Source of the DNA: an uncultured Desulfobacteraceae bacterium
GTDB lineage: Bacteria; Desulfobacterota; Desulfobacteria; Desulfobacterales; Desulfatirhabdiaceae
Length of the DNA: 42,034 nt
Reading direction: 5' to 3'
Assembly: GCA_903839535.1 (NCBI GenBank)
Contig: CAIMCT010000263.1
Span: 1 to 42,034, forward strand
Shown: one piece after another, positions 1 to 42,034 of the stretch
Layout: the number at the start of each line of letters is the position of its first letter
How positions within the stretch are numbered: position 1 is the first letter of the stretch
Notes under the pieces: generated by a model
What the model saw: only the letters and a program-made list of their open reading frames with translations
What the model was told of the DNA's origin: nothing
The model's database searches: none
Program-made: the position numbers and the translations under genes

Positions 1-144
1 ACACGGGCATAATCTTTCGCCGTAGAGCCGGCATCTTGCCGGCTGCTGCAGCCGGCAGGATGCCGGCTCTACTTGCACTCCCTCCCCAGCGGGGGAGAGG
101 TGGGGGGGTTCAAAAGCGCAAATTACACCAGCTCTCAGTATATA
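1..144. repeat. Copy A of the dispersed terminal-inverted-repeat element, carrying a large hairpin
   Basis: This intergenic copy has a degenerate left end (GGCATAATC near position 6) and a right end finishing in CAGTATAT near 144. Inside it, positions 22-46 and 48-72 are inverted repeats (GTAGAGCCGGCATC... and its complement) with only one G-T mismatch around a one-base centre. The CT-rich core that follows (about 79-110) is shared with the copies at 10790, 15721 and 41860. No gene was seen in 1-206. Confidence 0.6.
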
Positions 145-206
145 TCGTGAAAATCAGGACAGGGGTAGAAGCAGGTTCAAACCCATCCCTACCCCCTTCT
201 CTTGGT

Positions 207-1319
207 TTACAGCAGCGTATCAATCTGAACATAATCCAGATTAAATGCCTCCGCTACCGCCATATAGGTGATATGCCCCTGAACCACATTGGCCCCGAGT
301 TTGATGTCAGGATTGTCCTGCATGGCTCGCTGCCAGCCATTGCTGGCAATCTTCACTGCGTAAGGCAGGGTGGCGTTGGTCAGAGCAAGGGTTGATGTCC
401 GCGGAACTGCACCCGGCATATTGGCTACACAGTAATGCACCACGTTATCCACTGTGTAGATTGGATTACTATGCGTGGTGGCTTTGGATGTTTCAAAACA
501 GCCGCCTTGATCAATAGCCACATCCACCATTACCGCACCCGGCTTCATGGTTTTGAGCATATCACGGGTAACGAGTTTGGGGGCCTTGGCGCCAGGGATC
601 AACACCGCTCCCACGACCACATGCGCCTGTTTAACCAACTCGCGCACCGTGGCAGGGCTGGAATACAGGTTGAAGCAATTGGCCGGCATCACATCACTCA
701 AGTATCGCAGCCGGTCCAGATTCATATCCAGAATATAGACCTTGGCGCCCAGGCCGCAGGCCATCTTTGCGGCATTGATACCGACAATACCGCCGCCGAT
801 CACCACCACATTTCCTGGGTCCACGCCGGGCACGCCGCCCAGCAACACCCCACGACCGCCCTGGGCTATTTCCAGATATTTTGCCCCTTGCTGGATTGCC
901 ATTCTGCCGGCCACTTCACTCATTGGGGTCAGCAACGGCAAGGATCCGTCCGTTTTCTGAATGGTTTCATAAGCTATACAGATAGCCTTACTTTTAATAA
1001 GCGCCCTGGTCTGACGTTCGTCAGCAGCCAGATGAAGATAGGTGAAAATGATCTGGCCTTCCCTGATCAGATCGTACTCCGCAGGTAACGGTTCCTTGAC
1101 ATGCATGACCATGTCGGCTCTTTTAAATATTTCTGCTGGAGCATTCACGATCTCCGCGCCAGCTTTCGCGTAAGCGGTATCATCAAACCCGCTACCGATG
1201 CCAGCCCCTTTTTCCACCAACAGGGTCTGTCCCTTGCCAACCATGACTTCGACACCGGCTGGAGTCATACATACCCGATTTTCTTCCGACTTGATTTCCT
1301 TTAATATTCCAACGATCAT
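207..1319 (-). CDS. ald: Alanine dehydrogenase
   Basis: It catalyses NAD-dependent deamination of L-alanine to pyruvate, ammonium and NADH in the cytoplasm. The 370 residues match the usual family length. The N-terminus MIVGILKEIK is typical, and the catalytic and substrate residues K75, H96 and D270 fall at the positions known in characterised Ald enzymes. The NAD-binding Rossmann motif GGGIVG lies at about 175-180, and the C-terminal MPGAVPRTST segment is diagnostic. The ATG at 1319 is preceded on its strand by AGGAAGG. It is the last gene of the tpa-xsc-ald set. There it would regenerate the pyruvate that Tpa uses as amino acceptor and release taurine nitrogen as ammonium. A 232-nt gap holding a repeat remnant separates it from xsc, so cotranscription is likely but not certain. 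Confidence 0.95.
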   Translation of the reverse strand: MIVGILKEIKSEENRVCMTPAGVEVMVGKGQTLLVEKGAGIGSGFDDTAYAKAGAEIVNAPAEIFKRADMVMHVKEPLPAEYDLIREGQIIFTYLHLAADERQTRALIKSKAICIAYETIQKTDGSLPLLTPMSEVAGRMAIQQGAKYLEIAQGGRGVLLGGVPGVDPGNVVVIGGGIVGINAAKMACGLGAKVYILDMNLDRLRYLSDVMPANCFNLYSSPATVRELVKQAHVVVGAVLIPGAKAPKLVTRDMLKTMKPGAVMVDVAIDQGGCFETSKATTHSNPIYTVDNVVHYCVANMPGAVPRTSTLALTNATLPYAVKIASNGWQRAMQDNPDIKLGANVVQGHITYMAVAEAFNLDYVQIDTLL

Positions 1320-1392
1320 GTTTTTTACCTTCCTTTCGTGCAGATTGATTTCATATTTACATCATCCGAATCAGAATGTCGAGATGTCACAG

Positions 1393-1474
1393 GTAGAGCC
1401 GGCATCCTGCCGGCTGCAGCAGTCGTCAGGATGCCGAGATATACTACTAAAGCTTATGCCCGTTCGCAGTATAT
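1393..1474. repeat. Copy B of the dispersed element, right-hand part
   Basis: It begins with the GTAGAGCCGGCATCCTGCCG module also seen at position 22 and ends with TTATGCCCGTTCGCAGTATA, the same right terminal repeat as the copy ending at 15827. The left half and CT-rich core are missing. It lies between xsc and ald. Confidence 0.6.
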
Positions 1475-1551
1475 CTTGGCATTTCGCCATTCTTTAATTC
1501 TGTAAATTCTGATTCAGACACTATTCCTTGACCCGGATATTCAGAAATTTT

Positions 1552-3339
1552 CTATGATGCCTTAATTGCCTGCTGCGGGCGCATGTCCTCTTTATTGATA
1601 CCGGCCACCCGTACCGGTTTTTTCATCGCATCCCGGCGAAAAGGCTCGCCCAGTTCCTGGTTGAGGATCACCTCGATAAAGGTGGTCTGATTGTGCTTCA
1701 TCTGATCTTCAATGCCCTTGGCGAGGGCCTCGGTCAGCCCGTCCATGGTGGCGGCCTGCACTCCGTTCACTCCGCAGGCTTGGGCGATTTTTGCGTAATT
1801 GACATCACGATCAAGCTCGGTGCCGACAAAGTTGTCGTTATACCAAAGGGTGGAGTTACGTTTTTCCGCTCCCCACTGGTAATTACGGAAAATCACCATT
1901 GTGATCGCGGGCCATTTCTCCCGTCCACAGGCAGTCATTTCATTCATGGAGATTCCAAAGGCTCCATCACCCGCAAAGCCAACTACCGGGGTCTTCGGAC
2001 AGGCGATTTTGGCTCCGATGATGGCGGGAAAGCCATAGCCGCATGGGCCAAACAGACCAGGAGCAAGATATTTACGCCCTTCTTCAAAGGTCGGGTAGGC
2101 ATTGCCGATGGCACAGTTATTGCCGATGTCGGAAGAGATGATCGCCTCTTTCGGCAGGGCTTTCTGTATGGCGCGCCAAGCCATCCGTGCTGACATCAGT
2201 TGCGGGTCATTTGCACGGGCGCGCTGGTTCCAGGTAGTGCCGTCGTCGTCCTCTTCGTGGTCCATGATCGACAACTGCTGCAACCACAAGGCCCTGGTTT
2301 TCTGGATAAGGTCCTTACGTTCCTGGCGACCGTGATCTCCGGCATCCGCTGTCAGGGCTGCGAGAATGCGCTCCGCCACGGTGACGGCATCTCCCTGAAT
2401 CCCGACGGCAACTGCTTTGGTAAGACCGATGCGGTCCGCATTGATGTCCACCTGGATCAGTTTTGCCGTCTTCGGCCAGTAGTCGATACCGTAGCCTGGA
2501 AGGGTGGAAAATGGGTTAAGACGTGTGCCGAGGGCGAGAACCACGTCGGCCTTTGCGATCAACTCCATGGCTGCCTTTGAACCGTTATAGCCCAAGGGGC
2601 CTGCGAAAAGCGGGTGTGATCCGGGAAAAGCGTCGTTGTGCTGGTAGTTGCAGCAGACCGGAGCGCTGAGCCGTTCGGCAAGAGCTTTCGAGATATTGAT
2701 AGCCCCGCCGAGGACCACGCCTGCGCCATTGAGAATCACCGGGAACTTGGCGGTGGAGAGCAGTTTTGCCGCTTCGGCTATGGCGCAGGGGCCACCGGCA
2801 GGTCTCTCAAAGCGAACGATCTGTGGCAGATTGATGTCGATGACCTGGGTCCACATGTCGCGGGGAATGTTGATCTGGGCGGGGGCCGAACCCCGGTGAG
2901 CCTTCTCAATAACCCGGTTGAGTACTTCGGCCACCCGAGATGCGTCACGAACCTCCTCCTGGTAGCAGACAATGTCCTCAAATATCGACATCTGGGGAAT
3001 TTCCTGAAATCCACCCTGGCCGATGGTTTTGTTTGCAGCCTGGGGGGTGACCAGCAGCAACGGGGTGTGATTCCAGTAGGCGGTTTTGACCGGAGTGACA
3101 AAATTGGTGATGCCAGGGCCGTTTTGGGCAATGCACATCGACATCTTGCCGGAAGCGCGGCTGTAACCGTCGGCCATCATCCCTCCATTACACTCATGGG
3201 CGGCATCCCAGAAGGTGATACCGGCACTTGGGAAGAGATCTGAAATCGGCATGAAGGCTGAGCCAATAATGCCAAAAGCGTGTTCAATGCCGTGCATCTG
3301 CAGAACTTTTACAAATGCTTCCTCTGTGGTCATTTTCAT
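1552..3339 (-). CDS. xsc: Sulfoacetaldehyde acetyltransferase (ThDP-dependent)
   Basis: It cleaves sulfoacetaldehyde with phosphate to acetyl phosphate and sulfite, the C-S bond-breaking step of taurine degradation. The 595-residue length is right for the family. It has the three-domain ThDP enzyme layout: a pyrimidine-binding domain with E49 in HEC, a central domain, and a cofactor-binding domain with GDG at 457-459 and N486. The stretches NGPGITNFVTPVKTAYWNH and GQGGFQEIPQMSIFED are characteristic of Xsc rather than acetolactate synthase. The ATG at 3339 has AAAGGA eight bases upstream. It sits between tpa and ald in the order expected for a taurine dissimilation operon. In a sulfate or sulfite reducer the released sulfite would be an electron acceptor. 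No phosphate acetyltransferase or acetate kinase gene is in the window, so acetyl phosphate must be handled by genes elsewhere. Confidence 0.95.
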   Translation of the reverse strand: MKMTTEEAFVKVLQMHGIEHAFGIIGSAFMPISDLFPSAGITFWDAAHECNGGMMADGYSRASGKMSMCIAQNGPGITNFVTPVKTAYWNHTPLLLVTPQAANKTIGQGGFQEIPQMSIFEDIVCYQEEVRDASRVAEVLNRVIEKAHRGSAPAQINIPRDMWTQVIDINLPQIVRFERPAGGPCAIAEAAKLLSTAKFPVILNGAGVVLGGAINISKALAERLSAPVCCNYQHNDAFPGSHPLFAGPLGYNGSKAAMELIAKADVVLALGTRLNPFSTLPGYGIDYWPKTAKLIQVDINADRIGLTKAVAVGIQGDAVTVAERILAALTADAGDHGRQERKDLIQKTRALWLQQLSIMDHEEDDDGTTWNQRARANDPQLMSARMAWRAIQKALPKEAIISSDIGNNCAIGNAYPTFEEGRKYLAPGLFGPCGYGFPAIIGAKIACPKTPVVGFAGDGAFGISMNEMTACGREKWPAITMVIFRNYQWGAEKRNSTLWYNDNFVGTELDRDVNYAKIAQACGVNGVQAATMDGLTEALAKGIEDQMKHNQTTFIEVILNQELGEPFRRDAMKKPVRVAGINKEDMRPQQAIKAS

Positions 3340-3401
3340 TGCGAGTTTCCTTTTCTGAATTCGTTGTTGTGAAAGCCAAACGAAAAGACAATTATGAATT
3401 A

Positions 3402-3441
3402 TGAAAAAAAGATAATGGTGAATGATGATTATTCATTCTTT
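3402..3441. repeat. Direct repeat flanking tpa (left copy)
   Basis: About 40 bp, beginning TGAAAAAAAGATAATGGTGA, closely matches 4911-4953 in the same orientation. The pair brackets the tpa gene. Confidence 0.45.
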
Positions 3442-3452
3442 CATCAGGATAT

Positions 3453-4847
3453 TCAGAACTTTTCGAGGGCTCGTTTGACGGCTGTTACGATCTCATCCAT
3501 CTCCGATTTGGTGGCAACCAGGGCCGGAGCAAAGTTCATGATCGTATTATTACCCGGCAGAGAGCTGTTGGTCCGTCCCACCAGAACACCTTCGGCGGCT
3601 ACCAGACCCATAAGACGACCCATTTCCCCTTCGGTGATGGATTCCTTGGTTTGCTTGTCCTTTACAAATTCCATTCCGCAGAAAAGTCCCTTGCCCCGGA
3701 CATCTCCCACCAACTTCATATCGCTCAGGGATTGCAAACCTTCCAGCAGGTAGGCACCGACCACCCGGCTGTTTTCCACCAGTTGTTCCTCCTCAATGAT
3801 CCGGGTACTTTCCAGGGCTGCGGTCATGGCGCCGGTACATCCGCCATAAGTGCTGATATCCCTGAAATAATTCATCCGTTCGGCTGGCTGGCCGGGATCG
3901 CACAGAAATTTATCGAAAATGTTCTGGCGAAATACGGTAGCGGACAGGGGCATATAAGAGCTGGCCAGTCCTTTGGCCATGGTGATAATGTCCGGGTCCA
4001 CATCATATTGATCATGGCCCCAGAATTTTCCGGTTCGGCCGAACCCGCATACAACTTCATCCATAATCAGATAGACACCATATTTGCGGCAGATGGTCTG
4101 CAGGATCGGATAGTACTCCTGGACTGGAACCATAATGCCACCGCCGGCTGTGATGGGTTCGACAATACATCCGCCGACCGTATCCGGCCCTTCCTTCAGG
4201 ATCACATCTTCCAGGCTGCGGGCGCAGTCGATGTCGCAACCAGGGTAGGATTTTCCAAAGGGGCAGCGGTAACAGAGCATGTGAGGGAACTCGGCGAATC
4301 CTTCGGCAAATGGTCCGAAATCCTGTTTTCGCTCCATTTGTCCCGTTGCGCTCAGTGCGCCGATGGTGGTGCCATGATAATCACGGTCTCGAAACAGTAC
4401 CTTGTACTTTCCTTTTCGATCCGGATCGATATGGGAGAGCTGACGGACAACTTTAAAGGCTTTTTCATTGGCTTCGGATCCGCTGTTGGAGAAAAATACT
4501 TTGCTCAGACGAGGCAGAAGTTCGATCAGTTTGGCCGCGAATTTGATGCCTGGGATATTGCCCACCGTTCCCGCATAATAGCTAAGGATTTTTAACTGTT
4601 CATAAACCGCAGCGGCGATGCTATCCCGGCCATGTCCTACCATGACGCTCCATACACCGCCGGATGTGGCATCCAGATATTCCCGTCCCCGGATATCTTT
4701 GACCCGCAAACCCTTGCCTTCAACGATGATCATTTGTTCGGCGGTCTGAAACACTTTATGGGGCTTGATGTGATGCCACAAATAATCACGGTCGCCGCGC
4801 ACCATTTCGTCAACATCATAATCCAGCCAGTTTGTTTTGTTGTCCAT
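3453..4847 (-). CDS. tpa: Taurine:pyruvate aminotransferase
   Basis: This PLP-dependent class III aminotransferase moves the amino group of taurine to pyruvate, giving sulfoacetaldehyde and alanine. The start was set at ATG 4847, which has AAAGGAG just upstream. The open frame continues to 4940, but that extension has no ribosome site and runs through repeat DNA. The 464-residue protein shows the cofactor motif SNSGSEANE (about 120-128), DEVVCGFGRTG (about 263-273, the PLP-binding Asp) and the Schiff-base lysine K292 in MAKGL. The cysteine-rich patch CYRCPFGKSYPGCDIDC is consistent with the Tpa group. It is first in the leftward set with xsc and ald and divergent from the aldehyde dehydrogenase gene. 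The closest alternative is another omega-aminotransferase acting on 2-aminoethylphosphonate or beta-alanine. Adjacent xsc strongly favours taurine, but the phnX at the other end of the island leaves room for a second substrate. Confidence 0.9.
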   Translation of the reverse strand: MDNKTNWLDYDVDEMVRGDRDYLWHHIKPHKVFQTAEQMIIVEGKGLRVKDIRGREYLDATSGGVWSVMVGHGRDSIAAAVYEQLKILSYYAGTVGNIPGIKFAAKLIELLPRLSKVFFSNSGSEANEKAFKVVRQLSHIDPDRKGKYKVLFRDRDYHGTTIGALSATGQMERKQDFGPFAEGFAEFPHMLCYRCPFGKSYPGCDIDCARSLEDVILKEGPDTVGGCIVEPITAGGGIMVPVQEYYPILQTICRKYGVYLIMDEVVCGFGRTGKFWGHDQYDVDPDIITMAKGLASSYMPLSATVFRQNIFDKFLCDPGQPAERMNYFRDISTYGGCTGAMTAALESTRIIEEEQLVENSRVVGAYLLEGLQSLSDMKLVGDVRGKGLFCGMEFVKDKQTKESITEGEMGRLMGLVAAEGVLVGRTNSSLPGNNTIMNFAPALVATKSEMDEIVTAVKRALEKF

Positions 4848-4910
4848 GACATTCTCCTTTCTATCAGCCGCAACCGGTTGCCGGTACAGCGGCTGACCAT
4901 AAATAAATGA

Positions 4911-4953
4911 TGAAAAAAGATAGTGGTGAATGATGATCATTCATCATTCTTTC
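4911..4953. repeat. Direct repeat flanking tpa (right copy)
   Basis: This copy begins TGAAAAAAGATAGTGGTGAA and matches 3402-3441 apart from a few substitutions and small indels. Confidence 0.45.
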
Positions 4954-4994
4954 TACCTTCCTCGTTTCTTATCCAGCCTTACAGCTTTTATTGT

Positions 4995-5092
4995 TATACT
5001 GTGTATGGGCATAATCTCTCGCCGTAGAGCCGACATCCTGCCGGCTCTGCCCTTGCTTTCATTATGCTCCTCCCGGCGGGGGAGGTTGGGGT
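4995..5092. repeat. Copy C of the dispersed element, left-hand part
   Basis: TATACTGTGTATGGGCATAA matches the left terminal repeat with a few changes. It is followed by a GTAGAGCCGACATCCTGCCG module and a CCTCCCGGCGGGGGAGG core. The right terminal repeat is absent. Confidence 0.55.
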
Positions 5093-5104
5093 GAAAGAAA
5101 ATGG

Positions 5105-5142
5105 TTGACACAATTTTGATGTATGATATATCAGACATCAAA
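5105..5142 (+). promoter_or_regulatory. Promoter/operator unit 1
   Basis: A -35 TTGACA (5105-5110) and a -10 TATATC (5127-5132) are separated by 16 nt. The -10 sits on the centre of a 28-bp palindrome at 5115-5142 with arms TTTGATGTATGATA and TATCAGACATCAAA, 13 of 14 positions paired. An operator over the -10 suggests repression. Long AT-rich palindromes of this type suit a dimeric repressor such as a GntR- or TetR-type protein; the family is a guess. Confidence 0.65.
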
Positions 5143-5215
5143 TATCAGATAATGTCAAGCAATTTGTTGAAGAGACAAAGACATGACCTGCGAATGCATT
5201 GAATTATAAAAACAG

Positions 5216-5253
5216 TTGACTTTAGTTTGATATGTGATATATCACATATCAAA
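5216..5253 (+). promoter_or_regulatory. Promoter/operator unit 2
   Basis: The geometry repeats unit 1 exactly. A -35 TTGACT (5216-5221), 16 nt and a -10 TATATC (5238-5243) lie over a perfect 28-bp palindrome at 5226-5253 with arms TTTGATATGTGATA and TATCACATATCAAA. The offset to unit 1 is 111 bp. This unit is about 50 nt upstream of the next gene's ribosome-binding site, so it is the likelier direct promoter for it. Confidence 0.7.
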
Positions 5254-5302
5254 TATCAAAAACCAGTATCAACATCTGTGTGGTCATTAGCAGGAGGATG
5301 TG

Positions 5303-6856
5303 ATGAACTCAAAGCCGGAAAGTTTTAAAATCCGCCATTTTATAGATGGAGAGTGGGTCGAAGATACTGCGGTGGATCAGACACCTTTATATAATCCTTC
5401 CACAGGTAAGGTGATTGGCCATGTACCCATGGCCTCGACCGAGATATCCCTGAAAGCGGTTGAATCGGCCTACGCTGCCTATGATTCATGGAGAAGATTA
5501 CCCATTGGCCGTCGGGTGGGATTCCTTTTCGATATGCGGCGGGTCATGGAAGAAAACCTTGATGAACTGGCCTATTCCATAGCCATAGATCAGGCCAAAC
5601 ACATCAGCGAGGCACGGGGAGAGGTTCAGCGGGTCATTCAAATTATCGAGACCGCCTGCTGCATTCCCACCCTGATGCAGGGTGAAACTCTGGAGGGTAT
5701 TGCCGGAAACATCGTTGGAAGAGTTACCCGATCTCCCCTGGGGGTCTTTTGCGGTGTCGCACCTTTTAATTTTCCGGCTCTGGTCTTTGGCTGGTTTATT
5801 CCCTTCGCCATCGGGGTGGGCAATACCTTTGTCTATAAACCCAGCACGCAATCGCCTTATTTCATGCAGAAAATGGGTGAGATATTCAAGAAAATCGGCC
5901 TTCCCAAGGGTGTGGTCAATATCATCCACGGCAATCGCCAGGTACCGGAAACCTGGTATGAGCACCCACGGGTTTCCGGCGTTTGCCTTGTCGGATCCAC
6001 CCCTACCGCCAAACTGATCGCTCAGGGATGCGGCCGGGGCACCAAACGCACCATGCTTCTTGGCGGCGCAAAAAATTATCTTGTGGCCATGGAAGACCTT
6101 CAGATGGACGTTTTTATCGAGAATTTTGTCAATTCCTGCTATGGTTCTGCGGGGCAACGCTGCCTGGCCGGATCAATCGTCGCCGCTGTCCCGGAAATTT
6201 ATGATGCCGTGGTCGAGAAAATAATAGAGGCATCGAAGAGCATTGTTGTGGGCGATGCACTTGATCCAGATGTCTATATGGGACCGGTCATTTCCGCCGG
6301 AGCCAAGGCCAAAATAGAACAGTACATCGAAATCGGAATCCGGGAAGGAAGCAAACTGGTTCTGGATGGTCGCAATCCAGCGGTTCCAGAGAAAAACAGG
6401 AACGGGTATTTTGTCGGCCCGACGGTCTTCACGGAAGTCACCCCATGCCGAACCATCGCTCGTGAAGAGATTTTTGGCCCCGTTGTTTCCGTTATGCGGA
6501 TCAAAGACCTGGATGATGCTCTCGCCCTGATCCGCGGGCAGGAATTCGGTAATGGTGCCTGCATCTTTACGCAGAACCTTTATTATGCCGAAAAATTCAT
6601 TGCAGAAGCGGATGTGGGAATGGTTGGTGTCAACGTCGGCATCTGTGCGCCCCATCCCTATTTGCCATTCGGCGGCATAAAGGCCTCCCTTATCGGTACT
6701 GACAAGGTACAGGGCAAGGATGGCATAGATTTCTTCACTCAGAACAAAACCGCTACCATAAGGTTTGCACCGCCCGCTGGCCGGTATGTCAGTGGACCCG
6801 ACCAAGTAATTAAACCCATTGTCTCGGGACCTGTCAGAAGCTGTGTAGCCGGTTAA
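5303..6856 (+). CDS. CoA-acylating-type aldehyde dehydrogenase (methylmalonate-semialdehyde dehydrogenase family)
   Basis: A 517-residue ALDH-fold enzyme. ATG 5303 was chosen because AGGAGG at 5292-5297 is five bases upstream; the GTG at 5300 is too close. The catalytic Cys lies in GSAGQRCLAGS (about residue 287), and PFNFPA and GCGRGTKRTMLLGGAKN are family signatures. Where hydrolytic ALDHs have a general-base Glu (ELGGK), this one has LLGGAKN. That is typical of MmsA-like enzymes that transfer the acyl group to CoA. Its substrate is not visible in the sequence. The context suggests sulfoacetaldehyde, phosphonoacetaldehyde, or acetaldehyde released by the downstream phnX. It opens the plus-strand operon and is probably controlled by the two palindromic operators. 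Methylmalonate semialdehyde itself is less likely here. Confidence 0.8.
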   Translation: MNSKPESFKIRHFIDGEWVEDTAVDQTPLYNPSTGKVIGHVPMASTEISLKAVESAYAAYDSWRRLPIGRRVGFLFDMRRVMEENLDELAYSIAIDQAKHISEARGEVQRVIQIIETACCIPTLMQGETLEGIAGNIVGRVTRSPLGVFCGVAPFNFPALVFGWFIPFAIGVGNTFVYKPSTQSPYFMQKMGEIFKKIGLPKGVVNIIHGNRQVPETWYEHPRVSGVCLVGSTPTAKLIAQGCGRGTKRTMLLGGAKNYLVAMEDLQMDVFIENFVNSCYGSAGQRCLAGSIVAAVPEIYDAVVEKIIEASKSIVVGDALDPDVYMGPVISAGAKAKIEQYIEIGIREGSKLVLDGRNPAVPEKNRNGYFVGPTVFTEVTPCRTIAREEIFGPVVSVMRIKDLDDALALIRGQEFGNGACIFTQNLYYAEKFIAEADVGMVGVNVGICAPHPYLPFGGIKASLIGTDKVQGKDGIDFFTQNKTATIRFAPPAGRYVSGPDQVIKPIVSGPVRSCVAG

Positions 6857-6858
6857 CA

Positions 6859-6896
6859 CCGTTTACCGTTTACCTTTCACGGTTAACGGTAAACGG
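6859..6896. repeat. Intra-operon hairpin
   Basis: CCGTTTACCGTT (6859-6870) and AACGGTAAACGG (6885-6896) form a perfect 12-bp stem with a 14-nt loop, starting two bases after the aldehyde dehydrogenase stop. No T-run follows, so it is not a standard intrinsic terminator. It could shape mRNA ends or be a dispersed repeat. Confidence 0.6.
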
Positions 6897-6997
6897 GTTT
6901 GCAAAGGATATGCGATAACACCAAACAGAAGACCTGCCCCCATCCGGTACATAACGGAAAAGGGCCATGTAAAAAACATCATAATGGAGTCCTCACC

Positions 6998-7753
6998 GTG
7001 ACAGACTACTTAGGCAGGCGAAACAAAATTGAAGTCAAAAATCTGACCCGAAGATTTGGCGATCTTCTGGTTCTGGATCACATCAACTTCACCGTTGCCG
7101 AAGGGGAATTTCTGGCGATCGTCGGGCCTACAGGGTGCGGTAAAACCACATTTCTAAACTGCCTTTCCAAGCTGATTCCTACCTCCGAGGGCGATATCTA
7201 TGTTGACGGGGAGGTAGCCAACCCAAAAAAACACAATCTGGCCTTTGTCTTCCAGGAGCCGACATGTCTTCCCTGGCGCACCGTTCGGGATAACGTGGCT
7301 TATGGCATGGAGGTCAAACATTTTCCAAAGGACAGGATTGAAAAAAAATTAAATGATATCCTAAACATGGTGGGCCTGGCTGATACGGCCAATCTTTTTC
7401 CCAATCAGGTTTCCGCCAGCATGATGCAGCGCATTGCAGTTTCCAGGGCATTCGCAGTAGATCCGGACCTCTTGATGATGGACGAGCCCTATGGTCAGTT
7501 GGACATCAAACTTCGCTACTACCTTGAGGATGAACTGATCAAGCTCTGGCAAACCCTTAAATCCACCGTGCTTTTCGTCACCCACAACATTGAGGAAGCA
7601 GTTTATGTGGCTGAACGCATTCTCGTACTCAGCAATAAACCGACTCACATCAAAGCAGAGGTACTTGTGGATCTGCCTCGTCCCAGATCGTTGATCGACC
7701 CAAAATTTGTCGAAATCCGAAAACAGGTGACCGAACTGATTCGCTGGTGGTAA
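6998..7753 (+). CDS. ABC importer ATPase 1, with degenerate signature motif (taurine/nitrate/sulfonate type)
   Basis: This is one of two different nucleotide-binding subunits of a TauABC/SsuABC-like importer. GTG 6998 was chosen for GGAG at 6986-6989, eight bases upstream. The frame is open back to 6899, but that part lacks conserved sequence. Of 251 residues, Walker A is GPTGCGKTT (43-51), the Q-loop is FQ at 85-86, Walker B is LLMMDEP (158-164), and the H-loop has its histidine (H196 in THNIEEA). The signature, normally LSGGQ or LSGGM, is VSASM (138-142), so both glycines are gone. In an ABC dimer this motif acts on ATP held by the partner, so only the partner's site should be impaired. The second ATPase of the operon (10922-11683) has the complementary change. 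Substrate by context: taurine, another sulfonate or an aminophosphonate. Confidence 0.9.
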   Translation: MTDYLGRRNKIEVKNLTRRFGDLLVLDHINFTVAEGEFLAIVGPTGCGKTTFLNCLSKLIPTSEGDIYVDGEVANPKKHNLAFVFQEPTCLPWRTVRDNVAYGMEVKHFPKDRIEKKLNDILNMVGLADTANLFPNQVSASMMQRIAVSRAFAVDPDLLMMDEPYGQLDIKLRYYLEDELIKLWQTLKSTVLFVTHNIEEAVYVAERILVLSNKPTHIKAEVLVDLPRPRSLIDPKFVEIRKQVTELIRWW

Positions 7754-7916
7754 GTTCAACCTTGGCCCAATACCTCTGGTGAATGCGGACAAACATCAAA
7801 CAGAAGGAGGTGCAAAGAACCAACGAAAAACATAAAACTGCCGGGCGGCGACCCGCAAGCGATAGGAATGGAATTCTCAAACTGAAAACCAACATTTGGA
7901 AAAAGGAGCATTAAGG

Positions 7917-8999
7917 ATGAAAAAAATCGCTTTATTGAGTGTATTTGTCATGGCTGTGGTGATTGGGTTTTCGTTGATGCCGGCCCAAGCCTTGGATCTG
8001 GTGAAACTGCAAACCTGCTGGATGCCCGAACACGAAACCTTCCTGCCCTGGTTGGCCAAACAGAACGGCTGGGACAAGGAGGAAGGACTCGACCTGGAAC
8101 TCCTATTTTTTGATTCCGGCATGGCCCAAATGGAAGCACTGCCAGCCAAACAGTGGGTTATGGGTGGTACCGGGGGTGTTCCGCAGGTAGTGGGCGCACT
8201 GCGGTATGGAGCATACATGATCGGCCTCGGCAATGACGAATCCATGACCAATGCCATTTATGTCCGTCCAGACAGTCCTGTCCTGAAGACCAAAGGTTTC
8301 AACAAGAACGCCCCTGACGTGATAGGCTCCCCGGATACGGTGAAGGGTAAAACCGTTCTTGTCACCACAGTTTCCTCTGCTCACTATGCCCTCTCCACTT
8401 GGCTCAAAATGCTGGGTATCGAAGACAAAGATGTGATTATCAAGCAAATGGACCAGGCATCGATTATCGCCGCTTTCGATAAAGGCGTGGGGGATATAGC
8501 CTGTCTTTGGGCCCCTTATACCTTGGCTGCTGAAGACAAGGGTTGGAAACAGGTATCGGATATCAAAAAAGCAGGGGCGGCCTTGCCCATCACCCTGGTT
8601 GGCGATCGGGATTTCTGTGATAAAAATCCGGAAACCGTCGCCAAATTTCTGCGTGTTTACCTTCGGAGCGTCAATTATCTCAAGGCCAAAGGAAGCAGTC
8701 CCGAGGTGGTTAAACTGTACCAAAAATTCATGAAAGACTGGTGCGGCCAAGAGATGACAGAGGCCAATTGCAAAAAAGATATCGACACACATCCTGTATG
8801 GAACATCGAAGAGCAACTCGCACTGTTCGATACGTCCAAAGGAGAAAGCACAGCAGCGAAATGGCAGCGCATGATCGCCGAGTTTTTCACGGCCCAGGGC
8901 CGTTTTAAACCGGAAGAACTGGATAAAATCAACAAGAGCGGATATGTTACAGACAAGTTCCTGAAGATGGTCAAAACCCCCATTCCTACCGACAAATGA
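7917..8999 (+). CDS. ABC transporter substrate-binding protein (NMT1/TauA/SsuA-like)
   Basis: This periplasmic binding protein would capture the substrate and deliver it to the two permeases. ATG 7917 has AAAGGAG (7902-7908) eight bases upstream; the frame extends to a TTG at 7896 without support. The first 25 residues form a Sec signal peptide (KK, hydrophobic core, then AQA before LDLVK). The mature part begins LQTCWMPEHETFLPWLAKQ, as in the family that binds sulfonates, nitrate and pyrimidine precursors: a periplasmic binding fold with the substrate pocket in the N-terminal lobe. The match is to family level only, and taurine is inferred from tpa and xsc. No lipobox is present, so it should be soluble. 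It is encoded between ATPase 1 and permease 1, with 105 nt to the permease. Confidence 0.88.
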   Translation: MKKIALLSVFVMAVVIGFSLMPAQALDLVKLQTCWMPEHETFLPWLAKQNGWDKEEGLDLELLFFDSGMAQMEALPAKQWVMGGTGGVPQVVGALRYGAYMIGLGNDESMTNAIYVRPDSPVLKTKGFNKNAPDVIGSPDTVKGKTVLVTTVSSAHYALSTWLKMLGIEDKDVIIKQMDQASIIAAFDKGVGDIACLWAPYTLAAEDKGWKQVSDIKKAGAALPITLVGDRDFCDKNPETVAKFLRVYLRSVNYLKAKGSSPEVVKLYQKFMKDWCGQEMTEANCKKDIDTHPVWNIEEQLALFDTSKGESTAAKWQRMIAEFFTAQGRFKPEELDKINKSGYVTDKFLKMVKTPIPTDK

Positions 9000-9104
9000 A
9001 ATATGGTTGCGAGTATTGGGATGCGAGATAAATGAACTCGCTCCTCAATGCTCACAACTAACCTCCATTGCGTGGCAAGCCGTTCCAAGAAAGGGAGTTA
9101 AACC

Positions 9105-9899
9105 ATGGCTTATGAATCTGTCAAAGTCGAAAAACCTCTGAGCTTGATCCTGCTTCCCATCCTCAGTGTGTTCACCTTCTTTTCCGCCTGGGAGTTGATT
9201 GTTGATACCGGTATCGTTCCCAGCACCATGCTGGCGGCACCATCCGCTGTCATCAAACTGTTCCTGATCAAACTCACTGATCCCAACCCGGACGGTGCCA
9301 TCCTGGCCGCCCACGCCTGGACGAGTGGTAAAGAGGCATTTATTGGATACCTGCTGAGCTTGGCATTTGGTTTGCCTCTGGGATTGCTCATGGGGTGGTT
9401 TACGGTAGTCAGGGGTCTCGCCCGACCCATCTTCGAGCTAATCAGGCCCATCCCTCCCATTGCCTGGATTCCGTTAACCATTTTCTGGTTCGGAATCGGC
9501 ATCGAAGGCAAGGTCTTCATTATCTGGCTGGGAGGGGTCGTACCGTGCGTCATCAATGCGTTTGTCGGCGTTCGTATGACCAACCCAACCCTCATTCAAA
9601 TGGCGCGGACATACGGCGCCAGCGACTGGCAGATTTTTGTTCAGCTTTGCATCCCATCGGCCCTACCCATGGTCTTCGGTGCCCTGCAGATCGCCTTGGT
9701 CTGCTGCTGGGTCAACCTGGTGGGTGCCGAGTTGCTTGCCGCGGATCAGGGTTTGGGCTATCTGATCTCCATGGGACGACGTTTGGCGCTACCAGATATG
9801 GTTGTCCTGGGCATGGTATGCGTGGGATTCGTCGGTGCCGTGATTGGTTATGCTATTGAACGCCTGGAGTGTCGACTCCTTGCCGGTATCAGGAGGTAG
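9105..9899 (+). CDS. ABC transporter permease 1 (TauC/SsuC-like)
   Basis: An inner-membrane permease of 264 residues with about six hydrophobic segments and the BPD_transp_1 fold. The stretch IRPIPPIAWIPLTIFWFGIG is a hallmark of the taurine/nitrate/sulfonate permease family. The cytoplasmic EAA-type loop that docks with the ATPase is visible around ARTYGASDWQIF with G and P further on. ATG 9105 has GAAAGGGAG about seven bases upstream. It differs clearly from permease 2, so the translocation pore is a heterodimer. Its 3' end carries the ribosome-binding site of permease 2, so the two are probably translationally coupled. Confidence 0.9.
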   Translation: MAYESVKVEKPLSLILLPILSVFTFFSAWELIVDTGIVPSTMLAAPSAVIKLFLIKLTDPNPDGAILAAHAWTSGKEAFIGYLLSLAFGLPLGLLMGWFTVVRGLARPIFELIRPIPPIAWIPLTIFWFGIGIEGKVFIIWLGGVVPCVINAFVGVRMTNPTLIQMARTYGASDWQIFVQLCIPSALPMVFGALQIALVCCWVNLVGAELLAADQGLGYLISMGRRLALPDMVVLGMVCVGFVGAVIGYAIERLECRLLAGIRR

Positions 9900-9904
9900 A
9901 TATA

Positions 9905-10786
9905 TTGAGTGCCATGATAAAACAACCCACGAATTCCGGAACGGGTGACCGGGCCATCGCCAATGAGGTACAGGAAGCGGTCGGCGAGAAAAAACCCATG
10001 ACCATTTACCGCGTCATCACCAACGAATATTTTCTGTATTGTGTTTCGACAGTGACTTTTTTGTTGGTTTGGCAGGTGATTGGACAAAGCGATATGTTCA
10101 AAGGAGCGCTGGCCTCCCCCGTTCAAGTAGTGCTGCGTTTTGATCGAATGCTGACAGACACGCTGGCGGGCCTGACCCTTTGGGGGCATATCTGGGCCAG
10201 CACCAGCCGGGTGTTGATCGGATTTGCGCTGGCTTCGGCTTTCGCCATCCCCATCGGACTGTTCATGGCTCTCAACCCATATGTTGATGCCATTATAAAG
10301 CCGGTCTTCGACATCTTCAAACCCATGCCGCCAATTGCCTGGGTATCCATCGCCATTCTCTGGTTCGGGATTGGGGAGCCTTCCAAGATATTCATCATTG
10401 TTATTGGCACGTTCGTTCCATGCCTCCTGAATGCTTACACCGGGATACGCCTGATCGAGCCGGAGCTGTATGATGTGGTTAAAGTTCTGGGGGGAAATCG
10501 CAGGGATGAAATCATTCAAGTCAGCTTCCCAGCCTCCTTTCCAGCGATTTTTGCTGGTCTTCAGATATCTTTATCCAACGCCTGGACCTGTGTTCTGGCA
10601 GCCGAACTGGTGGCATCCCGATCCGGACTGGGTTTTATCATCGTCCAGGGGATGAAAATGTCCGATACATCCCTCGTGATTGGCGGCATGGTTATTATCG
10701 CTATCGTGGCCTGGACGACCTCGCTACTGGTCATTATCCTCGAAAAACTGGTCTGTCCCTGGAAACGAAAATTGGAAGGCTTTTAA
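9905..10786 (+). CDS. ABC transporter permease 2 (TauC/SsuC-like)
   Basis: The second, distinct inner-membrane permease, about 293 residues. A TTG start at 9905 is proposed because AGGAGGT at 9891-9897 is seven bases upstream; ATG 9914 would be 16 bases away. The N-terminus has about 40 hydrophilic residues before the first membrane segment. The family stretch FKPMPPIAWVSIAILWFGIG parallels permease 1, and the EAA-type loop lies near VKVLGGNRRDEIIQV. Having two different permeases and two different ATPases in one system is less common than the homodimeric TauBC arrangement. A copy of the dispersed element separates it from ATPase 2. Confidence 0.88.
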   Translation: MSAMIKQPTNSGTGDRAIANEVQEAVGEKKPMTIYRVITNEYFLYCVSTVTFLLVWQVIGQSDMFKGALASPVQVVLRFDRMLTDTLAGLTLWGHIWASTSRVLIGFALASAFAIPIGLFMALNPYVDAIIKPVFDIFKPMPPIAWVSIAILWFGIGEPSKIFIIVIGTFVPCLLNAYTGIRLIEPELYDVVKVLGGNRRDEIIQVSFPASFPAIFAGLQISLSNAWTCVLAAELVASRSGLGFIIVQGMKMSDTSLVIGGMVIIAIVAWTTSLLVIILEKLVCPWKRKLEGF

Positions 10787-10789
10787 TTC

Positions 10790-10901
10790 TATACTGCGAA
10801 CTGGCATAATTTTACGTTTTTGATCCCCCACCCCACCCCAACCCTCCCCCGCTGGGAGAGGGAGTTTATGAAAAGCGCAGATTATGCCAGTTCTCAGTAT
10901 A
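10790..10901. repeat. Copy D of the dispersed terminal-inverted-repeat element (complete)
   Basis: A complete 112-bp copy. The left end is TATACTGCGAACTGGCATAA. The right end, ATTATGCCAGTTCTCAGTATA, is its complement with one mismatch. The core is CT-rich (CCCCACCCC... CCCCGCTGGGAGAGGGAG). It is nearly identical to the copy at 15721-15827 except for a 5-bp unit in the core. It lies within the operon between permease 2 and ATPase 2. Confidence 0.75.
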
Positions 10902-10921
10902 TCTGTTTAGAAAGAGACAAT

Positions 10922-11683
10922 ATGAACACTCCTAAAATTGTTTGCCAAAACATATCCAAGATATTCATCCAGAAAGGGACTCAGCGGGTGCATGTCCTCC
11001 AGGATATCAGCCTTGAAGTTCGGGACAACGAGTTTCTGGTCATCCTGGGGCCCGGCCAATGTGGCAAAAGCACCCTTTTGCGAATTATCGCAGGGCTGGA
11101 GACTCCCTCTGAGGGAACGGTATTGCTGGATGGTCAGACCGTGACAAAACCAGGACCGGACCGGGGGCTTGTGTTTCAGAGCTACATGCTCTTCGCATGG
11201 CGTACTGTGATGGGCAATGTCGAGATGGGCCCGAAACTCAATGGGGTTCCCAAAGCCGAACGGCGGAAAATTGCGCAGCACTATATCAACCTGGTCGGGC
11301 TGCAGAAATTCGAAAACCATTACCCCCACCAGTTGTCAGGCGGAATGAAACAGCGGGTGGGCATAGCTCGCGCTTATGCAAATGGCCCGCAGGTCATGCT
11401 GTTGGACGAACCTTTTGGTCAGTTGGATGCTCAGACCCGGATTTTCATGGAACAAGAAACCGAGCGCATCTGGCAAACGGAAAAGCGCACCGTCCTTTTT
11501 GTCACTAACAACATTGACGAGGCCATTTTTCTGGCCGATCGTATCGTCAGCCTTGAAGGCAAGCTGCCAGGGCGCATGGCTTCGGTCTATGACATTGATC
11601 TGCCCCGTCCGCGAGAGCATACGGACATGAAGTTTCTACATCTCCGGCAGATGATCACCGATGCTTCAACATTGACATTATAA
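10922..11683 (+). CDS. ABC importer ATPase 2, intact signature but H-loop His replaced by Asn
   Basis: The second nucleotide-binding subunit of the importer, 253 residues. ATG 10922 was chosen because the open frame upstream to 10820 is only read-through of the dispersed repeat. Walker A is GPGQCGKST (43-51), the signature is canonical LSGGM (138-142) and Walker B is MLLDEP with the catalytic Glu. The switch histidine of the H-loop is Asn: the segment reads VTNNIDEA (N196), where the partner has VTHNIEEA. With ATPase 1, whose signature is degenerate, the predicted heterodimer has one fully consensus site (Walker and H-loop of ATPase 1 with signature of ATPase 2) and one doubly degenerate site. 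The gene follows permease 2 after a 135-nt gap with a repeat copy. The ribosome site is weak (AAAGAGA). Confidence 0.9.
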   Translation: MNTPKIVCQNISKIFIQKGTQRVHVLQDISLEVRDNEFLVILGPGQCGKSTLLRIIAGLETPSEGTVLLDGQTVTKPGPDRGLVFQSYMLFAWRTVMGNVEMGPKLNGVPKAERRKIAQHYINLVGLQKFENHYPHQLSGGMKQRVGIARAYANGPQVMLLDEPFGQLDAQTRIFMEQETERIWQTEKRTVLFVTNNIDEAIFLADRIVSLEGKLPGRMASVYDIDLPRPREHTDMKFLHLRQMITDASTLTL

Positions 11684-11801
11684 CCGCTGATTCACCAGTC
11701 AGCTTGATGCAAATCCGCAATAGAGCAAGCAAATTAGCCACCGCAGATTTTCAGGCAGGCTTTTGCAGCGAGAGCAAACGGACAAAAAGGATTTTAGGTA
11801 A

Positions 11802-12644
11802 ATGACTCCCCTGTTTCGACAATTTTCCTATACCGGTCCGGTTCTGGGCGTTGTTCTGGACTGGGCCGGCACAACCGTGGACTATGGCTGCCGCGGACCG
11901 GCATCTGTTTTTATCAAAACATTTCAGGAATTCGGCGTTTCCGTACCTGCTGCTGAAGCGCGTCAGTTCATGGGTCTTGCAAAAAAAGATCATGTACGCG
12001 CCTTGTGCGGCCTGCCATCGGTAACGGCTCAGTGGCTGGCCATGCACAGGCGCATCCCGGAAGATATTGATATCAATGCTATCTATACTCGCATGGAACC
12101 CATGATGGTCCTGGCCGTTTCGGATCATGCCGATACCATACCGGGTGTTTTTGAAGCAGTAGCCGGGCTTCGGGCCAGACAGATTCGCATTGGTTCATCC
12201 ACGGGTTATACCCGTCCAATGATGGATGTGCTGGCTACTAATGCCAGGAAAAACGGATATTCGCCGGACGTAGTGGTATGTTCCTCGGATGTGCCGGCCG
12301 GGCGTCCCTATCCATGGATGTGCTATACTAATGCGATCCAGCTTCAGGTTTATCCGCTGGAGGCCATGGTAAAAATCGGGGATACAATAAGCGATATCGG
12401 GGAGGGACTCAATGCCGGGATGTGGACCGTCGGGATTACCCAAACCGGCAATGAGATGGGGCTATCGCTGGAAGAAGTGAATCAGTTGCCGGATATTGAA
12501 CGAGTGGCTCGTCTGACTGCCATCAAGAATCGTTTTCAAGCAGCCGGCGCCCATTACGCAGTGGAAACGGTGGCGGATGTTCTGCCCGTGATTGATGAAA
12601 TCAGCGAGCGTCTATCACGAGGCGAGCATCCTCGCCATCACTGA
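11802..12644 (+). CDS. phnX: Phosphonoacetaldehyde hydrolase (phosphonatase, HAD family)
   Basis: It splits phosphonoacetaldehyde into acetaldehyde and phosphate in 2-aminoethylphosphonate breakdown. The 280 residues cover the family fully. The HAD nucleophile is D20 in DWAGTTVDY. The cap domain carries the Schiff-base lysine K61 in MGLAKKDH, at the same offset from the nucleophile (41 residues) as Asp12 and Lys53 of the Bacillus cereus enzyme. Later stretches AGRPYPWMCY and IKIGDTISDI are also diagnostic. ATG 11802 follows AAGGATTTTAGGTAA. It is the last gene of the plus-strand operon. Its presence in a cluster otherwise dedicated to taurine is unexpected. Either the transporter and aminotransferase also serve aminoethylphosphonate, or the protein has moved to a related C2 aldehyde; the conserved active site favours the first. 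Confidence 0.9.
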   Translation: MTPLFRQFSYTGPVLGVVLDWAGTTVDYGCRGPASVFIKTFQEFGVSVPAAEARQFMGLAKKDHVRALCGLPSVTAQWLAMHRRIPEDIDINAIYTRMEPMMVLAVSDHADTIPGVFEAVAGLRARQIRIGSSTGYTRPMMDVLATNARKNGYSPDVVVCSSDVPAGRPYPWMCYTNAIQLQVYPLEAMVKIGDTISDIGEGLNAGMWTVGITQTGNEMGLSLEEVNQLPDIERVARLTAIKNRFQAAGAHYAVETVADVLPVIDEISERLSRGEHPRHH

Positions 12645-12651
12645 TAATTCA

Positions 12652-12975
12652 TCATTTTCTCGTTCTCGCCCGTTTATTTTTCATTGCTATCAAGGATATA
12701 AACTCAAACGTAATTGTTGCTCCGAAAGCAGCGGTTATCTCAACCGGATCATACGCCGGTAAAACTTCGACCCAATCAAAACCCACAAAATTCATTCCAT
12801 CAAGTCCGCCCACTACCTGTAAAGCTTCCCAGCTAGTGAGGCCCCCAACCTCAATCTTGCCCGTGCCAGGGGCATAAGCCGAATCCACAAAATCAATATC
12901 AAATGTGACAAAGACATTTGGGTGCGTATCTTTTGTAACAAATAGAAAAACTTCTAATAACGGATAGTTAATCAT
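12652..12975 (-). pseudogene. Agmatinase/ureohydrolase C-terminal fragment
   Basis: The 107-residue frame matches only the C-terminal third of arginase/agmatinase family proteins. It has VFVTFDIDFVDSAYAPGTG (the DxD metal ligands), then GGLTSWEALQVV and a final WVEVLPAYDP segment. The first two thirds, including the GGDHS and DAHxD metal motifs, are absent. Upstream of the ATG at 12975 the same frame closes with TGA and no other frame restores them. It is almost certainly a dead 3' remnant, converging on phnX with a 7-nt gap. Confidence 0.75.
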
Positions 12976-13297
12976 TTTATGAGAGACAGATCAGGTACTT
13001 TGTTTATGGCATAGCTTTTGTGCAGGCCGATATGCCAGGTGTTTTTTAGTCTGGAAACTGTAGCTATGCAAATAAAGATGGGCTTTTTTGGCAACTGTCA
13101 TATTTCTCTGAACATTGCGTTGTTCTTATGTTATAGAATAATTCTATTACCGCAAATGACGGTTGGATTCTACCAACCATCTGATATTATGTCAAATAAT
13201 TCATTTTGTTATCTCTTGTAGAGTATATGTTTTAGTCCATAAAACAAGAATTATCAAGAATTTGGATGTAGAAGGCCGTTTTTTTCTTAAAAATTTG
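12976..13297. other. Intergenic stretch without a recognisable gene
   Basis: An AT-rich region between the agmatinase fragment and the hairpin. Small open frames here (for example 13018-13221) have no ribosome-binding site and no family resemblance. Confidence 0.5.
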
Positions 13298-13339
13298 CGT
13301 AGTATATGATATTATGACCCAATAATATCATATACTACG
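13298..13339. repeat. Perfect 18-bp-stem hairpin
   Basis: CGTAGTATATGATATTAT (13298-13315), a 6-nt loop GACCCA, and the exact complement at 13322-13339. The stem is AT-rich with no T-run after it. It lies about 150 bp upstream of a transposase-type HTH remnant and may be an insertion-sequence end or a protein-binding site. Confidence 0.75.
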
Positions 13340-13487
13340 AAGAGGTTCAGAGATGCCCATTGTCGAGTCGAAAAGACCGGAGCATCTGTCGGTATCGAAC
13401 AAAGCATTATCAACCTGGTTGTCGATTCAAAGGGAATTCTGACTTTTTACCTGTTGGGTAAACCAGTAGCAATCACAGGAGGAAAAT

Positions 13488-13667
13488 ATGTCGGTGGAAA
13501 TGACTGCGGAAGAAGTGTCGATCATGATTCGAGCCCGACAATTATTCAGGGAAAAGGGACTTGTCCCGAATGCTGACATATCCGAGATTTGTCAGGCTGC
13601 TGGGATATCCCGGAAAACCGGTTATCAATGGGCTGAAAAGCATGCTGAAAATTGGCCCGTTAAATAA
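13488..13667 (+). pseudogene. Transposase-associated helix-turn-helix protein, truncated
   Basis: A 59-residue frame with a strong ribosome site (AGGAGG at 13477-13482, five bases from ATG). The sequence includes RARQLFREKGL and ISEICQAAGISRKTGYQW, a helix-turn-helix of the kind in the first, DNA-binding orf of several insertion sequences. Such proteins are usually about twice this length and paired with a DDE transposase gene. Neither the C-terminal half nor a transposase core is found, so this is probably an insertion-sequence remnant. It could still encode a small DNA-binding protein. Confidence 0.5.
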
Positions 13668-13830
13668 GCAAATCATTGACGCTATCGGTTCACTGAGGAA
13701 TTTGGATTTAAATCAGCAGAAACAGGTATAGAATGTGATTCAATCCATTCTGGATCCTAAATCAACGACAGAAAGTGTTACCTTGTTTTCTTGATTTTTT
13801 TGGATTTTTATTGACTCATTACAATTCAGT

Positions 13831-15030
13831 ATGTGGGAAAAAAACAATAACACTTGCGGCCCAATGAAGATACGATCTGAAAACCATAACCTGAAAATGA
13901 TTTTTGCCCTTACGCTGGTTCATTTCACCGGTGATTTTTATAGTTCCTTTATCAATCCCCTGATGCCGGTGTTTGTGGACCATTTCTCGCTGACCCTGAC
14001 CCAGGTGGGAATCATCACCGGAATCAGCCGGTTTCTGGCATTTGTTGTCCAGCCGCCTGTCGGATATATTGCGGATCATTACAGGACACGATTGTTTATT
14101 CTCGGAGGCCCTTTTCTGGTCATCACCATGATTTCCATGGTGGGTGTCGCACCCACGTTCTGGGTGCTTGTCATACTGGTTTCTATCGGCTCCATTGGCT
14201 CTTCCATGTTTCATCCGACGGTTGCCGGCATGATTTCGACTTATTCAGGCCGGAATATCGGTTTTTCCATTTCGGTGTTCAACATGGGAGGCACCCTTGC
14301 ATTTGGCGTAGGCCCCATGTTTATTGCCTGGTTTGTGGCGACATACGGTTTGGAATCAACACCAATTACCATGATTCTGGGGCTTATGGTAATGGTGTAT
14401 CTGTATTTTACGGTACCGGTTCCAGAATGTGAAGGGTTAAAAGATTTCGGGCTGATCGGATCCATCAGGGAGGTGTTCGGAACGGTCTGGAAACCGATCA
14501 TTCTGATCTGGCTCATCATGGCATCACGGGCGTTTGTCAGTCAGTCGCTACTCACCTACCTGCCGGTGCATTACGCCAGGCAGGGGCATTCCCTGATTTC
14601 CATCGGTGCGGTGGTCTCCCTTTTTACCATTGCTGGAGCATTCAGCGGTCTTATCGCAGGTTATCTGTCGGATCGCATCGGATTCAAGCCGGTGTTTTAT
14701 TGGGCGCATCTGCTGACTACGCCGGCCATATATGTGATGTTGAATGTGCCCGGAAACTGGCTTTACCTGAATACCTTCATTACCGGGGCTTTTGCGTTAG
14801 CAACGCTCCCTCTTGGTGTTGCAATGGCCCAGAAACTGGCACCAAAGGGGAAATCCATGGCATCCAGCCTGATGATGGGATTCGCTATGGGAACAGGTGG
14901 TGTCATGACCCCGATAACCGGAAAACTGGCGGACATGTTCTCAATTGCACCGGTCCTGAATGTAATCGCCATTCTTCCAATTCTGACGATTGTGCTTATC
15001 TATCTGTTGCCAAAGGAAACCGCTTCTTGA
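13831..15030 (+). CDS. Major facilitator transporter, fosmidomycin-resistance (Fsr)-like
   Basis: A 399-residue inner-membrane protein with about twelve hydrophobic segments. LVHFTGDFYSSFINPLMPVF near the N-terminus and the FHPTVAGMIS and NMGGTLAFGVGP stretches resemble the Fsr subgroup of MFS drug and metabolite exporters. The inter-helix loop VGYIADHYRTR fits the MFS motif-A position. The start is uncertain: ATG 13831 gives the longest frame, while ATG 13864 would remove eleven residues; neither has a clear ribosome-binding site. Its substrate cannot be told from sequence. It stands alone on the plus strand before the ftsB-like gene, outside the taurine island, so a link to sulfite or acetate export is possible but unsupported. 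Confidence 0.85.
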   Translation: MWEKNNNTCGPMKIRSENHNLKMIFALTLVHFTGDFYSSFINPLMPVFVDHFSLTLTQVGIITGISRFLAFVVQPPVGYIADHYRTRLFILGGPFLVITMISMVGVAPTFWVLVILVSIGSIGSSMFHPTVAGMISTYSGRNIGFSISVFNMGGTLAFGVGPMFIAWFVATYGLESTPITMILGLMVMVYLYFTVPVPECEGLKDFGLIGSIREVFGTVWKPIILIWLIMASRAFVSQSLLTYLPVHYARQGHSLISIGAVVSLFTIAGAFSGLIAGYLSDRIGFKPVFYWAHLLTTPAIYVMLNVPGNWLYLNTFITGAFALATLPLGVAMAQKLAPKGKSMASSLMMGFAMGTGGVMTPITGKLADMFSIAPVLNVIAILPILTIVLIYLLPKETAS

Positions 15031-15075
15031 AGCATCGATTTAACCCTTGAACTATTTAACCCTCTGAACCATATT

Positions 15076-15411
15076 ATGGAAAACAATATGAAATCTTTAG
15101 GTAACCATCTCAGCGCCGCACAAAACATCGCCATGGTCCTTGCAGTCACGGGGATTGTAGTTTTGTTTTTTTCGATCATAGTGGGTGATAAAGGTATTTC
15201 CAGTCTCCAGTTGATCAAAATTGAACGCCAGACCCTAATGAGTGTCAATGTCGAACTCAAACGGAAAAATCTGCAGCTCTTTAATGAAATTGAAAGGTTA
15301 AAAAAAGATCCACTATATATTGAGTCCATTGCAAGGCAAGAGCTGGGACTGATCGGCAAGAATGAAATTGTGATCAATATGAATAATGTCACTGCCACAG
15401 AAAAAAAATAA
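15076..15411 (+). CDS. Septum formation initiator family protein (FtsB/DivIC-like)
   Basis: A 111-residue bitopic membrane protein. It has a short cytoplasmic N-terminus, one membrane helix (about 17-36, NIAMVLAVTGIVVLFFSIIV), then a coiled coil (about 42-77) and the conserved tail DPLYIESIARQELGLIGKNE (78-97) typical of FtsB/DivIC. Members join FtsL and FtsQ in the divisome. ATG 15076 is the longest start and ATG 15088 is possible; neither has a strong ribosome-binding site. It follows the MFS gene by 45 nt on the same strand. The C-terminal extension after residue 100 is short and unremarkable. Confidence 0.85.
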   Translation: MENNMKSLGNHLSAAQNIAMVLAVTGIVVLFFSIIVGDKGISSLQLIKIERQTLMSVNVELKRKNLQLFNEIERLKKDPLYIESIARQELGLIGKNEIVINMNNVTATEKK

Positions 15412-15420
15412 TCGGAACTC

Positions 15421-15492
15421 CACCACCATCCCAACCCTCCCCCGCTGGGAAGGGCACCAAATGGAAATAGCAGATTATGCCCGTTCGCAGTA
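15421..15492. repeat. Copy E of the dispersed element, right-hand part
   Basis: It contains the core CCCAACCCTCCCCCGCTGGG and the right end CAGATTATGCCCGTTCGCAG, truncated before the final TATA. The left terminal repeat is missing. Confidence 0.55.
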
Positions 15493-15566
15493 AACAACCA
15501 GGTATAAACGCTCATGGCATGGTCTATGCCGCCCCATGAATGAAAATCGTTTTTCACGCAAAGGCG

Positions 15567-15594
15567 GTAGGGGCGACCGGCCGGTCGCCCTTAC
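15567..15594. repeat. REP-type palindrome
   Basis: GTAGGGGCGACCGG is followed directly by CCGGTCGCCCTTAC, a 28-bp palindrome with one mismatch. It starts with the same GTAGGGGCG seen (inverted) in the insertion in the LysM gene at 38259-38304. Confidence 0.6.
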
Positions 15595-15720
15595 TTGTTT
15601 CGTGTCTTTCGTGTGTTTGTGGTTTAAAAGTATTTTCACGGTAAAAAAATGTCGTACATCAAGCTGGACGGCGGCAATACGCTGTTGGATTCAGCTACGT
15701 CCTGGGCTGACCACCATATT

Positions 15721-15827
15721 TATACTGCGAACTGGCATAATTTTACGTTTTTGATCCCCCACCCCAACCCTCCCCCGCTGGGAGAGGGAGTTTATGAAAA
15801 GCGCAGATTATGCCCGTTCGCAGTATA
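15721..15827. repeat. Copy F of the dispersed terminal-inverted-repeat element (complete)
   Basis: A 107-bp complete copy. The left end TATACTGCGAACTGGCATAA and the right end ATTATGCCCGTTCGCAGTATA are inverted repeats with 20 of 21 positions matching. It contains no coding sequence, so it fits a MITE-like or REP-like element mobilised in trans. Confidence 0.75.
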
Positions 15828-15878
15828 TATATTTTGGTATATCGGGCACCCTACATGATAAGTTCGTCCAAAGTCCAA

Positions 15879-16364
15879 TCACGTTGATAACAACGTATTT
15901 AAAAAACAATCGAATTTAGACAGGTCAGTTTTGACTTTGACATGAATGTCGTTGAATTTTTTTAATAAAAATCTTAGTTTGTCCCAATCATAGTCCAATT
16001 CAAAATAGTATCTTGAAAAATGTCGAAATTTTAGCAATTCCAGCAAGCCATGTTATACTGATTCACAGATAACTTTTGGCCTGATATCCTCAATTTCCAA
16101 CGTCATTTTTTCCAGCAGGGAACGATGCCATTGTTCTTTATCCAGATTATTTTCAAAAAATTTAGAAATACGAAGAAAAAGCGTTTCGATACAAGTATAA
16201 TAATTTGTAAGCGCCTGCGTGACGATCATTGCTTCATCAATACCATGTGTTATATTTAATTTTTGCTGTTGAAAATCTACAATATAATCCTCTATACGAG
16301 CCAGTACTGAAAGTGACTTATTGATTTCCGCACGTAAGGTTTGAATCTTTGTCTCAAGATTCAT
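15879..16364 (-). pseudogene. HEPN-domain partner of the MNT protein, interrupted by an in-frame TAA
   Basis: The frame from ATG 16364 stops at TAA 16053-16055 after 103 residues (ending IRPKVICESV). The same frame continues without shift for 57 more codons to TGA at 15879-15881. It reads HGLLELLKFRHFSRYYFELD and onward, which is the expected C-terminal half of this helical HEPN-like family. One base change of a Tyr codon to TAA would explain it. The C-terminal half carries the region of the RNase motif R-X4-6-H; here RHFSRY has Tyr at the last position. The gene overlaps the upstream MNT gene by 11 nt. Either the toxin half of the pair is dead or a truncated product is made. The window is AT-rich here, which suggests transfer. 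Confidence 0.7.
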
Positions 16365-16716
16365 AAATAATTTTCCCCTTTAATAAAATTAATTCTGCAA
16401 ATTCAGGTTCAATTTTTTCCAATTGAACGATATCCAGTGGAAATCGTGTCATTTCCATTGCATCCCCCAATAGCGCAAAGTATCTTGCCGCATCCGAAAT
16501 CCCTTCTATGGCGATATCAATATCAGAATTTTCATCAAACTGTTCAGAATGCAATAACGAGCCCCATTGAACAATTTTTTTAGGGGAATATCTGTTGATG
16601 ATCATCTGAACAATTGTACAAAAATCACTTGTAGCCGCATCAAAACGCTTAAGTCGAGCCTGTCTTTTTATTTCTTCACGCCTATACAAATTTTCTTTTA
16701 TTGTTTTTATATCCAA
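16354..16716 (-). CDS. MNT-type nucleotidyltransferase (MntA-like antitoxin)
   Basis: A 120-residue minimal nucleotidyltransferase domain. Residues 52-67 contain GS followed by SDIDIAIEG, the GS-x-DxD metal-binding motif, with D65 and D67. An N-terminal basic helix (about 8-25) precedes it. Proteins of this family pair with HEPN toxins, and in MntA/HepT systems they neutralise the toxin by adding AMP. It overlaps the following HEPN frame by 11 nt, as expected of such pairs. The partner is interrupted, so this may now be an orphan antitoxin. The domain is clear; the toxin-antitoxin role comes from the pairing. Confidence 0.8.
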   Translation of the reverse strand: MDIKTIKENLYRREEIKRQARLKRFDAATSDFCTIVQMIINRYSPKKIVQWGSLLHSEQFDENSDIDIAIEGISDAARYFALLGDAMEMTRFPLDIVQLEKIEPEFAELILLKGKIIYES

Positions 16717-16770
16717 CTTACAGACCTCATTAATTTATGAGCATTTCATGACATACCAATTAACATCATG

Positions 16771-17988
16771 TTAGCGGATAAGCTGGTTCATTTCAAAGAT
16801 CGGCAGGCAGATAGACAGCACAATAAACCCCACCATCACGCCCATAATCAGAATCATGAGCGGCTCCAGAAGCGAGGCCATTCGCATCAGCGCGGTCTCG
16901 ACTTCGTTTTCAAAAAGATCAGCCACTTTTTTCAGCAGATTTTCCAAAGCCCCGCTTTGCTCTCCAACCTGGATCATCTGAATAAACAGCGCAGGAAACT
17001 GACGGTCAGCATCCAACGACACTGCCAGTCCCTGACCCTGCCGGACCTTGTTTGCAGCCGCTTCAACAGCATCGGCAATGAGTACATTCCCTGCTATGTT
17101 TTTTACAATTTCAAGGGCGGAGAGCAGTGTAACCCCGTTTTCCAGAAGCAGCCCCAGCGTCCGTGCAATCCTTGCAGCAGAGAGCTTACGCAGAAAATCC
17201 CCCATGATGGGCAGCGACAGCAATGTTCTGTCAATGGTGTGACGGCCGGCTACCGTGTTTCGAACACGCTGAATAGTCAGGATAAAAAGAGCAATTGCGA
17301 TGGGAATGATCCACCACCAGAGTTTAAGCAGCTCGCTGATTCCAATCAGAATCCGTGTGGGCGCCGGCAGAACCTGTTTCATATCGGCAAATAATCCAGC
17401 GATCGTCGGAACGATATAGGTAATCAAAAACATTAGAATTCCAGCGCCGATAAGGGTCATAAAGACCGGATAAGTCATGGCGGATGTAACCCGCTGCGTT
17501 ACCTGCTGCTGTTTTTCAATCATCTCCGCCAGACGGTCCAGAACCAGTTCCATGGTTCCAGATGATTCTCCTGCCTGGATCATATTGATATAAAGAGGTG
17601 AAAACGTATTCGAAACCGCTGAAATAGCTTGTGAAAAACTGCTTCCGCCAACAATGGCATCCTTGATTCGGGTCAATTGATTTTTAAGCTGGGGAGATCG
17701 TGTCTGCGGAATTAAGGCATCCAAAGCAGCAACCAGGGGAAACCCTGCAGTCATGAGAGTCCCCAATTGCCGTGTCATTATAGCAATCTCTGCGTGTCTG
17801 ATGCGGCGAAATCGCTTGAAAAACAGGGTGGATTGTTGGGCGGAAAGGCTGACAGCTTCCTTGACAGCCACCGGGTAGTTACCGGCTGCGCGAAGCTTTT
17901 GCCTGGCTCCGGCCGGACTATCCGCATCGACAATACCCGATAGGGTGTCGCCCTTAACGTCCAGCGCCGTATATTCATAGACTGGCAT
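16771..17988 (-). CDS. GspF/PilC-family inner-membrane platform protein
   Basis: A 405-residue platform protein of a type II secretion or type IV pilus machine. MPVYEYTALDVKGDTLSGIV at the N-terminus is typical of GspF. Two T2SSF domains follow (about 70-190 and 275-395), with membrane helices near 170-195, 215-240 and 375-398. TRQLGTLMTAGFPLVAALDA and ARTLGLLLENGVTLLSALEI are the matching repeat halves. ATG 17988 was chosen as the conserved start; the open frame extends to 18120 but there overlaps the DUF433 gene. No GspE/PilB ATPase is adjacent. The nearest machine genes are pilMNOPQ (26.5-32.3 kb) on the same strand, with toxin-antitoxin and repeat DNA between them. Whether it serves that pilus or a separate secretion system is undecided. 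Confidence 0.88.
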   Translation of the reverse strand: MPVYEYTALDVKGDTLSGIVDADSPAGARQKLRAAGNYPVAVKEAVSLSAQQSTLFFKRFRRIRHAEIAIMTRQLGTLMTAGFPLVAALDALIPQTRSPQLKNQLTRIKDAIVGGSSFSQAISAVSNTFSPLYINMIQAGESSGTMELVLDRLAEMIEKQQQVTQRVTSAMTYPVFMTLIGAGILMFLITYIVPTIAGLFADMKQVLPAPTRILIGISELLKLWWWIIPIAIALFILTIQRVRNTVAGRHTIDRTLLSLPIMGDFLRKLSAARIARTLGLLLENGVTLLSALEIVKNIAGNVLIADAVEAAANKVRQGQGLAVSLDADRQFPALFIQMIQVGEQSGALENLLKKVADLFENEVETALMRMASLLEPLMILIMGVMVGFIVLSICLPIFEMNQLIR

Positions 17989-18214
17989 GATGAGTAAGGA
18001 ATACCCGATTCGCCAATTGTAAAGCTTCCGCAATCGCCTCTTTGGAAATACTGTTATGCCATCCTTCGATAATGCTTTCCCACGCCAGTCCTTCGGCGAC
18101 CTGATCAAGCACATCGGCAACCATTACGCGTGTCCCACGAAAGGTCGGCTTGCCGTGACATATCTTAGGGTCTGCAACAATATAACGTCCTATAATCTGA
18201 GATTCCATTTTCAT
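17975..18214 (-). CDS. DUF433 protein (VapB-like antitoxin family)
   Basis: A complete 79-residue DUF433 protein: GRYIVADPKICHGKPTFRGT, then VMVADVLDQVAEG and W-SIIEGW are the family's signature segments around a winged-helix-like DNA-binding core. Members are usually antitoxins of a PIN-like (DUF5615) toxin encoded directly downstream. No such toxin is present: its 3' end overlaps the start of the gspF-like gene by 14 nt instead. It may be an orphan antitoxin that has become coupled to gspF, possibly acting on its expression. ATG 18214 or the ATG two codons later could be the start. Confidence 0.8.
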   Translation of the reverse strand: MKMESQIIGRYIVADPKICHGKPTFRGTRVMVADVLDQVAEGLAWESIIEGWHNSISKEAIAEALQLANRVFLTHHASL

Positions 18215-18279
18215 AACTCATCAATCATTTTTTCAATATACTCAAATCTATGGTGATTTCCGACAAAGAGATTACACTT

Positions 18280-18448
18280 GATGTTCAAGTTTTTTGAATT
18301 TGACTGAATATATTGGCTTTTTTAAAATCACCATTTTTTATTCAATCAATAAATTCAACAGGTTAATTTTTCGAAACCCGAACAGAATGATTTTTTATTA
18401 AATTTTAACCTACTGAAATTAAAACATTTAAAAAAAAACTTGAACATC
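18280..18448. repeat. MITE-like element with 16-bp terminal inverted repeats
   Basis: GATGTTCAAGTTTTTT (18280-18295) is the exact complement of AAAAAACTTGAACATC (18433-18448). An internal pair AGGTTAA (18360-18366) and TTAACCT (18405-18411) gives further symmetry. The 169-bp AT-rich element has no coding capacity. Confidence 0.5.
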
Positions 18449-18472
18449 GAGTTATATAAAGTAATCGGGCTC

Positions 18473-18537
18473 GCCCAACCAAACGGATAAGATTGTGGTT
18501 CGCTTCGCTCTCACAATCTATCCTTATTCGTTAGGAG
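18473..18537. other. Integron attC-like site
   Basis: GCCCAAC (18473-18479) fits the RYYYAAC core, and GTTAGGAG (18530-18537) resembles the GTTRRRY core. Between them lie imperfect inverted repeats: ACGGATAA...GATTGTG pairs with CACAATC...TTATTCG around a TTCGCTTCGCT loop, like the folded bottom strand of attC sites. No integrase gene is in the window. The second core lacks the final pyrimidine, so this is tentative. Confidence 0.35.
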
Positions 18538-18542
18538 TTTTA

Positions 18543-18917
18543 TCATAGTCCCGCCGATTTTGAACGGTCAGAGCGTTTCCGGGATTCGGAATTCAGGGTT
18601 TTCACTCGCATGGCAACCGCATCAATAAAACGCTTATCGGCAAGAAGTGTCTCGGCACATGGCAATACGGATGAGAAATCAGATTGCCCATGACAGTTCT
18701 GAATATCGGTGTCCGCTCCCACGGATATGCTGATTTTTACCGGAGCCGGAATCTGAGCGGATACAAGACCATGGCGCCTCAGAAAACCGCCCCGTCTAAA
18801 TTTATGCTGTCCCGGCAGAAGTACTTCGTCAGTCTCAAGACCGCATGCTATATCACTCCGATATTCTTCATCCGTAACATCGACAACAATATGTTCCGAC
18901 TTATTCTTTCTGTTCAT
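18543..18917 (-). CDS. Putative antitoxin paired with BrnT
   Basis: A 124-residue protein encoded directly after the BrnT-like toxin and overlapping it by 17 nt. The first half, with LLPGQHKFRRGGFLRRHGL, resembles small proteins found next to BrnT toxins. VKISISVGADTDI would be the start of a ribbon-helix-helix segment. The remaining tail (CHGQSDFSSVLPCAETLL and on) is not like the usual C-terminus, and I found no simple frameshift that restores one. Its role as antitoxin comes from position. The attC-like site begins within a few bases of its stop, so the pair could be a mobile cassette in reverse orientation. Confidence 0.6.
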   Translation of the reverse strand: MNRKNKSEHIVVDVTDEEYRSDIACGLETDEVLLPGQHKFRRGGFLRRHGLVSAQIPAPVKISISVGADTDIQNCHGQSDFSSVLPCAETLLADKRFIDAVAMRVKTLNSESRKRSDRSKSAGL

Positions 18918-19176
18918 AAATCCTCCGGTGCTTCTTTTCCGCTTTGCGTGCCGAAACGATCCGAATCAAGCTGTCTTCGGGTTCTGTGTACACAACAAAC
19001 AGCAGCCGGCGACCCGATAATCCGATAAGATTGTATCTCCGCTCGCAGATCGAATGTTCCGGATCGTAGTCGTCAACCGCATCGGAGTCAAAGAAAGCCG
19101 CTACCGCTTCCTCAAAACTTACCATGTGCCGCTTCAGATTGATTTCAGATTTGCCAGTGTCCCATTCAAATCGCAT
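18901..19176 (-). CDS. brnT: BrnT-family ribonuclease toxin
   Basis: A complete 91-residue BrnT-like toxin. MRFEWDTGKSEINLKRHMVSF at the start is the family signature (FEWD-x2-K-x3-N-x2-K/R-H-x-VSFEEA). The C-terminus has the conserved RIVSARKAEKKHRRIYE, which supplies the basic catalytic residues. BrnT is a RelE-fold RNase that cuts mRNA to halt growth. The toxin comes first in the pair, as in known brnTA operons. The pair lies between the large Ig-like protein gene and a MITE-like element, in a block of toxin-antitoxin genes. Confidence 0.88.
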   Translation of the reverse strand: MRFEWDTGKSEINLKRHMVSFEEAVAAFFDSDAVDDYDPEHSICERRYNLIGLSGRRLLFVVYTEPEDSLIRIVSARKAEKKHRRIYEQKE

Positions 19177-19354
19177 GGCTGATACTATATTATCGGCAGC
19201 CTTATTTCAACCGATATTTTTTTAGACTTTGGACAAAAATAGCCTGTACCCTCCAGAAAACCCTTCTGGGTCTGGATTTTGCCACAATCATGCTTATACC
19301 TCTTGTCCGATGTGTTTTTTATTGGAAATCACCATTACTCAAAACCTCTACCAT

Positions 19355-22300
19355 TTAGTTTGCCCAAACCCCACTAAGCATAAACCAGATCAGCCCATCT
19401 GCCGTAGGCACATAAATTAAGTCAGCCCGATAAGATACGCCGTCGAAGATTAATAACGGGATATGCAGTACATAATTGCCATCAATCAGGGACAGGATTG
19501 ACAGGTTGCAGCATCTGTAGTCATCAAGGCTTGTCAGCTCTCCGTAGTTTGTCAGTTTGAACATCAGACTTGTGGCTGGAATCGGATCATACTGAAAATC
19601 AACCCATAAGTAGGATGTCGTATCAACAATCGGAACATGCAAACGATAAGCCGAATCTTTCTGGGACATGGTTGCTGAGTTCACCGATTGATCTCTGTCA
19701 ATGCAGGGAAAATAGAAGTCGTTGAAAACTCTCATGTAGTATGGATTTGACAGGTATATGTCACCGGTTCCCCCCAGCCTGGGACAATACACGACAACAT
19801 AATAGGCGCCTTGCGGAACAACAACTCCGGTTTCCCATATTCCGTTATCAAAGGTGCAATCAACATTGTGATAGGACATCAATACATTGTTGTCCGAATC
19901 CCGTATATCCACCTTCCAGGTCCCAACGGTCGTAGTGCCCGAATCACACTTTGCGTCTGCGGGTGCGGCTGTTGTGATGAAATTGATTCCGATCCGGCTG
20001 GGCCCTGCTATAGTAAACGTGTACCAGTCTTCCTCATAGGGTGAAGAAAGCTGACCTAAAAACACGTTGCGAAAACAGATTTCATCAGCCTGCAACATGT
20101 CGTTATTGGGCTCTGTCTCGTATTCAAGCCGAACTATATCCACCGTAATGGACTGCATGATGTTGCCTGATGAGCAGGTTATCCTGGCGGCTCCTGTAAT
20201 ATCAATGGTGCTTGCCGATCTCAGGTACACAGTAAGTGTTCCCTTAGCATCCGGCGTTGCAGTCAGATAAGTTGTTTTTCCATTTTCGAACAACCCCAAC
20301 GACGTGGTAGTAAATTTCACCACAGTACCCGCTGCAACAGGCTGCGCAGCACTATCCAATGTGACAGCAGTAATGGCCGTATAGCTGTATCCATCTGCAG
20401 GTATCCACTTATGAGCTGCGCTAAGGGAGATGAATGCTGGCGGGCCCACCCCTGTCCCTGTAAAATTCACATAAACATATCTGTTGATTCCACCGGCGCT
20501 GACATTGATTTCAGCCGTCCCCGCAGCTCCACCTGAATACACATACGCAACCGCAACGCCCGAAGGATTTGTATATCCAATTTCGGGTTTCTGTTTACTC
20601 GAAAAAAACCCCAGATTTGTCGCAAAACTAACCAAAACTCCGCTGGAAACCGGTTGGCCATTAGCTGTATATAACGTGGCTGTTATTGTTGAAGTTAACG
20701 TCGAATCGGATGCCGGAAAAGACAATGGCGATGCAGTCAGAGTTATGGATGCAACTTGAGTCGATACCGATCCGATAGTGATTGTCGTAGCCTGCGTAAC
20801 ACCGCCCGACTCACAAGTAATCACTGCGGTTCCAGGTGTTGTTCCGGCTATCAATGAAACAACAACCGCACCGGAACTACCAACGGAGTTTGCCGTAGTC
20901 ACAGTGATGGTATTTGATCCATTGGAAAAATGACCCAAACCCTGTGTTGTCGTAAACGTGACCGCTATATTAGACTGGGTAATCGGAGTACCCGTTATAT
21001 CCTTTAATAATGCTGTAATGGTTGAAGAACTGATTCCGTCTGCCGGAAGCGAGGTCGGGCTTGCTGAAAGCGTTATGGAGGCAACTTGTGCCGATGAACC
21101 GATCGTAATGTTTGCAGTTTGCGTCACTCCCCCGGATTCACACTTGATAAATGCAATTCCAGATGTTGTTCCGGCTATAAGCGACACAACCACTTTACCC
21201 GGAACAGCCGTTGTACTCTGCGATGTCACGGTGATGGTTTGCAAATTATTCGAAAAATGGCCCAGCGTCGTTGTAAATGTAACCGGAATATTAGACAGAT
21301 TGATAAGGTTGCCTGACGTGTCTAAAAGTTGCGCAGTTAAGGTTGAAGAACTGGCGCCATCTGCTGGAAGTGAGGTCGGACTTGCTGACAGTGTGATAGA
21401 AGCAACTTGTCCAGATGTGCCGATCGTAACGTTTGTAGTTTGCGTCACTCCCTCGGATTCACACTTGATAAGTGCAATTCCAGATGTTGTTCCGGCTATC
21501 AATGAAACAACAACCGCGCCTGGACTACCGCCGGAGTTTGCCGTAGTCACAGTGACGGTATTTGATCCATTGGAAAAATGACCCAAACCCTGTGTTGTCG
21601 TAAATGTAACTGATATATCAGACTGGGTAACCGGACTACCCGTTATATCCTTTAATAATGCTGTAATGGTTGAAGAACTGATTCCGTCTGACGGAAGCGT
21701 GGTCGGACTTGCTGAAAGCGTTATGGAGGCAACTTGTGCCGATGAACCGATCGTAACGTTTGTAGTTTGCGTCACTCCCCCGGATTCACACTTGATAAGT
21801 GCAATTCCGGGTGTTGTTCCGGCTATAAGCGACACAACCACCTTACCAGGAACAGCCGTTGTACTCTGCGATGTCACGGTGATGGTTTGCTTATTATTCG
21901 AAAAATGGCCCAGCTTCGTTGTAAACGTAACTGGAACATTAGACAGATTGATAAGGTTGCCAGATGTGTCTAAAAGTTCCGCTGTTATGGTTGATGAACT
22001 GTCACCTACTGGAAGTGAGGTCGGACTTGCTGACAGTTTGATGGAAGCAACCTGTCCAGATGTACCAATCGTCACAACCGTGGATTGTGTCACATTCCCG
22101 GATTCACATACAATGGTGGCAATTCCAGAGCTTCTGTCATCTATCGTTTGTCCTGCTATAAGTGACACAAGCACCTTTCCCGATACTCCGAAAGTACCCA
22201 TCGTTGCTACAGTGATGGTTTGGAGTCCATTGGAAAAACGGCCTATCGGTGGTTTGCCTTCTATCGGTTTAATTGTAAATTTAACTAAAATATTATCTTT

Positions 22301-23752
22301 AATCAGCAGATTACCCGATATATCCAGTAAAGTGGCTGTAAGGGTTGATGAACTGACACCGTCTGCCGGAAGCGAAGTCGGATTTGCTGACAGTGTGATA
22401 GATGCAACATCTGCCGATGAACCGATCGTAACATTCGTAGATTGTGTCACTCCCCCTGATTCACAAACAACGAGCGCAACTCCAGGTGTTTTTTCGGCTA
22501 TAAGTGACACAACCACTTTGCCAAACCAAGTCATCTTGGTTAATACAGTGATGGTTTTGGATCCACTCGAAAAATGACCCAAGTTCGTCGTAAACGTAAC
22601 TGGAACACTATCTTCATTCAACCAAGCGCCAGATACATCCAGTACTGTTGCTGTAATGGTCGATGAACTGACCCCATCTGCTGGAATTGATCCTGGGTTT
22701 GCTGCAAGTGTTATTGATGCAATAGGTAACGTGCCTATGCTGACAGATACCGATTGTGTAAGACCGCCTGATGAACAGACAACTTCAGCCAGGCCAGATG
22801 TAGTTCCTGCAATTAGTGAAACTGTTACAACTCCGGTAGAATCAATTGTTCCCATAGTAATGGTTTGCTGACCATTACTGAAAGTTCCCAACTGTGTTGA
22901 AAATGTAACGCTTGTACCCGTAGAAACCGGAATACCTGCAGAATTATTTACAACAGCTTTTATTGCTGAAGAACTATGTCCATCTGCGGGGAGCGATGTC
23001 GGACTTGCAGTAAGCACTATTGAGCCTACCCCCATCGCAACAGTTACAGTCTGGGTCATCTCGCTTGATGTACATGTGACTTCAGCAATTCCGGGATCTG
23101 TCGCTGCAATCAAGGAAACAGAAACAGTACCTTCCGCGTTGCTCACTTGAACAGTAATAGTTCTTGCTGGAGAATCTTTTCCATTGGAAAGAAGACCCTT
23201 TGTTGTGGTAAAGGTAACAGGCGTACCAACAGCCACTGGAATTCCACCAGTATTTATAACTGTTGCCTCAATTCCCGAAGAACTCTTGCCATCCGATGGA
23301 ATCCATGGCGGTATTGCAGTCAATTTAATTGAACCGGTTGCGTCAAACGAAACAGTAACATATTGTGTAACGCCATTCGAAGTGCAGGAGATCATAGCGA
23401 TACCGGAAGTTTTTTCTGACATTAAAGATACGACTATTTTAGAACAGGGGGGAACTTGATTCTCAGCCTTGACTGTCTCAGTTATGGCTTTTTGTAAGAT
23501 AAATGTCGTAGGATCCCTGAAAGTACCCAAAGTAGTAGTAAACGTTGCTTTGGTATCAATATCAACCGGAAAATTAGCATTGTCACTTAGGCATGCTGTA
23601 ATCGCAATTGAGCTTACCCCATCTGCAGGAACGGATAGCCGGCTGGCTGATAACGTTATGGCAGCCGTAGGCCCTGCATAAATTGTCTTGATCCCACAGG
23701 CAATACTGAAAAGGATGGCCAATACAGAAATGATTACGGATTTTGTCTTCAT
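19355..23752 (-). CDS. Large exported protein with eleven Big_1 (invasin-type Ig-like) domains and C-terminal PPC-like domain
   Basis: A 1465-residue protein. Residues 1-26 form a signal peptide (cleavage likely after IYA). Eleven repeats of about 105 residues follow. Each opens with a version of SITLSASPTSLPADG, contains VTFTTTLGHFSNG near the middle, and ends with GIALIKCESGGVTQTTNVTI. This is the Big_1 bacterial Ig-like fold of intimin/invasin adhesins. Around 1170 the sequence EYETEPNNDMLQADE with a later DWYTFTI marks a PPC-like beta domain, followed by about 130 unassigned residues. There is no autotransporter barrel, LPXTG or C-terminal anchor, so the protein is probably released or surface-held by partners. 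Domains 6-7 and 8-9 are a recent 648-bp duplication. The gene is downstream of pilMNOPQ on the same strand. A pilus-associated adhesin role is a reasonable inference only. GGGGGTGA precedes ATG 23752. Confidence 0.85.
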   Translation of the reverse strand: MKTKSVIISVLAILFSIACGIKTIYAGPTAAITLSASRLSVPADGVSSIAITACLSDNANFPVDIDTKATFTTTLGTFRDPTTFILQKAITETVKAENQVPPCSKIVVSLMSEKTSGIAMISCTSNGVTQYVTVSFDATGSIKLTAIPPWIPSDGKSSSGIEATVINTGGIPVAVGTPVTFTTTKGLLSNGKDSPARTITVQVSNAEGTVSVSLIAATDPGIAEVTCTSSEMTQTVTVAMGVGSIVLTASPTSLPADGHSSSAIKAVVNNSAGIPVSTGTSVTFSTQLGTFSNGQQTITMGTIDSTGVVTVSLIAGTTSGLAEVVCSSGGLTQSVSVSIGTLPIASITLAANPGSIPADGVSSSTITATVLDVSGAWLNEDSVPVTFTTNLGHFSSGSKTITVLTKMTWFGKVVVSLIAEKTPGVALVVCESGGVTQSTNVTIGSSADVASITLSANPTSLPADGVSSSTLTATLLDISGNLLIKDNILVKFTIKPIEGKPPIGRFSNGLQTITVATMGTFGVSGKVLVSLIAGQTIDDRSSGIATIVCESGNVTQSTVVTIGTSGQVASIKLSASPTSLPVGDSSSTITAELLDTSGNLINLSNVPVTFTTKLGHFSNNKQTITVTSQSTTAVPGKVVVSLIAGTTPGIALIKCESGGVTQTTNVTIGSSAQVASITLSASPTTLPSDGISSSTITALLKDITGSPVTQSDISVTFTTTQGLGHFSNGSNTVTVTTANSGGSPGAVVVSLIAGTTSGIALIKCESEGVTQTTNVTIGTSGQVASITLSASPTSLPADGASSSTLTAQLLDTSGNLINLSNIPVTFTTTLGHFSNNLQTITVTSQSTTAVPGKVVVSLIAGTTSGIAFIKCESGGVTQTANITIGSSAQVASITLSASPTSLPADGISSSTITALLKDITGTPITQSNIAVTFTTTQGLGHFSNGSNTITVTTANSVGSSGAVVVSLIAGTTPGTAVITCESGGVTQATTITIGSVSTQVASITLTASPLSFPASDSTLTSTITATLYTANGQPVSSGVLVSFATNLGFFSSKQKPEIGYTNPSGVAVAYVYSGGAAGTAEINVSAGGINRYVYVNFTGTGVGPPAFISLSAAHKWIPADGYSYTAITAVTLDSAAQPVAAGTVVKFTTTSLGLFENGKTTYLTATPDAKGTLTVYLRSASTIDITGAARITCSSGNIMQSITVDIVRLEYETEPNNDMLQADEICFRNVFLGQLSSPYEEDWYTFTIAGPSRIGINFITTAAPADAKCDSGTTTVGTWKVDIRDSDNNVLMSYHNVDCTFDNGIWETGVVVPQGAYYVVVYCPRLGGTGDIYLSNPYYMRVFNDFYFPCIDRDQSVNSATMSQKDSAYRLHVPIVDTTSYLWVDFQYDPIPATSLMFKLTNYGELTSLDDYRCCNLSILSLIDGNYVLHIPLLIFDGVSYRADLIYVPTADGLIWFMLSGVWAN
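20880..22000. repeat. 648-bp tandem duplication inside the Big_1 gene
   Basis: The sequence around 20890-20970 recurs at 21538-21618, exactly 648 bp (216 codons) later, with few changes, for example the CATTGGAAAAATGACCCAAA stretch. The neighbouring Big_1 domains repeat with the same offset (around 21119 and 21767). The unit equals two Big_1 domains. The limits given are approximate. Confidence 0.75.
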
Positions 23753-23963
23753 CGTTCACCCCCAGGATTTATGAAAAAATCGCATGTCCGGTTATTCTAT
23801 CCATTTTATATGTAGTCATGGTACGACCGTCAGGGAATTCCCCGATAACGCAGTGCATCTACATATTAACTACATATTCATCAGCTACATTGTTATCACT
23901 CAACCCGATCATCAATTGAGTCGAACATTGACCATTGTTTATTGCCTGATGATGACCGACACC

Positions 23964-24683
23964 TTATATTTCAATCCCCAATTCGTGCAGTTTGGCAGCA
24001 AGCCTTTCTTTTTCCCTACATTCGGCTTCCGCTCGTTGATAGTTGGCTTTAGCAATCTGATCCGACTCAAATAGCGAAAGGAATCTGGTTCCATCCGGAC
24101 AATAGATGGCAAGATCATCCGATGCAAGTTCAAACCGGATTTTCAGCAAGGGGCTTGTCCATCCATTCATGTTAGCTATTGGGATCAATATGTTACCGGT
24201 CCGGATCCAGCCGATCAAACGAATCCGGTCCGGATCATAGATGTAGAATTCTTCCACCCCATATTTCTGATAAAATTGAAACTTTCCATCCAGTTCCGCC
24301 CGTCTGTTCCCCGGTGACAGAATCTCGAATACAACCTGCGGTGGAATATAGCTTTCTTCCCATAACCGGTATGACCCCCTATGTCCTTTGGGTCTGCCAA
24401 ATACAACCATCGCATCCGGTGCAATTCGTATTTTATTGTTTCCCTCTTCCGGATACCAGAGCAAATCCCCTGCAATAAAAACATCGGAGTTATCATTAAA
24501 TATCCGCTCCAGATTCTCTTTAATTTTAACAATCCAATCGAATTGTTTGGTATTGTCCGCCATCGGCTTCCCGTCACTGTCAGGATAAATAATCTTCCTT
24601 CTGGCTTTTAGGGCCACAGGTCTTTGAAAACCACGCGCCGACATTCGATTTTCGTATTGTTCTTTCGCTTTTAACATCTTCAT
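23964..24683 (-). CDS. Uma2-family (DUF820) putative endonuclease
   Basis: A 239-residue protein of the PD-(D/E)XK-like Uma2 family. It shows IRIAPDAMVVF (D90), VVFEILSPGNRR (E120 with the S-P-G turn) and a following K134, the arrangement of the putative active site. YQKYGVEEFYIYDPD is the family's conserved stretch, and the last 30 residues form a charged helix (AEAECREKERLAAKLHELG), also common there. Uma2 proteins are common in genomes rich in mobile DNA; their function is poorly known. It lies between the large Big_1 gene and hicBA on the same strand. ATG 24683 or the ATG two codons on could be the start. Confidence 0.82.
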   Translation of the reverse strand: MKMLKAKEQYENRMSARGFQRPVALKARRKIIYPDSDGKPMADNTKQFDWIVKIKENLERIFNDNSDVFIAGDLLWYPEEGNNKIRIAPDAMVVFGRPKGHRGSYRLWEESYIPPQVVFEILSPGNRRAELDGKFQFYQKYGVEEFYIYDPDRIRLIGWIRTGNILIPIANMNGWTSPLLKIRFELASDDLAIYCPDGTRFLSLFESDQIAKANYQRAEAECREKERLAAKLHELGIEI

Positions 24684-24879
24684 TCCAACACCTATTGTGA
24701 TTCGATATCACTTACCGAACTGAAGCTCCAAAAGGCCAAAAGATTATTCAAGGGCTAAACACTCAAACTGATGGGAGGCGGAACTTATAACTGCCGTCAG
24801 CAACCGCAGCTCCCCGCCGTCCCCTCCAGTGCCTAGTTCGGCGATTTTTGCCGTTTTTTATTTCTATCAGTTGGATGTT

Positions 24880-25101
24880 CTATGCCTCGAATTCATTTCG
24901 CGGCACACCTGACTGGCGGATGATGGATTGAAGTGTGCCAATAAGCAGTTCTGTATGGTTAGGAACTGGTACGGTGACCGTTGTATCATAAAGTTGCTTC
25001 TGCATCACGATATGACTACCGCGCTGCCGCATCTCAAGGAAGCCGTGGTACGCGAGGATGGCGCAGACTTGTTTTCCGGAGAGGACACGGAGCTTACCCA
25101 A
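24880..25101 (-). CDS. hicA: HicA-family mRNA interferase toxin
   Basis: A 73-residue HicA-type toxin with the dsRBD-like fold. The conserved start KLRVLSGKQVCAILAYHGF is followed by RQRGSHIVM, whose His (H30) is the catalytic residue in characterised HicA, and VTVPVPNHTELLIGTLQSII. It cleaves mRNA on release from HicB. It overlaps the end of the upstream hicB frame by 8 nt, so the pair is translationally coupled with the antitoxin first, the reverse of the classic hicAB order but common. Confidence 0.9.
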   Translation of the reverse strand: MGKLRVLSGKQVCAILAYHGFLEMRQRGSHIVMQKQLYDTTVTVPVPNHTELLIGTLQSIIRQSGVPRNEFEA

Positions 25102-25315
25102 CGGCCACCTCCATTCGAGTTACATACACTTCCTCATGTAAGCGCGTCTGAATCTCCTCGGGCGAGGCTATTTCGAAAAATAACTCTAGAGCCTCCCGAA
25201 GGTTATCGCGGGCTTCCGTTACTGTATCACCTTGACTGGCGATATCGAGTTCTGGACAGAGCGAAACATACCCGTCCCCGTGGCGCTCAATAATTGCTGT
25301 AATTTGCCTTTGCAT
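25094..25315 (-). CDS. hicB: HicB-family antitoxin
   Basis: A HicB-like antitoxin of about 73 residues. ATG 25315 was chosen over the longer frame to 25348 because GGAG lies six bases before it and the conserved domain begins MQRQITAIIERHGDGY. CPELDIASQGDTVTEARDNLREALELFFE is the degraded RNase-H-like HicB fold. No separate C-terminal DNA-binding domain is obvious in this short form, though the tail may contribute. It precedes and overlaps hicA. Confidence 0.88.
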   Translation of the reverse strand: MQRQITAIIERHGDGYVSLCPELDIASQGDTVTEARDNLREALELFFEIASPEEIQTRLHEEVYVTRMEVAVG

Positions 25316-25418
25316 AATATCTCCGCCAATTTTTTTGATTTTGTTCACTTTTTTTTGAGTATGAAAGAATCACCTTGAAACAGGGCATCAGGTTTGTCTG
25401 AATAAATTTTCAGCAGAA

Positions 25419-26444
25419 TTAAAAAGACCTGATTTCAATTTTTATTATTGCTGAAGCAACTCCTGAAGTACATGTGATGGTGGCCGTACCCGGCGTCAAA
25501 CCAGCAATCAGCGTTGCCCTCGCCGTACCTTGTTCATCAACTGTGGTTGTGGAATAGCTGCTCTTGCTATTGGAAAATACAGCAAGGCTCGTTACAAAGC
25601 TGGCAGAAGTTCCGATAGCGACACCTAAGCCGTTTTTATCTCTTAAATTGGCGGTAATGACGGATGAACTAATGCCATCAGCGATTAACGATGGGTTCGA
25701 TACGGAAAGGGTGATACTTGCCGTTGGCCCCGATGTCGCATTTAAAAATTTCAGATACGTTAGCGCAATCAGTCCGCCGGCGGAGCACTGAACCTTAACG
25801 TCTCCAGGCGTTGTACCAGCATACAGGACAGCAGTCGCAGTTCCAGTAGCATCGGTCTGCGTTGTAAAACTAGTAGAACCATTTGCAAAAGTACCCAGGT
25901 TTGTCGTGAATTCCATCGTTGTTTTCTGCTTCGGCGGGCCGCCGGCGCTATCTGTCAACACAGCGGTTATCGTTGAAAATGATATGCCATCCGCTTTTAT
26001 GCTTGGGGAATCTACTGTCAGCTTCAGCGTTGCTCCGCCTTGGCTGCCGAAATTCAGCATCACATATGTTACCAGACCCCCTGCAGAACACTGCACCTTA
26101 ACATCGCCTGAAGACGTTCCAGCATACAAAATAGCAACCGAGGTTCCCGTAGCATCTGTCACTGTTTGAAAACGATTAGCACCGTTTGCAAACAAGCCCA
26201 GACTCGTTGTAAAATCCACTTGCGTTCCCTGCAACGCAGGCTTTCCGACGGCATCGGTCAACACTGCTGTTATCGTTGAGAATGATATGCTATCAGCCTT
26301 AACGCTGGTGGGATTCGCCGTCAGCGTCAGCGTCGCTCCGCCCTTGTTATCATTCATCCCAGTCGGGGAGCCACCGCACCCATAACAGCAATATGCGACA
26401 GTTATCAGTAAAACAGCCTTAACCAAAACAATAGAACGTTTCAT
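25419..26444 (-). CDS. Lipoprotein with three Big_1 Ig-like domains
   Basis: A 341-residue exported protein. ATG 26444 was chosen for AAGGAG six bases upstream; the frame opens at 26462. A lipoprotein-type signal (MKRSIVLVKAVLLITVAYCC) ends in a cysteine cluster, with lipidation most likely on the Cys of YGCGG (about residue 23). Three Big_1 domains follow, each opening with a form of LTLTANPTSVKADSISFSTI. The first two are very similar to each other; the third is more diverged. It follows pilQ directly (72 nt) on the same strand and shares its domain type with the 1465-residue protein. It may be an outer-membrane lipoprotein of the same surface system. Confidence 0.82.
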   Translation of the reverse strand: MKRSIVLVKAVLLITVAYCCYGCGGSPTGMNDNKGGATLTLTANPTSVKADSISFSTITAVLTDAVGKPALQGTQVDFTTSLGLFANGANRFQTVTDATGTSVAILYAGTSSGDVKVQCSAGGLVTYVMLNFGSQGGATLKLTVDSPSIKADGISFSTITAVLTDSAGGPPKQKTTMEFTTNLGTFANGSTSFTTQTDATGTATAVLYAGTTPGDVKVQCSAGGLIALTYLKFLNATSGPTASITLSVSNPSLIADGISSSVITANLRDKNGLGVAIGTSASFVTSLAVFSNSKSSYSTTTVDEQGTARATLIAGLTPGTATITCTSGVASAIIKIEIRSF

Positions 26445-26516
26445 AACACTCCTTAATCTCAATCGTAAATGTATGACAAATGAAATTGCAATATTCTTAG
26501 CAAAGAAATAATAGTA

Positions 26517-29018
26517 TCAACTTGTTGGCTTATCGACTCGAGCTTCGCGCTGCTCCATTTGAACAATTTTGGGAGTCATAAAAATCAGAAGCTCTTCCTG
26601 TGTTCTCACGTCTTTTGTTTGACCAAAAAGATACCCCAACACAGGGATTTTTGACAACAAGGGAACGCCTGAGTCGTCTGCAGCCTCTGTTGACTTGGTG
26701 ATTCCGCCTATAACCAGAGTATCGCCATCATCCACCAAAAGCTCTGTCATTGCTTTTTTCGTGGCAAGCGTTGGAATATTCTGAATGAAGCTGTAAACAT
26801 CTTTCTTTTCAATTTCAATCTTCATGGAAATCCGGTTATCCTGGGTAATGTGCGGAGTCACCTTGAGGATCAGTTTTGCATCTTTAAACTGGACCGTTGA
26901 TACCGTAGATGTCCCTGTCGCCGGCAACAAATACCCGATTTCCAGCCCTTGTTCGATATGAGCCTCTTTATTATCCAATGTCATTATCTTGGGTGAAGAT
27001 ATGACTTTCCCTTTCTTGTTGTTTTCCATGGCCTGGAGCTGAGCATTGATGACAATCGGAGTTCCTGGAATCCGCATAAAATTAAATCCAAGTGATCCTA
27101 CTTTCGTAAGTCCGGTTGGGAAATTCACCGCTGTATCAAATCCATGGGTTCCACCAAGAGTGTCATACCCGGGCTGAGGCCCGATCCCGACGGTGGGATC
27201 GCTCTTCTGGATTCCCCACTGCGCCCCCCATATAACACCCAAATCTCGCGCAAAATCCGTGCTGGCCTCAACTATTTTGGCCTCAATCACGACCTGTGGT
27301 GTAACACGATCCAGTTTCTGAACAATCGAGCGAATATTCTTGACCTTGCTGGCGGTGTCCGTAACAATCAACTGATTGGTCCGATCATCCACGGTAATGG
27401 AACAGTCTTTGCGACCTGGAGTAATCATATCCTTGATATGCTGCATCATTTCTTCTTTGGCTTTGGCATAATTCACCGGTATGTATTCAGTAACAACCGG
27501 CTCCAGCTCCAGACTCTGCTCCTTGGCTTTCTTTTCCGCTTCAAAGAACTGCTGTTTGGCTTTTTCTTCCTCCTCCAGCGTTTTCAACCTGGCGATACGG
27601 ATAATTCCCCCCTCCTCAATCTTATCCAGTTGATTCATCCTTAGAACCAGATCCAGAACCTGATCCCAGTGTACCGGCTTGTCAAATGCCAGTGTAACCT
27701 TTCCTGTAACATCTTTATCAATGGCAAAATTCTCCCCGCTGTAATCTGCGAGAAGACGAAAGACGTTGCGGATATCCGTATCAAAAAAATCAAGCCCCAT
27801 TTTCTCGCCGGTATAAACCTTGGCGACATCACTTCGGTAAACACCGGATCTCCTGGACTCTGCTGAAACAACCCTGGCTTCTCCTGAAGGCTCCGCACGA
27901 CCTTCACGCTTTCCAGCAGTTGTCAAATCCGGCCTGGCTACCGGCGGCTCCTCGGCTTTTTCAACGGATGTTTTTGACTGCAATATACGCCCCTGTGCGG
28001 GGGACGACAAAATTGGCGGCTCCTCGGCTTTTTCAACGAATGTCGTTGGCAGCGGCGCATCTGGCTTGGGCGGAATGGAAGAGGCTTCAAATCGAATTTT
28101 GATCACATTGCCTTCCTGCTCTACAAAATACGGAACCGCTTCCCTAAGGTCCAAAGCCACCATGGAATCGTCTTTCATGGCTGGTGTCTGCAAAGGACGG
28201 ATCCGGTCGATGGCGCTCTCAAAGCGGTTGGTAATTAGCGGCAGTTTGCGGAAATCCGAAATATGGGTATGATATAGCCTTAACTGAACTGCGGTTGGAG
28301 AAATCTTTTCCATGCGGTACTCAACCGGCCGAGTGGTTCCGATAATGACTGTGGATTTCCCTTTTAATTCGCTGAAAAATTCAATGCGCTTCACCCATGC
28401 GGGGCCAGAGGCTTTTGTGGAAGAACCTTTTTTCCGTGAATCAACCGGGTATGTCCGGCTTACTATGGCTGGGCCTGTAGCACTGCCTGCAGTCAAAGAC
28501 AACTTAGGTTCACTAATTGACGTTTCCCGGATGGACTGGCGGGTCATATCTGCAGAAGCATCGGAGGCATTCCTGGCAAACGAAATTTTCAAGCTGTTAC
28601 CTTCTCGCATCACCTGATAAGGAACGTCCTGTGATAATGCAATTTCGATTTTGGATGTCTGCGCATCCCCCACTTGAGAAACAACAATATTACCGATCAC
28701 ATTGTTATCTACAGGTAATGCCGGAATCATGTCACTAATATATGTCTCCGGAAAATACAAAATAACGCCTAAAGGGGAAAGTTGCTTGACTGAAGTATAG
28801 GATAGAATCGCGTTGCCCTGAATATTTACAACAACAGCATCGGGTTCTTTAGAGACCTGGATATCCGTGATTTTTTTGGAAACATCTGTTTGCTGAATGT
28901 CCCGTGCATCCGGCCGGATAGCCGCATCCTTAGCACATCCAATAGCAAACCCAATACATAATACCAGCAGAACAGGCAGCTTGATAAATCGAAACAGCCT
29001 GAAAGAGTTACACTTCAT
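26517..29018 (-). CDS. pilQ: Type IV pilus secretin PilQ
   Basis: An 833-residue outer-membrane secretin through which the pilus passes. A lipoprotein-like signal ends at Cys28 (FAIGC). Two AMIN domains follow (about 45-150 and 210-310), which would bind peptidoglycan. Then come a low-complexity linker holding two VEKAEEPP copies, an N0/STN domain (LDFFDTDIRNVFRLLADYSG, about 405-475), an N1 domain (about 510-570) and the secretin core (about 575-820, with VIEAKIVEASTDFARDLGVI and LLVDDGDTLVIGGI). The length is normal for PilQ with two AMIN domains. It starts one base after the pilP stop, last of pilMNOPQ. Confidence 0.95.
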   Translation of the reverse strand: MKCNSFRLFRFIKLPVLLVLCIGFAIGCAKDAAIRPDARDIQQTDVSKKITDIQVSKEPDAVVVNIQGNAILSYTSVKQLSPLGVILYFPETYISDMIPALPVDNNVIGNIVVSQVGDAQTSKIEIALSQDVPYQVMREGNSLKISFARNASDASADMTRQSIRETSISEPKLSLTAGSATGPAIVSRTYPVDSRKKGSSTKASGPAWVKRIEFFSELKGKSTVIIGTTRPVEYRMEKISPTAVQLRLYHTHISDFRKLPLITNRFESAIDRIRPLQTPAMKDDSMVALDLREAVPYFVEQEGNVIKIRFEASSIPPKPDAPLPTTFVEKAEEPPILSSPAQGRILQSKTSVEKAEEPPVARPDLTTAGKREGRAEPSGEARVVSAESRRSGVYRSDVAKVYTGEKMGLDFFDTDIRNVFRLLADYSGENFAIDKDVTGKVTLAFDKPVHWDQVLDLVLRMNQLDKIEEGGIIRIARLKTLEEEEKAKQQFFEAEKKAKEQSLELEPVVTEYIPVNYAKAKEEMMQHIKDMITPGRKDCSITVDDRTNQLIVTDTASKVKNIRSIVQKLDRVTPQVVIEAKIVEASTDFARDLGVIWGAQWGIQKSDPTVGIGPQPGYDTLGGTHGFDTAVNFPTGLTKVGSLGFNFMRIPGTPIVINAQLQAMENNKKGKVISSPKIMTLDNKEAHIEQGLEIGYLLPATGTSTVSTVQFKDAKLILKVTPHITQDNRISMKIEIEKKDVYSFIQNIPTLATKKAMTELLVDDGDTLVIGGITKSTEAADDSGVPLLSKIPVLGYLFGQTKDVRTQEELLIFMTPKIVQMEQREARVDKPTS

Positions 29019-29019
29019 A

Positions 29020-29868
29020 CTACAATTCTCCGGTTGGTTTCTGGAATTTTAGCTCTGAGTTACGATTGGAAACAACGCCCAGTGCATCTTCAACTTCTTC
29101 TTCAACAATAACTCGATCTTTCAGGATATTCGTCACTGAACCTGAATGTATTCCGATATAGGTTCCCACCGAGACAATATATCCTTTGCCGGTAGTTTCT
29201 TCAACCATTGCCTTGAAACCAGATGGAGTTCGAATAATCGCTGTCAGTTTTAACTGACTTAAATCAACCCGTTCAAGGGGAGTTGTTGGCTCACGTTTTT
29301 CTTTTTTTACCTTGGTATCCGGCAGAACCTTTTGTGGCTCATCTCTCAGCAGCGGTAAGAATGGGTCGATTTTCCCGTCAGGATTGTACGAACCCCCCAC
29401 TGCTGAAGTGGATGCCACTACTACTTGCCCTATTAAAGGATCCAGTTTCTCTGAAGAAGACACGCCCGGCATGGAGTCTGTTCGAACGCCCACATCTGGA
29501 AGCTTTTTCAGGGGTGAAACAGACAAAGTATCAATGCCAGGAACTGGCGTGGCATTCACACCCTCAGGCTTGTCATCAATCTTTTTACGAACAATCTCTG
29601 GCTTGCCATCAATCTGCGTACGAACAATCTCCGGCTTGTCATAAATCTGTTTACGGACAATCTCCGGCTTCAAGGACGATGCTCCAGATTTATCTGAAAC
29701 CGTGACTGAAGAAGGCTCGGCCTTTACAACCTCCCCGGTATTTTTATTGATTTTTTTACGAACGATCTCCGGCTTGACTAACGGTGCTTCAGGGTTACTG
29801 CATCCTGTATAGCCGATAAGCACGCCTATTAAACAATAAATCAGCACAATTTTAGACAACTGAATCAT
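29020..29868 (-). CDS. pilP: Type IV pilus assembly lipoprotein PilP, with an 11-residue repeat linker
   Basis: A 282-residue inner-membrane lipoprotein that links PilNO to the PilQ secretin. The signal peptide ends at the lipidated Cys23 (IGYTGC). KPEIVR occurs at 32, 67, 78 and 89, with KPEGV at 100. The last four are spaced exactly 11 residues (33 bp) apart, an extended basic linker not usual in PilP. The C-terminal PilP domain begins near YNPDGKIDPFLPLL and contains LSQLKLTAIIRTPSGFKAMV and GYIVSVGTYIG, a compact beta fold that contacts PilQ N0. It lies 87 nt after pilO and one base before pilQ. Confidence 0.9.
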   Translation of the reverse strand: MIQLSKIVLIYCLIGVLIGYTGCSNPEAPLVKPEIVRKKINKNTGEVVKAEPSSVTVSDKSGASSLKPEIVRKQIYDKPEIVRTQIDGKPEIVRKKIDDKPEGVNATPVPGIDTLSVSPLKKLPDVGVRTDSMPGVSSSEKLDPLIGQVVVASTSAVGGSYNPDGKIDPFLPLLRDEPQKVLPDTKVKKEKREPTTPLERVDLSQLKLTAIIRTPSGFKAMVEETTGKGYIVSVGTYIGIHSGSVTNILKDRVIVEEEVEDALGVVSNRNSELKFQKPTGEL

Positions 29869-29955
29869 ATATCCGTTTTCTGTTCGTTTATTAAGGGATT
29901 GTCGAATAACTTGAAGTGATTATCCGTTTTGAAACCTCTTCATTATCTTTACGAA

Positions 29956-30636
29956 CTATTTCTTTTCAGCAGGTTTTTTGGCCCCCTTGGCGTCTTTGGT
30001 CGCCGGAGCTACAGGTGTTTCCAGAAATTTGTATGTTACTGCGATACAAGATGTAATCAGCCGGGCTGAATCCTTGGCGGATGTAGCCACCTTGGCATCC
30101 TTCACAGCAGACTGCAACATCTTGATATCCTTGATATTAACAATCCTGTTCAGATTTGAGACCTTATCAAAAAACATTCCAACATTGTGATAATTTCCAG
30201 ACACTGTAACGGAAACAGGTATTTCAGCATAGAAATCCATGGGAATTTCTGGTTTGGGTTCAAAAAGGATAAACTCCAGCCCCGCATCATGACCAAATTG
30301 TGAGACACTGGTCAGGAGCAACGGAATCTCTTCTTTATCCGGCAATGCATTTCGCGTGATACTGAAATCCTGTTCAGCATCTTTCATCTCCTGCCTGAAT
30401 TTGTTAATCTGCGACGCAGCAGCTTTGGCGCTGGCCAGTTGCTTATCAAGCTCATTCAGTTGTTTATCCATGGCATCCAACCGGGTGTACTGCGGATAAA
30501 AAAAGAAATACCCGAATACGCCTGACAGAAGGAAAATCGTCAATACGCATATCAGAATCCGTTGAACCAGGGTCAGCTTGGCGATTTTTTCTATCACCGG
30601 ATCCAGAGATTCAAGAGAGATATCGGGTAATTTCAT
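29956..30636 (-). CDS. pilO: Type IV pilus alignment protein PilO
   Basis: A 226-residue bitopic inner-membrane protein. A short cytoplasmic N-terminus and membrane helix (about 25-48, ending in FGYFFFYPQY) lead into a periplasmic coiled coil (about 50-85), then a ferredoxin-like domain containing PDKEEIPLLLTSVSQFGHDAG and the family stretch IPMDFYAEIPVSVTVSGNYH. The C-terminus is Lys/Ala rich. PilO dimerises with PilN to align the motor with the secretin. Its start overlaps the pilN stop by 4 nt (ATGA). Confidence 0.93.
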   Translation of the reverse strand: MKLPDISLESLDPVIEKIAKLTLVQRILICVLTIFLLSGVFGYFFFYPQYTRLDAMDKQLNELDKQLASAKAAASQINKFRQEMKDAEQDFSITRNALPDKEEIPLLLTSVSQFGHDAGLEFILFEPKPEIPMDFYAEIPVSVTVSGNYHNVGMFFDKVSNLNRIVNIKDIKMLQSAVKDAKVATSAKDSARLITSCIAVTYKFLETPVAPATKDAKGAKKPAEKK

Positions 30637-31214
30637 TTCTTTACGGCCTTTCCTGAAGTGTCAGCTTCGGGCGTGACAATTTTCCGGCACGATATTTCAA
30701 AGTTTTTTAAAATGACATCCTTGATGGCCTGCTGTTTGAGAGTTTTAAGATTGACACTGGAAAACAGTTTGCTGCCTTCCAGCTTAATCATGAAATCCGC
30801 CACAGTCTTGTTATCCAGGGCGAGCCCGTTTATTTCCACGGATTCACTGATATCGGAAAGGCTGGTAAACCACATCCGACCAGGAATAACCATACTGGTC
30901 ATAGTGTCCAGAAGTATGACAGAAGACTTGCGGTTTCGCTCCAGATTTTTTATAACCGCAGTTTTTTTCCTGATGGTATCAAGCTTTTTTTTAATATCAT
31001 CTATTTCTTTGGTCAACACTGTCAGTTCGCTCAGTTGCTGAGTTGAAGTTTTGATGCGACTGTCCAGGTTCTCAATTTTTCGGCTGAGAGCTGAAGCAAG
31101 ATAAGACATGCCCAGAATCAGAAATATCAGCAAAAGAACAAAAACAGAGACCTGTTGACGAACATTCTCTTTTTTTCGCGCCTTACGAAAAGGCAGAAGG
31201 TTGATTCGTATCAT
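30633..31214 (-). CDS. pilN: Type IV pilus assembly protein PilN
   Basis: A 193-residue bitopic inner-membrane protein. MIRINLLPFRKARKKE at the N-terminus holds the INLLP motif that binds the groove of PilM. One membrane helix (about 22-42) is followed by a periplasmic coiled coil and a ferredoxin-like domain similar to PilO. Its start overlaps pilM by 4 nt and its stop overlaps pilO by 4 nt, so pilM, pilN and pilO should be translated in fixed ratio. Confidence 0.93.
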   Translation of the reverse strand: MIRINLLPFRKARKKENVRQQVSVFVLLLIFLILGMSYLASALSRKIENLDSRIKTSTQQLSELTVLTKEIDDIKKKLDTIRKKTAVIKNLERNRKSSVILLDTMTSMVIPGRMWFTSLSDISESVEINGLALDNKTVADFMIKLEGSKLFSSVNLKTLKQQAIKDVILKNFEISCRKIVTPEADTSGKAVKK

Positions 31215-32266
31215 TTGTCATCAATTCTCCGAATGGCAAGGCCCATACATATTGCAGCCTGAGGGGATACCTTTTTGAGAAAAGATGGATCAAGTCTTTT
31301 ATCTATGGAAAAATTTCCAAAAGGATTGATGACTTCAACTTCTGATGCAGTTTCAGATGCCAATATCTGCAGAAATTCTTTTATATTGGCGCCGCCGCCG
31401 CTTATCAGAATCTTTCTGATCTGATCATCCGGATACGTTGAATAAAAGAAATCAATAGCTCGCCTGATTTCAAGACACCAATCACCGATGACCGATGTAA
31501 CAATTTCTGCAATTTCCTGTGGGGTTATCTTGTTGGATTTTCCAGTGAGCTTTATCGTTTCGGCATCTTCGAGGGAGCAGACCACCTTATTCGAAATTTT
31601 AAGATTAATTTGATTGCATCCCAGGGAAACATCCCTCGTGAACAAAGATACGCCATCTTTAACGATATTCAGGGATGTCTTGCTGGCGCCGATATCGATT
31701 AACGCAACAACCTCTTCTTTGGTATCGTAATTGATCTCGTAGATATTCTGAAGCGCAAAAGCATCAATATCAACCACACATGGCCGCAGACCCGATAACT
31801 CAATCAGGTTGACGTACTCACTGACTAATTCTTTTTTGGCGGCAACCAGAATCACGTCCAGTTTGTTGGCGGCAACCTGGCTTTCTCCCAGAATATGAAA
31901 ATCCAGATTCACATCATTAATATCGAAGGGAATATACTGCTCCGCCTCGTATTGAATGGTCTCCTGCAGCTCTGCGTCCGTCATGTTTTGCAACTGAATT
32001 TTTTTAACGATAACCGAATATCCGCCAATAGAGATGGCCACATTTTTTTCTCTGATTTTCTGAACTTTGAACAGTTCGCAGATAGCTTCGGAAACCGTCT
32101 CAGGATCTTTGATGACGCCATCTTCAATCGCACCGTTCGGCAGGGTGATCATTCCGAACTTGTTCAGAATATACCCTTTTTTTCTGGTTTCTAAAACATC
32201 ACACAGCTTAACCGTTTTTGATCCGATATCGAGGCCGACCAAGTGATTTTTTTTTGCAAATAACAT
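31211..32266 (-). CDS. pilM: Type IV pilus actin-like protein PilM
   Basis: A 351-residue cytoplasmic actin/FtsA-like ATP-binding protein. The phosphate-1 motif GLDIGSKTVK is at 11-20, the second phosphate motif is in ALIDIGASKTSLNIV and the adenosine motif in ILISGGGANIKEF. PilM binds the N-terminal tail of PilN and forms the cytoplasmic ring of the alignment complex. First gene of the leftward pilMNOPQ operon. A promoter candidate is listed at 32426-32453. Confidence 0.95.
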   Translation of the reverse strand: MLFAKKNHLVGLDIGSKTVKLCDVLETRKKGYILNKFGMITLPNGAIEDGVIKDPETVSEAICELFKVQKIREKNVAISIGGYSVIVKKIQLQNMTDAELQETIQYEAEQYIPFDINDVNLDFHILGESQVAANKLDVILVAAKKELVSEYVNLIELSGLRPCVVDIDAFALQNIYEINYDTKEEVVALIDIGASKTSLNIVKDGVSLFTRDVSLGCNQINLKISNKVVCSLEDAETIKLTGKSNKITPQEIAEIVTSVIGDWCLEIRRAIDFFYSTYPDDQIRKILISGGGANIKEFLQILASETASEVEVINPFGNFSIDKRLDPSFLKKVSPQAAICMGLAIRRIDDK

Positions 32267-32425
32267 TTTACGGGGTGAAACCTGTATGGGTCCATTGTAT
32301 GGATATTCAGGGATGCTTCAGCCGACATTACAGGGAAGATGGTAAACGATGAGCGAGACACCCCCCCCCTGTACATTACTGAAAACATACGGCGATAAAT
32401 TGACGTTACTGATACCGATGTGGTT

Positions 32426-32453
32426 ATTATAACTAAAACTATCCAGACATCAA
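32426..32453 (-). promoter_or_regulatory. Putative pilM promoter
   Basis: On the minus strand TTGATG (32453-32448) is followed after 16 nt by a consensus TATAAT (32431-32426). The start of transcription would be about 155 nt upstream of pilM. Confidence 0.45.
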
Positions 32454-32507
32454 TTGCCTTTAAAACGTGAAATAGTCAAGTTTTTTTTGATTCAGAGACT
32501 GTTTACC

Positions 32508-32536
32508 TTGACATTAAAACCAGTGTTTCCTATAAT
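32508..32536 (+). promoter_or_regulatory. Consensus sigma70 promoter for the histidine kinase gene
   Basis: TTGACA (32508-32513), a 17-nt spacer and TATAAT (32531-32536): both hexamers and the spacing match consensus. It lies 83 nt upstream of the kinase ATG. Confidence 0.75.
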
Positions 32537-32619
32537 TTTTCAGTGGTATATATGCATGAAAATACTGGCGACCCCGCATTCAACTTGAGCAATGGAACAG
32601 TTTCGATCTCAATACGCTT

Positions 32620-34056
32620 ATGCCCCTGATAGAAAATGAAAAGATTAAACCGTTCAGACTGGTCAAATATTTTACGATTATCAGCCTCGTGGTTATTTTT
32701 ACTGGCGCGCTTGTGCTGAGTTTTTTGAACATTCACTGGGCAAGGGCGATGCAATTGAAAAAAAGCGAAGAATATGCTCTGGTTCTGGTTGAAAATCTAA
32801 ACCATCAGGTTTTTCTGCAGTTCATAATTCCGATTGTCCTGAAATTTGGAAAAGTTGAACTCAGCAATCCAGATCAATTCGAAAGAATGGACACGATTGT
32901 TCGCAGTACGCTTCACAGCTTCAAAGTGGACATGGTGAACATCTACGATACCAACAATATCATTTCTTACAGTTTTGATAAACAACTTATCGGGCGAAGA
33001 AATATGGGGGGAACCGGCTATGAGTACGCCATTACCGGAACACCGACATCCACACTGGTTCAGCGCGGAAATTTTTGGGAAATTCCCATGGGATTTCCCA
33101 AGGAAAGCCGATTGACAACTTTTGCGCCGATTCGGGCGGAACGGCAGTTTTTGCGTATTTCCGGACCTGTTCTGGGGGTAGTGGAAATCGTTCAGGATAT
33201 CTCGGAGGATTATCAAACCATACTCCACTTTCAATTGCTGGTGATCGCCACCTGCATTGTGGTCATGAGCATTCTGATTGGCGTACTGGTCATTGTGGTT
33301 CAACGCGGTGAAGCCATTATCCAGCAACGAACCCAGGAGCAGCTCAGTTTAAAGGAAAAACTGGCTCAGTCGGAGCGACTATTTTCCCTGGGAGGCATGG
33401 TGGCTGGAATCTCCCACGAGATACGGAATCCTTTGGGCATTATCAGAAGCTCTGCGGAACTGTTAAAGAAAAAAGTCGCACAATTTGATCCATCCAATTC
33501 CATACCAGATATCATCGTGGAAGAGTCTAACAGACTCAATCTTATCATCACGGATTTTCTCAATTTCGCCAAACCCAGATCTCCACATCGTGCAGCCTGC
33601 CGACTCGAAGACATTCTAGAAAAAAACATTGTTTTCATCGCCCCTCAAATTCAGGATCAAGGGTACATTATTGTGAAGAATTTCGACCATCATCCACCCG
33701 AAATTCAGGCTGATTCAGACATGCTGTATCAGGCATTTCTGAATATTTTCATGAATGCGATCCAGGCAATGCCGGAAGGCGGAAAAATTCTGGTCAGCAT
33801 CGAATCTGCTAACAGTATCGTCAACATCAGCATCGAAGATGAAGGACCCGGCGTACCGGAAGAGCTGCTTGAAAGAATCTGGGATCCGTTTTTCACCACC
33901 AAGGAAAAAGGAACCGGACTTGGCCTGGGTATTGTAAAAAACATCATTGAATCCCATAACGGCAATATCCGGGTCGAGAACCGGAAGGAAGGACTCGGAG
34001 TTCGTGTAATAATTGAATTGCCGATACCAGCTAACGACGAATCGACAGATCAATAA
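32620..34056 (+). CDS. Membrane sensor histidine kinase (NtrB/PilS-like)
   Basis: A 478-residue two-component sensor. TM1 (about 17-37) and TM2 (about 206-228) enclose a periplasmic sensor of about 165 residues with no family I can name. A short coiled linker leads to the HisKA domain, whose phospho-acceptor is H266 in GISHEIRNPLG, then the HATPase_c domain with N box (FMNAIQAMPEGG), G1 (EDEGPGVP), F box (WDPFFTTKEKGTGLGLGIV) and G2. No response regulator is adjacent, since the next gene converges from the other strand. Divergence from pilM suggests, without proof, a link to pilus control. The ATG at 32620 has no strong ribosome-binding site. Confidence 0.9.
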   Translation: MPLIENEKIKPFRLVKYFTIISLVVIFTGALVLSFLNIHWARAMQLKKSEEYALVLVENLNHQVFLQFIIPIVLKFGKVELSNPDQFERMDTIVRSTLHSFKVDMVNIYDTNNIISYSFDKQLIGRRNMGGTGYEYAITGTPTSTLVQRGNFWEIPMGFPKESRLTTFAPIRAERQFLRISGPVLGVVEIVQDISEDYQTILHFQLLVIATCIVVMSILIGVLVIVVQRGEAIIQQRTQEQLSLKEKLAQSERLFSLGGMVAGISHEIRNPLGIIRSSAELLKKKVAQFDPSNSIPDIIVEESNRLNLIITDFLNFAKPRSPHRAACRLEDILEKNIVFIAPQIQDQGYIIVKNFDHHPPEIQADSDMLYQAFLNIFMNAIQAMPEGGKILVSIESANSIVNISIEDEGPGVPEELLERIWDPFFTTKEKGTGLGLGIVKNIIESHNGNIRVENRKEGLGVRVIIELPIPANDESTDQ

Positions 34057-34063
34057 GAGCCAT

Positions 34064-35173
34064 TTATTCCAGATATCGGATTGGAATATCGGTTGCCGAC
34101 TGCGAAATACCTTTTCGAATCACCAGGGTTTTTCCAATTTCTGTTCCATCTGACACCACATCGTAATGACAACGCCCGCCCTTTCTCCGAAAGGTTTTCA
34201 CACGCGGAAACCGCGTCTCGACATATTGTTTCAACTGGATGTCGTAAATTGGAACCGGCGAAAGTCTATGAGAAATACCCCTGCCAACGGACGATTCCTG
34301 CTCCAGCTTTAATCTGAATCCGGATAAGATTCCCGATGAAAAATCCGTTTTCCGATAACGGTTCAATTTACCGTCAGCATTATATATCTTCCACTCAGAT
34401 TCAATAAACTGATGAATAAAATCAAAGACGTAACTGGCAATCTGAAGATTCTGGGCAGTTCCGCTGATTTCAAGAACACTGCCCATCTTTCCTTTTTCGA
34501 CGACATAGGCCCCAATCCATATCCCTTTCACAAAATAATAATCCATCAAGAGGTGCGCGAGGGAATAATTCTCCCGGAAATGCCTGAGCGCTGGCTTTCC
34601 AACAAAGATGCTGAAATAGTCCCTATGTACTTTTTGAACGATCTGCTCAATCTCATATTTGGCCATCAACTCATGAGCCTTAATCATGGCGGCCTCAGCC
34701 TCAAAAAGATTGCTGCTTTGAGCCAGCGCCATGAGTTTCTGAATCCGTAGCCGGATTTTATCGCTTTCGCATTCTGTTTCCCGAAAAATCAGCCGACTGA
34801 AGGGAATATATGTTCCGGCTGCCATAGGGTTGGCCCTCAATATCCTGCAGGCGTTCTGAAAGCAACGGCCATGAGGCGGCTCATGATGCACTTTTGATAC
34901 ATCCGAGACAAACTGGTGAGCCATTTCATGCAGAAGCACCTCGCGGATATCGTTCCAGGAATGATTCATCACAAACTGCCGACTGAGGCCGATTTCCCGT
35001 TTTTCAGATGACCAGTATCCCAATCTGTTCTTAAAATCCCGCAAGGCGAACAGGGGCTTAATCATCTGTTTTCGTTGTTCTCTATTAACATCCGGCAAAG
35101 CGACATCCCATTCACACGACAGACCGTGAAGAATGCGCTGTTCCAAGCCTTCCAGAACTTTGGTGTTTTTCAT
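34064..35173 (-). CDS. SprT-like/DUF2786 putative metalloprotein
   Basis: A 369-residue protein. The N-terminal part has a zincin motif HEMAH at 82-86 with a candidate third ligand, H101 in PPHGRCFQ, as in SprT-like proteins. A DUF2786 segment follows (about 138-176, IRLRIQKLMALAQSSNLFEA and EAAMIKAHELMAKYEIE), then a C-terminal region of unknown role. SprT-like enzymes include proteases acting on DNA-protein crosslinks; whether this one is a protease is not known. Its start overlaps the fcl stop by 4 nt, so it is translationally coupled to a sugar-nucleotide gene. It converges with the histidine kinase gene with a 7-nt gap. Confidence 0.75.
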   Translation of the reverse strand: MKNTKVLEGLEQRILHGLSCEWDVALPDVNREQRKQMIKPLFALRDFKNRLGYWSSEKREIGLSRQFVMNHSWNDIREVLLHEMAHQFVSDVSKVHHEPPHGRCFQNACRILRANPMAAGTYIPFSRLIFRETECESDKIRLRIQKLMALAQSSNLFEAEAAMIKAHELMAKYEIEQIVQKVHRDYFSIFVGKPALRHFRENYSLAHLLMDYYFVKGIWIGAYVVEKGKMGSVLEISGTAQNLQIASYVFDFIHQFIESEWKIYNADGKLNRYRKTDFSSGILSGFRLKLEQESSVGRGISHRLSPVPIYDIQLKQYVETRFPRVKTFRRKGGRCHYDVVSDGTEIGKTLVIRKGISQSATDIPIRYLE

Positions 35174-36297
35174 GTAATATCAGCCTGCTTTTGATAATTG
35201 TGGTAGGTTTGAAGAAGTCCTTCCGACAGCGCAATCCCTGGTTTCCACCCCATGCTGTTCAATACTGAGACGTTCAGAAGCTTTTGGGGCATACCATCGG
35301 GCTGGGCCCGGTCCCAGACCACCCTGCCCGAATACCCAACCACTGCCTGAACTTTTTCCGACAGCTCTCTAATGGTTAAATCCTCGCCGGTTCCAATGTT
35401 GATATGGGTAATTTGTCCGTTCTGTGTTGCCTGGTCATAGAGACTGTCCTCAAGTTGCATGATAAATACCGTTCCGGACGCCATGTCATCCACATGGAGA
35501 AACTCCCGCCGGGCAGCGCCGGTTCCCCACAGTTGAACGACTGGAGATTTGGAGTCGGCAGGACTTGGGAATCGCCCCTCAGAGACATCCGCACCAGAAG
35601 GAAAAGGGATGCACAGAGGATTGCGGAATGAATCCGGAATAGGGCCAAAGACAGCTTCGTCTTTCCGGATTGCACTCCAGTTGCTTTCTTCCACCAGTCT
35701 TGCCAGATGAAATTTTCGAATAAGCGCCGGCAGAACATGGGAATTATTCAGGTTATACGAATCGTTCGGACCATAGAGATTGGTAGGCATGACGCAGCGA
35801 AACCGGGTTCCATACTGGCGATTATAGGACTGACACAGCTCAATTCCAGCAATCTTGGCAATGGCGTAAGGCTGGTTGGTGGGTTCAAGAACACCGGAAA
35901 GAAGATACTCCTCTTTCATGGGCTGAGGCGCATCTTTTGGATAAATGCAGGAGCTTCCCAGAAACAGCAGGCGCCGGACTCCTGCGCTGAAAGCCTCATG
36001 GATCACATTGCATTCAATCATCAGGTTCTGATAGATGAAATCCGCCCGATATGTATTATTGGCCAGAATCCCGCCGACTTTTGCGGCGGCAAGAACGACA
36101 TAATCAATGGGTTCGGATCGAAAAAAATGGCGTACAGCCTGTTGATCCATCAAGTCCAGTTCGCGGTGAGTCCTGGTGATCAAGCACTTATGCCCACTGG
36201 CCGTCAGGAATCGCACAATCGCCGATCCCACCATGCCGCGATGGCCTGCAACAAAAATCCGCGAATTTAGCGTTAAAGGGGGTACTGGGAGCATCAC
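35170..36297 (-). CDS. fcl: GDP-L-fucose synthase (long form)
   Basis: An SDR-family epimerase/reductase converting GDP-4-keto-6-deoxymannose to GDP-L-fucose. The NADP-binding motif GHRGMVG is at 18-24, the catalytic Ser lies in LGSSCIYP (about 113-120), and Y144 and K148 are in PYAIAKIAG. WGTGAARREFLHVDDMA is diagnostic. At 375 residues it is about 55 longer than the usual enzyme. The extra segment is about 202-252, between ALIRKFHLAR and the WGTG motif (SNWSAIRKDEAVFGPIPDSF and on); I believe long forms like this occur in related bacteria, so it is probably natural. It is second in the gmd-fcl operon, 12 nt after gmd. Confidence 0.92.
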   Translation of the reverse strand: MMLPVPPLTLNSRIFVAGHRGMVGSAIVRFLTASGHKCLITRTHRELDLMDQQAVRHFFRSEPIDYVVLAAAKVGGILANNTYRADFIYQNLMIECNVIHEAFSAGVRRLLFLGSSCIYPKDAPQPMKEEYLLSGVLEPTNQPYAIAKIAGIELCQSYNRQYGTRFRCVMPTNLYGPNDSYNLNNSHVLPALIRKFHLARLVEESNWSAIRKDEAVFGPIPDSFRNPLCIPFPSGADVSEGRFPSPADSKSPVVQLWGTGAARREFLHVDDMASGTVFIMQLEDSLYDQATQNGQITHINIGTGEDLTIRELSEKVQAVVGYSGRVVWDRAQPDGMPQKLLNVSVLNSMGWKPGIALSEGLLQTYHNYQKQADIT

Positions 36298-36309
36298 ACC
36301 ATCCTCGGG

Positions 36310-37443
36310 TTATTCGAAATGATTGTAAATTTGAAAGCCTTCCTTCTCAACCAGAAAATCCCTTTTAGCTTCCATCAAATCTTTTTCCACCATGATCCGA
36401 ATCAGTTCTTCAAAATCCATTTTGGGACTCCAACCCAGAACCGTTTTGGCCTTTGTTGGATCTCCCAGCAGAAATTCCACTTCTGCAGGCCTGAAGTACC
36501 TGGGATCAATACTGACAACAACCTGGCCAGGCTCGGGCGGTTTTTTAAGGCTGTTTCTACAATTTTCAGAAAAGGAGACCGTATCGATCACACCGGTTTC
36601 TTCAATACCGGAGCCTCTCCAGAGCAGATGGATACCAATGGCGTTAAATGCCTTTTCTACAAACTCACGAACCGAATGTGCCTTGCCGGTTGCAATCACA
36701 AAGTCCTCCGGTGTTTGTTGCTGAAGCATAAGCCACATCGCCTCAACATAGTCTCCGGCATATCCCCAGTCTCTCTGGGAATTAAGATTGCCAAGATATA
36801 GCCGGTCCTGAAGTCCCAAACGGATCCTGGCAACCGCACGGGTAATCTTGCGGGTAACGAAAGTTTCACCGCGCACAGGGGATTCATGGTTGAACAAAAT
36901 CCCGTTACAGGCAAACATGTTATATGCCTCGCGATAATTAACCGTTATCCAGTACGCATAGACCTTGGCGGCGCCATAGGGGCTTCTGGGATAAAACGGG
37001 GTGGATTCTTTCTGGGGAATTTCCTGCACTTTTCCATACATTTCACTGGTTGATGCCTGATAGAAGCGGGTATGGGTTTCAAGGCCCAGAATCCTGATTG
37101 CCTCCAGAATCCGCAGTGTGCCCAAAGCGTCTGAATTAGCAGTATATTCAGGAGTTTCAAACGATACCTGGACATGGCTTTGCGCCGCTAAATTATAAAT
37201 CTCATCCGGCTTAACTTCCTGAACAATGCGGATCAAATTGGTGGCATCGGTAAGATCGCCATAGTGCATCGAAAAATGCACATCGGTTTCATGCGGGTCC
37301 CTGTAGAGGTGATCCACCCGTCGAGTGTTGAAAGAAGATGCCCTCCGCTTGATGCCATGTACTTCATAGCCTTTGGCCAGCAGAAATTCCGCCAGATAGG
37401 CTCCGTCCTGCCCTGTAACACCGGTAATTAATGCGCATTTCAT
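36310..37443 (-). CDS. gmd: GDP-mannose 4,6-dehydratase
   Basis: It makes GDP-4-keto-6-deoxymannose, the precursor of GDP-fucose and other deoxysugars of surface polysaccharides. ATG 37443 was chosen for GGAG nine bases upstream; the ATG at 37458 lacks one. The 377-residue SDR enzyme has the NADP motif GVTGQDG (8-14), the family stretch [18 protein letters not shown], the catalytic Thr/Glu in STSEMYG (131-137) and Y156/K160 in PYGAAK. First gene of gmd-fcl-sprT-like. Confidence 0.95.
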
Positions 37444-37475
37444 ATTAGATAGCTCCATTGTATTGTTTGAAAAAT

Positions 37476-37497
37476 TATACTGTAAACAGGCATAGAC
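37476..37497. repeat. Remnant of the dispersed element, left terminal repeat only
   Basis: TATACTGTAAACAGGCATAG matches the left end TATACTGCGAACTGGCATAA with several changes. No core or right end follows. Confidence 0.4.
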
Positions 37498-37566
37498 GGA
37501 ATGCTGGAATGTTGGTATCTCGACATCTCTGCACCCTTTTAATGGAATGATTTGGCCTTTGCCAGG

Positions 37567-38646
37567 CTAAAGATTCCGTGAAGTAGATGGGCTGCGGAAT
37601 TTTCCGTATGTCTGGATATTTCTGTCTGAGCGGGTAACCAAAACCGTAGCAGTGGTAGCTTCAGTATGAAGGACAAGAAGAGACCCAAAATCAACTTTGT
37701 CAATCATGGCTTCAATTGAATATTCCTCGTAGATGGCATAAGTCTGACCAATCTGAATCCCATCGTCTGTCCCTTTGTTGATAAAAGCGACATCGTCATT
37801 CCCAAATATCCTGCTGTTTTCTTCGGACATAAAAATCTTCCCGTCAATATCGTCTATGCCGGGAACCAGTTGGATTTTTGAAGATCGCTGCTCATAAGGC
37901 AGTAGAATATCATTTACCATAACGGAACGAAACGCTTTCTCAATCTTCGCGACTGCAAAACCTTCACGGCTTTCAACAATTTTAATCAACCCCGTTTTGT
38001 AATACTGAACCCCGACAGGTTTCTTCGATTCAGTATCTTTTACCGGCACCGGCGGACGATACACTGCATAAACATCCCCCACCTTCAAAATCGTGTTTTC
38101 AGAAGGAGTTACATAGATGCTTTCATCCTGACCCAAAATTGTTTTTTGAACATTCTTGTCCCCTTTAAACAGGGCAATTCGACCTGAAGCCTCAACCAGT
38201 TGCTCCTTGATAAATCCAATACGATGAATTGAGGAGTAAACAAAATAACTGGGTTCTATGACTGGCTGGGCGGGTTTGGAACCCGCCCCTACAATGACTG
38301 GCTGATGAATAAGTGATGGTATCACGATCTGTTCAGGCGTTTCTGGCGATGGGTGGGCATCCAAGAGCTGGTGGTACAGCCTTAGACGATCACCTGGGAA
38401 AATTCGGTGAGGATTCATTATCTGCTGGTTTTCACACCATATCTGAGGCCATATCCAGTGAGTATTAAAGTACCGGTTGGAAATATCCCAGAGGGTGTCC
38501 CCTTTTTTGACCGTATAATAAACGCCTGATTCCAGTTCGATTTTAGATGGCTCTTCAGCAGATACGCCAGCCGTAAATCCCCATAAAACGAATACCCCTG
38601 TGACAAAAAACCACCATTCAATCGAAAACAGGGATTTTATTCTCAT
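37567..38646 (-). CDS. Exported LysM-domain protein
   Basis: A 359-residue protein with an N-terminal signal peptide (likely cleavage after VSA at 30). One LysM domain follows (about 42-91, YYTVKKGDTLWDISNRYF and NPHRIFPGDRLRLY), which binds peptidoglycan glycans. The remaining 260 residues are mostly beta strands of unknown family and include a repeated layout (DVYAVYRPP, QTYAIYEEY). Residues 115-130 read QPVI, VGAGSKPA, QPVI: this is the in-frame 36-bp insertion described at 38259-38304. It is divergent from the aminotransferase gene and upstream of gmd on the same strand. A role in cell-envelope maintenance is likely; nothing more specific is seen. Confidence 0.82.
   Translation of the reverse strand: MRIKSLFSIEWWFFVTGVFVLWGFTAGVSAEEPSKIELESGVYYTVKKGDTLWDISNRYFNTHWIWPQIWCENQQIMNPHRIFPGDRLRLYHQLLDAHPSPETPEQIVIPSLIHQPVIVGAGSKPAQPVIEPSYFVYSSIHRIGFIKEQLVEASGRIALFKGDKNVQKTILGQDESIYVTPSENTILKVGDVYAVYRPPVPVKDTESKKPVGVQYYKTGLIKIVESREGFAVAKIEKAFRSVMVNDILLPYEQRSSKIQLVPGIDDIDGKIFMSEENSRIFGNDDVAFINKGTDDGIQIGQTYAIYEEYSIEAMIDKVDFGSLLVLHTEATTATVLVTRSDRNIQTYGKFRSPSTSRNL
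38259..38304. repeat. REP-type palindrome inserted in the LysM gene, flanked by a 10-bp direct repeat
   Basis: TGACTGGCTG occurs at 38259-38268 and again at 38295-38304. Between them lies a palindromic unit with arms GGGCGGGTT (38268-38276) and AACCCGCCC (38280-38288), followed by CTACAA. The net addition is 36 bp, exactly 12 codons, so the frame is kept and QPVI is duplicated in the protein. Confidence 0.75.
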
Positions 38647-38897
38647 ATTTTCCTCCGTGAGTCTGGTGCTTATGACTCCTGAAATTGCGCAAATATTTTG
38701 TTTTTTGGTTTTTCTCGTAGCGTGAATGAAATCCCTTTGTCAAGTGTTTAGTAACGACACAGCCATCATTTTCCCGTATAAAATCACTCTGCCGCCCCTA
38801 TTCTGTTGATTCGGCGATCATTGTGGGCTATATTATTTAAGAAAGTGACAAGTCGAGAGCAGAATCCCGTTAGACCATTTTTTATGGAGATTAAGTC

Positions 38898-40223
38898 ATG
38901 AACCCGATTGCAGAACAATTGAATCAGGATATTGAAAAAGGCAGTCCCTGCATCCTGGAAATGCTGTCCACCATTGGAAAAAACCTTTACTTCCCCAAGG
39001 GAATTCTAAGCCAGAGCGCCGAAGCAAGGGAAAAAGCTTATAAACTCAATGCAACCATCGGAATCGCCACTGAAAAAGGCCGTACCATGTTTTTACCATC
39101 GGTCATGAACGCCATTCATGGAATCCAGCCGGAGGCCGCACTGACTTATGCCCCGTCTTTCGGGATACCGGCATTAAGAAAATTGTGGCAGGAATCGCTT
39201 TATCAGAAAAACCCATCCCTACAGGGGAAGGCTATCAGTCTTCCGGTAGTCACCAACGGGATCACCCATGCCATAAGCGTATTTGCGGATGTATGGATAG
39301 AGCCGGGCGATGTAGTGATTCTCCCTGACATGATGTGGGGCAACTACAGCCTGATTCTGGATGTTCGAAAAGGCGCCAGGCTTAAAACCTACCCCCTGTT
39401 TTCGGAAGCCGGAGGATTCAACATAGAGGCGTTTGAAGAGACGGTCAAAGCCGAAGCCGCGCTTCGCAACAAACTGGTCGTGATGCTGAATTTCCCAAAC
39501 AACCCGACCGGATATACAATTACAGAATCCGAGGGCGACCGGATTGTTGAAATTTTAACGCGAGCAGCCCAAAACGGCGCTCAGGTTCTGGCTGTAATGG
39601 ATGACGCCTATTTTGGACTGTTTTACGAGGATGACACACTTAAAGAGTCTTTGTTCGCCCGCCTTTGCGGAAAACATCCCCGGCTACTGGCCATCAAACT
39701 GGATGGTGCAACCAAGGAAAGCTTTGTTTGGGGTCTTAGGGTGGGCTTTATCACATTCGGGGCCACCATTGAGGGAGACAGCCGTCCGGTTTATGAAGCT
39801 CTTGAAAAAAAGACCGCAGGAGCCGTCCGGGGGTCCATAAGCAATGCATCTCATTTAAGTGAGACCATAGTGTTAATGTCCATGCAGGATCAGAACAATC
39901 CTTCAGAAAAACAGGAAAAATTTGAAATCCTCAAACGCAGGGCAAACTGCGTAAAATCGGTGCTTCAGGACCCCAAATATCAGGATGCCTGGCAGGCCTA
40001 TCCCTTTAATTCCGGCTACTTCTTATGTATCCGCCTGAAAACAGTCAATGCTGAAAGCCTTAGACTACATCTGCTGAACCAATATGGAGTTGGACTGATT
40101 TCCATCGGGTCGGAAAATCTTCGGGTAGCTTTTTCCTGCCTGGAAGAAGCTGATATCCCGCTTCTCTTTGATACGGTTCTTCAAGGCGTAAAAGACCTAA
40201 TGAATGATAATCTAAATGGATAG
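38898..40223 (+). CDS. Class I/II PLP-dependent aminotransferase
   Basis: A 441-residue fold-type I aminotransferase. The PLP lysine is K273 in DGATKESFVWGLRVGF, the substrate-carboxylate arginine lies nearby, and NFPNNPTGY (198-206) and DDAYFG (235-240) are the cofactor-contact motifs. It resembles aspartate/aromatic aminotransferases, but the insert around the lysine and LTYAPSFGIPALRKLWQ place it in a less studied subgroup, so the substrate is open. GGAG lies about ten bases before ATG 38898. It stands alone on the plus strand, converging with truA. Confidence 0.85.
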   Translation: MNPIAEQLNQDIEKGSPCILEMLSTIGKNLYFPKGILSQSAEAREKAYKLNATIGIATEKGRTMFLPSVMNAIHGIQPEAALTYAPSFGIPALRKLWQESLYQKNPSLQGKAISLPVVTNGITHAISVFADVWIEPGDVVILPDMMWGNYSLILDVRKGARLKTYPLFSEAGGFNIEAFEETVKAEAALRNKLVVMLNFPNNPTGYTITESEGDRIVEILTRAAQNGAQVLAVMDDAYFGLFYEDDTLKESLFARLCGKHPRLLAIKLDGATKESFVWGLRVGFITFGATIEGDSRPVYEALEKKTAGAVRGSISNASHLSETIVLMSMQDQNNPSEKQEKFEILKRRANCVKSVLQDPKYQDAWQAYPFNSGYFLCIRLKTVNAESLRLHLLNQYGVGLISIGSENLRVAFSCLEEADIPLLFDTVLQGVKDLMNDNLNG

Positions 40224-40231
40224 ACAGGATT

Positions 40232-41005
40232 TCATAATTCACAATTCATAATTCCTTCATACTGGACTTCAACCAGAAAAAGCCCATGAGCCGGCGCAGT
40301 CGCGCCGGCCAGATTTCTGTCCCCTGAGAGCAAAATGCGCTCCATATCTGCAGAAGGCCTTTTCCCCATTCCGATGCGAACCAGCGTACCAACAATGTTG
40401 CGAACCATGTACCGCAGAAATCCATCGCCCTGAATGACAACCCGTAATCGGTCATTTCCATTTTTGATGATTTCCGCCAGATGAATCGTTCTGACCGTAT
40501 GTGCGCGAGGGCTTCCGATGCCCTCAAATGCTTTGAAATCATGAGTTCCAATTAGGCAACAAAGGGACTCGCTCATAGCCTTGACGTTCAGCGGTTTCTG
40601 GATGTGCCATGAAAAATGCCGTTCCACTACAGAAGATATCTGATGATTCAGGATTTGGTAATGATAAGTTTTGGCCAAAACATCATATCGTGCATGAAAG
40701 GCATCCGGTACTTCACAACAATCCCGAACGACGATGTCAATTGGAAGAAGGCCGTTTAGAGCACGCAGGAAGGTTTTAGGAGTCAACTGGGTATAACAGT
40801 GAAAACTGGCAGCCTGTCCCAGGGCATGAACCCCGGCATCCGTTCTGCCTGATCCATTCAGAATGACGGGCTGCTGGGTGACCAGGCTGAGAACCCGCTC
40901 AATTTCCGCCTGAATGGTGGGTTTTTCCACCTGGCGCTGCCAGCCGAAATATCGGGTACCGTCATATTCTATAACGAGTTTAAAGTTTCTGAACAGAGCC
41001 GGCAT
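40232..41005 (-). CDS. truA: tRNA pseudouridine(38-40) synthase
   Basis: It modifies uridines 38-40 of the tRNA anticodon arm. The 257-residue protein has the conserved start FKLVIEYDGTRYFGWQRQ and the catalytic Asp56 in GSGRTDAGVHALGQ, with two TruA repeats. GDGFLRYMVRNIVGTLV is typical. ATG 41005 was chosen because it overlaps the stop of the upstream small gene as TGATG, implying coupled translation; the GTG at 41020 would lie inside that gene. Its stop is 8 nt from the converging aminotransferase gene. Confidence 0.93.
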   Translation of the reverse strand: MPALFRNFKLVIEYDGTRYFGWQRQVEKPTIQAEIERVLSLVTQQPVILNGSGRTDAGVHALGQAASFHCYTQLTPKTFLRALNGLLPIDIVVRDCCEVPDAFHARYDVLAKTYHYQILNHQISSVVERHFSWHIQKPLNVKAMSESLCCLIGTHDFKAFEGIGSPRAHTVRTIHLAEIIKNGNDRLRVVIQGDGFLRYMVRNIVGTLVRIGMGKRPSADMERILLSGDRNLAGATAPAHGLFLVEVQYEGIMNCEL

Positions 41006-41187
41006 CACAGCCGATCGCACCTGGTGTTACCCAGTTCTTCCTCAAAAGCATCATCCATATCCTGAATAAATTTATCCAGCGAACATCTTTTGCCACAGCC
41101 CCTGCAGCTTAGAACCGCTGATCGTCATGTTTTATGCAGTACGAGTTTTTCTCCACAACTGGGACATAGCAGGTTTTCGGTTTTCAT
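41005..41187 (-). CDS. Small dual-CXXC protein with in-frame TGA: probable selenoprotein
   Basis: From ATG 41187 the frame reads MKTENLLCPSCGEKLVLHKT, then TGA at 41127-41125 (codon 21), then runs open for 39 more codons (RSAVLSCRGCGKRCSLDKFI and on, ending NTRCDRL) to a TGA at 41007-41005. Read through, the 60-residue protein has CPSC at 8-11 and CRGC at 28-31, with selenocysteine at 21 between them. From memory it fits a family of small dual-CXXC (seleno)proteins in Desulfobacterota. A hairpin with stem GCUGCAG/CUGUGGC and loop GGG begins 16 nt after the UGA, which suits a bacterial SECIS. The final TGA overlaps the truA ATG, which ties translation of this frame to truA. The alternative is a broken zinc-ribbon gene. 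Confidence 0.75.
41092..41108 (-). promoter_or_regulatory. Candidate bacterial SECIS hairpin
   Basis: On the mRNA strand GCUGCAG, GGG, CUGUGGC forms a 7-bp stem (two G-U pairs) with a GGG loop. The loop lies 23 nt after the in-frame UGA, within the usual 16-37 nt range, and starts with G as bacterial SECIS loops do. It is inside the coding sequence, as expected in bacteria. Confidence 0.55.
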
Positions 41188-41275
41188 TAATTCGTCTTTC
41201 TGGTTTCATAAGCATTGAGATCAAAATCGTAACCGTTCAGAAGGTCAGTCTTTGCACCGCATCCTGACTTCAGTC

Positions 41276-41770
41276 TTACAAATCATACAAAGTTTCATCC
41301 CGAAGCGGAGCCTGTTGCTTACCGGCCGCGACCCTTCCTTTTTTTCCGGACAGCAGAAAAGGCTCTTCCTCACTCAGAATATCCCCCATTTCCGATTCAA
41401 TCTGTTCCGGATCTTCGCCGCTTTCCATTCGACGGAGGGCTTCCTGCATTCCCGGCCCAAGTTCCATGCCAGTCATGTCCGTAAGCTTTCGCATTAAATC
41501 GGCCGCCTGACGGGGATCATCCTCGTTGATATTTTCAGCTTCGCCTGCAAGCATCTGCATGGCCTGCTCCATTTTGCCCTCATCAAAAGGGAGATCATCC
41601 ATCCCGCTGTCTTCGCGGGCCTTTCCCGTGAAAGCAAATGCCGACATCCGCCGCGATAATTGATGAATCACGCATTTCGGACATGACGGTATTTTGGATG
41701 TGTTGATCGTTTTGGAAAAAAAATTAAATAAAGTATTACAACTCTGACAATAAAACTCATAAATCGGCAT
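41276..41770 (-). CDS. FmdB-type zinc-ribbon protein
   Basis: A 164-residue protein whose first 40 residues are an FmdB-type zinc ribbon: MPIYEFYCQSC with C8 and C11, then PSCPKC with C30 and C33. The rest is a long acidic, helical tail (about 60-150, rich in Glu, Asp and Met) of no known family. Such proteins were named as regulators of formamidase expression but act mostly by unknown means. It is 88 nt upstream of the probable selenoprotein on the same strand, and the two may be cotranscribed with truA. CGTTGAC at 41791-41797 and GTCAACG at 41806-41812 form a 7-bp inverted repeat just upstream of its start, a possible operator. Confidence 0.8.
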   Translation of the reverse strand: MPIYEFYCQSCNTLFNFFSKTINTSKIPSCPKCVIHQLSRRMSAFAFTGKAREDSGMDDLPFDEGKMEQAMQMLAGEAENINEDDPRQAADLMRKLTDMTGMELGPGMQEALRRMESGEDPEQIESEMGDILSEEEPFLLSGKKGRVAAGKQQAPLRDETLYDL

Positions 41771-41859
41771 ATAACATTACCTCACCAACTCGTTGACGGT
41801 GAACTGTCAACGTTGTATTTCATGGTATTTTTTGTTGGGAACCGTCCTATATCACTTAA

Positions 41860-42034
41860 TATACTGCAAACGGGCATAATCTTGCATTTTTGAACCCTCA
41901 CCCCACCCCCTAACCCCCTCCCGCAAGGGGAGGGGGGACTTTCACACTCTTAATCCCTTTCCGCAAGGGGAGGGCGGGAGTTTGGACATTTACTCCCCCT
42001 CCCCTTGCGGGAGGGGGTCGGGGGGTGGGGGTGG
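41860..42034. repeat. Copy H of the dispersed element, expanded and cut by the window end
   Basis: The left end TATACTGCAAACGGGCATAA is intact. The core is longer than in other copies: the CT-rich segment at about 41900-41937 (ACCCCCTCCCGCAAGGGGAG) returns as its complement at about 41994-42034, giving a large inverted repeat around a third CCGCAAGGGGAGGG unit. The right end lies beyond the window. Confidence 0.6.

Follow-up and report, generated by a model that had tools for sequence, protein, structure and literature searches.

The minus-strand reading frame from position 41187 to 41005 almost certainly encodes a small selenoprotein of the NF041197 family, judging from its sequence and from comparison with related genomes. 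The window analysed here is the whole 42,034-nucleotide stretch from an uncultured Desulfobacteraceae bacterium. Proteins of this kind are already catalogued as selenoproteins, and what is new is this unannotated member; since the family is known, the finding is sound yet ordinary. It adds a gene to that family in uncultured Desulfobacteraceae, and it is a fair example of a gene missed by simple gene callers. On a small scale it also shows clearly how a signal in the RNA can restrict the sequence of a protein, with a bacterial SECIS (bSECIS) element lying within the second CXXC motif.

Read with TGA as selenocysteine (Sec, U), the frame yields MKTENLLCPSCGEKLVLHKTURSAVLSCRGCGKRCSLDKFIQDMDDAFEEELGNTRCDRL, 60 residues followed by a TGA stop at 41007-41005. 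CXXC motifs occupy residues 8-11 and 28-31, and the single in-frame TGA (41125-41127, codon 21) falls between them. An earlier note on this DNA had proposed this frame, its motifs and its TGA, leaving the strand unstated; translation from 41187 to 41005 confirms all three and places them on the minus strand. The note had also held that standard calling would hide the gene, and the mechanical list of open reading frames for the region indeed contains a 20-residue piece before the TGA and out-of-frame ORFs, nothing else. Upstream on the same strand, and outside the selenoprotein, lies a gene for an FmdB-type zinc ribbon (PF09723; 41276-41770). Downstream is truA (TIGR00071; 40232-41005, minus strand), whose ATG at 41005-41003 overlaps the selenoprotein stop as TGATG, the overlap that had been noticed earlier; alternatively, truA may begin at a GTG at 41020.

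Family membership is clear from the full-length match. With the TGA read through, the protein reaches 70.6 bits against the NCBIfam model NF041197, named "dual CXXC motif small (seleno)protein" (CxxC_Se_CxxC), whose cut-off is 40, and covers positions 1-53 of 53; each of the 46 aligned relatives matches this model too. The dual-CXXC (seleno)protein family that the earlier note had invoked is a real one, with a curated model. In a 2026 review (PMC13188914), NF041197 figures among the prokaryotic selenoproteins already known, under the name hypothetical protein OS_HP3 and with the motif RxU; the review credits OS_HP3 to work published in 2007 on the Olavius algarvensis symbiont. The protein described here shares with OS_HP3/NF041197 the pair of CXXC motifs, a fixed column between them that holds Sec or Cys, a C-terminal CDR(L/I) and the full-length match. 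It differs in having K-T-U rather than RxU at the Sec residue, which is variation at the sequence level only, and nothing marks it as a variant within NF041197.

The same review places a GxU form, hypothetical protein DW, under the NF041197 model as well. DW resembles the present protein in its two CXXC motifs with U between them and, in most cases, in a similarly placed hairpin; it differs in its CGGxAxIxGRU motif, its other C-terminus and a score below the NF041197 cut-off. Among the homologues that we collected is a sister group of dual-CXXC proteins (L083-L095 and L099-L101, for example L083:1506-1685) with the motif CGGxAxIxGRU and an in-frame TGA, all below the cut-off and often sharing a genome with a full-scoring NF041197 copy. 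On our reading of the motif, these proteins would fit DW, and the group may deserve a model of its own. Three further below-cut-off homologues (L096, L097 and L098) carry TGA at the Sec column and have a linker after the second CXXC that is one residue longer, while their C-termini are still CDR(L/I/V). In L098 the UGA is followed by a very long and stable hairpin (-31.2 kcal/mol, z -6.9).

The frame is widely conserved, on both sides of the TGA. A homologue is present in 47 of 57 related genomes. The best matches in 46 of these (E<0.005) each have exactly one internal TGA, and the 47th (genome G025, E 0.007) is partial and has further stops. Named relatives found by a genus-level alignment search are uncultured Desulfobacteraceae and Deltaproteobacteria MAGs; a search of viral contigs found no homologue of the 60-residue protein. 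Across the 46 aligned members C8, C11, U/C21, C28 and C31 are invariant. Every congener compared (six to seven) has TGA at codon 21 in a frame with no other stop. Downstream of the TGA, changes among seven congeners number 134, 124 and 311 at the first, second and third codon positions, so that the third position dominates, and dN is smaller than dS in each congener comparison with an estimable dS. These patterns show that selection on the protein persists beyond the TGA.

These observations bear directly on the reading in which the TGA is the true stop of a decayed pseudogene, or an assembly error. In its favour, a standard ORF list shows only the 20-residue fragment. The same TGA in all congeners within an otherwise stop-free frame, the low dN relative to dS after it, the retention of one TGA by relatives across the order and the covariation of the hairpin described below all argue against it, leaving it highly improbable and in practice refuted as far as the compared genomes can speak. 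A sequencing error, which the earlier note had named as a possible undoing of its proposal, is likewise excluded for practical purposes because all congeners keep the TGA.

What stands at codon 21 in other genomes points to Sec specifically. The Sec column is U or C in all 60 loci read out, and codon 21 of relatives is TGA in Sec-type homologues and a Cys codon in others, never a codon for another residue, which supports the selenoprotein reading first put forward in the note. In a phylum-wide sample of 395 genomes, 112 matched NF041197, and the best-scoring matches were stop-free and carried Cys. In a tree of the 46 members the Sec and Cys forms cluster, and the label changes three times on the best tree; most forks are open because the alignment has 56 columns, and the well-supported branches also allow a single Sec/Cys change. 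A single genome (G092) encodes an NF041197 protein of the Sec type together with a second relative of the Cys type (L102 on C26 and L070 on C87).

The genome also encodes the machinery for Sec insertion. A search for selA, selB, selC and selD, proposed earlier as a check, recovered all four: a tRNA-Sec (77.2 bits) with anticodon TCA (UCA in the RNA), SelA (600 bits), SelB (371 bits) and SelD, the set expected of a bacterium with selenoprotein genes. Two full-length selD genes are present (L080, G000 C184:12497-13417; L081, C397:1031-1954), and since each has one in-frame TGA, both SelD proteins are probably selenoproteins themselves. In the phylum sample SelB occurs in 110 of the 112 NF041197 carriers, the two exceptions being genomes that are 67% and 76% complete; this is consistent with Sec decoding and not discriminating, because 353 of the 395 genomes have SelB anyway.

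Could the UGA instead be read as an ordinary amino acid, through a suppressor tRNA or a changed code? Any code that treats TGA as sense would leave the frame open. Yet the same gene also terminates in TGA, tRNA-Sec(UCA), SelA, SelB and SelD are all present, and relatives without U have Cys in its place, the substitution that Sec would predict, and not Trp or Arg. The SECIS hairpin, moreover, is kept only in TGA members and is largely lost from Cys members. We regard an ordinary-residue decoding as having next to no probability. Under the selenoprotein reading, the UGA at codon 21 would be decoded by SelB with Sec-tRNA(UCA), directed by a bSECIS hairpin just downstream.

This hairpin, GCUGCAG-GGG-CUGUGGC, spans 41108 to 41092 on the minus strand, or nucleotides 20-36 when numbering starts at the U of the UGA, and is written in the codons of C28-R-G-C31-G. 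The stem of 7 bp begins 16 nt past the UGA, and the 3-nt apical loop GGG (41101-41099) starts 23 nt downstream of it, so the stem and loop described in the earlier note are both present. In the bSECIS model of PMC13188914, a loop of 3-9 nt caps a stem of 4-16 bp and lies 16-37 nt after the UGA, with a G required within the first two loop positions; the hairpin of this gene agrees with that model in loop, stem and distance. On its own its folding is unremarkable. Single-sequence folding gives z=+0.61 for 44 nt and z=-1.56 for 53 nt, and its -6.5 kcal/mol is average by itself against a mean of -6.4 in synonymous-codon resamplings. Because its own folding is not significant, the hairpin convinces only by comparison among relatives. 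Searches with Rfam gave weak matches on the region, all below gathering scores, and SECIS_1 had no match in the genome; that result is uninformative, since the controls were unmatched too.

Comparison across relatives supplies the support for a SECIS element. We aligned 38 Sec members without gaps from the UGA and scored nucleotides 20-26 against 30-36. Pairing was found in 93.6% of cells versus 85.7% in shuffles, and both sides had changed in 20 cells versus 3.7 in shuffles. None of 500 shuffles equalled the observed pairing or double-change value, and controls in which the stem was slid along the alignment were only 27-55% paired; the shuffles ignore kinship, and the slid controls account for relatedness. 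The first loop base (G27) is invariant in all 38 members. The second CXXC contains two TGC codons that can partly pair with each other, so a synonymous-codon control was needed as well. In this control the mean z was -1.78 among the Sec members, -1.38 among those of DW type and -0.22 among the Cys members, which have mostly lost the outer pairs of the hairpin. Both states occur within genus g97, where L073 has Sec with the hairpin and L065 has Cys without it. The second CXXC differs accordingly in its inner residues, being mostly C-R/K-x-C in Sec members and C-P-x-C, C-T-G-C and similar in Cys members. As the hairpin is written in these codons, the RNA constrains the residues between the cysteines.

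Most likely the gene product is a small zinc ribbon, in which the Sec would be exposed. An AlphaFold model predicts strands at residues 14-19 and 24-28, a short strand at 34-36 and a helix at 37-52, with low confidence (mean pLDDT 66, pTM 0.42), and with so weak a structural model fold and role are read conditionally here. In the model, residue 21 would sit in the turn that joins the two leading beta strands, ahead of the helix and the CDR(L/I) end, and the four cysteines of both CXXC motifs would hold a metal. A Foldseek search of the PDB gave no significant match, the best being the zinc-finger protein ZifS (E 0.055), and profile searches gave weak matches to YfgJ-like, HypA and Trm112 ribbons. 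With such small zinc ribbons (YfgJ/2jne, Trm112, HypA and ZifS) the protein would share CXXC knuckles and a beta hairpin; it differs in that sequence matches to them are weak and part-length and their entries, as tabulated, show no Sec. Exposed and replaceable by Cys, the Sec would be the reactive residue, and the C-terminal Cys, which is often conserved, could be its resolving partner. The most likely role is that of a thiol/selenol redox or metal-handling adaptor, and the redox role taken by itself is a tentative assignment that we hold at somewhat below even confidence.

Gene neighbours vary among lineages and do not settle a role. In the scanned neighbours of Sec members, truA is the next gene downstream in 14 of 29 and lies within ~1.5 kb in others, an auxin-efflux-type carrier is next downstream in 8 of 29, and ArgJ is upstream in 9 of 33, mostly divergent. 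Cys forms ending in IIYD are preceded by pyrE (12 of 12 scanned), and several Cys forms have an HI0933-like FAD protein nearby. The setting between fmdB and truA, which the earlier note had named as a supporting sign if seen in orthologues, holds here on both flanks; truA is the more widely shared of the two, and fmdB was found beside the gene in this genus only, for which reason we rejected fmdB as a functional partner.

In a different role the protein would resemble Trm112, serving as a zinc-ribbon adaptor for enzymes that modify RNA or proteins, with its Sec regulating or gripping the partner. Archaeal Trm112 (6zxw_H) is a weak profile match (E 0.0018) and shares the top VIA-align score (Z 3.8 over 41 residues at 2.3 A), the archaeal Trm112 model NF038101 is weakly matched by 2 of the 46 members, and the frequent neighbour truA encodes a tRNA pseudouridine synthase. 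Against this, the Z score is below 4 and tied with ribosomal and RNA-polymerase zinc ribbons, other ribbons do equally well or better by profile, Pfam Trm112 has no match to the 60-residue protein at E up to 1, and the Cys lineages lie beside pyrE or near the FAD protein instead. We consider the Trm112-like role unlikely and favour the redox or metal-handling adaptor.

In four congeners the start codon of truA overlaps the selenoprotein stop (TGATG), and this arrangement in the sequence suggests translational coupling of the two genes. Because of the overlap, readthrough of the Sec codon could gate truA translation, a speculation to which we give only a slight chance of being correct. If it were true, ribosomes would stop at codon 21 when selenium is low and less TruA would be made, tying tRNA pseudouridylation to selenium supply.

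Beyond the fmdB-type gene, positions 41880-42034 at the contig end hold intergenic C-rich and G-rich repeats, inverted copies among them (CCCTCCCGCAAGGGGAGGG-like), and these repeats may have broken the assembly.
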